Below, piece after piece: positions 1 to 64,000 of a stretch of DNA of 64,000 nt. The position numbers and the translations under genes were made by a program. The stretch spans positions 1,598,501 to 1,662,500 of the forward strand of contig NZ_LCTZ01000002.1 in assembly GCF_001413955.1 (NCBI RefSeq), given 5' to 3'. The notes below the pieces were generated by a model. It did no database searches. It was not told the DNA's origin and saw only the letters and a program-made list of their open reading frames with translations. Positions within the stretch are counted from its first letter, which is position 1. Each line of letters starts with the position of its first letter. The DNA is from Flagellimonas eckloniae (lineage in GTDB: Bacteria; Bacteroidota; Bacteroidia; Flavobacteriales; Flavobacteriaceae).

Positions 1-3000
1 CGTCCGTATCGTCGTCCGCCGCGATATGGTTCGCGATGTCAGTGGCGTTCGTGGCGATGTTGCCAGCGTTCGTGGTTATGCCACCAGCATTCGTTGCTAT
101 GTCGGTCGTGTTGGTCGCTATGTTGCCAGCGTTAGCCGTAACCCCCGCAGAATCGTCAAGGGCAGAGATGTCAACAGCTGGATTGTTACCCAACTCATTA
201 GTGTAGCTCAATTCATTCGTCGCGCCATTAAAACCTAATATGGTGTTGGTTTCTGAAATCGTTACCGAGGCAACATTTAAATAAAGGGCGCCATCTGTTC
301 CCGCTGCAATGTCATTGTTTGCATCGGCACTTATAAGGTTTACCGACTCTGTTCCCCCACCATCCGTAATTTGAACACTACCAGCAGTAATACCACTACC
401 CGTATTATATTCATTCGTATCGTCCGTATCGTCGTCCGCCGCGATATGGTTCGCGATGTCAGTGGCGTTCGTGGCGATGTTGCCAGCGTTCGTGGTTATG
501 CCACCAGCATTCGTTGCTATGTCGGTCGTGTTGGTCGCTATGTTGCCAGCGTTAGCCGTAACCCCCGCAGAATCGTCAAGGGCAGAGATGTCAGCGGATA
601 ACGTCGTGCCGCTCTCCGTTACACTCAGGTTCGTGCCGTCAAAGGCAACAGCACTGATATCATCATCCGCAAGACCGTCGACATAGGCCTTCGTGGCAGC
701 GTCATTCCCGGCTGTCGGGGTGCCTAGGCCGGTAAGTACCAATCCATTGGCATCGTTGCCTTCCGTAAGCACTTCCTCTATGTCCTGTAGCTCGTTCGTA
801 TCGTCCGTATCGTCGTCCGCCGCGATATGGTTCGCGATGTCAGTGGCGTTCGTGGCGATGTTGCCAGCGTTCGTGGTTATGCCACCAGCATTCGTTGCTA
901 TGTCGGTCGTGTTGGTCGCTATGTTGCCAGCGTTAGCCGTAACCCCCGCAGAATCGTCAAGGGCAGAGATGTCAGCGGATAACGTCGTGCCGCTCTCCGT
1001 TACACTCAGGTTCGTGCCGTCAAAGGCAACAGCACTGATATCATCATCCGCAAGACCGTCGACATAGGCCTTCGTGGCAGCGTCACTCCCGGCTGTCGGG
1101 GTGCCTAGGCCGGTAAGTACCAATCCATTGGCATCGTTGCCTTCCGTAAGCACTTCCTCTATGTCCTGTAGCTCGTTCGTATCGTCCGTATCGTCGTCCG
1201 CCGCGATATGGTTCGCGATGTCAGTGGCGTTCGTGGCGATGTTGCCAGCGTTCGTGGTTATGCCACCAGCATTCGTTGCTATGTCGGTCGTGTTGGTCGC
1301 TATGTTGCCAGCGTTAGCCGTAACCCCCGCAGAATCGTCAAGGGCAGAGATGTCAGCGGATAACGTCGTGCCGCTCTCCGTTACACTCAGGTTCGTGCCG
1401 TCAAAGGCAACAGCACTGATATCATCATCCGCAAGACCGTCGACATAGGCCTTCGTGGCAGCGTCACTCCCGGCTGTCGGGGTGCCTAGGCCGGTAAGTA
1501 CCAATCCATTGGCATCGTTGCCTTCCGTAAGCACTTCCTCTATGTCCTGTAGCTCGTTCGTATCGTCCGTATCGTCGTCCGCCGCGATATGGTTCGCGAT
1601 GTCAGTGGCGTTCGTGGCGATGTTGCCAGCGTTCGTGGTTATGCCACCAGCATTCGTTGCTATGTCGGTCGTGTTGGTCGCTATGTTGCCAGCGTTAGCC
1701 GTAACCCCCGCAGAATCGTCAAGGGCAGAGATGTCAACAGCTGGATTGTTACCCAACTCATTAGTGTAGCTCAATTCATTCGTCGCGCCATTAAAACCTA
1801 ATATGGTGTTGGTTTCTGAAATCGTTACCGAGGCAACATTTAAATAAAGGGCGCCATCTGTTCCCGCTGCAATGTCATTGTTTGCATCGGCACTTATAAG
1901 GTTTACCGACTCTGTTCCCCCACCATCCGTAATTTGAACACTACCAGCAGTAATACCACTACCCGTATTATATTCATTCGTATCGTCCGTATCGTCGTCC
2001 GCCGCGATATGGTTCGCGATGTCAGTGGCGTTCGTGGCGATGTTGCCAGCGTTCGTGGTTATGCCACCAGCATTCGTTGCTATGTCGGTCGTGTTGGTCG
2101 CTATGTTGCCAGCGTTAGCCGTAACCCCCGCAGAATCGTCAAGGGCAGAGATGTCAGCGGATAACGTCGTGCCGCTCTCCGTTACACTCAGGTTCGTGCC
2201 GTCAAAGGCAACAGCACTGATATCATCATCCGCAAGACCGTCGACATAGGCCTTCGTGGCAGCGTCACTCCCGGCTGTCGGGGTGCCTAGGCCGGTAAGT
2301 ACCAATCCATTGGCATCGTTGCCTTCCGTAAGCACTTCCTCTATGTCCTGTAGCTCGTTCGTATCGTCCGTATCGTCGTCCGCCGCGATATGGTTCGCGA
2401 TGTCAGTGGCGTTCGTGGCGATGTTGCCAGCGTTCGTGGTTATGCCACCAGCATTCGTTGCTATGTCGGTCGTGTTGGTCGCTATGTTGCCAGCGTTAGC
2501 CGTAACCCCCGCAGAATCGTCAAGGGCAGAGATGTCAGCGGATAACGTCGTGCCGCTCTCCGTTACACTCAGGTTCGTGCCGTCAAAGGCAACAGCACTG
2601 ATATCATCATCCGCAAGACCGTCGACATAGGCCTTCGTGGCAGCGTCATTCCCGGCTGTCGGGGTGCCTAGGCCGGTAAGTACCAATCCATTGGCATCGT
2701 TGCCTTCCGTAAGCACTTCCTCTATGTCCTGTAGCTCGTTCGTATCGTCCGTATCGTCGTCCGCCGCGATATGGTTCGCGATGTCAGTGGCGTTCGTGGC
2801 GATGTTGCCAGCGTTCGTGGTTATGCCACCAGCATTCGTTGCTATGTCGGTCGTGTTGGTCGCTATGTTGCCAGCGTTAGCCGTAACCCCCGCAGAATCG
2901 TCAAGGGCAGAGATGTCAGCGGATAACGTCGTGCCGCTCTCCGTTACACTCAGGTTCGTGCCGTCAAAGGCAACAGCACTGATATCATCATCCGCAAGAC

Positions 3001-3481
3001 CGTCGACATAGGCCTTCGTGGCAGCGTCACTCCCGGCTGTCGGGGTGCCTAGGCCGGTAAGTACCAATCCATTGGCATCGTTGCCTTCCGTAAGCACTTC
3101 CTCTATGTCCTGTAGCTCGTTCGTATCGTCCGTATCGTCGTCCGCCGCGATATGGTTCGCGATGTCAGTGGCGTTCGTGGCGATGTTGCCAGCGTTCGTG
3201 GTTATGCCACCAGCATTCGTTGCTATGTCGGTCGTGTTGGTCGCTATGTTGCCAGCGTTAGCCGTAACCCCCGCAGAATCGTCAAGGGCAGAGATGTCAG
3301 CGGATAACGTCGTGCCGCTCTCCGTTACACTCAGGTTCGTGCCGTCAAAGGCAACAGCACTGATATCATCATCCGCAAGACCGTCGACATAGGCCTTCGT
3401 GGCAGCGTCACTCCCGGCTGTCGGGGTGCCTAGGCCGGTAAGTACCAATCCATTGGCATCGTTGCCTTCCGTAAGCACTTC
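1..3481 (-). repeat. Nested near-identical coding repeats (381 and 420 bp units)
   Basis: A stalk-coding block beginning CGTCCGTATCGTCGTCCGCC on the plus strand recurs at 1, 421, 802, 1183, 1564, 1984, 2365, 2746 and 3127. The spacings are 420, 381, 381, 381, 420, 381, 381 and 381 bp (140 and 127 codons). Positions 26-600 and 1589-2163 repeat at a higher-order period of 1563 bp. Differences are rare: one T/C change (near 698 and 2642) distinguishes two of the type A heads. From the gene 5' end the head order is A, A, A', A, B, A, A, A', B. Confidence 0.92.
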
Positions 3482-3970
3482 GGATAGGGTCTGGTCGTCG
3501 GTATTAACCAAAGCTGCAATATCTGCTAAAGCAATTGAAAATGTATTTGTATCTGAATCTGTAATTACCAGATTCGTATTTGTTCCATCAATACCAAAAG
3601 AAGCTACAGTGGTATTTGTATCCGTAAGGGTATCACTCAAGCTACTTAAATCAACATTTACACTTCCCCCATTTTCCAAAGTCAATGTCAATTCATTTGT
3701 AATTCCATCAAAAGCAAAACCTGTTAGTTGCTGGTCATCTGATGAAGTTAGTTCCCAAGAATCACCATCCCAAAAATAGATGGTACCTGTATTGGTGTTT
3801 ACATAAATATCTCCGGCGTCAGCTCCTGCCGGTGTTGCTACTCCAGGTGTTGTAACTGTGGTTCCACTTAGAACTTCACAATTGCATTGATCTTGCAAGG
3901 TTACCGTAGTCTGTGAGAAAGCAAATCCTGTAAAGAAAAGGAAAGCTATTATTATGATGCTCTTTTTCAT
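1..3970 (-). CDS. Giant repetitive tail-fibre-like surface protein (3' end outside window)
   Basis: The minus-strand frame opens with ATG at 3968-3970 and I see no stop before the window edge, so at least 1323 residues are present and the C-terminus is missing. Residues 1-20 form a signal peptide (MKKSIIIIAFLFFTGFAFSQ). Residues about 25-160 are a unique Thr/Asp-rich N-terminal region. From about residue 163 the protein is modular. A stalk module (DISALDDSAGV, then heptads such as NAGNIAT, NTTDIAT, NAGGITT, NATDIAN, then ADDDTDDTNE) alternates with a head module of type A (contains EGNDANGLVLTGLGTPTAG and ATKAYVD) or type B (contains YNTGSGITAGSVQITDGG). The ATKAYVD motif and seven-residue periodicity resemble trimeric phage-tail-fibre or autotransporter-like stalks, so a secreted trimeric fibre is inferred. 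The repeats are much richer in G+C than the flanks. The exact role is unknown. Confidence 0.8.
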   Translation of the reverse strand, partial: MKKSIIIIAFLFFTGFAFSQTTVTLQDQCNCEVLSGTTVTTPGVATPAGADAGDIYVNTNTGTIYFWDGDSWELTSSDDQQLTGFAFDGITNELTLTLENGGSVNVDLSSLSDTLTDTNTTVASFGIDGTNTNLVITDSDTNTFSIALADIAALVNTDDQTLSEVLTEGNDANGLVLTGLGTPTAGSDAATKAYVDGLADDDISAVAFDGTNLSVTESGTTLSADISALDDSAGVTANAGNIATNTTDIATNAGGITTNAGNIATNATDIANHIAADDDTDDTNELQDIEEVLTEGNDANGLVLTGLGTPTAGSDAATKAYVDGLADDDISAVAFDGTNLSVTESGTTLSADISALDDSAGVTANAGNIATNTTDIATNAGGITTNAGNIATNATDIANHIAADDDTDDTNELQDIEEVLTEGNDANGLVLTGLGTPTAGNDAATKAYVDGLADDDISAVAFDGTNLSVTESGTTLSADISALDDSAGVTANAGNIATNTTDIATNAGGITTNAGNIATNATDIANHIAADDDTDDTNELQDIEEVLTEGNDANGLVLTGLGTPTAGSDAATKAYVDGLADDDISAVAFDGTNLSVTESGTTLSADISALDDSAGVTANAGNIATNTTDIATNAGGITTNAGNIATNATDIANHIAADDDTDDTNEYNTGSGITAGSVQITDGGGTESVNLISADANNDIAAGTDGALYLNVASVTISETNTILGFNGATNELSYTNELGNNPAVDISALDDSAGVTANAGNIATNTTDIATNAGGITTNAGNIATNATDIANHIAADDDTDDTNELQDIEEVLTEGNDANGLVLTGLGTPTAGSDAATKAYVDGLADDDISAVAFDGTNLSVTESGTTLSADISALDDSAGVTANAGNIATNTTDIATNAGGITTNAGNIATNATDIANHIAADDDTDDTNELQDIEEVLTEGNDANGLVLTGLGTPTAGSDAATKAYVDGLADDDISAVAFDGTNLSVTESGTTLSADISALDDSAGVTANAGNIATNTTDIATNAGGITTNAGNIATNATDIANHIAADDDTDDTNELQDIEEVLTEGNDANGLVLTGLGTPTAGNDAATKAYVDGLADDDISAVAFDGTNLSVTESGTTLSADISALDDSAGVTANAGNIATNTTDIATNAGGITTNAGNIATNATDIANHIAADDDTDDTNEYNTGSGITAGSVQITDGGGTESVNLISADANNDIAAGTDGALYLNVASVTISETNTILGFNGATNELSYTNELGNNPAVDISALDDSAGVTANAGNIATNTTDIATNAGGITTNAGNIATNATDIANHIAADDDTD

Positions 3971-4003
3971 GGGGTTATTGTTAATTGACATCGTATGTAC
4001 TAT

Positions 4004-4039
4004 CTTTTTTGTAATCTTTTTTGTAATCTGTTTTGTAAT
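4004..4039. repeat. Three tandem 12-bp units in the leader of the repeat protein gene
   Basis: CTTTTTTGTAAT at 4004-4015 and 4016-4027 and CTGTTTTGTAAT at 4028-4039 are direct repeats. A partial fourth unit (CTGTTTTG) follows at 4040-4047. They lie 34-69 bp upstream of the minus-strand start codon at 3970, probably in the untranslated leader. Confidence 0.7.
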
Positions 4040-4101
4040 CTGTTTTGTTTGTTTTGTGCCCATATCCATCAATACTGCATTTTGGATACTTCTACACTTT
4101 A

Positions 4102-4109
4102 CAAAATTA
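4102..4109 (-). promoter_or_regulatory. Possible -7 box for the repeat protein gene
   Basis: On the minus strand this reads TAATTTTG, matching the Bacteroidota -7 consensus TAnnTTTG. No convincing -33 TTTG lies at the right spacing, and the leader would be about 125 nt, so the call is tentative. Confidence 0.3.
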
Positions 4110-4252
4110 CTTTTACCTATAGGGGAAAGAAATATTTGTTGTGTACTCCTTAAAACCGAATGTATAGCTGTTAAAAATTGAAGTCATCGACCTTAACTAT
4201 TAAGATTTTCTTAAGGTTATTGGTCGATAAAAGCAGTATTTTCAAAGGTTAT

Positions 4253-4278
4253 CATCATTATAGAATTCTATAATGATG
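4253..4278. promoter_or_regulatory. Perfect 26-bp palindrome, candidate operator
   Basis: The half-site CATCATTATAGAA (4253-4265) is followed directly by its exact reverse complement (4266-4278), centred on GAATTC. All 13 pairs match and there is no spacer. The lack of a loop favours a dimeric protein site over an RNA hairpin. It lies about 280 bp upstream of the start at 3970 and 175 bp past the stop of the next gene. Confidence 0.55.
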
Positions 4279-4452
4279 CCTGTTAAAACCTAAATTATTG
4301 TGAAATTTTACTTGTTAAAAAACATTTTTTTCACTGTGAATTAGATTCAAAAACACTCTATTAATTTTAATATGTGTGAAGGATATTTAGATAAATTAAG
4401 ATATGTGATTCCAAGACTTAGCAAAAAAATTACAGTAATAATTGATTTTGCT

Positions 4453-7400
4453 TTAGTTTTTCTTGACTCTATACGTGATTCTTCGGTTAGTGATTACAGA
4501 AGAAACCCTTATGGTTAAAACCGCAGTATTTGAAGTCTCAAAACTACATATGTAAGCCGAGTTTAAAACCAATACTCTATACTGTTCTCCATTTTCTGCG
4601 CTTGTTGGATTGGTAAGCGTTAGCGAACTTGTAGTTGCTCCACTATAAATTCCAGTATTGGTTACATTTTCCCATGATGACCCATTAAAACGTTGCCATT
4701 GATAGGTATCTGTATTTGTAGCTGTTACACCGAATGTTGTTGAACATCCTGGGCAGGTAGTTGTGTCAGTAGGTTGAACCGTAATAGCTGGTGGCGTAGC
4801 AGCTTCCCTGAAGTCAAAAGTTGTATTGGAATTTCCGTCCACAGGCGTTACATATGAAGCGGTTTGAACAGATCCATCTGTATTGATAGAAGGTATTCCT
4901 GAACCATATGTGCCATTATCATCAGAATCTGCATTTGTATCTGCATATGCCTCATCAGAATCGTTACAGCCATCGTTATCACTATCGGATTCCAAATAAT
5001 CATTATTTCCATCTGAATCTGAATCCGAAATCGTATAATTTACTGTTCCACTGTTTTCTTGCCCACTGGCCTGAACACTGTCTGGAACTCCATCTGTGCC
5101 TACCGTTCCCGTTAGACGACCACTTGAATGGGCTTGATCATGACCCGCTTCAACGGCATCGTAAATTCCGTCATTATCACTATCCAAATCCAAATCATCA
5201 TAAACTCCGTCATTATCTGTATCAATAGCTGCTGTCCAAATTATTGCATTAACCAATAAATCTTCTCCTGCAGAGTTAAATCCTCCATTTCCATTTGCAT
5301 GGGGCACTATTGCCCTTTTTCCTGGTGCAGTTCCAGTTTCCATTGCATCACCTTCTTCCCATATTACAATTGATGCTTCTCCACTGCTAGGATCTTGACC
5401 TAAAACTGTCCCTGTAGTCAGTCCATTTCCATAATATTGGGCATCACCTATATTGTAATTTCCCAATGATAGACCAGAAGTTATTGGATGTATATTATTT
5501 GTAATATTTACTTCAGTTGAAGATCCATTTCCTCCGGCGGATGCTCCCAATATATCATCATGTAAAGCTGGTTCACTTGTTATGACACCATTCGTGGTAG
5601 TTGTTAAATTGGACACATTGGCTAAGGCCGTACTACTAATTACGTCTTCGTAAAGAAAAGTTACTCCATAATTGTTGGCATCTCCACCCACTCCATCATC
5701 AACCACAGTAACTGTGTAGCCCAATGCTGTTAACTTATCTATTGTATTCTGTTCTTCGGAACCCGGAGTGCCATTGGTTACCCATAATACTGTTTTTGGA
5801 GATTCAACAGTATCCAAAATACCATCATTATCATCATCTAAATCTGTAATGTCTGAAATACCGTCCGAATCACTATCAATTGCAATTGTTAATGTCACTT
5901 CAGAAGAAGTTATGGAGGAACAAGTTCCTGTTGAATTAGATACAATAATTCTGTAGACATATCCATCTTTGGTCAAACCTGGGGCCAGTACAGTCAATGT
6001 TTCTGTAGTTGTCCCAGAATATTCCGATCCATTGGATACATTTGAAAAACTTCCTCCACCATTGGTACTCACTTGCCATTGGTAGGTATCTGTATTGCTT
6101 GTACTTGAAGCAAACGTACCATTGCTTCCCAAGCCTACGGTTTGGTCAGTGGGTTGAATATCTATTGTAATTGGACTTATAGTGATTGTTTGAGTCACAT
6201 CTATAAAGTTACCTGCGTCATCTGTTACTCTGTACGTTCTTGTAATTATTTCTGGATTGGTTCCTCCATCACTAACATCGCTTATATGGGTGACCGTAGG
6301 ACTTGCAGTACAATTGTCTGCTTCATCGGTAACATCCGTAATATCTACCGTTGGAATGTCCGCAGAACAATTCACAGTAACCGGAGATGGATTGCTTGCT
6401 GTTGGATCCACATTATCAATGGTAATAGTGGTAACTCCTGTAATGCTTAAGACAGGATCTCCCGTGGTACCTCCATATTCCACTACATATCCCTGTGCTT
6501 GATATGCTCCAGAGGTAGCAGTTGTATTTGGTAAATCATTCCAAGACCCTGGTGATGAAGTTACTGAAACGTCTGTAATATGTGCATAGTCTTCATTTCC
6601 TGATTGATTGGGTTCTCCTGAATTCCAAAAAGCAAAAAAATCGGGGGCAGTAGTTGTACCTCCTGCAGTTCCAGACCAAAAAGGAGTTCCTGTACCTGCA
6701 TTGGCAAGGCCTTCTGGCCCCGTAACCCATCTCCAATCTCCTTCCGTTGCAGCATCACTACCACCAATCCAGCCTACTCCTAAAGCTTGTGAACCTGAAA
6801 AATCTGCTTCCGCTTGGGAAGTTAGGGTCGCTAAATATCCTTGTAAGCCAAAATATGTTCTTAAAGCAGCAGCATCTCTTGCCGCTGTCCATGTGATATT
6901 GGGACTGGAAATAAATTCATAATAGTGACCTGTGGGGGGTAAAAAATTTGCACTACCAGGAGTAATTGAAAATTGTCTAGTTCCCGTTGGACTTGCAGCA
7001 CTGCTTGAATATTCCACGGCTAAAATAGCGGTTTCAAATTCTGCGTATGTTGTCGGGCCCTGAAGTGTAAGTTCTCCTTCCGTTGCATCCCATGTAGCCG
7101 TAATATTTGGATGTGTTCCGGTAAGGGTCAATAAATCTTCACCATTTATATATCCTGAAGAAATTTGGATATAAATAGCATCAGTTGTTGTATCATCTGC
7201 ATCGGTAATGCTAATGGTCTCCACTATTGCTTGTGAAGTACCGGGACAGTATGCCTGATCTCCGGTCACTGTAAGTACAGGAGGTTGATCTACGGTTGGT
7301 ACTATGGATTCGCTTAAGTCATCGGCTGTAGCGTTACTATCTGTTTGGTCTGCACTCACAGCAGTTATTGTATTTGTTATTGTGGAACCACTTGTACCAC

Positions 7401-8670
7401 CATTCACACTAGCTGTAATATTCAGTGTTGCTGTTGATCCATTGGTTAAACTACCAATTGTCCAAACGCCAGTCCCTGAATTGTAAGAACCGTCATCGCC
7501 TACAAAAGACACACCAGCAGGTAAAATATCCGTTATGCTAACATTTGTGGCATCTACAGGACCATTGTTTGTTACAGAAAGTGTGTAAACTATATTAGAC
7601 CCTTCATTTGGTGTGCTATCGTCAACGGTTTTGGTAACGGCCAAATCTGGATCTGTAGGGGCCAATGTACATACCTCAACCGAGAAGCTATTCAATGTAC
7701 CCACATCGGAACCTGCATTATCAGCAACAGTCAAGGTCCAATTCCCGCTTGGATTTTCTCCAATAAAATCACTCAAATTACCTTCTGGCCTAAAAGTCCC
7801 TGTAAATGGAGCTGATCCTGAGGTAATATCTGTTCCTCCTGAATCGTCAAAAACTGTACTTGTATAGTCATCACCACTACCTCCATTACCCGATGACAAT
7901 TCCACCGATGTTCCTGTTGGACTACTTAAAGTAATGGTTAGATCTGAATCCCATGGATGTGTTATATCTACTGTGACATTTACATCGGTTACAGAACTGG
8001 TTGTAGAAAAGTTGACCGTTCTCGAGACTCCAGTGGCATTGTTATCAGGTATTGAAATGTTAGGAGATGTGGACTCTGTTGTACATGTAGTTGCTACAGC
8101 AGTACCTTCCACCAAAACATCATCTATAAAATAATATTCATTGTCGCTATTTGCATTTGTAGCAAATTGTGCCCGAATCTCCAATGTTGAGCCGGACAGT
8201 CCAGTAATCGAATATGACGATGACACTCCATTTAAGGTAGAAGATTGATAATCTATCCAGCTCCCACCATCAATTCTATACGAACCTGAAAACCTATCGA
8301 ATGTAGTACCCGCAGGACCACCGCCGTTTTCCACTTCGTTGAATCCAGCGTCCAAGCTAAACTGAACATTGGTGTATCCAGATATATCTATTGACCCTGT
8401 GGACCAAGTTTCAATTTCATCTGTATTTCTACCATGCATTACCTGATCACCGCTCAAGTTTTCCACATCTAACCGTCTAATAACGTTATTATGGGTCTCA
8501 CCTGAAACGGTCCATGTTGTTGCTTCTGGTCCTGTTGCTGTTCCCGAGACATCTTGAACGGCTGTTGGACTTTCAAAATCCTCAAACCAAATTGTAGTTT
8601 GCCCAGATACGGTAACTGTTCCTAAAAAAAGGATAAAAAGTATTAGACTTTTGATATAGAGGTTTTTCAT
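4453..8670 (-). CDS. Multidomain secreted protein: P-domain, DUF11, C-type lectin, Ig-like, TSP3
   Basis: 1405 residues with a signal peptide ending about residue 23 (VSGQ). Approximate domain order by eye: jelly-roll/MAM-like 25-190; proprotein-convertase P-domain 195-335 (HPWDSDLTITLSSPTGT); DUF11 340-455 (DLAVTKTVDD, TNNGPVDATNVSITD); C-type lectin fold 575-740 with EPN (GEPNQSGNEDY) and WND (GSWNDLP) calcium/sugar motifs; HYR-like 755-830; Ig-like 832-925; short TSP3 Asp repeats; a ThuA/amidotransferase-like segment 950-1130 (starts TVLWVTNGTPG); TSP3 repeats 1130-1290; Ig-like 1300-1390. The last 14 residues, [14 protein letters not shown], are identical in the upstream neighbour (8828-12166). 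No standard type A or B sorting domain is evident. Likely an exported, possibly carbohydrate-binding, surface protein; substrate unknown. Confidence 0.85.
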   Translation of the reverse strand: MKNLYIKSLILFILFLGTVTVSGQTTIWFEDFESPTAVQDVSGTATGPEATTWTVSGETHNNVIRRLDVENLSGDQVMHGRNTDEIETWSTGSIDISGYTNVQFSLDAGFNEVENGGGPAGTTFDRFSGSYRIDGGSWIDYQSSTLNGVSSSYSITGLSGSTLEIRAQFATNANSDNEYYFIDDVLVEGTAVATTCTTESTSPNISIPDNNATGVSRTVNFSTTSSVTDVNVTVDITHPWDSDLTITLSSPTGTSVELSSGNGGSGDDYTSTVFDDSGGTDITSGSAPFTGTFRPEGNLSDFIGENPSGNWTLTVADNAGSDVGTLNSFSVEVCTLAPTDPDLAVTKTVDDSTPNEGSNIVYTLSVTNNGPVDATNVSITDILPAGVSFVGDDGSYNSGTGVWTIGSLTNGSTATLNITASVNGGTSGSTITNTITAVSADQTDSNATADDLSESIVPTVDQPPVLTVTGDQAYCPGTSQAIVETISITDADDTTTDAIYIQISSGYINGEDLLTLTGTHPNITATWDATEGELTLQGPTTYAEFETAILAVEYSSSAASPTGTRQFSITPGSANFLPPTGHYYEFISSPNITWTAARDAAALRTYFGLQGYLATLTSQAEADFSGSQALGVGWIGGSDAATEGDWRWVTGPEGLANAGTGTPFWSGTAGGTTTAPDFFAFWNSGEPNQSGNEDYAHITDVSVTSSPGSWNDLPNTTATSGAYQAQGYVVEYGGTTGDPVLSITGVTTITIDNVDPTASNPSPVTVNCSADIPTVDITDVTDEADNCTASPTVTHISDVSDGGTNPEIITRTYRVTDDAGNFIDVTQTITISPITIDIQPTDQTVGLGSNGTFASSTSNTDTYQWQVSTNGGGSFSNVSNGSEYSGTTTETLTVLAPGLTKDGYVYRIIVSNSTGTCSSITSSEVTLTIAIDSDSDGISDITDLDDDNDGILDTVESPKTVLWVTNGTPGSEEQNTIDKLTALGYTVTVVDDGVGGDANNYGVTFLYEDVISSTALANVSNLTTTTNGVITSEPALHDDILGASAGGNGSSTEVNITNNIHPITSGLSLGNYNIGDAQYYGNGLTTGTVLGQDPSSGEASIVIWEEGDAMETGTAPGKRAIVPHANGNGGFNSAGEDLLVNAIIWTAAIDTDNDGVYDDLDLDSDNDGIYDAVEAGHDQAHSSGRLTGTVGTDGVPDSVQASGQENSGTVNYTISDSDSDGNNDYLESDSDNDGCNDSDEAYADTNADSDDNGTYGSGIPSINTDGSVQTASYVTPVDGNSNTTFDFREAATPPAITVQPTDTTTCPGCSTTFGVTATNTDTYQWQRFNGSSWENVTNTGIYSGATTSSLTLTNPTSAENGEQYRVLVLNSAYICSFETSNTAVLTIRVSSVITNRRITYRVKKN

Positions 8671-8827
8671 CTAAAGATGTTAATTGTGAAATTGATAGGT
8701 GTATTTTCAATACTATCAAAATCTCAATAAAGATAGAATTGTGGTAAACCGTTATCTAAAAAATGTTGTAAAGAATTGAAAAAGAGTTGTTCAATGGGCA
8801 AAAAAGCATGTTTCTTGCATATTTATA

Positions 8828-11800
8828 TCAATTTTTCTTAACCCTGTACGTAATTCTTCTATTTGTGATTACACTTGCTACGCGAATAGACAGCACTACC
8901 GTGCTTGAGGTTGCAGAACTACATATATATACGGTGTTCGATACCAATACCCGATATTGCTCCCCATCATTTGCTGTGGTAGGGTTGGTTACTGTTAACG
9001 TACTTGTGGTTGATCCACTATAGATTCCTGTGTCCATTATATTTTCCCAAGATGCGCCATTAAAACGCTGCCACTGATAAGTATTTGCGTCTGTAACTGT
9101 AACCCCAAATGTTGTTCCACATCCTGGACATGTAGTTGCATCAACAGGTTGAACTGTAATTGCTGGTGGAGTAGTTGCTTCCTGAAAATCAAAGGTACTA
9201 TTGCTATCTATATCATTTGGAGTCGTATAACCGTCAGAATTTCCACTTACTGAACCATCTGAATTATATCCGGTTCCTTGGAGTTCTCCTGGTTTTGTAC
9301 CGCTCTCTGTAAAGCCCGCCTCAAGAACATCGTTACAACCGTCATTGTCACTATCAAATTCTACGTAATCTGGCACACCATCGGTATCGGTATCTGTGGG
9401 AGCATACGCAGGGTCTAAGATTCCACTATCCACCGAGGTTTCTATTACATCATAAACACCGTTATCGCCCACTGAACCATTACTGCTATCTATTACTCCA
9501 TCATTATTGGCATCCAGACTTCCATTATTATTTTCAACAATATCATAAATACCATCATTGTCCGCATCCACATCAAAATTATCAAAGACGCCGTCGGTAT
9601 CTGAATCTTGGCATGTTGGGGTCGATGTTACTGAAATCTGCACATCGTCTATAAAATTACCACTAGAGATACTTCCTGAACCTGTAGATACCGCCTCAAA
9701 TATAAAATAGGTATTACTTTGACCTGCTGGTACTGTATAACTTCCTGTATAATAAACCCAGGCTGTATTTGGACTGGTCATGGTAGTTTCTACAGTTGCT
9801 GAAGCCAAATCTGCACCAATTTTCACTTCAGCCACATCTGTACCACCACGCCCTCTATGTCTTACAGACCATTGTACTACTGAACCTGGGGTTAAACACA
9901 ATATTTGATATAAGGCCGAATTTTGCGTGGCATTTAATTCTGCAAACTGATTTCCTTCAAAAGATGGAACACCATAAAAACCTGTAGACCATATTTCAAT
10001 TTTATTGTCCGTAGAGGTAGTTTCCCAACCTGGTATATCATCAGCATCCAAAATTCGATAAGTACTGGAGGGAATTGTTGGACTTTCAAGACCTTCATTC
10101 ACAATTGGTTCCAAACATACCACTCCCAGACACTCATCACTGTCCAAAACACCATCATTATCATCGTCTAAATCACAAATATCCCCAATGCCATCACCAT
10201 CATTGTCTTCTTGTAAGGGATTAGCTTCAGTTGGGCAATTATCCAATGAATCAACAATACCATCGCCATCCGCATCTGGATTAACAATCAACTCAGCCTG
10301 AACTGAAGTAATCGTGGTACATATATATGTATCATCCGTTATAATTACTTGATATAAGTACCCATCTTGAGATGATAATACATTGATTGCCGTATAAGAC
10401 GAAGAAGTGGCTCCTGAAATATCGCTAAAACTTGTACCTCCGTTGGTACTTCTTTGCCATTGATATGAAAGCGACGTACCTACAGCCACAACTGAAAATA
10501 TGGCATCATCACCTGGATTTACAGTTTGGTCCTGTGGTTGTGTTGAAATTGTTGGTACAGTACCTGCTTCTGTATAATCGAAAGTGCTGTTGGTATCTGC
10601 ATCATTCGGTGTTGTATAACCATCAGCATTGCCGGTTACCACACCGGTTGTTGTATCATATCCTGAACCATCAAGTTCTCCGGTGATACTACCGTTTTCG
10701 GTGAATCCGGCCTCAACCACATCGTTACATCCATCGTTATCACTATCAAGTTCTAAATAATCGTTAGTACCATCTGTGTCTGAATCGGCAACGGTATAGT
10801 TTACCGTTCCACTATCTTCTTGTCCACTGGCCTGCACACTATCTGGCACACCGTCTGCACCAACAGCTCCTGTTAGACGACCTGATGTTTGTGCTTGTTC
10901 ATGACCAGCTTCAATTACATCGTAAATACCATCATTATCGCTATCTAAATCCAAACGGTCTTCTACTCCATCCTTATCACTATCTATACCAGCTCCCCAA
11001 ATAATGGCATTTACCAAAAGGTCTTCACCAGCTAAATTAAAGCCAGACCCTCCTTGATTTGAATGGGGTACTATAACTCTTCGCCCAGGTGCTGTGCCTA
11101 CTTCCATTGCATCACCATTTTCCCAAGCGGCAAGTGATACAGAGCCATTGGGATGGTTTCCCAAAATTGTACCCGAAGTTATTCCATTTGCATGGTATGA
11201 TGCGTCTCCAATATCATAATTCCCCAACGACAGACCAGATGTTATAGGGTGCGTATTGTTGGTTATGTTTACAATGTTTGTTACACTATTGCCCCCGGTA
11301 GAAGCTCCAAGTATATCATCATGTAGTGCATTCTCACTGGTAACAACTCCATTGCTTGTAGTTGTTAGGTTACTTATGTTTCCAAGTGCGGTTCCACTGC
11401 TGGCATCTTCATAGATAAATACAACTGCATAGTTATTGGCATTACCTCCAACATTGTCCGCAACAACGGTCACAGTATAACCCAAAAGGTTTAATTTATC
11501 AATTGCATTTTGTTCCGAGGTTGTGGGTACTCCATCGTCATCCACCCATAAAACTGTATTGGTATTCGGAGCTTCAACAGCATCCAAAATACCGTCATTG
11601 TCATCATCAGCATCAAACATATCGTATATGCCATCGCTATCTGAATCCGGCCCATATGTTGCAGTAAAAAGTACGTCATCAATATAGATTCTCTCACTAC
11701 CTCCCCAATTTGTGCCATCACCCCTAAAACGTATTGAAGATGAAGCCGAAATTTCGTTTACTGCCAAGTCATATGAAAGTGTACCCGTACCGTTTAACGT

Positions 11801-12166
11801 AGCTATTGTATTGTATGATGAACCATCGTAAAGTTGCACCAATAAAGGCTCATTTCCATTGGTTCTGTTATAGCTAAGGGTCAAGGTAACTGCTATTGCC
11901 CCAGATAAATCCAAGTCCCTGGTAATATAATCGTTATCTATATTTCTGAGTTCCAATTCCCCCCTGGAAAGAATCACTTCAATCGTACCGTTGGCCGCAT
12001 CATCATCATCCCCAGTCTCATCCCAACCGGATAAAAAGTTCCGCGTTCCATCGTTTTCCGTGTAAGATTCTATGTTGAAATCATCCAAAAACGTTTCTTG
12101 GCCAAAGGCAGCTGTGGCAAAAAAAATGGCTATCAAGAATAAACTATTTCTAAGAAAAGGGGTCAC
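8828..12166 (-). CDS. Multidomain secreted TSP3/Ig-like protein, paralogue of the downstream gene
   Basis: 1112 residues. The start codon is GTG (12164-12166); no in-frame ATG lies nearby upstream, and GTG gives a clean signal peptide ([23 protein letters not shown]). Approximate domains: jelly-roll 25-165; TSP3 repeats 172-200; ThuA/amidotransferase-like 203-385 (begins [11 protein letters not shown]); TSP3 390-530; Ig-like 540-625; TSP3 630-680 ([15 protein letters not shown]); a lectin/CBM-like beta-sandwich 685-855; TSP3 860-1000; Ig-like 1005-1090. The tail [14 protein letters not shown] is identical to that of the 4453-8670 product, and the ThuA-like and final Ig-like segments are clearly homologous, so the pair arose by tandem duplication. 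Calcium binding by the Asp-rich repeats is expected from the family. The function is unknown. Confidence 0.83.
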
Positions 12167-12421
12167 GTATGGATATTTATAAACAAAACTGTTTACTAAT
12201 CCCGTAAAAATAGATGGGAAGCCCTTGTATGCCCAAAAAATGTTGTCTATACCAATATTCCACTAGTGAAGACAGTAAATACTGGTGTATGTATTTCCAG
12301 ATATCTATAAGAATACTAAAAACACATTTTGTCGATAAAGCCTTTAAACCCAAACCTCTCCGAAGGGAAAACTAAAAAGCATTTTAAAACAGTGAAGAAT
12401 AATTTTTCAACTTGAAGTAAA

Positions 12422-14377
12422 TCAATCAAAAATGATAAACTCAGATCGTCTATTTAGTTGATGCTTTTCTTTGGAGCAGGAAATACCGTTTTCGCATTCG
12501 TTAACCAGTCGGGTCTCTCCATAACCTTCACCTTCTAAGCGGTCTGCACTAATTCCCTTTGAAATCATATAAGCAACTGTGGATTCGGCTCTTTTTTGGG
12601 ATAGCCATAGGTTGTAAGCATCATTACCCCTACTATCTGTATGGGAATTGACTTTTATCTTCAAGCTTGGATATTTCTCCATTGCAACGATGACCTTCTG
12701 AATTTCAATCTCCGCATCTGGCCTAATATTAAATTTGTTCAAGTCGAAGTAAATTGTGCTCAATTGAAGTAATTTGGCCAAATCGTCTCCAAAACCACCA
12801 GTGACGACATCACGTTCCAAGTAAAAATCAACAATTCTTGGCTTTCCATAAGACTTGTTCAAATATTCCTCAGCTGGCACATAACCATCACGGGATGCCC
12901 TTACAAAATTCCCTTTCGCGCAATCCAAACCTAAAACATAATTACCTTTATCATCCGTTATTGTGGAGGAAACCTCGTTGTTTTCTTCATCAATAATTTT
13001 AACGGTAGCTCCTACTAACACTTCATTGGAAATACGATCTCTTACCGTACCAGTAACATCTTGCAAACAATCTAAAACCAAAGGTTCTGTCTCTACAAAT
13101 GTGTAAATATCATCTTCACCTAAACCACCTTCTCTGTTGGATGAAAAATAGCCCTCTTTATTTTCGTCATCTATGATAAATGTAAAATCATCATATTGTC
13201 CGTTAACCGGTCTGCCCACATTTACGACAGGTTCTTGAAAGTTGCCAAAAGCAATTTTAGTTGCAAAAATATCTAGCCCACCAAGACCTTGATGCCCATC
13301 AGAAGAAAAATAGAGTACTCCATCTTTGGTAATAAAAGGAAATGTCTCCCTAGCCGATGTGTTTATATTTTTTCCTAAATTGATAATAGGACCGTATGTT
13401 CCGTCTCCTATTATTTCCGTCATGAATATATCCGATGCCCCATGTGTTCCTGGCATATCGGAAACAAAGTAGAGCTTTTTCTCATCTGGACTCAGCACTG
13501 GATGTGCAACTGAGTATGAATCATTGTTGAAGGGCAGTTCAACAATATTGGTCCACTCGTTTTCAACTAATTCAGCTCTATAAACCTTCAAGCGAATAAC
13601 TCCATTTTGATCCTTGTACTTTTTTCCATCCAAGAAATTGTTTCTTGTAAAATACATGGTCAATCCATCTTTGGTGACAACGGAAGTGGATTCATGGAGT
13701 CTTGTATTTACATCTCCATCCAATTTAACAACTGTATTGTTAGAAACACTATCTGCATTTACCTTATATAAATCCAAAAAATCCCTTGAGTTCCAGGTAT
13801 GCCTATACCTCGCTAAATTCCCGGTATCCCTGTCAGAAGAAAAAATAAGACCTTGTTCATAGAACGAAGCTGCAAAATCTGAATATTTACTATTGAACTC
13901 AAACGGTTTGACTTCGTACCGACCAGAATTCTCCTCTATTTTAGTTAAATAATCGGCATCATATAAATTGTTTTCGTCTTCTACCGAGGTAATTTCTTTG
14001 AACCTTGCCATTATTTTGGCCGATTCTTCATATTCACCCAAGCTTTTTAAACTTTGTGCATATCTGAATATATAGTCTGGCTCCGTTTCATCGGGATAGG
14101 TCTCTGCAAGTCTTTTATATACGTTGGCAGCTTCTTGATACTTGGCATTGAAATAGTATGAATTTCCCAATCGTTTTAACAAATCTTCGGAAACATAGCC
14201 TTTATCAAGAACTTTTTTATAAATATCTATTGCCGGACTAAAGGAATATTCGTCATATTGTTCATCCGCCTTAACTTTAACCTTCGCTTGTTGTTTTTCA
14301 TTAACCTTATCCTGTGCGGCGATATTGGTTAAATAACCTAAAAACACGAGTATAAATATGAGTATTCTTTTTAGCAT
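12422..14377 (-). CDS. OmpA-family protein with TPR, PD40 propeller and CarboxypepD-like domain
   Basis: 651 residues with a signal peptide to about residue 21 (NIAAQ). Domains in order: TPR-like helices 30-130; WD40-like PD40 repeats 165-430 (GLIFSSDRDTG, LYFVSDMPGTHGASDIF, GVLYFSSDGHQGLGGLDIF, GYFSSNREGGLGEDDIY); carboxypeptidase-regulatory-like domain 440-515 (VTGTVRDRISNEVLVGATV); C-terminal OmpA peptidoglycan-binding domain 530-651 (IYFDLNKFNIRPDAE, VNSHTDSRGNDAYN, RAESTVAYMISKGI). This architecture regularly accompanies PorP/SprF in Bacteroidota. It starts 9 bp after the porP/sprF stop, so the two are co-transcribed. It probably links the outer-membrane complex to peptidoglycan. Confidence 0.93.
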   Translation of the reverse strand: MLKRILIFILVFLGYLTNIAAQDKVNEKQQAKVKVKADEQYDEYSFSPAIDIYKKVLDKGYVSEDLLKRLGNSYYFNAKYQEAANVYKRLAETYPDETEPDYIFRYAQSLKSLGEYEESAKIMARFKEITSVEDENNLYDADYLTKIEENSGRYEVKPFEFNSKYSDFAASFYEQGLIFSSDRDTGNLARYRHTWNSRDFLDLYKVNADSVSNNTVVKLDGDVNTRLHESTSVVTKDGLTMYFTRNNFLDGKKYKDQNGVIRLKVYRAELVENEWTNIVELPFNNDSYSVAHPVLSPDEKKLYFVSDMPGTHGASDIFMTEIIGDGTYGPIINLGKNINTSARETFPFITKDGVLYFSSDGHQGLGGLDIFATKIAFGNFQEPVVNVGRPVNGQYDDFTFIIDDENKEGYFSSNREGGLGEDDIYTFVETEPLVLDCLQDVTGTVRDRISNEVLVGATVKIIDEENNEVSSTITDDKGNYVLGLDCAKGNFVRASRDGYVPAEEYLNKSYGKPRIVDFYLERDVVTGGFGDDLAKLLQLSTIYFDLNKFNIRPDAEIEIQKVIVAMEKYPSLKIKVNSHTDSRGNDAYNLWLSQKRAESTVAYMISKGISADRLEGEGYGETRLVNECENGISCSKEKHQLNRRSEFIIFD

Positions 14378-14386
14378 CTTACTATA

Positions 14387-15337
14387 TTAAAAGAATCTAG
14401 GCGATACTGTTTTTTGAAACGCTTTTATCAACTCCAACCTTAAAAACACTTCAAAGGAGCCGTCATTAAATTGGGTTCCTCCCAATTCTGTTGTTTCTCG
14501 GTCATAAGCAAGACCCAGCATAATCTGATCGGTAACCTGAAATCCTGCTAAAGCACTTATCGCCGCGTCAAATCTATATGCCGCTCCAAAACTGAATTTG
14601 TCCGCATACAGAAAATTGGCAGATAAGTCAACTTGCAAAGGAGCTCCACCCACTGCTTTGGTCAAAAGTGCTGGTTTAAATTTAAGGTCTGCATTTAAAT
14701 CAAAAACATAACCTGTAATTAAATAAAAATTAATCCGCTCCGTAGCCAAAAAATTCACCGACTCAGGGTCACTTGAACCATTGTCAAAGTATTCGGTTTC
14801 TAAAATATTGGGAGCAGAAACCCCTGCATAGAACTTATCTGTATGATAGTATATTCCCAAACCAAAATTGGGTGAAAATTGATTATCAATATTATCTTGA
14901 TTAACTACTTCTTGGTCGAAATTGCGAAGGCCATTGAAATCTAGATTTAGCATATTACCTCCTGCTTTTAATCCAAAAGAAAGTTTCGCATCCAACGAAA
15001 CATCTATTGTATATGACAGTACTGCATCCAAATACGTTTCTTGTACCACGCCATCACCAATATTATCATTTACCAGTGAAATACCATAACCCAATCTACT
15101 ATTTCGAATAGGAGAATGAAGATTTACTGTAAAGGTCTCCGGAGCTCCATCCAGTCCGACCCATTGGGAACGGTACAGCCCGGCAAAACTTAATTGCCCT
15201 CTAGATCCAGCGTAAGCTGGGTTAACGCTTAGTGTATTGAACATATACTGAGTATACTGGGCATCTTGCTGCGCTACAAGACCCTGAACTACCATTCCAA
15301 TAAATAAAAACGGAATTAAAAAATTCTTTTTAATCAT
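14387..15337 (-). CDS. PorP/SprF family outer-membrane protein
   Basis: 316 residues. A signal peptide (to VAQ at about 23) is followed by the family hallmark QDAQYTQYMFNTLSVNPAYAGSRG and a series of amphipathic beta strands ending in an aromatic residue (SPRFF), as expected of a beta-barrel. Members act with the type IX secretion system as partners for proteins bearing a type B C-terminal domain. Such a protein is encoded 14 bp upstream (15352-19680) and an OmpA protein 9 bp downstream, so this is a substrate, anchor and OmpA cassette. It may be one of several paralogues in the genome, so no sprF symbol is given. Confidence 0.95.
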   Translation of the reverse strand: MIKKNFLIPFLFIGMVVQGLVAQQDAQYTQYMFNTLSVNPAYAGSRGQLSFAGLYRSQWVGLDGAPETFTVNLHSPIRNSRLGYGISLVNDNIGDGVVQETYLDAVLSYTIDVSLDAKLSFGLKAGGNMLNLDFNGLRNFDQEVVNQDNIDNQFSPNFGLGIYYHTDKFYAGVSAPNILETEYFDNGSSDPESVNFLATERINFYLITGYVFDLNADLKFKPALLTKAVGGAPLQVDLSANFLYADKFSFGAAYRFDAAISALAGFQVTDQIMLGLAYDRETTELGGTQFNDGSFEVFLRLELIKAFQKTVSPRFF

Positions 15338-15351
15338 TCTATTTAAATATG

Positions 15352-18300
15352 TTATCTACTTATGTATATGTATTCTGAGTCTGTAAAACTTCCTTTTTCG
15401 GTTTGGTAGTCAAATATATAAAAATATACACCGGCTGGAAGGTAATCGTTCACACTTAAAGTTGATCTACCACGCGAACGTCCATCAAAAACATTATTTA
15501 CATTATTGTAGTCTTTCCCCTCATATACGGCAACTCCCCAACGATTAAAAATTCTAAGTGTACTTGATGTTATTTTATCAACACCTCTAATAAATAGAAA
15601 ATCATTTTTAAGATCTCCATTAGGCGTTAGCATTTGATTAACTGAAATGTTTTCTATAGATACCGAAACTGTAGCCGTATCACAGTTGTCAGGGTTAGCC
15701 GACTCACAAATGGTATAGTCAATAGTGTAAATGCCATCAGACGTTCCAGGAGCCACATTGATGCTTCCGTCCTGATTAACCGTCAGTACGTTGGTTGGAG
15801 TCGAAGTCAAAATTACATCAGACAATGCAACTGTTTCACCGTTAAGGGTATCGTTTAAAAGCACATTACTATTGGGAATAATTCCGCCAGAACTATCTGA
15901 AGTATAGGCATCATCCATCGCGTCGATTATATTCTCCATCCCTGGTCCCACTTCTACGGTAACCGTACCTGTATCGCAGTTGTTAACATCAGCAATTTCA
16001 CAAATGGTATATTCAATAGTGTAAGTACCTTCTGGTGTTCCAGGGACCACACTGACACTTCCATCTTCGTTAATGCTCAGTTCGTCCGTGCTGGTCGATG
16101 TCAATATAACATCCGTCAAGGTCACAGGTTCTCCATTCAAAGTATCATTTGAAAGCACATTGCTATCGGGAATTACCCCATCAGAACCTTCAGAAGTGTA
16201 GGCATCATCTATGGCATCGATTACATTCCCCATGCTAGGATCCACTTCTATGGTAACTGTACCTGTGTCGCAGTTGTTGACATCAGCAATTTCACAGATG
16301 GTGTATTCAATGGTGTAGGTCCCTTCTGGTGTTCCAGGGGCTACGCTGACACTTCCATCTTCGTTGATGCTCAGTTCGTCCGTGCTGGTCGATGTCAATA
16401 TAACATCCGTCAAGGTCACAGGTTCTCCATTCAAAGTGTCGTTTGAAAGCACATTGCTATCGGGAATTACTCCATCAGAACCATCAGAAGTATAGGCATC
16501 ATTCACAGCGTCGATTACGCTTGGAATATCAGGGTCCAGGTAGTCCGGGGTCCCGTCATCGTCCGTATCGTCATTGGTGGGGTCACCGTCTTCATCGACA
16601 TCCTCGTCAGGGGTGTCGATGCCATCGCCGTCATCGTCAAAGTCACGGTAGTTCACATCCTCGGTGCCATCGGTGTCCGGTAGGTCGTTCGCAGGATCGT
16701 CGATCTCGTCGTTAACGTCATAGCCATCGTTGACATCACTGCCCTCGTAGCCATCGTCAAGTCCGTCATTGTCCGTATCAACCCCAGTGTACGTCTGATC
16801 GGGAATACCATCAAAGTTGAAGTCGTTCCCCTCGTTGTTGTCCAGAACCAGGTCGTTGTCGCTGTCGTCGTCAAGATAATCCGGAAGCTCATCCGCACCG
16901 TCAGTGTTCTCAGGGGTCAAACCGCCAAGGTAGGCCGAGTTCACCCCATCATTGGCAGCATAGGTAGCCTCATCGTCATCGTTCGGCGCAACATAGCCAT
17001 TGGTGGGCTGGGCCTCAACATTGTCGGGAATACCATCGTCGTCACTATCGATGTCCAAATGGTCGGGGCGGCCATCGCCGTCACTGTCCAATGGATCTGT
17101 GAGCGGATCGTTGTCATTGTCGTTATTGGGGTCCTCGGTGGTATCCAGGATCCCATCATTGTCATCATCAAGGTCAACACTGTCAGGTACGCCGTCATCG
17201 TCCGTGTCCTCCCTGTCATCGGTAGGGTCCAGATAGTCCGGGGTCCCGTCATCGTCCGTATCGTCATTGGTGGGGTCACCGTCTTCATCAACATCCTCGT
17301 CAGGGGTGTCGATGCCATCACCGTCATCGTCAAAGTCGCGATAGTTCACATCCTCGGTGCCATCGGTATCCGGCAGGTCGTTCGCAGGATCGTCGATCTC
17401 GTCGTTAACGTCATAGCCATCGTTGACATCACTGCCCTCGTAGCCATCGTCAAGTCCGTCATTGTCCGTATCAACCCCAGTGTACGTCTGATCGGGAATA
17501 CCATCAAAGTTGAAGTCGTTCCCCTCGTTGTTGTCCAGAACCAGGTCGTTGTCGCTGTCGTCGTCAAGATAATCCGGAAGCTCATCCGCACCGTCAGTGT
17601 TCTCAGGGGTCAAACCGCCAAGGTAGGCCGAGTTCACCCCATCATTGGCAGCATAGGTAGCCTCATCGTCATCGTTCGGCGCAACATAGCCATTGGTGGG
17701 CTGGGCCTCAACATTGTCGGGAATACCATCGTCGTCACTATCGATGTCCAAATGGTCGGGGCGGCCATCGCCGTCACTGTCCAATGGATCTGTGAGCGGA
17801 TCGTTGTCATTGTCGTTATTGGGGTCCTCGGTGGTATCCAGGATCCCATCATTGTCATCATCAAGGTCAACACTGTCAGGTACGCCGTCATCGTCCGTGT
17901 CCTCCCTGTCATCGGTAGGGTCCAGATAGTCCGGGGTCCCGTCATCGTCCGTATCGTCATTGGTGGGGTCACCGTCTTCATCAACATCCTCGTCAGGGGT
18001 GTCGATGCCATCACCGTCATCGTCAAAGTCGCGATAGTTCACATCCTCGGTGCCATCGGTATCCGGCAGGTCGTTCGCAGGATCGTCGATCTCGTCGTTA
18101 ACGTCATAGCCATCGTTGACATCACTGCCCTCGTAGCCATCGTCAAGTCCGTCATTGTCCGTATCAACCCCAGTGTACGTCTGATCGGGAATACCATCAA
18201 AGTTGAAGTCGTTCCCCTCGTTGTTGTCCAGAACCAGGTCGTTGTCGCTGTCGTCGTCAAGATAATCCGGAAGCTCATCCGCACCGTCAGTGTTCTCAGG

Positions 18301-19680
18301 GGTAAGACCCTCATCACCACTTCCTTCGTAAGCATTGTCAAGACCATCATTGTCATCATCCTCTCCAGTGGGGGGAACATAATCGGCAGTTGGTTGTGCT
18401 TCTACATTGTCTGGAATCCCATCATTATCACTATCAATATCCAATCGATTTGGTATGCCATCAGTATCTGAATCTACATCAACACTGAAATTAGTTGTTT
18501 GTGGATTAATAAAATTATCCAGACATGTAAATTGAATTCCAGCTTGTCTTGCTACTCGTGTTGTAAAATTATTGTTATTTGAAGGTTGTATTCCAAATCT
18601 AAAAACGAAAGTTGAAATATTCACGAATTCCACAGCAACATTTACTGATGGGTTTTCGTTGGATATTCCAGGGAATTCCGTAGTACCCCCATTAATAAGG
18701 AGACCACCTGGTGTATTGTTTACCAGTACATCTGTATTCTCATCGACGGTAAAACTAGTAGGGGTATCAAACCGGTTGAATTCTTGATAAACGTTGCCAC
18801 CATCAACATCTATGAAATTTGCGATTAATTCATTTAGGACAACAGGTGTATTGGTTCCTGAATTAACAATAGTTATTCTAAAATCAACAAAAGGTCTCCT
18901 AATATCATCTGTTGTAGTAAAGAAAATCTCTGGTTTAAAAAATTCAGGATCAGTTTCATTTTGATCTAAGAACTTAATTTCTCCGTTTACAACTTCTTCC
19001 AAAGTTACAAGCGCATCCAATTCAGATGTTACATTTGAAAATCTATAAACAGCACCCTCCATCAAAGCATCACCAGATTCTAAAGTGGGAACAGAGTCAA
19101 ATTCCAGATTAGGAACTGTCTCACAATCAAAATCGGTGCTTAAAACGCTGGATTCGTTTTTATCCAAAATTCCATCATTATCCGAATCCAAATCCAAATA
19201 ATCTGGAACATTGTCATTGTCTGTATCAATTGGTGAAAGACCTTCTCCCGAACCGGGTGTAGTTTCATAGCTATCGTCCAATCCATTTTTATCATCATCT
19301 ACCAAGGATGGTTCTAGATAGTCTGTAACCGTTTGCGCTTCTATATTATCTAAAATTCCATCATTATCTGAATCCAAATCCAAATAATTAGGAACCCCGT
19401 CACCATCGCTGTCTGTGAAATTGGTTTCTGGGTTATTATCGCCATCAAGGTTTTCATCTTCATTCGCATCAATGATCCCATCTCCATCATCATCAATATC
19501 TTGGCTATTTAGAACCCCATCTCCATCGGTATCCTTGTCAGTTAAAAAAATGGTTGCAGTTCCATCTGCAACGGGGCTATTCTCAAAAGCAGTAATACTG
19601 GTGAAAACGGTGAATCCTACTAGTAAAAAAAGACTGTATGAAACCTTTTTCTTAAAATTTAAGAAAGTATTTTTTTCCAT
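15352..19680 (-). CDS. TSP3-rich secreted protein with type B (gliding-motility) C-terminal domain
   Basis: 1442 residues. The N-terminal signal has a long n-region ([20 protein letters not shown]) and cleavage is likely near residue 31. Residues 45-185 and 430-1055 are thrombospondin-3-like Asp repeats (DxDxDGxxD), expected to bind calcium. Residues 190-425 form an unrecognised globular domain (begins [10 protein letters not shown]). Residues 1060-1340 hold three Ig-like repeats ([20 protein letters not shown]). Residues 1345-1442 are the CHU_C/TIGR04131-type sorting domain ([39 protein letters not shown], ending YIYISR). This domain directs type IX secretion. It is the first gene of the operon with porP/sprF and ompA. 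The Asp-rich region is encoded by long identical repeats with high G+C. Confidence 0.93.
16540..18311 (-). repeat. 693-bp tandem coding repeats in the TSP3 region
   Basis: A block coding for the region from GLTPENTDG to GTPDYLDP occurs three times (about 16540-16925, 17233-17618, 17926-18311) with a period of 693 bp (231 codons). Two identical intervening blocks encode the [13 protein letters not shown] to GVNSAYLGG region. The copies at 17346 and 18039 match each other more closely than the copy at 16653, which has a few synonymous changes, suggesting recent duplication or gene conversion. Confidence 0.92.
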
Positions 19681-20081
19681 AAATGATAGTTTTGGTCAAC
19701 TAATCACCATGGCATGCAGTTTCCGTAAGTGTAAGAAAATGGGGCTTTTCTTATTTAATATTAGTGGTTATTTGTGTTCTCTACGCTCCAAATAATCTCA
19801 AGCGCATAATTAATGCATTTAAGACTTCTCACCTATTTTAATCGATAAAAAGCGTATTCTTCATTATAATTTACCACCTATAATAATACGTTAGAGTTTG
19901 GAAAAAAGATTACCGTATGGTAAAAAAACAAAATCTAAAGCAGGCGAAAATTACTTTACTTTTTTATTTTTTAGGGTGATTATCCTACTTTTTTTCCATT
20001 AATTCTATCAACAATTACTTATGATGTTATAAATCAATTGGAAAAGGGATAATTACCCTATTTTTGCCCAAATTTTTGCAG
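19681..20081. other. Divergent intergenic region of 401 bp
   Basis: It separates the minus-strand surface operon from the plus-strand RF3 gene. I see no gene. A short inverted repeat TTACC-GTAT-GGTAA lies at 19910-19923, and a good RF3 promoter at 20038-20066. No TAnnTTTG box with a -33 partner was found for the surface operon. Confidence 0.6.
20038..20066 (+). promoter_or_regulatory. Promoter of the RF3 gene
   Basis: TTG at 20038-20040, an 18-bp spacer, then TATTTTTG at 20059-20066 match the flavobacterial TTG/TAnnTTTG consensus. Transcription would begin near 20073, giving a leader of about 10 nt before ATG 20082. Confidence 0.6.
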
Positions 20082-21671
20082 ATGGATTTTGAAAATGAGA
20101 TAGCAAGACGTAGGACTTTTGGGATTATTTCCCACCCTGATGCGGGAAAAACCACTTTAACGGAAAAACTGTTGCTTTTCGGCGGTGCAATACAAGAAGC
20201 TGGAGCCGTAAAGAACAATAAAATCAAAAAAACCGCTACCAGTGATTTTATGGAAATTGAACGCCAGAGGGGAATCTCGGTGGCTACATCTGTGTTGGCA
20301 TTTATTTATAATGACAAGAAAATAAATATTCTGGACACCCCTGGGCATAAAGATTTTGCTGAAGATACTTTTAGAACCTTAACAGCAGTTGACAGCGTTA
20401 TTGTGGTTATTGATGTTGCAAAAGGTGTGGAAGAGCAGACAGAGAAATTGGTTGAAGTCTGTAGAATGCGAAATATCCCCATGATAGTCTTTATAAACAA
20501 ACTGGACCGGGAAGGTAAAGACGCCTTCGATCTTCTGGATGAAGTTGAACAAAAACTTGGTCTGTCCGTGACTCCTCTCAGTTTTCCCATTGGGATGGGC
20601 TATGACTTTAAGGGAATCTATAATATTTATGAAAAAAACATCAATCTCTTTAGCGGTAATAGCAAGCAAAATATTGAAGAAACCATAGCATTTACCGATA
20701 TTGAAAATCCTGAACTTGACAACATAATCGGAGAATCTGCTGCCCAAGAACTTAGAGATAACTTAGAATTGGTAAATGGGGTTTATCCTGAATTTGACAA
20801 AGATTCCTACTTAAAAGGAGAACAGCAACCTGTGTTTTTTGGTTCTGCTTTAAATAATTTTGGTGTTCGGGAACTGTTAGATTGTTTTGTTGATATTGCA
20901 CCAACTCCAAGACCTAAAAATGCGGAGGAAAGAATGGTAGATGCCAATGAACCGGATTTTTCCGGTTTTGTATTTAAAATTCATGCCAATATGGACCCAA
21001 AACACCGAGATCGATTGGCTTTCATCAAAATTGTCTCAGGTACTTTTGAACGAAACAAACCTTATTTGCATGTAAGGCACGATAAAAAACTGAAATTTTC
21101 AAGTCCCAATGCTTTTTTCGCGGAAAAGAAAGAAATTGTGGATATCTCATACCCTGGTGACATTGTTGGTTTGCATGACACTGGTAATTTTAAAATTGGA
21201 GATACTTTAACAAGCGGTGAAAAGCTAAACTATAAGGGTATTCCAAGTTTTTCTCCGGAACACTTTAGATACATCAACAATGCGGATCCAATGAAAGCTA
21301 AACAACTCTTTAAGGGAATTGACCAATTGATGGACGAAGGTGTTGCCCAACTATTTACATTGGAACTGAACGGCCGTAAAGTAATTGGTACTGTTGGGGC
21401 GCTGCAATATGAAGTTATTCAGTACCGATTGGAACATGAATATGGAGCCAAGTGTACGTATGAAAATTTTCCAGTACATAAGGCTTGTTGGGTTGAAGCT
21501 GAAGATGCTTCCAATAATGAATTCAAAGAATTCAAGCGAGTGAAACAAAAGTTTTTGGCAACTGATAAACAAGGGCAACTTGTCTTCTTGGCCGATTCAC
21601 AATTTTCCCTACAGATGACGCAACAAAAGTATCCCACAGTGAAGCTGCATTTTACTTCAGAATTCGACTAA
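20082..21671 (+). CDS. prfC: Peptide chain release factor 3
   Basis: 529 residues from ATG 20082. An in-frame TTG at 20064 would add six residues but overlaps the predicted -7 box, so it is not used. It is a translational GTPase that recycles RF1/RF2 after peptide release. G1 is SHPDAGKTTLTEK, the switch I region contains RQRGISVATSV, G3 is DTPGHKDF and G4 is NKLD. The RF3-specific C-terminal region follows (FRYINNADPMKAKQL, GALQYEVIQYRLEHEYG). Length and sequence are typical of the family. It stands alone as a transcription unit: the next plus-strand gene begins 105 bp downstream. Confidence 0.97.
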   Translation: MDFENEIARRRTFGIISHPDAGKTTLTEKLLLFGGAIQEAGAVKNNKIKKTATSDFMEIERQRGISVATSVLAFIYNDKKINILDTPGHKDFAEDTFRTLTAVDSVIVVIDVAKGVEEQTEKLVEVCRMRNIPMIVFINKLDREGKDAFDLLDEVEQKLGLSVTPLSFPIGMGYDFKGIYNIYEKNINLFSGNSKQNIEETIAFTDIENPELDNIIGESAAQELRDNLELVNGVYPEFDKDSYLKGEQQPVFFGSALNNFGVRELLDCFVDIAPTPRPKNAEERMVDANEPDFSGFVFKIHANMDPKHRDRLAFIKIVSGTFERNKPYLHVRHDKKLKFSSPNAFFAEKKEIVDISYPGDIVGLHDTGNFKIGDTLTSGEKLNYKGIPSFSPEHFRYINNADPMKAKQLFKGIDQLMDEGVAQLFTLELNGRKVIGTVGALQYEVIQYRLEHEYGAKCTYENFPVHKACWVEAEDASNNEFKEFKRVKQKFLATDKQGQLVFLADSQFSLQMTQQKYPTVKLHFTSEFD

Positions 21672-21776
21672 TTACTTAACAGTTAAAAGGTTGTGGGTTT
21701 GCATCCAACTTTATCCGTTTGTATATTCTTACTTTTTTTGTACTTTATTGGCGTATAACCAATAAATACCTTTTTT

Positions 21777-22214
21777 ATGACAACCGATTCTTTAAACAAA
21801 CCACCGGTTTGGTTCTGGGTGGTAAGCGTTATTGCTTTACTATGGAACCTAATGGGAGTAAGCGCTTATTTGGCTGATGCCTTCACCAGTATAGAACAAT
21901 TGGAACAAATGAGCCAAGAAATGAGAGAACTTTATGAAGGCAGACCAGCTTGGGCAACCGCAGCATTTGCAATAGCAGTTTTTACAGGTACCATTGGATC
22001 AATTGCATTGTTACTTCGTAAGAAATGGGCTAGACCCTTATTGCTTGTGTCTGTTTTGGGTGCTATTCTCATAAATATTCATACCATTTTTTTGAGCAAT
22101 GCCTTGGAAGTCATGGGCACTAATTCTGTGATTATGCCCATTATAGTTATTGTTTTTGGCATCTATCTTGTTTTCTTTGCCAAAAAAGGTGTTCAAAAGG
22201 GGTGGCTAAGCTAA
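21777..22214 (+). CDS. Small four-helix integral membrane protein
   Basis: 145 residues with no N-terminal signal but four hydrophobic segments at about 12-32, 60-80, 87-107 and 117-135, separated by a charged loop (SIEQLEQMSQEMRELYEGRP). Small flavobacterial proteins of this type are often loosely annotated as sugar transporters, with no functional support that I know of. There are no catalytic motifs. It is separated from prfC by 105 bp and is probably monocistronic. Function unknown. Confidence 0.75.
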   Translation: MTTDSLNKPPVWFWVVSVIALLWNLMGVSAYLADAFTSIEQLEQMSQEMRELYEGRPAWATAAFAIAVFTGTIGSIALLLRKKWARPLLLVSVLGAILINIHTIFLSNALEVMGTNSVIMPIIVIVFGIYLVFFAKKGVQKGWLS

Positions 22215-22233
22215 ATAATTACAGTTTTTGAAT

Positions 22234-22258
22234 CTGAGTGTATTATACTCAGGTTTTA
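22234..22258. terminator. Weak stem-loop between convergent genes
   Basis: CTGAGT (22234-22239) pairs with ACTCAG (22247-22252), followed by GTTTTA. It lies between the plus-strand membrane protein and the minus-strand gene ending at 22277, so it may be a weak terminator for the former. Confidence 0.4.
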
Positions 22259-22276
22259 CTTGGTATCTAACCAAAA

Positions 22277-22639
22277 TTAAAATCTGTCTGAATCTGGCCA
22301 ATATTGACCTTCAGACTTAATTTTATATTTCTTTAAAAAAGAGCGAATATCTTTATCAGGGTCCGTATCACCATAAGAAAACTTTTGGGCCAAAAGTTTT
22401 ACGATTTTTCCTTTTCGCTCTTTTTCAGGTATATTGTTTTGATACTTTTTAAGGAATATTCTTTTTAGAAAATTCTTAGGTTCTAGTATTGTTAGTAAAC
22501 TGTCTTCGCTACTGACTGAAATATATAATAAATGTTCACCACCAGAGCTATTATTTCTGATACACACCTTACCATTATAAATAAATACTTCCGTACTATT
22601 TGTTAGTCCTTTCTGATATAAAACATAATGATTTTCCAT
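22277..22639 (-). CDS. Hypothetical protein
   Basis: 120 residues, soluble and basic, with no signal peptide or membrane segment. The N-terminal half looks like beta strands (ENHYVLYQKGLTNSTEVFIYNGKVCIRNNSSGG). The C-terminal half is Lys-rich and helical (FLKRIFLKKYQNNIPEKERKGKIVKLLAQKF) and ends with GQYWPDSDRF. I do not recognise the family. Low G+C and isolation next to another orphan gene would fit an accessory pair. It lies 49 bp downstream of the small membrane protein gene and may be co-transcribed with it. Confidence 0.6.
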   Translation of the reverse strand: MENHYVLYQKGLTNSTEVFIYNGKVCIRNNSSGGEHLLYISVSSEDSLLTILEPKNFLKRIFLKKYQNNIPEKERKGKIVKLLAQKFSYGDTDPDKDIRSFLKKYKIKSEGQYWPDSDRF

Positions 22640-22688
22640 TTTTAGTATTCTTTTACAGATCTGTTATCTAAACCTCTAATTAATTTGC

Positions 22689-22964
22689 CTATTTACTGGC
22701 GCTTATAAATCTATTAATCACAAGAGCAAAAATAAAACCTATAACTGCATGTGCTATGGGAAAAACAAATAAAAGCATTAACCTCCCTAAACCATATTCA
22801 TCATGCCCAATAAACTCCAATTTTCCATAAAGTGTATTAATTGTGTAAATCAATACTATTAAAAAATTAGTAATTAAATAAAGCCAAAAATGTCTCCAAC
22901 TTTTAACCAAAAAAATACTTAAAATCCAGAGAGCAAGAGCAATAATTGGTAATATAAGTATCAT
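22689..22964 (-). CDS. Hypothetical small membrane protein
   Basis: 91 residues with three predicted membrane segments at about 3-20, 27-46 and 62-85. A short polar loop (NTLYGKLEFIGHDEYGLG) separates the second and third. There is no recognisable family motif. It is upstream of, and on the same strand as, the 120-residue hypothetical gene, so the two may form a small operon. Function unknown. Confidence 0.6.
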   Translation of the reverse strand: MILILPIIALALWILSIFLVKSWRHFWLYLITNFLIVLIYTINTLYGKLEFIGHDEYGLGRLMLLFVFPIAHAVIGFIFALVINRFISASK

Positions 22965-23106
22965 TTTAGGATTGGGAATTTATGTCTAATAAATCCCTTT
23001 TTAAATTTTGTTTTGCCTCAATCATCTGTTGCCCGCTTTGTTTGTATTGTTTCAACTACTAATTACATGAAATTTTGTATTCAATCAGATACAACTTATA
23101 AAGAAA

Positions 23107-23877
23107 CTACATATTATAGACTCCCCCATTGATATCAAGCGTAGCGCCAGTGATGAACCCATCGTATTCAGAGGCCAGATATAAAACCGCTCGTGCTACG
23201 TCATCTGCATTACCAGCTCTTTGGATTGGAATACCAGCGGTTGTTGCAGCAGCCGATTCCTTTGTTGTATGTGTATTATGAAACGAAGTTCCAAGAATAA
23301 GACCTGGGGCAACGGCGTTGACTCGTATCCCTTGAGGTCCCAATTCAGCGGAGAGTGCCCTCGTTAAGGTTAGTATAGCTCCCTTACTGGTAGAATACGC
23401 GAGAGAACCCGGGTGACCTCCTTTACGCCCGGCAAGTGATGCCAAATTAACAATACTACTGTTGTCATTTTTTGCTAGATGAGGCGATGCTGCCCTTGTC
23501 ACAAACATCATAGAGGTAAGGTTAATATCCATTACCTTTTGCCAGAACTCTGCCTCCATTTCGCTCAGCAACTTACGTGCAACAAGAGAACCTGCGTTGT
23601 TGATTAGTATATCCAAACCACCAAGCGCTTCCACAGTTTTTTCGACTATTGCATAGGCGTCCGCTTCTTTTGTTAAGTCACCACTTACGGTAGTTGCTTT
23701 TTGTCCTTTACTAGTTGCATAATCCATCAATTGATTTGCGGTATCGGCACTAGAAAAATAGTGAATGCCCACATAGGCTCCGCTATCAATAAAATGCCTG
23801 GTGATTGATTCCCCTATTCCTTGGGCACCCGCTGTGATGAGAATTTTTTTCCCTTTTAGTTTGTTATTGTCTTTCAT
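23107..23877 (-). CDS. SDR-family oxidoreductase
   Basis: 256 residues, a classical short-chain dehydrogenase/reductase. The cofactor-binding motif is TAGAQGIG (15-22), NNAG is at 93-96, the catalytic Ser is S147 (IVNLASLAG) and the catalytic Tyr/Lys are in YSTSK (Y161, K165). The region after PG (VNAVAPGLILGTS) and the C-terminal DINGG segment are typical. These residues support NAD(P)-dependent oxidation or reduction of an alcohol or ketone, but the substrate cannot be read from the sequence. It is not part of an obvious operon: 142 bp separate it from the next minus-strand gene, and the rpo-operon terminator lies upstream. Confidence 0.92.
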   Translation of the reverse strand: MKDNNKLKGKKILITAGAQGIGESITRHFIDSGAYVGIHYFSSADTANQLMDYATSKGQKATTVSGDLTKEADAYAIVEKTVEALGGLDILINNAGSLVARKLLSEMEAEFWQKVMDINLTSMMFVTRAASPHLAKNDNSSIVNLASLAGRKGGHPGSLAYSTSKGAILTLTRALSAELGPQGIRVNAVAPGLILGTSFHNTHTTKESAAATTAGIPIQRAGNADDVARAVLYLASEYDGFITGATLDINGGVYNM

Positions 23878-24049
23878 GTAAATCCTATTTCAAAAGGTTG
23901 ATACTAGTAGTGAAAATATTAGTTGTGATTTTAGACGATATACTTTTATTTTTCAAATATAATAAGGTAAAATGGGCATTTTCAAATGTCCCTCCTGAAA
24001 TCTGCATTTGCGATTATCTTCCAGTTGGTTCACAAATGGAGATGAAATA

Positions 24050-24078
24050 AAAAAACCGACACTCATTGTCGGTTTTTT
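24050..24078 (-). terminator. Intrinsic terminator at the end of the rpo operon
   Basis: On the minus strand AAAAAACCGAC, a 7-nt loop, then GTCGGTTTTTT directly follows the DUF3467 stop codon (24084). Its symmetric A and T tracts would also let it act on plus-strand transcripts. Confidence 0.85.
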
Positions 24079-24083
24079 ATTTG

Positions 24084-24395
24084 TTATGCTTCTCCTGTAG
24101 GTCCAAAATTTAAAGGGATTGGAGGTTGCTCGTAATCCTTAATAGTACCATGTGCTTTCTCAAATCGTGTAACATTATCATTCAATGCCTTTAAAAACTT
24201 CTTGGCATGCTGAGGCGTTAGGACTATTCTACTCTTCACTTTTGCCTTAGGAGCTCCAGGCATCATGCTTATAAAATCAACCACAAATTCGGATACCGAA
24301 TGATTGATAATCGCTAAGTTGGAATAAATTCCCTCAGCGGTTTTTTCATCCAATTCTATATTTATTTGCTTTTGGTTCTTATCTTTTTCAGCCAT
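24084..24395 (-). CDS. DUF3467 domain protein downstream of rpoC
   Basis: 103 residues, soluble. The family core is visible (INIELDEKTAEGIYSNLAIINHSVSEFVVDFI, MMPGAPKAKVKSRIVLTPQHAKKFLKAL). The biochemical role of DUF3467 is not established. It lies 47 bp downstream of rpoC with a stem-loop in the gap (24414-24437), and is followed by a strong terminator. I infer that it is the distal gene of the rpoBC operon, expressed by read-through. Confidence 0.9.
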   Translation of the reverse strand: MAEKDKNQKQINIELDEKTAEGIYSNLAIINHSVSEFVVDFISMMPGAPKAKVKSRIVLTPQHAKKFLKALNDNVTRFEKAHGTIKDYEQPPIPLNFGPTGEA

Positions 24396-24405
24396 ACTAT
24401 TATTA

Positions 24406-24437
24406 TAAAAAGAAAACCCTGACTATTGCCAGGGTTT
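24406..24437 (-). terminator. Stem-loop and T-tract between rpoC and DUF3467
   Basis: On the minus strand AAACCCTG, an 8-nt loop, CAGGGTTT is followed by TCTTTTTAT. It has the form of an intrinsic terminator directly after the rpoC stop (24443), but the T-tract is interrupted, so partial read-through to the DUF3467 gene is plausible. Confidence 0.65.
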
Positions 24438-24442
24438 ATATA

Positions 24443-27400
24443 TTAGAATTTAAATTCCTCTTTTCGAGCCATAATTTCATCGTACTCTTCTTTTGAGCCA
24501 ACAATGATACTATTGTAATCTCTCATACCTGTACCGGCAGGAATCTTATGTCCAACAATAACATTTTCCTTTAATCCTTCCAAGGTATCTACTTTACCGC
24601 TTACCGCAGCTTCGTTCAATACTTTGGTAGTCTCCTGGAACGATGCAGCTGAGATAAATGATTTGGTCTGCAACGAGGCACGTGTAATACCTTGTAAGAT
24701 TGGAGTAGCTGTAGCAGCTACAGCATCTCTTGCAGTTACAAGGGCCTTATCAGCTCTTCGAAGAACAGAGTTTTCATCTCTTAATGCACGGGCAGAAATA
24801 ATCTGTCCAGCCTTAAGGTTCTCAGAATCTCCAGCTTCTTCAACAACCTTCTGTCCAAAGATTTCATCATTCTCACGGATAAAGTCGTCTTTATGTACCA
24901 ATTGATTCTCCAAGAATGTTGTATCCCCAGAATCTTCTATTCGTACTTTACGCATCATCTGTCTTACCACAACCTCAAAGTGTTTGTCATTAATCTTCAC
25001 ACCTTGCAATCGGTAAACTTCTTGTACTTCGTTCACCAAATACTGTTGTACTGCTGATGGTCCTTTAATCGCCAAGATATCTTCCGGAGTAATAGATCCA
25101 TCCGACAATGGCATACCAGCACGAACATAATCGTTCTCCTGCACCAAAATCTGATTTGAAAGTTTAACCAAGTATTTCTTGATCTCTCCCAATTTAGATT
25201 CGATAATAATCTCGCGGTTACCACGCTTGATCTTACCAAATGAAACTACACCATCAATTTCAGAAACAACAGCTGGGTTAGATGGGTTACGCGCTTCGAA
25301 AAGCTCAGTAACTCTTGGAAGACCACCAGTAATATCCCCTGCTTTAGCAGATTTACGTGGAATCTTGACCAAGATCTTACCTTCCTTGATTTTATCACCA
25401 TCGTCCACCATAATATGTGAACCAACTGGTAAGTTGTACGAACGTAAAGTCTCTCCCTTACCATCTTTGATTAAAAGGGTAGGAATCAGTTTCTTATTTC
25501 TAGATTCAGAAATTACTTTTTCCTGGAAACCTGTTTGTTCATCTATCTCAACTTGATACGTAATTCCTTGCTCAATATTTTCATATGCAATCTGTCCAGG
25601 GAATTCAGAAACAATTACTCCATTATAAGGATCCCACTGACAAATAACAGTTCCTTTCTTGATTTTATCTCCGTTCTTAACGAACAATTGCGAACCGTAA
25701 GGAATATTATTTGTACTTAAGGTAATACCTGTGGTAGCATCAACAACCTTAATTTCAGAAGTTCTTGAGATAACAATATTGGCTTTTTCACCATCACTAT
25801 TTTCTCCAACAACTGTTCTTAGGTCTTCAATTTCCGCAATACCATCAAACTTAACCTCTAACTTGTTGTCCTCAGAAATGTTTCCTGCAATACCTCCCAC
25901 GTGGAATGTACGCAATGTTAACTGTGTACCAGGTTCACCGATAGATTGTGCAGCAACAACACCAACAGCTTCACCTCGTTGTACCATTTTATTGGTTGCA
26001 AGGTTCCTACCGTAACATTTACCGCAAATTCCTTTGGGTGCTTCACAAGTCAATGCAGAACGCACTTCAATACTTTCAATTGGAGCTACTTCCACCTTTT
26101 TTACATCGGCTTCGGTAATTACTTGACCAGCAGTTAACAACAACTCTTCATCCAATGGATTGTATACATCATGTAGAGATACTCTTCCAAGAATACGTTC
26201 TCCAAGAGTTTCAACTATTTCTTCGTTCTTCTTTAAGGCTTTTACCTCAATTCCTCTTAATGTACCACAATCTTCAATATTGATGATTACATCTTGTGAA
26301 ACATCCACCAAACGTCTTGTTAAGTATCCAGCATCTGCCGTTTTCAAAGCGGTATCTGCAAGACCTTTACGTGCACCGTGCGTAGAAATAAAGTATTCCA
26401 AAATGGATAATCCTTCCTTAAAGTTGGAAAGAATCGGGTTTTCAATAATCTCTCCACCACCTGCTGTTGATTTTTTAGGCTTAGCCATCAAACCACGCAT
26501 ACCGGTCAACTGACGAATCTGCTCTTTAGAACCCCTTGCACCAGAATCCAACATCATATATACTGAATTGAACCCTTGTTGGTCTTCTCGAATTCGCTTC
26601 ATGGCCAATTCCGTCAACATTGCATTTGTTGATGTCCAAACATCAATAACTTGGTTATACCTTTCATTATTGGTGATAAGACCCATGTTATAGTTGGCCA
26701 TAATACCATCAACTTGCCCATTGGCTTCATTAATCATCTCATGCTTCTCTGGTGGAATGATAATATCACCTAAACTGAAGGACAATCCTCCTTTAAAGGC
26801 AAAGTCATACCCCATGGATTTTATCTTATCCAAGAAGGCCGCTGTGGCTGGTACATCTGTAACAGCAAGAATATCTCCAATGATATTTCTTAGCGACTTT
26901 TTGTTCAATACTTCATTAATGAATCCTGCTTGCTCAGGCACAACGCTGTTAAACAATACACGACCAACTGTTGTGGCAATAATTTGATTAACAAGCTCTC
27001 CCTCTTCATTGAAATCTTTGGCTCTTACCTTGATTCCAGCATTCAAATCAACCTTTCCTTCGTTAAAGGCTATTTCCACTTCTTCAGCAGAGTAGAATGT
27101 CAAACCTTCACCTTGAATAGGCACTTCTTTGGTCGATTTTCTTTCTTTGGTCATATAATACAGACCCAAGACCATATCCTGGGAAGGAACGGTAATTGGA
27201 GAACCATTTGCAGGATTCAGGATATTTTGGGATGCCAACATTAATAATTGAGCCTCCAAAATAGCCTCTGGGCCCAATGGCAAGTGAACTGCCATCTGAT
27301 CACCATCAAAATCCGCATTAAATGCCGTACATGCCAATGGATGCAAACGAATCGCCTTACCTTCAATAAGTTTTGGCTGGAACGCCTGTATACCCAATCT

Positions 27401-28741
27401 GTGCAATGTAGGGGCACGGTTCAATAATACTGGATGTCCTTTAAGGACATTTTCAAGGATATCCCAAACTACAGGTTCCTTTTTATCTATAATTTTCTTG
27501 GCTGACTTTACAGTTTTTACAATACCTCTTTCTATCAATTTTCTGATAACAAAAGGTTTGTACAATTCTGCTGCCATATCTTTTGGAAGACCGCATTCGT
27601 AAAGGTTCATCTCTGGACCAACGACGATTACCGAACGAGCTGAATAATCAACACGTTTACCCAAAAGGTTTTGACGGAAACGACCTTGCTTACCTTTCAA
27701 TGAATCTGAAAGGGATTTCAATGGTCTGTTTGATTCTGTTTTGACCGCTGAAGCTTTTCTTGTATTATCGAAAAGAGAATCTACTGCTTCTTGAAGCATA
27801 CGTTTCTCATTTCTCAAGATTACTTCTGGAGCTTTTATTTCCATCAATCGCTTTAAACGATTGTTACGGATAATAACTCTTCGGTATAAATCATTTAAAT
27901 CTGAAGTGGCAAAACGACCCCCATCCAATGGAACCAATGGACGTAATTCTGGCGGAATAACAGGAACCACCTTCATGATCATCCACTCAGGTCTGTTTTC
28001 CCTATTTTCTTGAGATTCACGCAAAGCTTCAACAACTTGAAGTCTTTTTAAGGCCTCTGTCTTACGTTGTTTAGAAGTTTCCGTATTGGCTTTGTGCCTC
28101 AATTGATAGGAAAGTTCTTCCAAATCAATTCTCGACAACAAGTCAATTAAACATTCAGCACCCATCTTAGCTACAAACTTATTAGGGTCTGTATCTTCCA
28201 AATATTGGTTTTCTGCTGGAATGGATTCCAAAATGTTCAAATACTCTTCCTCGGTCAAGAAATCCATTTTATTGATTTCCTCACCTTCTGGACCTTTTGC
28301 AATACCTGGTTGAATTACAACATATCTTTCGTAATAGATAATCATATCCAACTTCTTGGAAGGTAATCCCAACAAGTATCCTATTTTGTTTGGAAGTGAA
28401 CGGAAATACCAGATATGTGCTACGGGAACCACCAAATTAATGTGCCCAACACGGTCTCTACGCACCTTTTTCTCCGTTACTTCAACACCACAACGGTCAC
28501 AAACAATACCGCGGTAACGGATACGCTTGTACTTTCCACAGGCACATTCATAATCCTTTACAGGACCAAAAATACGCTCACAGAACAATCCATCACGCTC
28601 AGGTTTGTGCGTTCTATAGTTAATAGTTTCAGGTTTTAAAACCTCTCCACGGGATTCACCCAAGATAGACTCCGGTGAAGCCAATCCTATGGAAATTTTA
28701 TCAAACCTTTTTGGTGCGTTATTATCTTTTATTCTAGCCAT
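24443..28741 (-). CDS. rpoC: RNA polymerase beta' subunit
   Basis: 1432 residues, full length. The N-terminal zinc site is visible ([20 protein letters not shown]). The catalytic magnesium loop is [12 protein letters not shown]. The bridge-helix and trigger-loop region includes [19 protein letters not shown] and [13 protein letters not shown]. The second zinc-binding cluster contains [13 protein letters not shown]. The C-terminal part includes the rudder/jaw-region insertions expected for Bacteroidota. It is transcribed after rpoB with a 57-bp gap. Frame and length are intact. Confidence 0.99.
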
Positions 28742-28798
28742 AATACTATGGAGATGATATAATTAAAAAAACTTTTTTTCAATAGTGTTAACTATGTA

Positions 28799-31700
28799 CT
28801 ACTCTTCCAATCTAATATCCAAACCTAATCCCTTAAGTTCGTGCATCAATACATTGAAAGATTCTGGCAATCCAGGTTCTGGCATGGTTTCGCCTTTTAC
28901 TATGGATTCATAGGTCTTGGCCCTTCCGATAACATCATCCGACTTAACGGTCAATATTTCCCGAAGTGTAGCTGAAGCTCCATAAGCCTCAAGTGCCCAA
29001 ACCTCCATCTCACCAAAACGCTGACCACCAAACTGGGCTTTACCACCCAATGGTTGTTGTGTGATCAATGAGTATGGCCCAATAGATCTAGCGTGCATTT
29101 TATCATCTACCATGTGTCCTAATTTCAACATGTAGATAACACCAACGGTTGCTGCTTGATCAAAGCGTTTTCCTGTTCCTCCATCATATAGATACGTGTG
29201 TCCAAATCTTGGTACTCCAGCTTCATCTGTAAGTGCATTGATTTGGTCAAGAGTAGCTCCATCAAAAATTGGGGTTCCGTATTTTCTGCCCAGTTTAAGA
29301 CCTGCCCAACCAAGAACAGTTTCATAAATTTGACCAATATTCATACGTGATGGTACCCCTAATGGATTCAATACGATATCCACCGGTGTTCCATCTTCCA
29401 AGAATGGCATGTCTTCTTGACGAACGATACGGGCAACAATACCTTTGTTACCGTGACGTCCTGCCATTTTATCACCAACTTTAAGCTTACGCTTTTTGGC
29501 AATATAGACCTTGGCCAACTTCATGATACCTGCTGGTAACTCATCCCCAACAGAGATAGTAAATTTGTCCCTTCTAAGATTTCCTTGAATGTCATTCAAT
29601 TTAATCTTGTAGTTGTGCAACAAATCAGCTACATGTGCATTGGTTGTATTATCCGTAGTCCAGCTTCCGCCTACCAAGTGGGCAAAATCATCAACGGAAT
29701 TCAACATTTTGATGGTGTATTTCTTTCCTTTTGGAAGTACTTCTTCACCTAAATCATTGATAACACCTTGTGAAGTTTTGCCATTGATCAATCCAAAGAG
29801 TTTTTCAATAAGAACATCTTTCAATTGTTCAAACTTAACTTCATAATCCATCTCTAATCTAGTGATGGCCTCTTTATCTTCAGAACGTTTTCTTTTATCC
29901 TTAATGGAACGAGAGAACAACTTCTTATCAATAACAACACCTCTTAATGATGGTGATGCTTTAAGCGATGCATCTTTTACGTCTCCAGCTTTATCACCAA
30001 AAATAGCACGTAACAGTTTTTCTTCCGGTGTAGGGTCAGATTCACCTTTTGGTGTAATCTTACCAATTAAAATATCACCAGGCTTCACTTCGGCACCAAT
30101 CCGTATCATACCATGTTCATCCAAATCTTTGGTAGCTTCTTCTGAAACGTTAGGGATGTCGTTGGTCAATTCTTCAGCACCTAATTTGGTATCTCTAACT
30201 TCCAATGAATATTCATCAATGTGAATGGAAGTAAAGATATCTTCGCGAACCACTTTTTCTGAGATTACAATTGCATCCTCAAAGTTGTATCCTTTCCATG
30301 GCATAAATGCCACTTTTAAGTTTCTACCAAGTGCCAATTCACCTTTCTCTGTGGCATATCCTTCACAAAGTACTTCTCCCCTTTTAACCTTATCGCCTTT
30401 TTTAACGATTGGTTTTAGGTTGATGCTTGTACCTTGGTTTGTCTTTCTGAACTTAACGAGGTTATACGTTTTAGAATCTTCTTCAAAGCTTACCAATCGC
30501 TCCTCTTCAGTTCTTGTATACTTTATGGTTATTTTCTGAGCATCCACATATTCTATAACTCCATCTCCTTCCGCATTGATCAATACTCTAGAATCTTTGG
30601 CCACCTGTCTTTCCAAACCTGTTCCAACAATTGGAGACTGTGGTTTTAATAACGGAACTGCCTGACGCATCATGTTTGACCCCATCAATGCCCTGTTCGC
30701 ATCATCATGTTCCAAGAAAGGAATCAAAGATGCCGAAATTGAAGCAATTTGATTTGGAGCAACATCCGTATAGTTTACCTCAGATGGGTCTACTACTGGG
30801 AAATCTCCTTCTTCCCTAGCAATTACTTTATCATCTTGAATTTTCCCTTTGTCATCCATTGGGATGTTTGCCTGGGAAATTTTCATTCCTTCTTCTTCCT
30901 CTGCGCTCAAGTACCTAAACTCCTTGGTATCAACAACACCATTTTCAACCTTTCGGTAAGGCGTTTCCAAGAAGCCCATTGGGTTTACTTTTGCAAATAC
31001 TGAAAGTGACGATATCAAACCAATATTTGGTCCTTCTGGCGTTTCAATAGGGCATAATCTTCCATAGTGCGTGTAGTGAACGTCACGTACTTCAAATCCT
31101 GCTCTTTCTCTTGATAAACCTCCTGGCCCTAATGCTGATAATCTTCTTTTGTGTGTAATCTCTGCCAATGGATTGGTTTGATCCATAAACTGAGACAGCT
31201 GGTTTGTTCCAAAGAACGAGTTGATAACGGAAGACAATGTCTTGGCATTAATCAAATCGATTGGTGTAAACACCTCATTATCCCGAACGTTCATACGTTC
31301 ACGAATGGTACGTGCCATACGTGCCAAACCAACACCAAACTGAGATGATAACTGCTCACCTACTGTTCTTACACGACGGTTGGACAAGTGATCAATATCA
31401 TCAATCTCTGCTTTTGAGTTAATCAACTCAATCAAATATTTGATAATAGTGATGATATCTTCCTTGGTCAAGACTTGCTTGTCCATTCCAATATCCAACT
31501 GTAATTTTTTGTTCATTCTGTAACGACCAACTTCACCTAAGTTGTAACGTTGATCCGAGAAGAACAATTTATCTATAATACCACGAGCTGTCTCCTCATC
31601 TGGTGGTTCGGCATTACGTAATTGTCTATAGATATGTTCTACCGCTTCTTTTTCTGAGTTGGTAGGATCTTTTTGCAATGTATTGTGGATTATAGCATAA

Positions 31701-32608
31701 TCCGATTGCGCATTATTTTCTTTGTGAAGCAAAATGGTCTTCACATCGGCATCAATAATTTCGTCAATATGCTCTTTTTCAAGAACGGTATCACGATCCA
31801 ATATGATTTCATTTCGCTCAATGGAAACTACCTCTCCAGTATCTTCATCAACAAAATCCTCATGCCAAGTGTTCAATACCCTTGCAGCCAATTTTCGACC
31901 CAATACTTTTTTAAGTCCGGCTTTGGATACTTTTACTTCTTCTGAAAGATCAAAGATTTCCAATATATCCTTATCTCTTTCAAAACCGATTGCACGGAAA
32001 AGCGTGGTAACCGGTAATTTTTTCTTTCTATCAATATATGCGTACATGACGCCATTGATATCTGTGGCGAATTCAATCCAAGAACCTTTAAAAGGTATTA
32101 CCCTTGCTGAATACAGTTTTGTTCCGTTTGCATGAAAAGATTGTCCAAAGAAAACCCCTGGAGATCTGTGCAACTGTGAAACCACAACTCTTTCGGCGCC
32201 ATTGATAACAAAGGTCCCGCTAGGAGTCATATAAGGAATGGTACCTAAGTATACATCTTGTACTATGGTCTCAAAGTCTTCATGCTCTGGATCTGTGCAA
32301 AATAATTTCAATCTAGCCTTTAAAGGTACACTATAGGTAAGCCCCCGTTCTATACATTCTTGTATGGAATAACGCGGTGGATCTATAAAGTAATCCAAAA
32401 ACTCAAGTACAAACTGGTTTCTGGTGTCTGTAATTGGAAAATTTTCCATGAAGGTATTGTAGAGACCTTCATTTCCTCTTTCATCAGATTTCGTTTCAAG
32501 TTGAAAAAAGTCTTGAAAAGATTTAATCTGAATGTCCAAGAAATCCGGATATTCCGGTATGTTCTTAGCGGATGCAAAATTTACTCTTTCAGTATTGTTT
32601 GTGAACAT
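28799..32608 (-). CDS. rpoB: RNA polymerase beta subunit
   Basis: 1269 residues. Recognisable landmarks are the rifampicin-pocket region ([52 protein letters not shown]), [18 protein letters not shown], the nucleotide-site region ([12 protein letters not shown]) and the C-terminal [23 protein letters not shown]. In the rifampicin cluster the usual sensitive-type residues appear to be present ([22 protein letters not shown]), so no resistance change is obvious. It follows rplL after a 127-bp gap that holds a conserved-looking stem-loop. Confidence 0.99.
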
Positions 32609-32680
32609 CTATGGACAAATTTTGATAGTGAATTCTCAAATGGGTAACGTGTGCCATCACACGCTGCTATAAAAACAGGC

Positions 32681-32711
32681 TAAGGTCTAACCGTTTTACG
32701 GAAAGACCTTA
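32681..32711 (-). promoter_or_regulatory. Stem-loop in the rplL-rpoB gap
   Basis: TAAGGTCT (32681-32688) pairs with AGACCTTA (32704-32711), and an inner CCG/CGG pair (32691-32693 with 32699-32701) extends the stem. There is no T-tract, so RNA processing or partial attenuation between ribosomal protein and polymerase genes is more likely than full termination. E. coli also has regulatory RNA structure at this junction. Confidence 0.55.
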
Positions 32712-32735
32712 ACCAAATTTGTATGGTAAAAGCTA

Positions 32736-33119
32736 CTATTTAAGCTCAACTTCTGCTCCTGCTTCTTCCAATGATTTCTTGATACCTTCTGCCTCATCCT
32801 TGGCAACACCTTCCTTAACAGCTTTTGGTGCGCTGTCAACGATGTCTTTGGCATCTTTTAATCCAAGACCAGTTAATTCCTTAACTAGTTTTACTACTGC
32901 CAATTTAGAACCACCGGCAGCTGTAAGGATTACATCAAATTCTGACTTTTCCTCAGCAGCTTCAGCGTCACCACCACCAGCGGCACCGCCACCAGCAACA
33001 GCTACTGCAGCAGCAGCAGGCTCAATACCGTATTCTTCTTTTAAAATGTCGGCCAACTCATTTACCTCTTTTACTGTAAGGTTTACCAACTGTTCTGCAA
33101 AATCTTTTAAATCTGCCAT
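32736..33119 (-). CDS. rplL: 50S ribosomal protein L7/L12
   Basis: 127 residues. It has an N-terminal dimerisation helix ([32 protein letters not shown]), an Ala/Gly-rich hinge ([23 protein letters not shown]), and the conserved C-terminal domain ([36 protein letters not shown]). It forms the ribosomal stalk with L10 and recruits translational GTPases such as EF-Tu, encoded upstream in the same cluster. Slightly longer than the E. coli protein because of the hinge. Confidence 0.98.
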
Positions 33120-33172
33120 TTTTCTATCGTTTAATCAAATTTTTAAAATATACTTAGTTTATTGTGCGCGAA

Positions 33173-33688
33173 TTATTTTTCAGATAATGTTTTAAGAATA
33201 CCGGCCAATTTACCGCCACCAGATTTAAGTCCAGAAATAACATTCTTGGCTGGTGATTGTAACAATCCGATAATATCCCCAATAACCTCTTCTTTGGACT
33301 TGATGTTAACAAGTGAGTCAAGGTTTTCATCACCTACATAGACAGCCTCTTCTATAAAAGCTCCTTTAAGTAATGGTTTATCTGATTTTTTTCTGAAATT
33401 TTTGATAAGTTTTGCCGGAGCATTCCCGGTTTCGGACAACATCAAAGATGTATTTCCTTTTAAAACATCAGGAAGTTCCCCGAACTCCTTATCTGAAGCT
33501 TCCATTGCTTTTGCAAGCAATGTATTCTTCACAACTGCAAGTTTAATATTAGCCTTAAAACATGCCCTTCTTAAATTTGAAGTGGCAACGGCATCCAATC
33601 CTGAAATATCCGCTAAATAAATATTAGCGCTATCAGCCAACTGTGCAGTCAAATCTTCTATTACTGTTGCTTTTTCTTCTCTTGTCAT
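33173..33688 (-). CDS. rplJ: 50S ribosomal protein L10
   Basis: 171 residues. The N-terminal rRNA-binding domain is clear (MTREEKATVIEDLTAQL, then VVKNTLLAKAM), and the C-terminal helix (GKLAGILKTLSEK) anchors L7/L12 dimers. In other bacteria L10-L12 complexes bind the rplJ leader. Here the gap to rplA is only 22 bp, so any such site would have to lie within the end of rplA; I do not see a classic leader. Confidence 0.97.
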   Translation of the reverse strand: MTREEKATVIEDLTAQLADSANIYLADISGLDAVATSNLRRACFKANIKLAVVKNTLLAKAMEASDKEFGELPDVLKGNTSLMLSETGNAPAKLIKNFRKKSDKPLLKGAFIEEAVYVGDENLDSLVNIKSKEEVIGDIIGLLQSPAKNVISGLKSGGGKLAGILKTLSEK

Positions 33689-33710
33689 AGTTAAAATATT
33701 GAACTACCAG

Positions 33711-34403
33711 TTACGAAACTGCTTTTGGATCTAATTGAACACTAGGACTCATTGTACTTGACAAATAGATACTCTTCATATAAATACCCTTTGCAGCTGC
33801 TGGTTTAAGCTTTACCAAAGTATCTAAAAGTTCTTTGGCATTCTCAGCAATTTTATCTGCCGAAAAAGATGTTTTAGCTACCGCAGCATGTACAATTCCA
33901 GTCTTATCAACTTTAAAATCAATTTTACCGGCCTTAACTTCTGAAACTGCTTTTGCAACATCCATTGTTACTGTACCCGTTTTTGGATTGGGCATTAAAC
34001 CTCTAGGTCCTAAAACTCTACCGAGTGGACCAAGTTTACCCATAACGCTTGGCATGGTGATGATAACATCAACATCTGTCCAACCTCCTTTTATTTTATC
34101 CAAATATTCATCTAACCCTACAAAATCAGCACCAGCCTCTTTAGCTTCTGCTTCTTTATCTGGGGTCACCAATGCTAAAACTTTTACGTCTTTACCTGTT
34201 CCATGTGGAAGGGTAACAACACCACGTACCATTTGATTTGCTTTCCTTGGATCCACACCCAAACGAACCGCTAAATCAATGGAAGCGTCAAACTTTACAT
34301 TGGTTATTTCTTTTACTAAAGCAGATGCTTCATCCAAAGAGTATAGTTTGTTCCTATCTATTTTGGAATTAGCTTCTTTTTGCTTTTTAGTCAATCTTGC
34401 CAT
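33711..34403 (-). CDS. rplA: 50S ribosomal protein L1
   Basis: 230 residues from ATG 34401-34403 ([16 protein letters not shown]). The frame is open 25 codons further upstream, but that extension overlaps the rplK 3' end and is not conserved in the family. The L1 signatures are present ([39 protein letters not shown]). L1 forms the ribosomal L1 stalk and is commonly an autoregulator of the L11-L1 operon. The gap to rplK is 19 bp. Confidence 0.98.
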
Positions 34404-34422
34404 TATAAATTGCTTTAAGATT

Positions 34423-34860
34423 TTAAAAAGGTCTTTTTCCAGATACTTTGAGTCCCATAGATCTTGCCGTACCTGCAACCATACTCATTGCAGATTCTAC
34501 GGTAAAAGCATTCAAATCGACCATTTTGTCTTCAGCGATTTGCTTTACTTGATCCCAGGAAACATTACCTGATTTAACCCTGTTAGGTTCGCCAGATCCT
34601 TTTTTAATCTTTGCTGCTTCCAACAATTGAACTGCCGCCGGTGGTGTCTTTACAACAAACTCGAAAGATTTGTCTTTGTAAACGGTGATAACAACAGGTA
34701 ATACTTTACCTGGTTTGTCCTGTGTACGCGCATTAAACTGCTTACAGAACTCCATGATGTTAACACCAGCAGCACCTAAGGCGGGTCCAACCGGTGGCGA
34801 CGGATTCGCAGCACCTCCCCTGACTTGTAATTTAACTACCTTATCTACTTCTTTTGCCAT
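34423..34860 (-). CDS. rplK: 50S ribosomal protein L11
   Basis: 145 residues. The N-terminal domain contains the thiostrepton-region proline cluster ([20 protein letters not shown]), and the C-terminal 23S-binding domain contains [16 protein letters not shown] sequence ([16 protein letters not shown]). L11 helps form the GTPase-associated centre. It is directly upstream of rplA and 66 bp downstream of nusG. Confidence 0.98.
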
Positions 34861-34926
34861 TGATTTTAATTAAAATGAAAGTGTGTTAATTGGAAGCAAC
34901 ACAACTTTATATATGTAACAGCTCTA

Positions 34927-35478
34927 TTATACTTTTTCTACTTGCATATAACTCAATTCCAACGGTGTCTTTCTTCCGAAAATTTTCACCATGACCTCAA
35001 GCTTACGCTTTTCTTCATTGATTTTTTCAACAGTTCCATTGAAACCATTAAATGGGCCATCAATAACCTTAATTGTTTCACCAAGTACAAAAGGAATCGC
35101 AATATTGTCAGTGTTAACAGCAAGTTCATCCACTTTACCTAGCATACGGTTGACTTCTGATTTCCTTAAAGGAACAGGGTCACCGCCCTTGGTTTCACCC
35201 AAGAAGCCAATTACATTTGTTATGGAGCGTATGATATGTATCATTTCTCCTCCCAAATTGGCCTTTATCATTATATATCCGGGAAAGTAAACCTTTTCTT
35301 TATTGATTTTCTTTCCGTTCCGAATCTGTACTACTTTTTCTGTTGGAACAAGCACATCTTCCAGATAATCTGCAAAACCGTTACGTTCAACTTCGCTTTC
35401 AATGTATCCTTTGATTTTATTCTCTTGGCCACTGACCGCTCTTACCACATACCATTTTTTATCCAGAACCTCAGACAT
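34927..35478 (-). CDS. nusG: Transcription termination/antitermination factor NusG
   Basis: 183 residues from ATG 35476-35478. A TTG two codons upstream is possible, but the ATG spaced 7 bp from secE is preferred. The NGN domain starts KKWYVVRAVSGQENKIKGYIE and contains VPTEKVVQIRNGKK, and the C-terminal KOW domain is seen in VIDGPFNGFNGTVEKINEEKRKLEVMVKIFGRKTPLELSY. NusG couples RNA polymerase to Rho or the ribosome. The secE-nusG order is conserved across bacteria. Confidence 0.97.
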   Translation of the reverse strand: MSEVLDKKWYVVRAVSGQENKIKGYIESEVERNGFADYLEDVLVPTEKVVQIRNGKKINKEKVYFPGYIMIKANLGGEMIHIIRSITNVIGFLGETKGGDPVPLRKSEVNRMLGKVDELAVNTDNIAIPFVLGETIKVIDGPFNGFNGTVEKINEEKRKLEVMVKIFGRKTPLELSYMQVEKV

Positions 35479-35484
35479 ACCCAA

Positions 35485-35673
35485 CTATCCTATTACGTTA
35501 TCAAAATACAATCGAATCAACTTACTGAAAAGTGAATCCACTCCCCATGTAGCCAATGCAAACAAAATTGAAAAAACTGCCACCACTACCATTAGATTGG
35601 AAGCTTTCTCCCTATCTAACCAGGTAACATTGTTCTTTAACTCCTCGAATGATTCCTTTATGTAAGTGAACAT
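35485..35673 (-). CDS. secE: Preprotein translocase subunit SecE
   Basis: 62 residues, the minimal one-helix form. An amphipathic N-terminal helix (MFTYIKESFEELKNNVTWLDREKA) precedes a single membrane segment at about 27-50 (LMVVVAVFSILFALATWGVDSLF). The Trp-containing NVTW motif is conserved in the family. It stabilises SecY in the Sec channel. It lies between tRNA-Trp and nusG in one transcription unit. Confidence 0.96.
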   Translation of the reverse strand: MFTYIKESFEELKNNVTWLDREKASNLMVVVAVFSILFALATWGVDSLFSKLIRLYFDNVIG

Positions 35674-35694
35674 ATTCTATTTTGTATTTTCCAG

Positions 35695-35767
35695 CACGGG
35701 CGGAGAGGCTCGAACTCCCGACACCTGGTTTTGGAGACCAGTGCTCTACCAACTGAGCTACGCCCGT
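35695..35767 (-). tRNA. tRNA-Trp (anticodon CCA)
   Basis: 73 nt. The acceptor arms ACGGGCG/CGCCCGT are fully paired, the discriminator is G, the D-arm is TAGCTCAGTTGGTAGAGCA-like, and the anticodon loop CTCCAAA lies between CTGGT and ACCAG. The T-loop is GTTCGAG. CCA is not encoded. It sits between tuf and secE, as in many bacteria. Confidence 0.97.
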
Positions 35768-35837
35768 AAATTATGGCGTCTTACTATCTCAACTTTCAGA
35801 GATGAACTACACCCGCTTCTATTTACGTCGAAAGGTA

Positions 35838-35853
35838 TCCGTCATTTGACGGA
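35838..35853 (-). other. Stem-loop between tuf and tRNA-Trp
   Basis: TCCGTC (35838-35843) pairs with GACGGA (35848-35853) around an ATTT loop. Outer AAAGG and CCCCTTT segments can extend it. There is no T-tract, so an RNA-processing site between mRNA and tRNA is more likely than a terminator. Confidence 0.4.
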
Positions 35854-35889
35854 CACCCCTTTAACGTAAACTATGATTATATAATAATT

Positions 35890-37077
35890 TTAATCTAAAA
35901 TCTTAGTAACCTGACCAGCACCTACTGTTCTACCACCTTCACGGATAGCAAAACGTAGACCTACACTTAGTGCAATTGGCTGAATCAACTCTACTGTAAT
36001 AGTTAAGTTATCTCCAGGCATAACCATTTCAACTCCACTTGGAAGAGCAATGTTACCTGTTACATCTGTAGTTCTAACATAGAACTGTGGACGGTAGTTA
36101 TTATGGAAAGGAGTGTGACGACCACCTTCTTCTTTCTTAAGGATATAAACCTCAGCTTCAAACTTAGCATGTGGCTTAACAGAACCTGGCTTACAGATTA
36201 CCATTCCACGGCTAATTTGAGATTTTTCAATACCTCTCAACAAGATACCTACGTTATCTCCAGCTTCACCTCTATCCAATATTTTACGGAACATTTCAAC
36301 ACCAGTAATAGTAGAAGCTAATTTCTCAGCACCCATACCAATGATATCAACAGCATCACCAGTATTGGCGATACCAGTTTCAATACGCCCAGTAGCAACA
36401 GTACCACGACCAGTAATCGTAAATACATCTTCAACAGGCATCAAGAAATCCTTATCAACATCTCTTTTAGGAAGCTCGATCCACTCATCAACAGCTGTCA
36501 TTAATTCCATAACGGTATCAACCCATTTTTGCTCACCATTAAGTGCTCCAAGGGCAGAACCAGAAATCACAGGTCCATTGTCACCGTCGTACTCATAGAA
36601 AGAAAGTAATTCTCTTACTTCCATTTCAACAAGCTCCAAAAGCTCTTCATCATCAACCATGTCAACTTTGTTCAAGAAAACAACGATTCTTGGAATACCA
36701 ACCTGACGTCCTAATAGGATGTGCTCACGTGTTTGTGGCATAGGCCCATCAGTTGCAGCAACAACCAATATAGCACCGTCCATTTGAGCAGCACCAGTAA
36801 CCATGTTCTTTACGTAATCCGCGTGACCTGGACAGTCAACGTGCGCATAGTGACGGTTTGCTGTTTGATACTCAACGTGAGATGTGTTAATTGTAATACC
36901 CCTTTCTTTTTCTTCGGGAGCATTATCAATAGAATCAAAGCTTCTAAGCTCTGACAAGCCCGCATTTGCCAATACAGTAGTAATAGCAGCGGTCAACGTT
37001 GTTTTACCGTGATCCACGTGTCCAATAGTACCAATATTTAAGTGCGGTTTGGAACGATCAAAAGTTTCCTTTGCCAT
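35890..37077 (-). CDS. tuf: Elongation factor Tu
   Basis: 395 residues. G-box motifs are complete: GHVDHGKT (G1), the RGITI switch I, DCPGHADY (G3) and NKVD (G4). Domains II and III follow with [13 protein letters not shown] and the C-terminal [22 protein letters not shown]-Tu delivers aminoacyl-tRNA to the ribosome. It lies between tRNA-Thr(GGT) and tRNA-Trp, the usual tufB context. This is the only tuf visible here. Confidence 0.99.
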
Positions 37078-37124
37078 TTTAAATAATTTTAATCTTAGTT
37101 TATATTAGTGTACAAATCGTTTTG

Positions 37125-37196
37125 AGCCAATGACGAGATTTGAACTCGTGACCTCTTCCTTACCAAGGAAACGCTCTACCCCTGAGCTACACCGGC
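37125..37196 (-). tRNA. tRNA-Thr (anticodon GGT)
   Basis: 72 nt. The acceptor GCCGGTG pairs with CATTGGC using two G-T pairs, and the discriminator is T. The anticodon loop TTGGTAA gives GGT, which reads ACC and ACT. The T-loop is GTTCAAAT. It is the last of four tRNAs before tuf. Confidence 0.96.
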
Positions 37197-37274
37197 GTAA
37201 AGTGTTGAATCAACTACTTTAAAATAGTTCTCCCATAATTGGAAGAGATTCCTGTTTTCACAGGATGACTTTAG

Positions 37275-37347
37275 AGCGGGAGACCGGGTTCGAACCGGCG
37301 ACATTCAGCTTGGAAGGCTGACGCTCTACCAACTGAGCTACTCCCGC
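37275..37347 (-). tRNA. tRNA-Gly (anticodon TCC)
   Basis: 73 nt. The acceptor GCGGGAG/CTCCCGC is perfectly paired, the anticodon loop contains CTTCCAA giving TCC, and the T-loop is GTTCGAA. It is in the tRNA cluster upstream of tuf. Confidence 0.97.
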
Positions 37348-37429
37348 ATTTTTTTGAGTCTTACCCCAAATACTTTCAACATTTCAAAAAAACCTAATCC
37401 TACAACTACTTTTAAAAAAGTAGCTTTAG

Positions 37430-37511
<82 letters not shown>

Positions 37512-37533
37512 GCCTTATTTTCAGTAACTTACG

Positions 37534-37607
37534 AGCCGATGGAGGGACTCGAACCCACGACCTGCTGATTACAAATCAGCTGCTCTAGCCAGCTGAGCTA
37601 CATCGGC
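37534..37607 (-). tRNA. tRNA-Thr (anticodon TGT)
   Basis: 74 nt. The acceptor GCCGATG/CATCGGC is paired, the anticodon region GCTGATT-TGT-AATCAGC reads ACA, and the T-loop is GTTCGAG. It is the first gene of the tRNA-tuf-rpo transcription unit. Confidence 0.97.
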
Positions 37608-37628
37608 ATTTTACTGCCTTTTCAACAT

Positions 37629-37656
37629 AAAAAAAGCCCGCTATTTCTAACGGACT
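37629..37656 (-). terminator. Intrinsic-terminator-like hairpin between hpf and the tRNA cluster
   Basis: On the minus strand AGTCCG pairs with CGGGCT (one G-T pair) around a 10-nt loop, followed by seven T residues. It lies 53 bp after the hpf stop and can terminate the hpf transcript, but it also coincides with the predicted start point of the tRNA-tuf operon. Confidence 0.75.
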
Positions 37657-37657
37657 G

Positions 37658-37687
37658 CAAATGTATATATTTATTTATTTAATCAAA
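37658..37687 (-). promoter_or_regulatory. Promoter of the tRNA-tuf-secE-nusG-rpl-rpo supercluster
   Basis: On the minus strand TTTG (37687-37684), 18 bp, then TACATTTG (37665-37658) is an excellent match to the Bacteroidota consensus TTTG-N19-TAnnTTTG. Transcription would begin around 37651, inside the hairpin at 37629-37656. Confidence 0.7.
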
Positions 37688-37708
37688 ATAATTTTGCAAA
37701 AATTTTAA

Positions 37709-38011
37709 TCAAGCTTTTGCCCTTAATTTTTCTTTCTTTTTTACTAATTTTCTTTCTAAAGAACTACATGCAGAATCAACTGCTTCTTCAAAAGATTTAC
37801 ATTGCTTTTTTACAATGAGCTGATCTCTGGGCACCAATAGTTTAATCTCAACTATCTTATTTTCTTTCGCACTGGTATTTTCAACTTTTAAATAGACATC
37901 TGAACTTATCACCTTATCATAGAACAATTCCAATTTATCCATTCGTCTTTGGATAAACTCCATGAGTTTTCCATCAGCTACAAAATTTACCGACTGCGCA
38001 TTTACTTTCAT
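37709..38011 (-). CDS. hpf: HPF/RaiA-family ribosome hibernation factor (short form)
   Basis: 100 residues. The beta-alpha-beta-beta-beta-alpha fold is recognisable (MKVNAQSVNFVADGKLMEFIQRRMDKLELFYD, SDVYLKVENT, KIVEIKLLVPRDQLIVKKQCKSFEEAVDSACSSLERKLVKKKEKL). There is no long-form C-terminal dimerisation domain. Family members bind the 30S decoding region and stabilise inactive ribosomes. It lies 58 bp downstream of the Xer recombinase gene and is followed by a terminator hairpin. Confidence 0.94.
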   Translation of the reverse strand: MKVNAQSVNFVADGKLMEFIQRRMDKLELFYDKVISSDVYLKVENTSAKENKIVEIKLLVPRDQLIVKKQCKSFEEAVDSACSSLERKLVKKKEKLRAKA

Positions 38012-38069
38012 AAGATTTAGTTTTTAATGCTACCCCTTGGCAGCTAGGTTAAACAATACAAGAAATTCG

Positions 38070-38960
38070 TTATTCCTTGTTCCTGGGGTGGGCCTTTTGA
38101 TGTACTTTCTTAAGCTCGGCTATACTATTGTGCGTGTACACTTGAGTTGATGCCAAACTTGAATGACCCAATAATTCCTTAACAGAATTTAAATCCGCCC
38201 CCCTGTTGAGCAGATGTGTTGCAAAGGTATGCCGCAATATATGTGGACTCTTTTTTACCTTGGGGGACACCAAACTAAAGTACTTATTTATGGTGCGATA
38301 TACAAGCGTTTCATAAACTTTAAGACCTCCCATGGTCAAAAATAGGTACGAGGAATCTATGATTTTTTCCTGTCTGGACCGAAGCTTCAGATATTCTTGT
38401 AGTAGCGATGTAGTTGAGGGTATGAGTGGAAGAATCCGTTCCTTATTTCTTTTTCCCAATACTTTTAGTGTACTTCTTCCGCTATCAAAATCATTTAATT
38501 CTAAATTGACCAATTCAGCTCTTCGCATCCCTGTAGTATACAGCAATTCTATAATGAGCCTATCTCTCACTCCTTCAAAATCATCATTAAATGGAATTTC
38601 TGATATGATTTTCTGCATTTCCATTTCCGAAAATGGCACCTCTATTTTCTTACTGGTCTTTAGGGCTTTATGCTTGGACAATGGCGAAGCACTGATTTGA
38701 CCTATCTTTTGTAGAAATTTATAATAGGCCCTTAAGGAAGATATTTTTCTATTGATTGTCCTGTTTGATACTTTTTTATTGACCAAACATACTATCCAAC
38801 TTCGCACCAGTGTATACTCTACCTGATCAATAGATGGTTCATTATAATCGCTAAGACAAAAATTGGAAAACTCAATAATATCCTTTTCATACGCATTCAT
38901 TGTATGCTGCGAATAATTTTTCTCCAACCTTAAATAGGAAATGAAAGCAGTTACGGACAT
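38070..38960 (-). CDS. xerC: Tyrosine recombinase XerC-like
   Basis: 296 residues. The N-terminal SAM-like core-binding domain spans 1-95 (FISYLRLEKNYSQHTMNAYEKDI). The catalytic residues are complete: R146 (TGMRRAEL), K170 (LGKRNKER), H240 and R243 (HILRHTFATHLL), H266 (LLGHSSLA) and Y275 (QVYTH). Size and sequence match chromosomal XerC/XerD, which resolve chromosome dimers at dif. The stable position next to rpsU and hpf supports a housekeeping role rather than a phage integrase. XerC versus XerD cannot be decided from this one copy. Confidence 0.93.
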   Translation of the reverse strand: MSVTAFISYLRLEKNYSQHTMNAYEKDIIEFSNFCLSDYNEPSIDQVEYTLVRSWIVCLVNKKVSNRTINRKISSLRAYYKFLQKIGQISASPLSKHKALKTSKKIEVPFSEMEMQKIISEIPFNDDFEGVRDRLIIELLYTTGMRRAELVNLELNDFDSGRSTLKVLGKRNKERILPLIPSTTSLLQEYLKLRSRQEKIIDSSYLFLTMGGLKVYETLVYRTINKYFSLVSPKVKKSPHILRHTFATHLLNRGADLNSVKELLGHSSLASTQVYTHNSIAELKKVHQKAHPRNKE

Positions 38961-39000
38961 TATTCAAAGTTACCGAAATCTATAATACGGAATCATAAAC

Positions 39001-39037
39001 AAAAAAATCCCGTTCCAAATAAATTTGGAACGGGATT
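39001..39037 (-). terminator. Strong intrinsic terminator after rpsU
   Basis: On the minus strand an almost perfect stem (AATCCCGTTCCAAAT with ATTTGGAACGGGATT) is followed by a T-tract. It lies between rpsU (ends 39058) and the Xer gene, so rpsU is probably transcribed alone. Confidence 0.9.
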
Positions 39038-39057
39038 ATAATATCATGGTAAGAACC

Positions 39058-39252
39058 TTAAATTTCTTCTTGGTCTCTTAGTCCTTGTATATATTCAGCT
39101 TTTTGAATTTCAGCTCTTCGTTTTACGGAAGGTTTGGTAAACTGCTGTCTTTTTCTTAACTGACGCATAGTGCCTGTCTTATCAAACTTACGCTTGAAAC
39201 GCTTTAAAGCTCTATCGATGTTTTCTCCTTCTTTTACTGGTATTATTAACAT
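39058..39252 (-). CDS. rpsU: 30S ribosomal protein S21
   Basis: 64 residues: MLIIPVKEGENIDRALKRFKRKFDKTGTMRQLRKRQQFTKPSVKRR-type sequence is diagnostic. In Bacteroidota S21 helps sequester the 3' tail of 16S rRNA, and the rpsU message unusually carries a strong Shine-Dalgarno sequence; this gene does too. It has its own terminator. Confidence 0.98.
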   Translation of the reverse strand: MLIIPVKEGENIDRALKRFKRKFDKTGTMRQLRKRQQFTKPSVKRRAEIQKAEYIQGLRDQEEI

Positions 39253-39260
39253 TGGCTACA

Positions 39261-39271
39261 ACCTCCTTTCT
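39261..39271 (-). promoter_or_regulatory. Perfect extended Shine-Dalgarno sequence of rpsU
   Basis: The mRNA sequence AGAAAGGAGGT is complementary over 11 nt to the 16S 3' tail ACCUCCUUUCU and lies 8 nt before the ATG (39250-39252). I noticed no comparable site on the other genes. Confidence 0.9.
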
Positions 39272-39301
39272 TTAAATGATATCCCGTACTGAACGGGGCT
39301 G

Positions 39302-39317
39302 CAAATATACAAATGTA
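39302..39317 (-). promoter_or_regulatory. Candidate rpsU promoter (-7 boxes)
   Basis: On the minus strand TACATTTG (39317-39310) is followed immediately by TATATTTG (39309-39302); both match TAnnTTTG. No good -33 element was found. Downstream, CCCGT-TCAGT-ACGGG (39283-39297) would form a hairpin near the mRNA 5' end. Confidence 0.45.
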
Positions 39318-39321
39318 TTCT

Positions 39322-39357
39322 GTGCAGAAAAGATTTATTTTAAAATATTTTCTGCAC
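39322..39357 (-). terminator. Stem-loop after the acyl-CoA dehydrogenase gene
   Basis: GTGCAGAAAA (39322-39331) and TTTTCTGCAC (39348-39357) form a perfect 10-bp stem with an A/T-rich loop, 12 bp past the stop codon. There is no following T-tract, so termination efficiency is uncertain. Confidence 0.5.
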
Positions 39358-39368
39358 TTTTCAATTCC

Positions 39369-40538
39369 CTACTTACTAGGGGGTCTGTAATCTTTTTTAT
39401 CAATTACTATTTTGGCTATGATTTCCTTTAAGATTTCAGAAGTCCCACCTCCTATTGGACCAAGCCTACTATCCCGAAACATACGGGCCATTGGGTAATC
39501 TTCCATATAACCATAACCTCCTAAAAATTGAAGACAGTTATAAATAACTTCATCGGCCATCTTGGTCGACTTCAGTTTTGAAATAGTAGCTTCTCGAACC
39601 ACATACTCTCCCCTTTCCATTTTAGATACCACCGCATAGTTATATTGTTTGCACAAATCCATATCGGCGTGCAAGTCTACAAAACGATGGCGTAAGGCTT
39701 GATATTGATCTATGGACTTGCCAAAAGCTGCTCTCTCCGACATATATTGAATTGCATAATCCAAAGCCCATTCTGCCCTTGCATGGGCATTAATACCCAT
39801 GACCAAACGTTCCAATGCGAAAGCTTCCATAATAAAAGTAAATCCTTTTCCTTCTTCACCCATCAAGTTTGAAGCGGGAACCTCAACATTGTCAAACGCC
39901 AATTCTGCGGTATCCGAAGCCCGCCAACCCAATTTATTTAGTTTATTAGCAGAAACACCAGAACTTTCCAAGTCTACAATGAATAGACTTATACCCTTGT
40001 TTCCAACAGTTGGGTCAGTTTTGGCAGCTAAAATGATATAGTCTCCATAGACCCCATTTGTTATAAAGGTTTTGGAACCATTAATTATGTACGAATCGCC
40101 TTTTCGAGTTGCCGTGGTTCTCATACCTGCAACATCACTTCCGCCAAAAGGCTCAGTAACGCCCAAACACCCTATTTTATCACCGAGTACGCTAGGAATT
40201 AGATATGCCTTCTTTTGAGCCTCATTGCCATTCTTATTTAAATGGGTCATTGCCAAATACACATGCGCCCAAATAGCAGCAGCAAAACCACCTGAATTTA
40301 TCTTTTGTAATTCTTCAAGTAAAATTACCGTATAAAAAAGATCAAGTCCCAGGCCTTCCTCTGTTTCTGGCGTTGCCAGTCCAAAGTAGCCCATGTCTCC
40401 AAATCTTTTCCAAATAAATCGATCTATAGTACCGGTTTCTTCCCATTTTTCTATGTGTGGGACCACTTCTTTTTGTAAAAATTCTTTTAGGCTATGCCTA
40501 AAAAGTTGATGTTCTTCAGTGAAGTACATACTGTTCAT
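39369..40538 (-). CDS. Acyl-CoA dehydrogenase
   Basis: 389 residues, standard length for the family. It has the N-terminal helical domain (EEHQLFRHSLKEFLQKEVVPHIEKWEE), the FAD/substrate beta-domain (GCLGVTEPFGGSDVAGMRTTATRKGDSYIINGSKTFITNG), and the C-terminal helical domain with LQFLGGYGYMEDYPMARMFRDSRLGPIGGGTSEILKEIIA. The catalytic Glu is not at the medium-chain position; isovaleryl or long-chain types place it elsewhere, and the substrate class is left open. It lies 10 bp downstream of the helix-hairpin-helix gene. Confidence 0.95.
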   Translation of the reverse strand: MNSMYFTEEHQLFRHSLKEFLQKEVVPHIEKWEETGTIDRFIWKRFGDMGYFGLATPETEEGLGLDLFYTVILLEELQKINSGGFAAAIWAHVYLAMTHLNKNGNEAQKKAYLIPSVLGDKIGCLGVTEPFGGSDVAGMRTTATRKGDSYIINGSKTFITNGVYGDYIILAAKTDPTVGNKGISLFIVDLESSGVSANKLNKLGWRASDTAELAFDNVEVPASNLMGEEGKGFTFIMEAFALERLVMGINAHARAEWALDYAIQYMSERAAFGKSIDQYQALRHRFVDLHADMDLCKQYNYAVVSKMERGEYVVREATISKLKSTKMADEVIYNCLQFLGGYGYMEDYPMARMFRDSRLGPIGGGTSEILKEIIAKIVIDKKDYRPPSK

Positions 40539-40548
40539 GGCTATTTTT

Positions 40549-41415
40549 TTAAAGTGACAAATATAGGACTATTCTATCTAGTTTATTAGACGGGAAACCC
40601 TCGATAGAAGTCAACTCATCAAAGGAATTAATTCTTCCTTTTAACTCCCTATATTCTAATATTTTGATAGCGACCGAATGCGAAATATAGACTAGTTCTG
40701 ATATTTCAGAAGCGGTTGATTTATTAACGTTAATCTTTTTGATTTTTGGCACATTGACTACGCTGAATTTTTTTAACGTTCTATCAACCACTTCGGAATC
40801 CAACCCATAGACATCGTACAATTGTTCGTTGACTAAAAATCCTCCCAATCTATCCCTGAACTTTACGATGCGAACGGAAAGTTTATCCCCTATCCCATTT
40901 ATAGTCTTCAACTCATCAGCTGTTGCTAGATTTAAATCCCTGATTTCTTTTGCCTTTTTTTCTTCCGATTTGTTGTTCGAAATACTCTTAGTAAATCTCG
41001 TTTTCTTCTTTTGGGTCCATTCTGGAAATTTGAAATAGGGAGAAATGACATTTAAAAGTGAATCAGAAACTTTGGTTACATCTTGAAACTCTTCTATAGA
41101 ATTCACAAAATTTTCTTGTTTTCTGAAGACAAATAACCGCTCCAATTCCATTGGAGACATGCCCAATGTATAACCTTTGTAATCGGATATAAAATTTGGA
41201 TTAAAGGGATATAGTTTTATGGAATCTTTTTGGAGGATATTATTTTTAAGACTATCCACCATGCTTTGTTCCTGAGCATTGACACTTAACTTTGCATAGC
41301 CATCATTGGGTTGCGACTTAATTAGAAAATACAGGCCTTGTAAGATGACAATAAGAAGCAGTAAAAAGAAAATCCCATTCCGTTCTTGTTTATTGAACTT
41401 GAAATGGGATTTCAT
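40549..41415 (-). CDS. ComEA-like helix-hairpin-helix protein with N-terminal membrane anchor
   Basis: 288 residues. A membrane segment spans 14-34 (NGIFFLLLLIVILQGLYFLI). Three helix-hairpin-helix-like units follow: residues about 80-110 (FISDYKGYTLGMSPMELERLF), about 165-200 (DLNLATADELKTINGIGDKLSVRIVKFRDRLGGF) and about 240-285 (INVNKSTASEISELVYISHSVAIKILEYRE). HhH repeats bind DNA non-specifically; periplasmic ComEA has that role in DNA uptake, but function here is inferred only. It lies between the AGCS symporter gene (16 bp) and the acyl-CoA dehydrogenase gene. Confidence 0.88.
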   Translation of the reverse strand: MKSHFKFNKQERNGIFFLLLLIVILQGLYFLIKSQPNDGYAKLSVNAQEQSMVDSLKNNILQKDSIKLYPFNPNFISDYKGYTLGMSPMELERLFVFRKQENFVNSIEEFQDVTKVSDSLLNVISPYFKFPEWTQKKKTRFTKSISNNKSEEKKAKEIRDLNLATADELKTINGIGDKLSVRIVKFRDRLGGFLVNEQLYDVYGLDSEVVDRTLKKFSVVNVPKIKKINVNKSTASEISELVYISHSVAIKILEYRELKGRINSFDELTSIEGFPSNKLDRIVLYLSL

Positions 41416-41431
41416 TATTTTATTACTTTAT

Positions 41432-43039
41432 TTATTTGGAAGCCTTAATTGCCTCTAGATATCTATTCAGTTGTTTCTTCACCACAGGGAACAAGAAAAA
41501 TAACCCTACCATATTAGGGAATATCATGGCAAAGATCATTGCATCGGAAAATGCCCATATTGACCCCATACTTGCCGCAGCACCAATAATTACGAAGGTT
41601 AAGAAAAGTAATTTATAGACCAAGTCAGCCCTCTTGCCACGTCCGAATAAAAATTTCCAGGACTGAAGGCCATAATAGGACCATGAAATCATAGTTGATA
41701 CCGCAAATAGAACTACGGCTATGGTCAAAAAGACATTGGAATATGGAATATATTCTGCAAATGCCTTTGAAGTAATTCCGGCACCTTCATACGCCATTCC
41801 ATCAATCAGTACAACTCCGGAGCCATCACCACCATATTCAAATACACCTCCAAAATTAAATATCACAATTACCAACGCAGTCATTGTACAAATAACCACA
41901 GTATCAATAAATGGCTCTAAAAGGGCCACTAAACCTTCAGATGCGGAATATTTTGTTTTAACGGCAGAGTGCGCAATGGAAGCCGAACCTGCCCCTGCTT
42001 CGTTAGAAAACGCAGCACGCCTAAAACCAACTAGCAAAACACCTATTAAACTACCAACGCCAATTGCAGTCGGCTTAAATGCTTCGGTTATAATCAATGA
42101 AAAAGCATCATCAATCAAAGGAAAGTTGCTAAATATAATATAGAGACAGGCAACAATGTACAGAACTGCCATAAACGGAACAACTTTTTCTGTAACAGAT
42201 GCGATTCTCTTAATTCCACCTATGATTATGATACCTACCAATATCGCCAAGACCAAACCAATAATGGTACCTGCCATGGTGCTTTCCCACCCAAAAAGTT
42301 CTTTTACAACAATAGTAGCTTGGTTGGACTGGGCCGCATTTCCACCTCCAAAAGATCCTCCTATACAGAAAATTGCAAATAATGCTGCCGCAATTTTGCC
42401 AAGTGTTGCAAAACCTTTTTCCTTAAGTCCTTTACTTATATAGTACATTGGTCCGCCATAAACAGTACCATCTTCTCCTACATCTCTATATTGCACCCCT
42501 AAAGTACATTCCACGAACTTGGTTGACATCCCTATCAATCCACAAATTATCATCCAAAAAGTGGCGCCGGGTCCACCTAATGCAATGGCCAGGGCTACAC
42601 CTGCAATATTTCCATTTCCAACAGTTCCGGAAACCGCTGTGGCCAAAGCTTGAAAGTGGCTTACCTCACCTTCCTGACTCTCGTCTCTAATAGTATCCGG
42701 CAAATCGCCATCAACAATATTTACTTCCGCTTTTTCCACTCCATGTCCCTCAGGTGATTCAAGCTCATCATATTTACCCCGTACAACATTTATTGCAGTT
42801 CCAAAATGTCTAATATTGGGAAAACCAAAATAAATTGTAAAGAACAAAGCACTTCCTACCAACAAAATCAAAACGAAGGGAGTTCCGAAAATTTCAAAGA
42901 AAATTACTGTGTTAAAAAAATCGGAAACAGGAGCAAAAGCTTGATCAATTTTTTCATCTAAACCTACTTCAGTAGTTTCTTGGGAAAAAGAGAATATAGG
43001 AATCAACATTGAGAAAATCGCAAGAAGTCTATACTTCAT
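41432..43039 (-). CDS. Alanine/glycine:cation (AGCS) symporter
   Basis: 535 residues with about ten membrane segments. An N-terminal signal-like segment (MKYRLLAIFSMLIPIFSFSQ) and a periplasmic stretch precede the first transport helix. Family motifs are visible: GTVGNGNIAGVALAIALGGPGATFWM, KFVECTLGVQYRD, GGPMYYISKGL, and FRRAAFSNEAGAGSASIAHSAVKT. AGCS proteins take up alanine or glycine with Na+ or H+. The transported amino acid cannot be read from sequence alone. Confidence 0.94.
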   Translation of the reverse strand: MKYRLLAIFSMLIPIFSFSQETTEVGLDEKIDQAFAPVSDFFNTVIFFEIFGTPFVLILLVGSALFFTIYFGFPNIRHFGTAINVVRGKYDELESPEGHGVEKAEVNIVDGDLPDTIRDESQEGEVSHFQALATAVSGTVGNGNIAGVALAIALGGPGATFWMIICGLIGMSTKFVECTLGVQYRDVGEDGTVYGGPMYYISKGLKEKGFATLGKIAAALFAIFCIGGSFGGGNAAQSNQATIVVKELFGWESTMAGTIIGLVLAILVGIIIIGGIKRIASVTEKVVPFMAVLYIVACLYIIFSNFPLIDDAFSLIITEAFKPTAIGVGSLIGVLLVGFRRAAFSNEAGAGSASIAHSAVKTKYSASEGLVALLEPFIDTVVICTMTALVIVIFNFGGVFEYGGDGSGVVLIDGMAYEGAGITSKAFAEYIPYSNVFLTIAVVLFAVSTMISWSYYGLQSWKFLFGRGKRADLVYKLLFLTFVIIGAAASMGSIWAFSDAMIFAMIFPNMVGLFFLFPVVKKQLNRYLEAIKASK

Positions 43040-43125
43040 AATATGTTATTTGGTTGTTTTAATTTGATGTATAGCGGACAATATCCTAAAAAAATTCAAC
43101 GCAATCAAATTTAAAAGTTATAAAT

Positions 43126-44133
43126 CTAACCTATCTGGAACATTTGGTTAAGTTTTTTAATCTGCTCAGGTCTGCCCAAAACAATCACTTTTCCCTTAGG
43201 TTGCAATACCAAATCTGCTTCAGGATTAATTATATAATTTCCATCTGGCTCTATATAACCTATTATGGTACAACCCGTTTTCTGTCTTAAATCTAAATCC
43301 CTTAATGAATTACAATCCATTTGATCCGTAAAGTCTTCTATCTCCACTTCCTCCAAATTGGTCGTATTTTCACCTTCAACAGATAATTTATTAATAAAGG
43401 TTACCAAATCTGGCATTACCACCAAAGAGGCCATATAGTCACCACCTATTTTATCAGGCATGATTACTTTGTTTGCACCCGCAAATTCAAGTTTTTTCTG
43501 GCTGGTTATTTGAGACGCCCGGCTAATTATAAAAAGTTTGCTATTTAGTTGCCTGGCAGAAAGGACTATAAATAGATTTACGGCATCATCTGGGACAGCG
43601 GCTATCAAATATTGTGCTTTTTCAACACCTGCCTCAATAAGAACTTCATCTTCATTAACATCGCCTTCAACAAAAAGCACCTCGTCCTCGTAGCGTTCAA
43701 TCACTTCTTTGCTCTTTTCAATAACTACAAACGATTTATTGTACGCCTTCAATTTTTCCGCAGCTTGTTGTCCATTTCTTCCATATCCACAAACCACTAC
43801 ATGATTTGTTAAGCTTTTGATTTTGTTTTTCACTCTTTTCTTTTTTAGTATTTGAAGTGAATTTCTTCCTAATAAATATTCTGTTATTACCGATAAGGCG
43901 AAACCAAAAATAAAAACACTTGTAACAATTAAAAATACGGTAAAAATTTTAGCACTTGGGTCCAGTGGTCTTACTTCAGAAAACCCAACTGTAGTAACCG
44001 TAATAATGGTCATATAGATGGCCTCAATCCATGTAAAGCCTGAAATAAATTTATATCCTATTACACCAAATAAGAGTACCAACAACATTAAACTTATTGC
44101 CCATACTATTTTTGATCGTAAAAGTCTTATCAT
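43126..44133 (-). CDS. Two-helix potassium channel with TrkA/RCK domain, atypical filter
   Basis: 335 residues. Two membrane helices (about 9-28 and 65-90) flank a pore loop, WIEAIYMTIITVTTVGFSEV. A Rossmann RCK domain follows from about 112 (VVCGYGRNGQQAAEKL) with the acidic end of strand 2 (VVIEKSKEVIERYEDE), then a TrkA-C-like domain. The filter reads T47-T48-V49-G50-F51-S52-E53 in place of TVGYGD. It overlaps no neighbour but lies 2 bp after the PspC gene, so they are one operon. A K+ (or less selective cation) channel gated by a nucleotide is inferred. Confidence 0.9.
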   Translation of the reverse strand: MIRLLRSKIVWAISLMLLVLLFGVIGYKFISGFTWIEAIYMTIITVTTVGFSEVRPLDPSAKIFTVFLIVTSVFIFGFALSVITEYLLGRNSLQILKKKRVKNKIKSLTNHVVVCGYGRNGQQAAEKLKAYNKSFVVIEKSKEVIERYEDEVLFVEGDVNEDEVLIEAGVEKAQYLIAAVPDDAVNLFIVLSARQLNSKLFIISRASQITSQKKLEFAGANKVIMPDKIGGDYMASLVVMPDLVTFINKLSVEGENTTNLEEVEIEDFTDQMDCNSLRDLDLRQKTGCTIIGYIEPDGNYIINPEADLVLQPKGKVIVLGRPEQIKKLNQMFQIG

Positions 44134-44135
44134 AA

Positions 44136-44363
44136 TTAAAGGTCAAATACTGAAGTTCTTTTGGTGTAGACCAAATCTTTGATCTTTAACCAAAATGCAA
44201 TAAAAAGGTATAGGGCAAAACCAAAGCCCAGGGTAGCAAAAGTTAAATATATAAAGGTTGTACGTACAACCCTGGCACGTATCCCCAACCTTTCGGCAAT
44301 GCGCCCGCAGACCTCGAATCCCCTTTTTTGAAAATAATAGAGTGTATTGTAGAACAAACTCAT
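44136..44363 (-). CDS. Small PspC-domain membrane protein
   Basis: 75 residues. The PspC core is recognisable (GFEVCGRIAERLGIRARVVRTTFIYLTFATLGFGFALYLFIAFWLK) with one membrane segment at about 37-58. The short N-terminus and missing leucine-zipper-like extension make it a minimal PspC-like protein. In other bacteria PspC senses envelope stress, but small stand-alone members are uncharacterised. It is tightly coupled to the channel gene (2 bp) and the DUF2851 gene (8 bp). Confidence 0.86.
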   Translation of the reverse strand: MSLFYNTLYYFQKRGFEVCGRIAERLGIRARVVRTTFIYLTFATLGFGFALYLFIAFWLKIKDLVYTKRTSVFDL

Positions 44364-44371
44364 ATTTAAAA

Positions 44372-45652
44372 TTATGTATTTCTATTCAATAAATGTGTAC
44401 CCAAAGCACATTGAAGACATTTATTTTTTGAGCAATAATTAGTATACAACTGTATTTTGGCTTGGCTTTCCATAGCATTTTTAGTTGTAGACCCAAGTGT
44501 TTCAAAACCATTGACAATAGAATTTGCCTCTTTTTTTATCTGCGTTATCATCAAAATTATATCATCGTTCCAATCTTGTCCAAGATGTTTGGCATAACAA
44601 AATTTGATGGGAACAATGGTATTGATAATCAATAAATCCATAAAGGCCCTGGACATCTTCTTTTTACTTCTTTTGGAAATCTTTCCAAAGGTAAAATGAT
44701 CATCCCAATATGGACTGGTCTTTGTTTCAAAAATTGTATAAATGTCTTCAAGCTCAGTCACAACCATTAAACTAGTAAATAGATTCTGCTCTTTTGCGTA
44801 TAAATTAGCCAATTGGGATATCCTAATGGTAGGGAAATTAGCAGGCCGAAGACCAAAGAACTCAGGTTTGTTTCTGGTGGATTTCAATTCAAATTTTTTA
44901 CTTAGATAACCATATTCTTTTCTAAGTTGAAGGTAGTATTGATCTTTACATTCTTCGCTTTCAAGTAATCCAAAATACCCAAACAATAAACTCTCCAATT
45001 GAGTTAAGTCGGAAGCAGTTTTGCGGATTATTGAAAAATCTAACTGCAAGGCTTTATCTAAAAAGAACGCTCCATTTACTTTTGAACCAAAATTCTTCGT
45101 CAACATGGTGAAAAGAACACCTTCCCAATCATTGTTTGATTTTTTCAACAATTCAAAGATGAGACCAGACTTCTGTTCCAACCTTTCAATATATAATCGA
45201 AGTAGCCAATTTTCAACCAAAAAAGAATCGAAGGACTTAAAATCCTTTTCACAATTTATAAAACTTGACTTGGCATGCTTAAATAATCCATTATACTTTT
45301 TTAAGAGTTCTGGCGAAACATACTCTTTTAATTCTAGTGTTGGAATTATGGTGTTGTCTTTTCTAAATACCTCTATGTCATCTTCCCAGACAACATGCAG
45401 TATTACGTTAGTATAGTTATCATCTATCTCATGATGATGTACGTACCAATCTGAAGATTTAAGGTGCATTTCCACATTGCCCGCCCAAAGCTGACCCTCA
45501 ACCTCAACCAAAGCATTAAAGAAATCTGGACCCGCTTTACGGTTTAGCGCACCTGGACTTTTAATAACTATTTTTTGGGAGGTTGTTGTGGTGAGTGGTT
45601 TTCCTTGAAGCTTGCCGCACCTCCAAATAAAATGGAGTAGGTCTTCCCTCAT
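44372..45652 (-). CDS. DUF2851 family protein
   Basis: 426 residues, soluble, no signal peptide. The N-terminal segment MREDLLHFIWRCGKLQGKPLTTT and AGPDFFNALVEVEGQLWAGNVEMHLKSSDWYVHHHEIDDNYTNVILHVVWEDD mark the family, which is widespread in Bacteroidota. The biochemical function is not established. The C-terminal Cys cluster (YCSKNKCLQCALGTHLL) could bind a metal. It heads the PspC/channel group and follows the DinB gene by 21 bp. Confidence 0.9.
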   Translation of the reverse strand: MREDLLHFIWRCGKLQGKPLTTTTSQKIVIKSPGALNRKAGPDFFNALVEVEGQLWAGNVEMHLKSSDWYVHHHEIDDNYTNVILHVVWEDDIEVFRKDNTIIPTLELKEYVSPELLKKYNGLFKHAKSSFINCEKDFKSFDSFLVENWLLRLYIERLEQKSGLIFELLKKSNNDWEGVLFTMLTKNFGSKVNGAFFLDKALQLDFSIIRKTASDLTQLESLLFGYFGLLESEECKDQYYLQLRKEYGYLSKKFELKSTRNKPEFFGLRPANFPTIRISQLANLYAKEQNLFTSLMVVTELEDIYTIFETKTSPYWDDHFTFGKISKRSKKKMSRAFMDLLIINTIVPIKFCYAKHLGQDWNDDIILMITQIKKEANSIVNGFETLGSTTKNAMESQAKIQLYTNYCSKNKCLQCALGTHLLNRNT

Positions 45653-45664
45653 TCAGCTAAAATA

Positions 45665-45685
45665 GGAAAATGATCACCATTTTCC
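45665..45685 (-). other. Stem-loop over the DinB stop codon
   Basis: GGAAAATG (45665-45672) and CATTTTCC (45678-45685) form a perfect 8-bp stem around a 5-nt loop that spans the DinB-gene stop. It may modulate expression of the downstream DUF2851 gene. No function is proven. Confidence 0.4.
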
Positions 45686-46183
45686 GGCATAGGTTAGACC
45701 ATCACTGGAATTATGTTTTAAGTAACTGTGTTTTATAGCATTTATTTGACGAATATGGTGATAATCATGGGCTAGCCAATTGGTAAGAAATGAGAGTGCT
45801 GAAATCTTCCCCAACTCGGGATGGTCTATTGCACTATCCCATAAAGGATTAATCAATTTTCTCAGCCATAGAATAGAATCATTTCTTTCTGTTGTAAATT
45901 GTTTAAGTGCAACTCCAAAGTCCTGCTCCAAATAACCCCTTTCCGCAGGCCAGTTCTGTGGGTGAATCGGAATCAACGGTTTGGCTGGGGTCTCAAGACT
46001 ATGCTTTACCCTTGTCCTAAAATCTTCTTTTTCCTCGTCAACCAAATGGCAAACAATTTCAAGAATGCACCAATCCGTTGGTTTTGATTTCCAGATAATC
46101 AAATCTGAAGATAAATTCTCCAACATTTCATTAAAAACCTTTGGATTCCGGCTTAGTTCATTGATGATTTCTTCTACGCCCAT
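45674..46183 (-). CDS. DinB-family metal-dependent hydrolase-like protein
   Basis: 169 residues. A four-helix bundle with the typical three-His metal site: one His in EIVCHLVDEEKED, and HDYHHIRQINAIKH near the C-terminus. The fold is seen in bacillithiol or mycothiol transferases and many uncharacterised proteins. It sits 3 bp downstream of the rhodanese gene. A stem-loop (45665-45685) overlaps its stop codon. Substrate unknown. Confidence 0.88.
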   Translation of the reverse strand: MGVEEIINELSRNPKVFNEMLENLSSDLIIWKSKPTDWCILEIVCHLVDEEKEDFRTRVKHSLETPAKPLIPIHPQNWPAERGYLEQDFGVALKQFTTERNDSILWLRKLINPLWDSAIDHPELGKISALSFLTNWLAHDYHHIRQINAIKHSYLKHNSSDGLTYAGKW

Positions 46184-46186
46184 AAC

Positions 46187-46498
46187 CTATTCGGCCACTT
46201 CGCCTTCCCAGTTCATAAAGCCCCCTTCAAGGTTGTACGCATTTTCAATACCCACGCTGTTCATAATGGCGCAGGCCTGCCCGCTTCTATTCCCTGATCT
46301 GCAGTATACGTAGTAATTCTTGGACTTGTCCAACTTTTCAATTTCATTAAGAAACTCTTGACCCAAGTAAATATCAATATTGGTAGCTCCTGGAATATAT
46401 CCTTCTTCTATTTCATCTGGAGTACGAACATCCAAAATAAAAGCATTAGTGTCACCTTCCAGTTGACTTTCCCATTCTTCTTGTGATAAATCTGACAT
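46187..46498 (-). CDS. Rhodanese-like domain protein
   Basis: 103 residues from the ATG of MSDLSQEEWESQL. The frame extends 14 codons upstream to 46540, but that part overlaps the terminator of the preceding gene. The fold (FILDVRTPDEIEEGYIPGATNIDI, then YYVYCRSGNRSGQACAIM, GFMNWEGE) has the active-site loop CRSGNRS with catalytic Cys. Single-domain rhodaneses transfer sulfur or act as carriers; the acceptor is not apparent. Confidence 0.92.
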   Translation of the reverse strand: MSDLSQEEWESQLEGDTNAFILDVRTPDEIEEGYIPGATNIDIYLGQEFLNEIEKLDKSKNYYVYCRSGNRSGQACAIMNSVGIENAYNLEGGFMNWEGEVAE

Positions 46499-46525
46499 TT
46501 TTAAAAGTTTAAGTTCTGCAAAAAT

Positions 46526-46554
46526 AAAAATCCGGAGCATTACCCCGGATTTTT
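46526..46554 (-). terminator. Intrinsic terminator after the thioredoxin-fold gene
   Basis: AAAAATCCGG (46526-46535) pairs with CCGGATTTTT (46545-46554) around a 9-nt loop. It lies 19 bp past the stop of the gene ending at 46573 and can work in both directions. Confidence 0.85.
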
Positions 46555-46572
46555 ATTAGTTTATTCTTTTAA

Positions 46573-47190
46573 TTAGACTTTGATAGTGCAACCTATTGCC
46601 TTGGTAGTTGCTAATTTGATTTCTTTTCCAGCAAGCATTGCATCCACTGCATTTTCAACAAATTTTTCCTCAACTTTAGATGCATCCTGGTAGTTATCAT
46701 CAATTGCTCCTATGTATTTTACAACATTCCCGGATGCGGTCTTTTCCAATAAATAAATATGGGGAGTTCGGGTAGCACCGTACTGTGGATAAACCTTCTG
46801 TCCCTCATCCAATAAATAGGGGAAGGTGAATCCCTTTTCAGATGCCCTTTTCTTCATAGCCTCAAAACTGTCTCCAGGTTTTGCGGATGGATTGTTCGGA
46901 TTGATTGCGATTACAGGAACCCCTAGCTTCTTGTATTTTTTATCAAGACCAATAATCCTATCCTCATAAGCCACTGCATATGGACATGTGTTACAGGTAA
47001 AAATGACCAAAAAACCTTTGGCATCCTTATAATCTGAAAGCGAAACCATGGAACCATCAATATTTTTCAAAGAGAAATCCGTAGCTATATCCCCTATGCC
47101 ATATCCGGCATCCTCAACGACCGTTTTTTCTGAAAAAGCACCCATTGAGAGCACCAATGCAAGCAAACCAATAATTTTAAGTGTTTTCAT
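46573..47190 (-). CDS. Secreted thioredoxin-fold redoxin (AhpC/TSA type)
   Basis: 205 residues with a signal peptide (MKTLKIIGLLALVLSMGAFS). The peroxiredoxin/thioredoxin-like fold has FTCNTCPYAVAYEDR (a CxxC pair), and a cis-Pro loop TRTPHIYLL. Insertions match the thioredoxin-family redoxins of Bacteroidota that lack a defined partner. Likely a periplasmic thiol-disulfide protein. Its neighbour at 47196, 5 bp upstream in the transcript, is a TlpA-like lipoprotein, so the two form an operon for envelope redox chemistry. Confidence 0.9.
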   Translation of the reverse strand: MKTLKIIGLLALVLSMGAFSEKTVVEDAGYGIGDIATDFSLKNIDGSMVSLSDYKDAKGFLVIFTCNTCPYAVAYEDRIIGLDKKYKKLGVPVIAINPNNPSAKPGDSFEAMKKRASEKGFTFPYLLDEGQKVYPQYGATRTPHIYLLEKTASGNVVKYIGAIDDNYQDASKVEEKFVENAVDAMLAGKEIKLATTKAIGCTIKV

Positions 47191-47195
47191 CTTGT

Positions 47196-47747
47196 TTATT
47201 TTAAAAATTTATTCAATTCTGTATTTAATTCTTCGTAAGTAAATCCTTGTTCGTAAAAGCCTCGGGAATCTTTATTATAAATTAAGGTTGCTGGAATTCC
47301 GCCACCCCATTCTTCCGCAACTTTAGGAATCCAATCATTCTGCTTAGGGTCATCAAGAATAACCACTTTGGATTTTAGGCCTTTCTTCTCAACAAAAGGT
47401 TCCAATCTTGACTTCCACATGGAAGGCATATCCAAACTCACTAGAATAACCTCAACATTGTTGTCTTTTTGTTCTGCGCCCACTTGTTCAAAATAAGGAA
47501 GTTCTTCTATGCACGGCTTGCACCAGGTTGCCCAAAAATTAACAATATAGGTTTTGTCATCATCCTTGTGAAGCAAGGATTCAAAACCTTCAAAATTGTA
47601 TACTGGAAAACTTACTTCAGGACTTTCAGAACCAATAGCACTTTCTGCCAATACCGCCGTATCTTCTTCTGTGGCTTTTTTTTCTTTTGAACCACAACCC
47701 ACCATTAAAAAAATTGATAATGAAACAATTAGGATAAAACGTGGCAT
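47196..47747 (-). CDS. TlpA-like thiol-disulfide oxidoreductase lipoprotein
   Basis: 183 residues. A lipoprotein signal with lipobox VGC (MPRFILIVSLSIFLMVGCGS) is followed by a thioredoxin domain with active site NFWATWCKPCIEELP (WCxPC) and a cis-Pro region GGGIPATLIYN. TlpA and ResA proteins reduce disulfides in the periplasm, for example during cytochrome c maturation. The target is not indicated. It is 5 bp from the downstream redoxin gene. Confidence 0.93.
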   Translation of the reverse strand: MPRFILIVSLSIFLMVGCGSKEKKATEEDTAVLAESAIGSESPEVSFPVYNFEGFESLLHKDDDKTYIVNFWATWCKPCIEELPYFEQVGAEQKDNNVEVILVSLDMPSMWKSRLEPFVEKKGLKSKVVILDDPKQNDWIPKVAEEWGGGIPATLIYNKDSRGFYEQGFTYEELNTELNKFLK

Positions 47748-47841
47748 GGTATATATTTTAAGTACTAAAAATAATCAATGTGTAAACACTCATTTTTGTT
47801 TTTAACAAAAATTTATTGCTCTTTACTACGGATTACTTTTT

Positions 47842-49032
47842 TTATACTAAATCCAAGGGTTCAAAATTGCCAGAGATGATAGCTTCGGTATCTGTATGCA
47901 ACCATTTTTTTAATAGCGAAGTATAAATTTGTCTGAAATCAATTTCATATTTAATATCTCCGTTACTATCTAAATCCAGAAGTGAAGAGGGTTTATTGAA
48001 CATTCCTGGATTTTTAAGGTTTTCTCCCATTAAGAATACTGCATTTGCAGCGCCATGATCGGTACCATTGGCTGCATTCTGTTTTACGCGCCTTCCAAAT
48101 TCTGAGAACGTAAGGATAATAGTATCCTTGAAGGTGCCTGCATTTTTCAAATCGTTTACAAATGCAGCTATTGCATCGGAATAGGTCCCCAACAATTTCT
48201 TTTGCGAATTTACTTGATTTGCATGCGTATCGAATCCACCAAGGGACGTATAATAAATCTGTGTTTTGAGACCAGAATTTATAAACTCAGAAACCGTTTT
48301 TAATTGTTTTCCAAAAGAATTTTTGGGGTACTCCCATAAACTCTTATAAACTTTGGTCTTTTCGAAAATATAGGCCGCCGAAGACTTGGCGTCTATGGCA
48401 GTTTTATAGAGATACCCAAGGTTGTGTTCGCTCAAATGCTTGTCCTTGGAGTTTTCAAGAACCTTTGCAAAGTAGGGTTCTTTGGTAGTATTGTATAGCA
48501 ATCTTGCATTTTTTGTGGCTATCCCGTTTATTTTTTTGCCTTTCATTAGGGTCGAAAGCATATCGTCCACTTCTATTGCGCCAACAGGGTCTTTTGCGAC
48601 ACCATCAAGGTATCGCCCCACCCATCCTGTTTTTAGAATTTCGTTTGAAGCGGATGCGGTCTGCCATATATCTGTAGATCTAAAGTGTGATCTTACTGGA
48701 TTGGGATATCCCACATTGTTCATAATGGTGACAAATCCATCATCAAAAAGATTTTTAAAGTTGGACAATGCCGAATGAAATCCCACTTCACCATCTACCA
48801 GAAGTAAGTCCTGTTTTTTCTGGGCAATTGAGACTCTATTTTTATAATATACATCATTGGTGTAGGGTACAATGGTGTTTAAACCGTCGTTACCCCCAGA
48901 CAATTGAATAATAACCAGTTTCTTGTTACCAAGAGTAACGGGCCATAGTTCGTTATGGGCCTTCAAAAAGTTTGGAACAAAGAGCACACTGCTCGCCAAA
49001 CCACTTCTTTTTATAAATGTTCTTCTCTTCAT
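47842..49032 (-). CDS. DUF1501 family protein
   Basis: 396 residues with a twin-arginine-like signal (MKRRTFIKRSGLASSVLFVPNF). The family core is visible: KLVIIQLSGGNDGLNTIVPY, SHFRSTDIWQTAS, LGGFDTHANQ, and DTIILTFSEFGRRVKQNAANGTDHGAANAVFLMG. The fold is alkaline-phosphatase/sulfatase-like, but function is unassigned. It is almost always next to a DUF1800 gene, as here (10 bp spacing), and the pair is probably exported and works together. Confidence 0.94.
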   Translation of the reverse strand: MKRRTFIKRSGLASSVLFVPNFLKAHNELWPVTLGNKKLVIIQLSGGNDGLNTIVPYTNDVYYKNRVSIAQKKQDLLLVDGEVGFHSALSNFKNLFDDGFVTIMNNVGYPNPVRSHFRSTDIWQTASASNEILKTGWVGRYLDGVAKDPVGAIEVDDMLSTLMKGKKINGIATKNARLLYNTTKEPYFAKVLENSKDKHLSEHNLGYLYKTAIDAKSSAAYIFEKTKVYKSLWEYPKNSFGKQLKTVSEFINSGLKTQIYYTSLGGFDTHANQVNSQKKLLGTYSDAIAAFVNDLKNAGTFKDTIILTFSEFGRRVKQNAANGTDHGAANAVFLMGENLKNPGMFNKPSSLLDLDSNGDIKYEIDFRQIYTSLLKKWLHTDTEAIISGNFEPLDLV

Positions 49033-49042
49033 GTTGTGTAAT

Positions 49043-50419
49043 TTAACACAGTTGAAATTCTGGTATTGACATTAGCTGTATACAATATTCCGCTTTGCTC
49101 TCTTTTTCAAGGCTATCCATAAAAGACTTGGCTTCTTCCTGTAAATTAGCTCCTAGAACAACGGATGCCAGTTCTGCATGGGATGATTTTTTATACTCAT
49201 TTTCAAAAAAGTTCCAATCGCTTTCCACATCCAGTCTCCTACCTACATTTTTCTTTTTATTGAATTCTGTTAGACTATCCTCAAATTCTCCTTTTACATC
49301 AAAAGAAATAATACCATCGCTCAACAAAACGGACGGTAACTTAAGACGAACCATCATTGTATTGGAATCTATCCATTTTTTACCTCCAGACCACCCAGCT
49401 ACATTGGGTGGATTCAATAGATCTTGTCCCAAAAGCTTTTGCACATAGACCAGTTCCCTGGTTTTTTTGAATTTATACGGAACAATCCGCATCATTCCCA
49501 CCAATACATCAGTAGGCGATTTTATTTTGGTTCCCATTATACTTTTATCATAAAACCACTTGGACATAAAGACGTGGCGCATTACTTCGGATATGTCATA
49601 GTTCACTCGAAAGATGTCCGCCATTTCTTCGACATGGTCTTCATTCACTTCATGACTTACGAAATAGGTGTATATTTTTTTTGAAATAAAATAGGCGCAT
49701 TGGGGCTGTTCCAAAATAATATCTACGATATCTTCTCCATCAAAATTCCCAGTTTTGCCCATAAAAGTTTTGCTTTCAAAGTCATGAATCTTTTCCCTAA
49801 ATGCAAAGTCACCTTTAAAGTTATGCCTCCACCCTGTAAAAGCTCTTGCGGCTTCCTTTATATCTTTTTCGGAATACTGCCCTTCACCTAATGTAAAGAG
49901 TTCCATGAGCTCACGGGCAAAATTCTCATTGGGTTTCTTTTTTAGATTTTGCTGGTTGTTAAGATAATTGAGCATAGAGGCCCCTTTGGCAACGGCCACC
50001 ACAAAATCCCTAAAATTCCCCAAAGCATGCTTACGGAGTGTATTATTAAAGGATTGGTAGTAAACAATATTGCGACCACGAACAACAAAATGGTTTGCCC
50101 AGAATAGGGTCATCCGCTCTCTTAGCTGCTCATTGGTATCCGCCATTCTGTATATCCATTCTCTATTAAAATCAAGTAGCTTCTGTCGACTCAGTTTGCG
50201 TATTTCATCTCGGGTTTCCTTGGAAATTTTACCGGAGCTCTTCTTTACGAGGTCTTTAATTTCATCTACCGACACTTCTAATAGAGTAGTTTTCTTTGAA
50301 GATTGAAACAAATCCTTTATGATATCTTCCCTTTTTTTGGATGACTTTTCTTTGGCTTTTTTCAATGAGATTCCAAATCCTGCCCTTTTATATAAATGAA
50401 ATAATTCTTGCAACTCCAT
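49043..50419 (-). CDS. DUF1800 family protein
   Basis: 458 residues from ATG 50417-50419 (MELQELFHLYKRAGFGIS). An upstream start at 50467 is possible but adds a stretch without family similarity. Family signatures: LLDFNREWIYRMADTNEQLRERMTLFWANHFV, NENFARELMELFTLGEGQYSEKDIKEAARAFTGW, and NPPNVAGWSGGKKWIDSNTMMVRL. There is no signal peptide on this start. The function is unknown. First gene of the DUF1800-DUF1501 operon, divergent from marR. Confidence 0.93.
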   Translation of the reverse strand: MELQELFHLYKRAGFGISLKKAKEKSSKKREDIIKDLFQSSKKTTLLEVSVDEIKDLVKKSSGKISKETRDEIRKLSRQKLLDFNREWIYRMADTNEQLRERMTLFWANHFVVRGRNIVYYQSFNNTLRKHALGNFRDFVVAVAKGASMLNYLNNQQNLKKKPNENFARELMELFTLGEGQYSEKDIKEAARAFTGWRHNFKGDFAFREKIHDFESKTFMGKTGNFDGEDIVDIILEQPQCAYFISKKIYTYFVSHEVNEDHVEEMADIFRVNYDISEVMRHVFMSKWFYDKSIMGTKIKSPTDVLVGMMRIVPYKFKKTRELVYVQKLLGQDLLNPPNVAGWSGGKKWIDSNTMMVRLKLPSVLLSDGIISFDVKGEFEDSLTEFNKKKNVGRRLDVESDWNFFENEYKKSSHAELASVVLGANLQEEAKSFMDSLEKESKAEYCIQLMSIPEFQLC

Positions 50420-50559
50420 TTTTTCTTTATTGTGTATACCTGTAAATATTTGATACTTAATATACAATAAGGTTTAACCAAGACCTATAAAAAAAGTCCA
50501 AAAACTCTTTTTAACAAAATTTTATCTCTTAAATAAAAAAATTAGAAGAGTATATATTA

Positions 50560-50578
50560 TACATTTGTATATACAAAT
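50560..50578 (+). promoter_or_regulatory. MarR-gene promoter with overlapping palindromic operator
   Basis: TACATTTG (50560-50567) matches the -7 consensus TAnnTTTG. It overlaps the perfect 16-bp palindrome ATTTGTATATACAAAT (50563-50578), which resembles MarR-family operators (TTGTATATACAA core). The palindrome ends 11 bp before the marR ATG, so autorepression is inferred. Confidence 0.7.
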
Positions 50579-50589
50579 ATTGTTTAGAC

Positions 50590-51036
50590 ATGAATGTCGA
50601 AGAGGTAATTAAAAGGGCAAAAAAATTAAGCTTGGAAACAAAGACCATTATTCATATTGAATTGGTCAGCAATAAAATTAAGGAAGTTATAGCCTCTGCC
50701 TTAAAACCTCATGAAGTCTCTCTTCCGCAGTTTAACGTGCTTAGAATTTTGAGGGGCCAAAAAGGTAAACCTGCCAATCTCTCCACATTAAATGAGCGTA
50801 TGGTGACGAAAATGAGCAATACGACAAGATTGGTAGATAAATTGTTGAATAAAGGTTATGTAAGCAGATGTGTATGCGAATCCAATAGAAGAAAAGTAGA
50901 AATCTTTATTACCGAAAACGGAATGGAAGCGTTACTTGAAATGGACAAAGCAGTATATGAAGCAGAACAAAAAATTGTAAAAGACCTTTCTGAAAGCGAA
51001 TTGGATAAATTAAATGAATTATTAGATAAATTTTAA
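50590..51036 (+). CDS. MarR-family transcriptional regulator
   Basis: 148 residues. Winged helix-turn-helix: SLPQFNVLRILRGQKGKPANLSTLNERMVTKMSNTTRLVDKLLNKGYVSRCVCESNRRKVEIFITENG. The fold and length match MarR repressors, usually dimers that sense small molecules or redox change. Two Cys residues lie in the wing region (SRCVCESNRR), which could sense oxidation, but this is not shown. It is followed after 1 bp by a nitroreductase gene and by yceI, a common flavobacterial set. Confidence 0.94.
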   Translation: MNVEEVIKRAKKLSLETKTIIHIELVSNKIKEVIASALKPHEVSLPQFNVLRILRGQKGKPANLSTLNERMVTKMSNTTRLVDKLLNKGYVSRCVCESNRRKVEIFITENGMEALLEMDKAVYEAEQKIVKDLSESELDKLNELLDKF

Positions 51037-51037
51037 A

Positions 51038-51673
51038 ATGAACAACATCATAGAAAATAGAACTTGGCGATACGCCACAAAGAAATTCGACAACACCAAA
51101 AAAGTATCGGAGGAAAATTTGGAGTTGTTGTTAGAGGCAACTCGATTAAGTGCATCATCATATGGACTGCAGCCCTACCATATATTTGTGATTTCCGACC
51201 AGGAAACAAAAGAAAAGTTGAAGCCAGTTTCATGGGGGCAATCCCAACTTACAGATGCTTCACATGTGATAGTATTTGCAAATACAACTGATTTTGGAGA
51301 GGAATTGGTGGATGAATATCTACAAAATGTCAGCAGCACTAGAAATATTCCAGCAGATGGTTTAAAAGCTTATGGGGATTTCATGAAATCCAAATTATTG
51401 GAACTTTCACCTGAGACCAAATCTGTATGGACGGCGAGACAAGCATATATTGCTTTGGGTAATGTGATGCAGGCAGCTGCGGAATTAAAAATCGATACAT
51501 GTCCCATGGAGGGAATTGAAAACGAAGCGTACAACGAGATTCTTGGGCTTACGGAAAAAAACCTGAATACAGCAGTTGTATTGACAATTGGTTATCGCTC
51601 TGATGAGGATGCAACCCAAAATTATGCAAAGGTCAGAAAATCTAAAGAAGAATTATTTACACTTATACAATAA
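51038..51673 (+). CDS. NAD(P)H-dependent nitroreductase-family oxidoreductase
   Basis: 211 residues. The FMN-binding nitroreductase fold starts NIIENRTWRYATKKFDNTKKVSEENLELLLEATRLSASSYGLQPYHIFVI, with Arg/Ser FMN contacts (RWRYATKKF-type motif, SSYGLQP) and a C-terminal GYRSDEDATQNYAKVRKS. Related NfsB/dihydropteridine reductase enzymes reduce quinones or nitro compounds. The MarR gene 1 bp upstream probably controls it. The physiological substrate is unknown. Confidence 0.93.
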   Translation: MNNIIENRTWRYATKKFDNTKKVSEENLELLLEATRLSASSYGLQPYHIFVISDQETKEKLKPVSWGQSQLTDASHVIVFANTTDFGEELVDEYLQNVSSTRNIPADGLKAYGDFMKSKLLELSPETKSVWTARQAYIALGNVMQAAAELKIDTCPMEGIENEAYNEILGLTEKNLNTAVVLTIGYRSDEDATQNYAKVRKSKEELFTLIQ

Positions 51674-51706
51674 CAATTAATTAAAAACAGAAATTTAAAC
51701 ACAATC

Positions 51707-52279
51707 ATGAAAAAGACAATTTTAAGTTTAGCGTTGACAGCAGTTTTTGGACTAACTGCTACTGCCAATCCAATTGATGGCGAAAAAAAAGAAGTAAAAA
51801 CTGATGAAAGCACCGTAACATGGAAAGCCTACAAGGTAGGAGGTTCACACACCGGTACCATTGCCTTGAAATCAGGTAGTTTGGAATTTGATGGAGAAGA
51901 ACTTACAGGAGGTGAGTTTGTGGTGGACATGACCACAATCAACACAACTGATTTAGAGGGAGAATACAAGCAAAAACTGGACGGCCATTTAAATTCCGAT
52001 GACTTTTTTGCCACGGCATCCAACCCCAATGCGAGTTTATCCTTTACAAAAGTTAGAGCTGGCGAGGACAACACTTATGAGGTAACTGGGAACCTTACCA
52101 TAAAGGGAATTACAAAACCAATAACTTTTGATGTTTCCATTGATGGTAGCAAAGCAACCGCAACATTAAAAGTGGATCGCACGAAATATGATGTAACCTA
52201 TAAGTCGGGTATAATAGGAACCGCAAAGGACAAGTTAATCTATGACGAATTTGATTTGGTAGTTGATTTACAACTATAA
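51707..52279 (+). CDS. YceI-family periplasmic lipid-binding protein
   Basis: 190 residues with a signal peptide (MKKTILSLALTAVFGLTATA). The YceI lipocalin-like beta-barrel is clear: STVTWKAYKVGGSHTGTIALKSGSLEFDGEELTGGEFVVDMTTINTTDL, LNSDDFFATASNPNASLSFT, GNLTIKGITKPITFDV, and KYDVTYKSGIIGTAKDKLIYDEFDL. Members bind polyisoprenoid-type lipids. Third gene of the marR operon, 33 bp after the nitroreductase gene. Confidence 0.94.
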   Translation: MKKTILSLALTAVFGLTATANPIDGEKKEVKTDESTVTWKAYKVGGSHTGTIALKSGSLEFDGEELTGGEFVVDMTTINTTDLEGEYKQKLDGHLNSDDFFATASNPNASLSFTKVRAGEDNTYEVTGNLTIKGITKPITFDVSIDGSKATATLKVDRTKYDVTYKSGIIGTAKDKLIYDEFDLVVDLQL

Positions 52280-52302
52280 TCAAACCTAGGTTAGTGTTTA
52301 GG

Positions 52303-52336
52303 AATCCCGTTCAAGTTTTGTGAACGGGATTTTTAA
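52303..52336 (+). terminator. Intrinsic terminator of the marR-yceI operon
   Basis: AATCCCGTTCA (52303-52313) pairs with TGAACGGGATT (52321-52331) around a 7-nt loop, followed by TTTTAATTTT. It closes the operon 23 bp after the yceI stop. Confidence 0.9.
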
Positions 52337-52351
52337 TTTTACAAATCAAAG

Positions 52352-52382
52352 TTTGTTTGTTACAATTTCCTTTTTATCTTTG
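52352..52382 (+). promoter_or_regulatory. Promoter of the trp operon
   Basis: TTTG (52352-52355), exactly 19 bp, then TATCTTTG (52375-52382) is a near-perfect TTTG-N19-TAnnTTTG promoter. Transcription should start within about 6-8 nt, close to the leader-peptide ATG at 52388, so the leader mRNA may have almost no 5' untranslated region. Confidence 0.8.
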
Positions 52383-52387
52383 AAGCA

Positions 52388-52444
52388 ATGAATTTAGGAA
52401 CAGTTAAAACTTGGTGGTGGAATATTTTACGTCGAATGTCGTGA
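52388..52444 (+). CDS. trpL: trp leader peptide with three tandem Trp codons
   Basis: 18 residues, MNLGTVKTWWWNILRRMS, with TGG TGG TGG at 52412-52420 and stop TGA at 52442-52444. It lies 73 bp before trpE between a strong promoter and an intrinsic terminator. Three consecutive Trp codons are extremely unlikely by chance, and the position and RNA structures match ribosome-mediated attenuation of trp operons. Too short for standard ORF finders. Confidence 0.9.
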   Translation: MNLGTVKTWWWNILRRMS

Positions 52445-52498
52445 ACTAGTCCCCCATTGTAATCATATAGAGGCTTGTCATCACGACAGGCCTTTTTT
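52437..52498 (+). promoter_or_regulatory. trp attenuator: competing antiterminator and terminator
   Basis: Terminator: AGGCTTGTC (52471-52479) pairs with GACAGGCCT (52485-52493), 9 bp with one G-U, then a run of T. Antiterminator: TGTCGTGA (52437-52444, overlapping the leader stop codon) is perfectly complementary to TCACGACA (52481-52488), which covers the loop and the first part of the 3' arm. The two structures exclude each other. A ribosome stalled at the Trp codons leaves 52437-52444 free; one that reaches the stop covers it. Confidence 0.85.
52471..52498 (+). terminator. Intrinsic terminator of the trp attenuator
   Basis: Stem AGGCTTGTC/GACAGGCCT with a 5-nt loop (ATCAC) and six T residues (52493-52498), 20 bp before the trpE start. 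It is the terminator half of the attenuation switch. Confidence 0.9.
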
Positions 52499-52517
52499 AA
52501 TTTATCACTATTTTGAA

Positions 52518-53915
52518 ATGACTTATAAACTAGACACACACTACAAGAAAATCTTGGCCGATACCATTACCCCGGTCAGTGTTTATCTTAAGATACGGGA
52601 TAAGTTTCCCAACAGTATCTTATTGGAAAGTAGTGACTATCATGCCAACGATAATAGTTTTTCCTATATCTGTTGCAACCCCATTGCTTCCATAAAGGTT
52701 CAAAATGAAGTTATTACCCAAACCTATCCAGATGGTTCAACGGAGGAATTTCCAATTTCGCCCACAACAGATGTAACCGAGGTCATCCATGATTTTAGTA
52801 AGAAGTTTTCGGTTTCCAGCAATGGTTTTAAATTTATAAACAATGGTCTTTTTGGATATATGTCATATGATGCCGTACGCTATTTTGAAGACGTAGAAAT
52901 TTCACCCAAAGAAAACTCCATTCAAATACCAGATATCTATTATGCGGTATATCAGAACATCATTGCCATAAACCATTTTAAAAATGAGGCATATCTCTTT
53001 GCCCATTGTTTTGAAAGTGAAAGTAATGTTGATGAGATAGCACAATTGTTCAATGTAAGAAACTTTGCATCCTATAATTTTTCAAAAGAAGGGGAACCAA
53101 AATCCAACTTGGAAGATGAAGAATACAAAACGCATGTGGAATTGGCGAAAAAACACTGTCAACGTGGAGATGTGTTTCAATTGGTTCTATCCCGAAGATT
53201 CTCACAAGCCTTTAAAGGTGATGAGTTTAATGTGTACAGGGCGCTTCGCTCCATAAATCCATCACCGTACCTCTTCTATTTTGACTATGGGGATTTTAAG
53301 ATTTTTGGAAGCTCACCAGAAGCACAACTCATTGTAAAAGAAGGAAAAGCAGAAATCCATCCCATTGCCGGTACATACAAAAGAACAGGAAATGATGAAC
53401 AAGATGCAGAATTGGCAAAAAAATTGGCCCAGGATGATAAGGAGAACAGCGAACATGTAATGCTGGTTGATCTGGCCCGAAACGACCTCAGCAGAAATGG
53501 AAATACCGTAAATGTTGAAACCTATAGAGAGGTACAATACTTCTCCCATGTAATTCACTTGGTATCCAAGGTAACCGGGCAAAAAAAGAAGGATATTTCC
53601 ACTATGAAAGTTGTTGCAGATACCTTCCCGGCCGGCACCTTGAGTGGTGCACCCAAGCACATGGCCATGCAACTCATTGAAAAGTATGAAAAGACGAGTC
53701 GTGCTTATTATGGCGGAGCCATTGGATTTATGGATTTCCATGGCAATTTCAACCATGCCATTATGATAAGAACGTTTTTGAGCAAAAACCATGAATTACA
53801 TTACCAAGCAGGAGCAGGTCTTGTGGCTGCATCTGACCCCGAAATGGAATTACAAGAAACCTATAACAAACTAGGTGCTTTGACCAAAGCATTGGAAATA
53901 GCGGAAACAATCTAA
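52518..53915 (+). CDS. trpE: Anthranilate synthase component I
   Basis: 465 residues. It converts chorismate and ammonia to anthranilate. The N-terminal part has the feedback-binding signature LLES (35-38) followed by SDYHANDNSFSYICCNP, so Trp inhibition is expected. The catalytic chorismate-binding half includes KKHCQRGDVFQLVLSRRF-type sequence, NPSPYLFYFDYGDFKIFGSSPE, IHPIAGTYKRTG and the C-terminal PAGTLSGAPKHMAMQLI with FYGGAIG-type YYGGAIGFMDF and AGAGLVAASDPEMEL. It is first in the operon, controlled by the leader-peptide attenuator, and ends 2 bp before trpG. Confidence 0.97.
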   Translation: MTYKLDTHYKKILADTITPVSVYLKIRDKFPNSILLESSDYHANDNSFSYICCNPIASIKVQNEVITQTYPDGSTEEFPISPTTDVTEVIHDFSKKFSVSSNGFKFINNGLFGYMSYDAVRYFEDVEISPKENSIQIPDIYYAVYQNIIAINHFKNEAYLFAHCFESESNVDEIAQLFNVRNFASYNFSKEGEPKSNLEDEEYKTHVELAKKHCQRGDVFQLVLSRRFSQAFKGDEFNVYRALRSINPSPYLFYFDYGDFKIFGSSPEAQLIVKEGKAEIHPIAGTYKRTGNDEQDAELAKKLAQDDKENSEHVMLVDLARNDLSRNGNTVNVETYREVQYFSHVIHLVSKVTGQKKKDISTMKVVADTFPAGTLSGAPKHMAMQLIEKYEKTSRAYYGGAIGFMDFHGNFNHAIMIRTFLSKNHELHYQAGAGLVAASDPEMELQETYNKLGALTKALEIAETI

Positions 53916-53917
53916 GC

Positions 53918-54487
53918 ATGGGAAGAAAGATTTTAATGATTGACAATTACGATAGTTTCACATATAATTTAGTGCACTATCTGGAGGATTTGGATTGTGA
54001 TGTCACTGTAAAGCGTAATGATCAATTAAGCTTGAAGGAGGTTGAAGCTTTTGACGAAATTGTCCTGTCTCCCGGTCCTGGAATTCCGGATGAAGCGGGA
54101 TTACTAAAAGAAATTATCAAAACCTATGCGCCCACAAAACGGATTCTTGGGGTCTGTTTGGGTCAACAAGCCATTGGGGAGGTTTTTGGTGGAAAACTGG
54201 TAAATCTTGATCAGGTGTATCATGGAATTGCAACGAATATTACAATCACAAAAAAAGACGTCATATTTGAAGGTATGCCAGATACGATTCAAGTGGGAAG
54301 ATACCATTCTTGGGTTGTCCATCCGGATTTACCAGAAAGTTTAGAAGCAACCTCAGTAGATGAGAACGGACAGATAATGTCCTTAAAACATAAAACGTAT
54401 GATGTTACGGCGGTTCAGTTTCATCCAGAATCTGTTTTGACACCAGAAGGAAAAAAAATGCTAAAAAATTGGTTAAATAGAGTATAG
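53918..54487 (+). CDS. trpG: Anthranilate synthase glutamine amidotransferase component II
   Basis: 189 residues, a single-domain class I amidotransferase supplying ammonia to TrpE. Motifs: LSPGPGIPDEAG, the nucleophile Cys80 in LGVCLGQQAIG, and H169/E171 in VQFHPESVLTPEG. The stop codon (54485-54487) is overlapped by the left inverted repeat of the cassette that separates trpG from trpD. PabA-type dual use in folate synthesis is possible, as in other bacteria, but cannot be judged here. Confidence 0.97.
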   Translation: MGRKILMIDNYDSFTYNLVHYLEDLDCDVTVKRNDQLSLKEVEAFDEIVLSPGPGIPDEAGLLKEIIKTYAPTKRILGVCLGQQAIGEVFGGKLVNLDQVYHGIATNITITKKDVIFEGMPDTIQVGRYHSWVVHPDLPESLEATSVDENGQIMSLKHKTYDVTAVQFHPESVLTPEGKKMLKNWLNRV

Positions 54488-54880
54488 ATATTAGACAATA
54501 GATTTTAGATAATGAATAATTACAAAGAACTTATTGTGTGGCAAAAATCAATAGCGTTAACAGAATTGGTTTATAAAATGACCTCTTGTTTTCCTGATGA
54601 AGAGAAGTATGGCCTGACGAACCAAATCAGAAGAAGTGCTGTTTCAATCGCTTCAAATATTACAGAAGGAGCGGGAAGAAATTCTAAAAAAGAGTTCAGA
54701 AATTTTCTTGGAATTGCCAATGGTTCTTTGAATGAATTAAATACACAACTAGAAATATCAAAAAGATTAGAGCTTATTCATAAGAATGAACTTGATGAGG
54801 TTTCAATCCTAAGTGATGAAATTCAAAAAATGATTTACACTCTCATCAAAAAATTTGCTCAAATCTAAATACTAATATCT
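54486..54880 (+). mobile_element. Possible 395-bp IR-bounded cassette carrying a four-helix-bundle gene
   Basis: The left end AGATATTAGACAATAGATTT (54486-54505) and the reverse complement of the right end (54861-54880; AGATATTAGTATTTAGATTT) agree at 16 of 20 positions, including both AGATATTAG and AGATTT blocks. They bracket the gene tightly and its last codons lie in the right repeat. No target-site duplication is visible, so mobility is only suggested. Confidence 0.4.
54512..54868 (+). CDS. Four-helix-bundle protein (23S rRNA IVS/Avd-like family) within the trp operon
   Basis: 118 residues. Family signatures: YKELIVWQKSIALTELVYKMTSCFPDEEKYGLTNQIRRSAVSIASNITEGAGRNSKKEFRNFLGIANGSL-type core with WQKS, RRSAVSI and NITEGAGR. 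Homologues occur inside 23S rRNA intervening sequences, next to diversity-generating retroelements, and as single genes scattered through Bacteroidota. It has no known role in Trp synthesis. It lies between trpG and trpD in the same direction and its framing inverted repeats suggest insertion. It is A/T-richer than trpG and trpD. Confidence 0.93.
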   Translation: MNNYKELIVWQKSIALTELVYKMTSCFPDEEKYGLTNQIRRSAVSIASNITEGAGRNSKKEFRNFLGIANGSLNELNTQLEISKRLELIHKNELDEVSILSDEIQKMIYTLIKKFAQI

Positions 54881-54894
54881 CATATCCAATAAAT

Positions 54895-55890
54895 ATGAAA
54901 GAGACTCTCAATAGACTCATCAACCACGAAATCTTGGCAAAAGCAGACGCCAAGCAAATCTTGGTCAACATTGCCAAAGGGGATTACAATACATCTCAGA
55001 TTGCAGCTTTTCTGACAGTTTATATGATGCGTAGCATCACCATTGAAGAACTGGAAGGTTTTAGAGATGCGCTTTTAGAACTTTGTTTGGCCGTAGATTT
55101 ATCTGAATACAACCCAATTGATTTGTGTGGTACCGGAGGTGATGGTAAGGATACCTTCAACATTTCTACATTGGCATCATTTGTAACTGCCGGAGCCGGC
55201 ATAAAAGTGACCAAACATGGCAATTACGGTGTTTCTTCTAAATGCGGCAGCAGCAATGTCATGGAGTTTTTAGGTATTAAGTTCAGTAATGAAGCAGATT
55301 TTCTTAAAAAATCCATTGATGAAGCAGGAATATGTGTCTTGCATGCCCCATTATTCCACCCAGCCATGAAAAATGTGGCTCCAATTCGCAGGGAACTAGC
55401 TGTGAAAACTTTTTTCAATATGTTGGGGCCTATGGTAAATCCAGCCTTTCCAAAGAATCAAATGGTAGGTGTTTTCAATTTGGAGCTCGCTAGAATGTAT
55501 GGATACCTCTATCAAAACACGGATAAAAATTTCACCGTGCTTCATGCTTTGGATGGCTATGACGAAATCTCTTTAACGGGTGCAACAAAAACCATCTCAA
55601 AAGATTCTGAAGGCATGTTGACTCCGGCAGATTTTGGAGTAGAAAGCATTTTGCAAGAAGAGATTGTTGGAGGAGAAGATGTAGCGCAATCCGCCCAAAT
55701 ATTTCTGGATATTTTAAATGGTAAGGGTACAGAAGCACAGAATAATGTGGTTTGTGCCAATGCTGGAATTGCCATTGCAACCGTTCAAGACACAACACCA
55801 AAACAAGGTTTTGAAAAAGCAAAAGAATCGCTCCTAAGCAAAAAAGGATTGGGAGCATTAAAGAAATTACAGGAATTAAGTAAAAACTAA
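54895..55890 (+). CDS. trpD: Anthranilate phosphoribosyltransferase
   Basis: 331 residues. It joins anthranilate to PRPP. The glycosyltransferase-3 N-terminal helices (LNRLINHEILAKADAKQILVNIAKGDYN) are followed by the PRPP-binding loop LCGTGGDGKDTFNISTLASFV and KHGNYGVSSKCGSSNVMEFLG, then HPAMKNVAPIRRELAVKTFFNMLGPMVNP. It is complete despite the cassette inserted just upstream. The gap to trpC (63 bp) holds half of the palindromic repeat seen downstream. Confidence 0.97.
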   Translation: MKETLNRLINHEILAKADAKQILVNIAKGDYNTSQIAAFLTVYMMRSITIEELEGFRDALLELCLAVDLSEYNPIDLCGTGGDGKDTFNISTLASFVTAGAGIKVTKHGNYGVSSKCGSSNVMEFLGIKFSNEADFLKKSIDEAGICVLHAPLFHPAMKNVAPIRRELAVKTFFNMLGPMVNPAFPKNQMVGVFNLELARMYGYLYQNTDKNFTVLHALDGYDEISLTGATKTISKDSEGMLTPADFGVESILQEEIVGGEDVAQSAQIFLDILNGKGTEAQNNVVCANAGIAIATVQDTTPKQGFEKAKESLLSKKGLGALKKLQELSKN

Positions 55891-55945
55891 GACCGTATCG
55901 AGTGTAGCCGAGAAGTTTTAGATTTCTCACTTCATTCGAAATGAC
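55891..55945 (+). repeat. Palindromic repeat, partial copy 1 (trpD-trpC gap)
   Basis: It contains the right end TCGAAATGAC (55936-55945) and the inner GAGAA...TTTCTC stem (55909-55928), but no left GTCATTTCGA end. It is a degraded or half copy of the element at 56741-56818. Confidence 0.65.
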
Positions 55946-55953
55946 ATAATACT

Positions 55954-56739
55954 ATGAATATTTTAGATAAAATAGTAGCCGATAAACGTAAAGAGGTCGA
56001 TTTAAAAAAGGCATTGATTCCAGTTTCGCAGTTGGAGCTGGCTGTTCTTTACAATCGAGATACGGTTTCTTTGGCCACTTCATTAAGAAATAGCAACTCA
56101 GGAATTATAGCAGAACACAAGCGGCGTTCTCCCTCCAAATCAGTCATCAATCAAAGTTTGAATGTTCAAGATGTTGCCAAGGGATATGAAGAAGCGGGAG
56201 TTTGCGGAATGTCCGTTTTAACCGATGGCAAATATTTTGGAGGTTCCTTGGATGATTTGTTGCTGGCTAGAGCATCCGTAAAAATGCCGCTGTTGCGAAA
56301 AGAGTTTATCATTGACGAGTACCAAATTTTGGAAGCTAGGGCTCATGGAGCTGATGTAATTCTTCTGATAGCTGCCATTTTGAACAAGGATGAAATCAAA
56401 AATCTATCAGAAACAGCTAAAAGTTTGGAATTGGATGTGCTTTTGGAAGTACATAATGAAGAGGAACTGCGTAAATCCATCATGCCAAGTTTGGATATGT
56501 TGGGCGTAAACAACAGGAACCTAAAAACTTTTGAGGTGAGTTTGGAAACCAGTAAAAGTCTATCAGAATTGATTCCAGATGAATTTGTAAAAGTCTCGGA
56601 AAGTGGCATAAGTTCTATTGAAGCGATTAAAGATTTAAAGCAATATGGCTACCAAGGTTTTCTTATTGGGGAGAATTTCATGAAAACCGATAATCCCGGA
56701 AAGCATGCAACTGAATTTATAAATGAATTAAAACAATGA
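55954..56739 (+). CDS. trpC: Indole-3-glycerol phosphate synthase
   Basis: 261 residues, a TIM barrel that forms indole-glycerol phosphate. The motifs are in order: IIAEHKRRSPSKSVIN (catalytic Lys), VLTDGKYFGGSLDDL, LLRKEFIIDEYQILEARAHGADVILLIAAIL, LDMLGVNNRNLKTFEV and VSESGISS. TrpC is not fused to TrpF. The 91-bp gap to trpF is unusually long for this operon because it holds the palindromic repeat. Confidence 0.97.
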   Translation: MNILDKIVADKRKEVDLKKALIPVSQLELAVLYNRDTVSLATSLRNSNSGIIAEHKRRSPSKSVINQSLNVQDVAKGYEEAGVCGMSVLTDGKYFGGSLDDLLLARASVKMPLLRKEFIIDEYQILEARAHGADVILLIAAILNKDEIKNLSETAKSLELDVLLEVHNEEELRKSIMPSLDMLGVNNRNLKTFEVSLETSKSLSELIPDEFVKVSESGISSIEAIKDLKQYGYQGFLIGENFMKTDNPGKHATEFINELKQ

Positions 56740-56740
56740 T

Positions 56741-56818
56741 GTCATTTCGAACTGTTAGACTGAGCGCAGTCGAAGTCAAAGTGAGAAATCTAGATTTCTC
56801 CCATTCGGTCGAAATGAC
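56741..56818 (+). repeat. Palindromic repeat, full copy 2 (trpC-trpF gap)
   Basis: The ends GTCATTTCGA (56741-56750) and TCGAAATGAC (56809-56818) are perfect inverted repeats. Inside is an 18-bp perfect palindrome (GAGAAATCT/AGATTTCTC, 56783-56800) and a GACTG/CAGTC hairpin (56757-56770). It begins one base after the trpC stop and could fold into a strong RNA hairpin in the polycistronic message. Confidence 0.85.
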
Positions 56819-56830
56819 AAAACAAGCGAT

Positions 56831-57541
56831 ATGAAACTAAAAGTCTGTGGAATGAACCATAACCCTATTGAGGTTGCTCAATTGCTGCCAGATTACTTGG
56901 GCTTTATTTTTTGGGAACCTTCCACACGCTATTTTGATGGTGCTATGCCGGATTTGCCAAAATCTATAAAAAAAATAGGTGTCTTTGTAGATGCCTCGAT
57001 TGACGATGTCCTTCAAAAAGTTGAAACGTATAATCTAGACGGGGTGCAGTTGCATGGAAAGGAAAGTCCGGAATTTTGCAATGAATTAAAAAATAGATTC
57101 AATGTCATTTCGAACAAAAGTGAGAAATCTCATGAGATTCCTCAATCGCAGGACTCATTTCGGAATGACAAATTGGAAATCATCAAAGTATTTTCCATCA
57201 AGGACAATTTTGACTTTTCGATTTTGAAAGATTATGAGGAGGTATGTGACTTTTATCTGTTTGACACCAAAGGGAAGCTTCCTGGTGGCAATGGATATAC
57301 TTTTGATTGGTCTGTGTTGAATAACTACCCGTCAACAAAACCATTTTTCCTGAGTGGTGGAATCGGATTGGAAACGGCTTCCGAACTTCAAGCATTTTTG
57401 AAAAGTCCAGCATCAAAAAAATGCCATGCCATAGATGTGAATAGTCGATTTGAAATACAACCTGGGTTAAAAAACAGTGAAGAGTTAAAAGAATTTAAGA
57501 GGTTGCTCACCAGCAACTTTGAACCAAATACTGACAACTAA
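56831..57541 (+). CDS. trpF: Phosphoribosylanthranilate isomerase with an in-frame repeat insertion
   Basis: 236 residues. It isomerises PRA to CdRP. The barrel motifs are intact: [33 protein letters not shown] (general-base Cys7), [62 protein letters not shown] and [16 protein letters not shown] (general-acid Asp). Codons 92-113 ([22 protein letters not shown]) are exactly a palindromic repeat element; removing them gives about 214 residues, the usual TrpF length. The insert falls between the VQLHG strand region and the IIKVFSI strand, probably on a surface loop, so activity may survive. The stop overlaps the trpB start as TAATG. Confidence 0.95.
57104..57169 (+). repeat. Palindromic repeat, copy 3 inside the trpF coding frame
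   Basis: 66 bp, 22 codons exactly, beginning GTCATTTCGA (57104-57113) and ending TCGGAATGAC (57160-57169), near-perfect inverted ends. The inner near-palindrome GAGAAATCTCATGAGATT with CCTC (57122-57143) matches the centre of copy 2. It contains no stop codon in the trpF frame. Confidence 0.85.
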
Positions 57542-58722
57542 TGAGTTATCACGTTAATGAAAAAGGATATTACGGAGAATTTGGAGGCGCTTTCATTCCA
57601 GAAATGCTTTATCCAAATACGGAAGAGCTCCGTCAAAATTACATCCGCATAATGGAAGAATCTTCCTTTAAAGAAGAGTTCGATCAATTACTTAAAGACT
57701 ATGTTGGGCGTCCAACCCCACTCTATTTTGCGGAAAGATTATCAGAAAAATATCAAACTAAAATCTATCTAAAACGAGAAGATTTATGCCATACCGGTGC
57801 CCACAAGGTCAATAATACGATTGGGCAAATTCTTATGGCAAAAAAACTGGGCAAAAACAGAATTATTGCGGAGACAGGTGCTGGACAACATGGGGTTGCA
57901 ACGGCAACCGTTTGTGCTTTGGCCGGAATTGAATGTGTGGTCTATATGGGTGAAATCGATATTGCACGTCAAGCCCCAAATGTTGCCCGAATGAAAATGT
58001 TAGGTGCAGAGGTACGCCCGGCATTATCCGGAAGTAGAACCTTAAAGGATGCCACAAATGAGGCCATCCGTGATTGGATCAACAATCCAGTGGATACACA
58101 TTATATCATTGGTTCCGTGGTTGGACCTCATCCATATCCGGATATGGTTGCCAGGTTCCAATCCGTGATTTCGGAAGAAATCAAAACGCAATTGTCGGAA
58201 AAAGAAAATCGTGAAAATCCAGATTACGTAGTTGCATGTGTAGGTGGAGGCAGTAACGCTGCCGGAGCTTTTTATCACTATTTGGATATACCCGACGTTG
58301 GAATAATTGCGGTAGAAGCTGCGGGAAAAGGTATCGATACGGGTGAAAGTGCAGCAACCTCAGCTTTGGGAAAAGTAGGGGTTATTCACGGTAGTAAAAC
58401 GCTGTTAATGCAGACCAATGATGGTCAAATCACAGAACCCTATTCCATCTCGGCAGGACTGGACTACCCGGGTGTTGGACCAATGCATGCCCATTTGTTC
58501 CAATCAGGGAGGGCAGAATTTATCTCGATTACGGATGACGAGGCCATGATGGCAGGATTGGCATTAAGCAAACTGGAAGGTATTATTCCCGCCATAGAAT
58601 CATCACATGCATTTGCCATTTTAGAACATAAAAGATTCAACCCATCAGATATTGTGGTCATTAACCTTTCTGGAAGGGGCGATAAAGATTTACAAAACTA
58701 TATTGACTATTTCAAGCTATGA
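57541..58722 (+). CDS. trpB: Tryptophan synthase beta subunit
   Basis: 393 residues. It condenses indole and serine with PLP. The PLP Lys is in [19 protein letters not shown]. Other motifs: [53 protein letters not shown] (phosphate loop) and [16 protein letters not shown]. It is full length and overlaps trpA by 4 nt (ATGA at 58719-58722), which favours equal expression of both subunits. Confidence 0.98.
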
Positions 58723-59480
58723 ATAGAATCAACCAAAAACTAAAAGAGGACAAAAAACTCCTCTCCATTTACTTTACGGCTGGTTATCCCAACTTAAATG
58801 ACACTGCCGGAATAATTCAAGACCTTGAAAAGCAAGGTGTTGATATGATTGAGATAGGATTGCCTTTTAGTGATCCATTGGCAGATGGACCAACCATACA
58901 GGAAAGTTCAACAGCTGCTTTAAAAAATGGTATGCATACGGAATTGCTGTTTGAGCAGCTTGGAGATATTAGAAAAACCGTGTCCATTCCACTGATCATG
59001 ATGGGTTATTTTAATCCTGTTTTGCAATACGGGGTGGAAGCTTTTTGTAAGCGATGTCAAGAAATTGGCATTGACGGGATTATTCTGCCCGATTTACCCT
59101 TAGATGTCTTTCAGAAAGACTACGAGGCTATTTTTAGAAAATATGGCCTCATCAATGTTTTTTTGATAACACCCCAAACAAGTGAAGCTCGTATTCGTGA
59201 AATTGATGCAGCTTCTGACGGTTTCATCTATATGGTAAGTTCTGCCAGTACCACAGGCGCAAAAGCAGGTTTTGGAGAAGAAACAGAGGCCTATTTTGAT
59301 AGAATAAAGAGTATGAACCTACAAAACCCTCAAATTGTTGGCTTTGGCATCAGCAATTCTGATACCTTTAAGCAAGCCACCCAGAAAACGAAAGGTGCTA
59401 TTATTGGCTCTGCTTTTATAAAGCATTTGACTCAAAATGGAGTTGAAAAAATTGAAGGGTTTGTAAGGGGAATTCGCTAA
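58719..59480 (+). CDS. trpA: Tryptophan synthase alpha subunit
   Basis: 253 residues. It cleaves indole-glycerol phosphate and passes indole to TrpB. The catalytic Glu is in [19 protein letters not shown], and the catalytic Asp is also in that segment (SDPLADG). Other motifs: [49 protein letters not shown] and IIGSAFIK. It is the last gene of the operon: 21 bp separate it from an unrelated peptidase gene, with no clear terminator between. Confidence 0.97.
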
Positions 59481-59501
59481 ATTGAACTCAAAATCAATTC
59501 A

Positions 59502-61007
59502 ATGTTCACAATCAAAAGACTTATATTTATTTTTGCTTTAACCACCTGTTTTTCAGTTTTTTCCCAAGATTCAACTGCTCTAAAATCCAAGGTTTCCGAT
59601 GCAATAAATGAACTGAGAGACTTTGTTTCCATTCCCAATGATGCTTTGAATGCTGATGCTATTGATGATAACATTCTTTGGCTGAAAAAGAAATTTGGAG
59701 AGCGAGGGTTTAATACCACTGAATTGGAAACGGAGAACCTGCCGCTATTTTTTGCCGCACTGCCCATGGTTGATGATAAACCTACCATGCTCATTTATAT
59801 GCATTTTGATGGCCAATCCGTAGATCCTTCAAAATGGAATCAACCCAATCCCTACAAAACTGTTTTAAAAAAACCTGTTGATGATGGTTTTGAGACCATT
59901 CCTTTTGATACTTTGGACGTAGATATAGATTACAACTACAGATTGTTTGGCCGTTCCACCTCTGATGACAAGGGTCCAATTGTAATGTTTTTGACCGCAA
60001 TTGATTTGCTTAAAAAAGATAACCAAGAGATTCCTTTCAACATCAAGGTTATTTTGGATGGAGAAGAAGAAAAAGGCAGCAAACCGCTTCCACAGGCTGT
60101 AAAACAATATCGAGAATTATTGGAAGCTGATTTTTTGGTGATTGCTGATGGTCCAGTACATGTTTCTGCCAACCCAACGGTTGTTTATGGTTGCCGTGGG
60201 ATTACTTCTATGACCTTGACAACCTATGGCCCAATTAAACCCCAACATAGTGGTCATTATGGTAATTATGCCCCAAACCCAGGTTTTCAACTTTCTCAAC
60301 TATTGGCTAGCATGAAAGATTCTGAGGGGCGTGTGGTTATTGAGGGATACTATGATGGTATTTCTTTGGATGATACTGTGCAAGAAGTTTTAAAAAGTGT
60401 GCTAGATGATGATTCTGCTATTGCCGAAAAACTTCAATTCAAATCTCCAGAAAAAGTAGGTGCATTTTATCAAGAAGCTTTGCAGTACCCTTCTTTAAAC
60501 ATAAGAGGATTGGGATCTGGTTGGATTGGTGCCAAAAAAAGAACCATTGTACCGGAAAGCGCAACAGCAGAACTGGATTTACGATTGGTACCTGAAACTG
60601 ATGGCACACGATTGAAAAACCTGGTCAAAACCCATATCTCTAAGCAAGGATACCATGTTATTGACCATATACCTTCTAAAGAAGAAAGACTGAACTATGA
60701 CAAAATTGTTACTGTTATGGAGAGTGGGGTTACCGATGCGTTTAGAACCAATTCAGACAATCCCTATGGAAAATTTTTGGTTGAGACACTACAAACCGCT
60801 TTTGACACGGATGTTGTACAAATTCGAATTATGGGGGGCACGGTTCCCATTGCACCCTTCATCAATGAATTAAAGGTTCCGGCTTTTATTGTTCCCATGG
60901 TAAACCCGGATAACAACCAACACAGTCCCAATGAAAATCTTAAGGTTGGGCAACTGGCATATGGTATTAAAACATTTTATTCAATAATCAATACTAATAT
61001 AAAGTGA
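59502..61007 (+). CDS. Secreted M20/M25/M40-family peptidase
   Basis: 501 residues with a signal peptide (MFTIKRLIFIFALTTCFSVFSQ). It is a zinc hydrolase with ligands in IYMHFDGQ (H101, D103), GRSTSDDKGPIV and LDGEEEKGS (the Glu pair). The dimerisation-domain inserts and C-terminal histidine region (NPDNNQHSPNENLK) fit carboxypeptidase/dipeptidase-like members. It may degrade peptides in the periplasm; the substrate is unknown. Its stop overlaps the next gene's GTG start (GTGA at 61004-61007). Confidence 0.94.
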   Translation: MFTIKRLIFIFALTTCFSVFSQDSTALKSKVSDAINELRDFVSIPNDALNADAIDDNILWLKKKFGERGFNTTELETENLPLFFAALPMVDDKPTMLIYMHFDGQSVDPSKWNQPNPYKTVLKKPVDDGFETIPFDTLDVDIDYNYRLFGRSTSDDKGPIVMFLTAIDLLKKDNQEIPFNIKVILDGEEEKGSKPLPQAVKQYRELLEADFLVIADGPVHVSANPTVVYGCRGITSMTLTTYGPIKPQHSGHYGNYAPNPGFQLSQLLASMKDSEGRVVIEGYYDGISLDDTVQEVLKSVLDDDSAIAEKLQFKSPEKVGAFYQEALQYPSLNIRGLGSGWIGAKKRTIVPESATAELDLRLVPETDGTRLKNLVKTHISKQGYHVIDHIPSKEERLNYDKIVTVMESGVTDAFRTNSDNPYGKFLVETLQTAFDTDVVQIRIMGGTVPIAPFINELKVPAFIVPMVNPDNNQHSPNENLKVGQLAYGIKTFYSIINTNIK

Positions 61008-61348
61008 AGAAAGTTTATTTAACCTGCCTCTCTCTAATTCTCTTTTTTTGTTCCTGTAGCCCTAAGATTTCATCGATTGTTAATAAAGATTATCAAGCTT
61101 TGAGATATGATGAAAAAGTTGAAGTATTCGAATTAAATCAAGAAAAACCAAATAATGCTGAGCACGTTGGAACTATTAAAATTAGAGATACTGGATTCAG
61201 CATAAAATGTAATTATGAAATTGTTTTGGATCAGGCAAAACTAGAAGCACGAAGACTAGGAGGAAACGCTATTAAAATCACTAAACACAAGAAACCCAAT
61301 TTCTGGAGTACTTGTCATAGGTTAGATGCAATAATCTTAAAAATTTAA
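61004..61348 (+). CDS. Small putative lipoprotein
   Basis: 114 residues from a GTG start that overlaps the upstream stop codon by 4 nt, suggesting translational coupling. The N-terminus has a lipoprotein-like signal (MKKVYLTCLSLILFFCSCSP; Cys about residue 18). The mature region contains a repeated beta-strand pattern with four Cys residues overall (KCNYEIVL, WSTCHRL). I do not recognise the family. Secreted or outer-membrane-attached, function unknown. Confidence 0.75.
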   Translation: MKKVYLTCLSLILFFCSCSPKISSIVNKDYQALRYDEKVEVFELNQEKPNNAEHVGTIKIRDTGFSIKCNYEIVLDQAKLEARRLGGNAIKITKHKKPNFWSTCHRLDAIILKI

Positions 61349-61357
61349 AAGACATAA

Positions 61358-62236
61358 ATGAATAAATTATTCTTCTACCTCATATTTATAATATGTTTTG
61401 GACAACTAATGCGGTCTCAAGACTTGATTATCTCAAAATCCAATGATTCCATTCAATGCAAAATCACAAAGCTTAAAAAGAATAATATATATTTTGTTTT
61501 TAAAAACAATCAACAATACCAAAGCACTTTAATTCCATTAACAGAAATAGTTTCATATGAATATAATTTTGATGAAGAGAATCGTATTCCAAAAGAGAAA
61601 ATACCTGGATATATTGAATATTCGAAAGTTAGAATTTCACTTCAAGGAGGCTATAGTTATCAAATAGGGAAAATAAATGATGAAGGGTCTCAAGAATTAA
61701 GAGAATATTTAGAAAAGTTGAGGCCTGGATATCATTTTGGTGGAGATTTCACTTATTATTTCGCAGAGTCTTTTGGTGTTGGAGTTAAGTACCAACAATT
61801 CAGGACCTCTACAGATTTTACAAATGTGGTGTTTTTCGAAGCTATAAATAATGGTCCAGTTAACAGGCTATTGAAAGATGATATAAGTATATCTTTTATT
61901 GGAGCTTTACTTTCTGCAAGGCTTTACAATAAAGCAAAGCTAAATGCTTTTTTCTTTAATACTTCTATCGGTTATATGACATATTCTAATAATGCAATAT
62001 ATGAAGATGCCATAAAACTAAAAGGAAATACATTAGGTTTTGCTTCCGATATAGGATATGACATAGGTATAGCTGATAACCTTTCGTTAGGTTTTCAATT
62101 ATCAACATTTTTTGGTCAATTAAGCAAGCTAGAGACAGATAATGGCACTTCACAAAGGTCTATTGACATTGCTAGAAATGAAGGAGGTGGGCTAGGAAGA
62201 TTTGATTTGTCCATAGGCCTGCGGTTCAATTTGTAG
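61358..62236 (+). CDS. Probable outer-membrane beta-barrel protein
   Basis: 292 residues with a signal peptide (to about residue 20, LMRSQD). A short N-terminal region (DLIISKSNDSIQCKITKLKKNNIYFVFKNNQ) precedes alternating beta strands (YSKVRISLQGGYSYQIGK, YHFGGDFTYYFAESFGVGVKYQQFR, ISISFIGALLSARL, AFFFNTSIGYMTYS, FDLSIGLRFNL) with an aromatic-rich, Leu-ending C-terminus typical of barrels. No specific family is recognised. It starts 9 bp after the lipoprotein gene, so they may be co-transcribed. Confidence 0.8.
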   Translation: MNKLFFYLIFIICFGQLMRSQDLIISKSNDSIQCKITKLKKNNIYFVFKNNQQYQSTLIPLTEIVSYEYNFDEENRIPKEKIPGYIEYSKVRISLQGGYSYQIGKINDEGSQELREYLEKLRPGYHFGGDFTYYFAESFGVGVKYQQFRTSTDFTNVVFFEAINNGPVNRLLKDDISISFIGALLSARLYNKAKLNAFFFNTSIGYMTYSNNAIYEDAIKLKGNTLGFASDIGYDIGIADNLSLGFQLSTFFGQLSKLETDNGTSQRSIDIARNEGGGLGRFDLSIGLRFNL

Positions 62237-62414
62237 AAGACCTGTATCAACCCTTATTTATAGTTGTTCAATTCTTACATTCTTATTAGAACTAGAATAA
62301 ATTCGTTTCATCCACAAACTACAATTAACATCGATAAGCAAAATCTTGTTTTTGGGTAAAATCAACTAAATCCTAACTTCATCGAAGTAAAGCTGTCATA
62401 TATCCCTATTTTGG

Positions 62415-62444
62415 TTTGAAAGCATGTAGGTAAATATAACTTTG
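62415..62444 (+). promoter_or_regulatory. Promoter of the response regulator gene
   Basis: TTTG (62415-62418), 18 bp, then TAACTTTG (62437-62444) matches the Bacteroidota consensus. The start would be near 62451, about 18 nt before ATG 62469. Confidence 0.65.
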
Positions 62445-62468
62445 ATGTAAATATTTAACCTACTTATT

Positions 62469-62894
62469 ATGAGATACAAGACAATTGTAATAGATGATTC
62501 TTCCATACAAAGATTGGCAACCTCTACTTTGGTCAAGAACCACCCAAATCTTGAATTAGTTGGCTCCTACGCAAACCCTTATCAAGCCATAAAGGCAGTT
62601 TATGATCAAAAAGTTGACGTTGTTTTCCTTGATGTATTAATGGAAGATGTAACTGCATTTGAGCTATTGGACAGCATAGAAATCAACGCTGCGATTGTAT
62701 TGAATTCAACTTGGGAAAATTTTGCTGAAAGAGCATTTGATTATGGAATCAATGATTTTTTGATGAAACCTATGCCCAAAAAGAGATTTGATATTGCAGT
62801 GGGAAAAATAATCCAACAAATTAAACGTAAAGAAGTAAAACAACCCAAAACCTTTACATTTTCTGAATTGCTTTCCAATTTTAATCTTAATTAG
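62469..62894 (+). CDS. Receiver-only response regulator
   Basis: 141 residues. The CheY-like receiver has acidic residues D9/D10 (IVIDDSSIQRL), the phosphoacceptor D55 (VVFLDVLM), T81 and K100 (FLMKPMPKKR). It stops after a short tail (KTFTFSELLSNFNLN) with no LytTR, HTH or enzyme domain, so its output is protein interaction or phosphotransfer. No kinase is encoded nearby. Its stop overlaps the end of the convergent gene by 4 nt. Confidence 0.93.
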   Translation: MRYKTIVIDDSSIQRLATSTLVKNHPNLELVGSYANPYQAIKAVYDQKVDVVFLDVLMEDVTAFELLDSIEINAAIVLNSTWENFAERAFDYGINDFLMKPMPKKRFDIAVGKIIQQIKRKEVKQPKTFTFSELLSNFNLN

Positions 62895-63631
62895 AAAAAC
62901 TCACGATACTGTAGTACCCTAAAATCGAAAGTGCTGAATTTAGGGTTCTTGTTTTTAAGGTCTTTATAGGTCTGCAAGCTGCCAATTGCCCTGTTAGCGG
63001 CTCCCGAAGGTGCCGTTAAGGAGACTGTTTGCACCGTACGATTATTTATTTGAATCTTATGTATTCTAGGCACCTCACCAGAAACCACTTCCAGTTGTAA
63101 TGCATGTTCCTTCAATTGCCTTCTAAAAAAATACTCAGGACCGTTTTTACTGTTTCCACCCGTGAACAAGATCGTATCTAAATTTGGATACTTCTTTAGG
63201 TACCCAATCAGATTTCTGAGTTTTACATTCTGCATTCCAAGATCGGAAGCATCAATTTTATCCCGTTCCGCACTAGCTACAATATCACAGATTCCTATTC
63301 TTCTTTGAATCAAGAACTTTTTACGTTGTTCGATTGCTTCAGATGTAGTTTCAAACACAAGGTCCAAATCAAAAATCTGGTCCAAAATTCGCCATAATTG
63401 TCCATCCCTACTCCCATAGCAAAAGTTTACATCGCCTTCTTTTAAATCCCCTGTAGTAAATCTAGGTGGTGGCAAGGTTCCCACAATTAGTTTTGTTGCC
63501 TCAGAAAAAAGAAAGGGTTTGTAGGGATGCACATGAAGAAAAGGCAAGTCACTCAAAACAATATTACTCAATATCCTGGGTTCTGTACAGTATTTGGACT
63601 CAGTAAAATTTCCGTTTGCGGAATTGGCCAT
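62891..63631 (-). CDS. Uracil-DNA-glycosylase-superfamily protein
   Basis: 246 residues from ATG 63629-63631; a start at TTG 63569-63571 or 63545-63547 would give about 226 or 218 residues, and would avoid the 64-nt overlap with the SusD-like gene. The conserved part begins PFLHVHPYKPFLF. Motifs fit the uracil-DNA glycosylase fold: KLIVGTLPPPRFTTGD, FCYGSRDGQLWRIL, LFTGGNSKNGPEYFFRRQL and LTAPSGAANRAIG. Related flavobacterial proteins are annotated as DNA glycosylases; the base specificity is unproven. Confidence 0.8.
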   Translation of the reverse strand: MANSANGNFTESKYCTEPRILSNIVLSDLPFLHVHPYKPFLFSEATKLIVGTLPPPRFTTGDLKEGDVNFCYGSRDGQLWRILDQIFDLDLVFETTSEAIEQRKKFLIQRRIGICDIVASAERDKIDASDLGMQNVKLRNLIGYLKKYPNLDTILFTGGNSKNGPEYFFRRQLKEHALQLEVVSGEVPRIHKIQINNRTVQTVSLTAPSGAANRAIGSLQTYKDLKNKNPKFSTFDFRVLQYREFF

Positions 63632-64000
63632 ATATATTCATGCAACTGAAAATCCTTGACGCGATCTGGATGTAATTCATTGAAGTTCGAAATTTCAACT
63701 TCCAAGGCTTGCATTCGTATCAAATCATCCTTTAATTGACCCTCAAAACAAAGTTCTAGTTTTCTTTCCTTTATAATAGCATTAAAAAATTCATTTTGAC
63801 TCAATCCGGGTTGCAAATCATGATTCAAATCGCCAAATGCCCTCCTTCTGACCAAGTTCAGGGCGTCATAAGCTTTATTAGTCGGTCCATTTATGGCATT
63901 CTCTGCTTCAGCAATCAAAAGATAGATATCAGCCAATCTCAAATATGGATAATCAAAAGATTCCTCATTGATAACACTTGGTACAGTAGGATTTTTCACA
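63568..64000 (-). CDS. RagB/SusD-family nutrient-binding lipoprotein, C-terminal part
   Basis: The visible frame encodes the last 143-144 residues, and the gene continues past the right edge. The SusD C-terminal pattern is clear: YLRLADIYLLIAEAENAINGPTNKAYDALNLVRRRAFGD, then FFNAIIKERKLELCFEGQLKDDLIRM, and the closing EYIWPIPQTEILLSPNTVQNPGY. SusD proteins bind glycans with a SusC TonB-dependent porin, so a SusC gene probably lies outside the window. The stop at 63568 overlaps the predicted start region of the glycosylase gene. Confidence 0.93.
   Translation of the reverse strand, partial: VKNPTVPSVINEESFDYPYLRLADIYLLIAEAENAINGPTNKAYDALNLVRRRAFGDLNHDLQPGLSQNEFFNAIIKERKLELCFEGQLKDDLIRMQALEVEISNFNELHPDRVKDFQLHEYIWPIPQTEILLSPNTVQNPGY

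Follow-up and report, generated by a model that had tools for sequence, protein, structure and literature searches.

REPIN/RAYT systems are built of non-autonomous hairpin halves that are arranged in inverted pairs. Palindromic repeats within coding sequence have been described in Rickettsia, where the Rickettsia palindromic elements (RPE) lie in frame in conserved protein genes; the product of gmk carrying such an element is reported to be translated and active, with a changed substrate affinity (PMC2229807). REPs tagged with GTAG or CGTC, intragenic ones included, were described in several bacteria by Di Nocera et al. 2013. The CGTC type is reported there from Bacteroidetes without a dedicated transposase, and recB of two Xanthomonas species holds different REPs at about the same site (PMC3733652). 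The words 'isomerase', 'Muricauda', 'Robiginitalea', 'Gramella' and 'Zunongwangia' are all absent from the main text of that paper.

Our analysis concerns trpF in a stretch of 64,000 nucleotides from Flagellimonas eckloniae, referred to as the window (Table 1). With a probability of about 0.8, a segment of this gene is a REP-like mobile palindrome, and the loop in which it lies is a recurrent exchange site for at least four families (A, B, C and E) across Flavobacteriaceae. The locus is similar to RPE in that palindromes lie in frame in conserved genes, here trpF (full elements) and metG (half-elements). It differs from RPE in that the host belongs to Bacteroidota, that the copies are mostly intergenic (in peptide searches, among the matches listed), and that several families use one loop and appear to replace one another. 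With the GTAG/CGTC-tagged REPs it shares tagged hairpin units in inverted dimers, found here in A, B, C and E, but the window element starts with TGTCA and does not carry the CGTC tag. Compared with the recB case of Di Nocera et al., the site shared here spans dozens of species, several genera and at least four families, with hybrids, tandems and decay. Hairpin halves in inverted pairs are also the likeness to REPIN/RAYT; however, the window tag is GTCA rather than GTAG, and a search of the window's own genome for the Y1 transposase (PF01797) gave 0 matches at E ≤ 0.001. Coding palindromes (in Rickettsia) and intragenic REPs (in other bacteria) are already known. Among the matches listed in a search of openly accessible main texts, we recognised no report that describes protein-coding palindromes in Bacteroidota or mentions the trpF or metG sites, and an exchange site in core enzymes that several families use recurrently appears to be new.

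The element makes up codons 92–113 of trpF. As the original prediction had it, the insert is exactly 66 bp long and in frame, adding 22 residues. Its ends, GTCATTTCGA and TCGGAATGAC, had been called near-perfect inverted repeats, and they do pair with only one mismatch. As RNA, the element strand was found to fold at −19.7 kcal/mol (z −2.8), a value equalled by 1 of 200 shuffles. Taken by itself, the 10-mer GTCATTTCGA is not rare in the window (seven matches with up to one mismatch against 4.8 expected, a count reached by 25 of 100 shuffles); it is the complete element, together with its copies, that carries the case. Family A is composed of two inverted halves, each having a GTCA start and a hairpin; in the window element a T precedes the GTCA (AAT followed by GTCA), which gives the TGTCA start. 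An empty site was identified in L087, which reads LKNRF-PE-LEIIKV where the window protein reads LKNRFN, the 22 codons and then KLEIIKV. This indicates that the window element looks like a clean 66-bp gain at a TrpF loop. Since both insert-free relatives and other genomic copies were found, the proposal that a palindromic repeat has become 22 codons of trpF holds.

Alignment to the solved TrpF chains 1lbm and 1nsj, which we take to be Thermotoga TrpF, located the insert after the fourth helix of the barrel and before the fifth strand, strands and helices being numbered as is established for this fold. In (beta/alpha)8 barrels, helix-to-strand loops of this sort lie on the face opposite the active site. 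Judged from the sequence, the insert is probably translated and tolerated as a surface loop, and it may be tolerated because it lies away from the active site. In the window protein, C6 and D145 are presumably the catalytic Cys and Asp of TrpF; in a 70-sequence alignment D145 is invariant and C6 nearly so. The PF00697 match to the protein falls into two stretches, and the listed one begins at residue 104. Without the insert the protein would have 214 aa, and the six insert-free TrpFs of the genus have 207–218 aa, in agreement with the earlier view that the enzyme is otherwise complete and of typical length. A broken or duplicate trpF was ruled out, because there is a single TrpF match in the genome and the conserved residues are intact.

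Table 1. Positions of the trp genes and palindromic elements in the window.
Feature	Position	Strand	Evidence
trpD	54895..55890	+	ORF; PF00591, PF02885
Diverged palindromic element in the trpD–trpC gap, right arm like family A	55891..55945		weak BLAST; fold z −4.3
trpC	55954..56739	+	ORF; PF00218
Family A element, long form, 78 bp, in the trpC–trpF gap	56741..56818		covariance model; 77/78 identical in G020
trpF, phosphoribosylanthranilate isomerase, 236 aa, holds the element	56831..57541	+	ORF; PF00697 E 1.7e-30
Family A palindromic element in trpF	57104..57169	+	in-frame reading, fold, covariance-model match
trpB	57541..58722	+	ORF; PF00291

Related copies had also been predicted in the two gaps just upstream. 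This is right for the trpC–trpF gap, which holds a full copy, but the trpD–trpC gap holds only a diverged or partial one, whose best shared stretch is 26 nt at 89% (BLAST, E 0.04) and which the family A covariance model (R1) missed at E ≤ 1 in the search of its own genome. Plain copying of the trpC–trpF gap element into trpF was rejected, because the right arm of the gap element differs. Between trpG and trpD (54512–54868) we also noticed a gene for a 23S rRNA intervening-sequence / four-helix-bundle protein (PF05635) inside the trp operon. The protein has a bAvd-like match below the cut-off.

To count family A in the genome of the window (4.13 Mb, 99.9% complete), we made a covariance model of ten A-like elements, of which this genome supplied five and three relatives the other five. 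At least nine distinct places were found at E ≤ 0.01, five of them being model members, and at least 11 at E ≤ 1; both counts are lower bounds, 150 of 3548 candidates having been scored. The repeat thus has further genomic copies, as the original prediction supposed. It had also proposed counting the copies inside ORFs: open frames of at least 100 aa span 2 of the 11 copies, namely the one in trpF and one in a 102-aa frame that we judged to be spurious. Three further copies among the 11 read overlap the edge of a long frame. For the nine copies of this genome taken through all orientations and phases of insertion, 7 of the 54 combinations were tolerable, with the gene staying open, and two of these seven belong to the trpF copy. 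This suggests that surviving insertions are filtered.

TrpF was found in 58 of the 60 genomes of the genus (Flagellimonas/Muricauda/Allomuricauda by homologue names), and all 58 were read. Element types, including half- and decayed ones, were judged by eye on the DNA and the peptide. In 50 of the 58, the same TrpF loop holds a palindromic repeat or half of one: C in 20 genomes, B in 17, half-B in 8, A in 2, C/B combinations in 2 and half-C in 1, with none in 6 and another insert in 2. Family B is 72 bp long (GTCATTTCGAGCGCAGTCGAGAAA...TCTCGACTGCGCTCGACCTGAC), and family C about 62 bp (CGTCATGCTGAACT.GTTTCAGCATC...CCCGAAACAAGTTCGGGGTGAC); 20 of the 24 C copies in trpF start with CGTCA. C elements with unlike arms occur, by our own reading, in both orientations, five each. 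The trpF of L080 contains C and then B, while in L067 the left half of C is fused to the right half of B. Among the best 120 protein homologues, P0003 has C-type and A-type elements stacked, and 15 have a loop of 19–21 residues and no insert. Only the left half of B is present in trpF of eight genus genomes that are close on the tree (L030–L033, L078 and L084–L086), so the two-half hairpin is not needed there. A nested GC-rich palindrome (CCTGCCGG-like, with peptides such as ARLPDGQ) was observed inside the elements of L029, L056, L251, L274, L276 and L277; it occurs in trpF (L029 and L056) and also in metG elements, which suggests yet another repeat, one with repeats as its target.

Copies of A and C are also present elsewhere in the genus genomes. 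Peptide models of C, B and the A/B half were each run over 40 genus genomes. Among the matches listed, counting those that are stop-free in frames of at least 200 aa, the C model matched trpF 15 times and metG twice, the B model matched trpF 13 times, and the A/B-half model matched metG ten times and the window trpF. The remaining long-frame matches among those listed were L154 for C, whose frame looks non-coding, and L152 for B, which matched on both strands with the element near the start of two opposite frames. For the A/B half they were one match reading into the G015 trpF frame, upstream of the gene, and 12 weak ones (E 0.01–0.5). G005 had 60 matches to the C model on both strands, and the next highest number among the matches listed for the 40 genomes was 29.

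The second site, metG, was first noticed from a C-half among the long-frame matches of the peptide models. Half-elements were found in metG of 41 of the 50 genus genomes read (A-half 12, B-half 12, right+left half pairs 9 and C-half 8), and the inserts in 9 are unassigned or decayed. The insert lies between the motif LPFT..KLK.I/ML and the next W, and the elements there occur as lone halves or as a right+left pair instead of the full dimer. In the window's own genome, metG contains a B-type half in frame (NIRSSTVETISW; L359, G000:C2:2554200-2556300).

Outside the genus, the family survey covered 149 genomes, one per genus, with TrpF present in 143. Loci from 60 other genera were fetched, 17 for a split or long match and 43 from the top of the list, and 56 of them were readable (L203, L217, L237 and L245 were excluded as unparsable). 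Such elements occur in 16 of the 56 readable genera of this sample, which is biased towards inserts. The types were none 36, E 6, C 4, other 4, half-C 3, hybrids 2 and half-B 1. E is a further family (CGTCATTACGAGGA...TCTCGCAATGAC), and 4 of its 6 copies have the CGTC tag; two inverted halves are seen in A, B, C and E. Such inserts were also found among named loci, the best 80 of 582 being taken and 76 readable, for example in Winogradskyella wandonensis, Flavivirga amylovorans, Aestuariibaculum marinum, Arcticiflavibacter luteus and Winogradskyella algicola. L208, L218 and L234 seem to have a C half that is decayed or stands alone, and some loops of 24–28 residues that we labelled none may be further decayed inserts. 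The original prediction expected the segment to be absent from TrpF elsewhere. Insert-free relatives do exist, but many relatives carry an insert at that place, mostly of another palindromic family, which argues for a recurrently used site rather than one insertion. Its opposite case, in which most flavobacteria carry the same segment with unrelated DNA, was not encountered in an informative way.

A tree of 114 genomes was built from TrpC, TrpF without the loop and TrpB by a quick maximum-likelihood search with SH-aLRT support. Element type, in 10 labels with halves kept separate, needs at least 45 changes on this tree, and shuffled labels need 56–71; presence and absence need at least 18 changes against 26–40 for shuffled labels, six 'other' rows being left out. 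Within the genus there are 25 type changes (shuffled mean 32.4, minimum 25), and 13 when halves are merged and only the 48 A, B and C rows are kept (shuffled mean 17.7, range 12–22). Family identity is thus only weakly tied to descent. The type is scattered in metG as well, where 25 changes were counted among 49 (shuffled 24–35), and 20 among 41 without the unassigned rows (shuffled 17–27).

Sisters with different elements are found in nine pairs with support of 95–100. The two members carry different families in L014 (A) and L015 (B) (100), L061 (C) and L021 (B) (99), L077 (B) and L062 (C) (100), L072 (B) and L069 (C) (95), and L058 (B) and L017 (C) (99). One member has none in L226 and L198 (E) (98), L231 and L197 (E) (98), L236 and L191 (E) (96), and L247 and L196 (C) (96). 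The window (A) and its closest relative G020 (B) are sisters with support 100, and the intergenic element that they share, identical at 77 of 78 positions, sits 285 bp upstream of the trpF element.

These differences between sisters could also have arisen by allele exchange, each family having been inserted once or twice long ago and trpF alleles then swapped between species of the genus by homologous recombination. Junction spacing is uniform per family (B 17/17, C 18/24, E 5/6). Such near-fixed junctions are not predicted by many random insertions unless insertion is site-specific, and they could reflect few old insertions that were later shuffled or lost. The 45 nt just upstream have a small same-type identity excess (30 of 2000 permutations, 45 genus rows), so short allele exchange may contribute. 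Of the five genus sister pairs tested, three also have unclear flanks: in each, one member has at least one flank that matches a species of the same type as well as, or better than, it matches the sister. However, the other three flank stretches had no same-type excess (496 of 2000 further upstream, 695 just downstream and 1537 further downstream). Moreover, L061 and L021 are 98/98% identical over 45 nt on either side, and L077 and L062 98/100%, which exceeds the identity to any same-type species of the genus, and yet their elements differ; allele exchange would require tracts that reach no further than about 45 nt beyond the element on either side. The two orientations of the C elements with unlike arms, and the elements that stand beside insert-free sisters in other genera, also speak against allele exchange, and we consider it possible but rather doubtful.

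It is unlikely that selection retains a hairpin in the trp mRNA, for processing or translational control, from whichever family supplies it. Such selection would agree with a strand that folds better than 199 of 200 shuffles and with a palindrome supplied at one spot by different families, but the insert is missing from 6 of the 58 genus TrpFs and consists of a half only in 9, 36 of the 56 other genera read have no insert, and metG does not have the full dimer. An ordinary variable loop that resembles a repeat by chance is hardly credible. Loop length does vary in the family, 6 of 114 inserts fit no family, and some of the loops labelled none reach 24–28 residues; the inserts nevertheless match intergenic repeat copies along their length, and do so in several distinct families. 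Chance resemblance was ruled out by this match to genomic copies at the DNA level.

Under recurrent exchange of REP-like palindromes at the loop, the reading we prefer, a small mobile palindrome of family A would have landed in the permissive TrpF loop between helix 4 and strand 5, on the barrel face away from the active site, and would survive there with 66 bp that keep the frame and bring no stop. Families A, B, C and E would enter the loop, replace one another and stack, recombine half by half, shrink to single halves, and decay into ordinary-looking loop sequence. The data themselves show the origin from repeats, the shared position, the kept frame, the differences in family between sisters, and the halves, tandems and hybrids. 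The exchanges probably happened in situ, the hairpin halves are likely to be the mobile units, and the decayed forms would derive from full elements. A Y1 (RAYT-type) transposase was rejected as the obvious mover, as none was found in the window's own genome at E ≤ 0.001; PF01797 is present in 10 of the 60 genus genomes. We tentatively propose, at somewhat less than even odds, that the TrpF and MetG loops are landing pads of a RAYT-independent system, in which hairpin-guided, flank-sparing exchange of REP half-units would be fast enough to leave the resident family only weakly tied to species phylogeny within a genus, and would supply the proteins with new loop sequence.

The trpF gene is a natural record of repeats entering a core enzyme, replacing one another and decaying in it. 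Dozens of species offer one site for comparison in its empty, full, half, tandem and nested forms and in apparently decayed ones. This provides a replicated natural experiment on a long-standing question, namely how protein genes are entered by mobile palindromes, come to keep them and are reshaped by them. Turnover can thereby be tested for its rate and direction, and so can the effect on enzyme function and the mobilising mechanism; many named strains of these bacteria are cultured, in contrast to obligate intracellular ones. Our findings also suggest how repeats can give rise to differences in loop length in a core enzyme.
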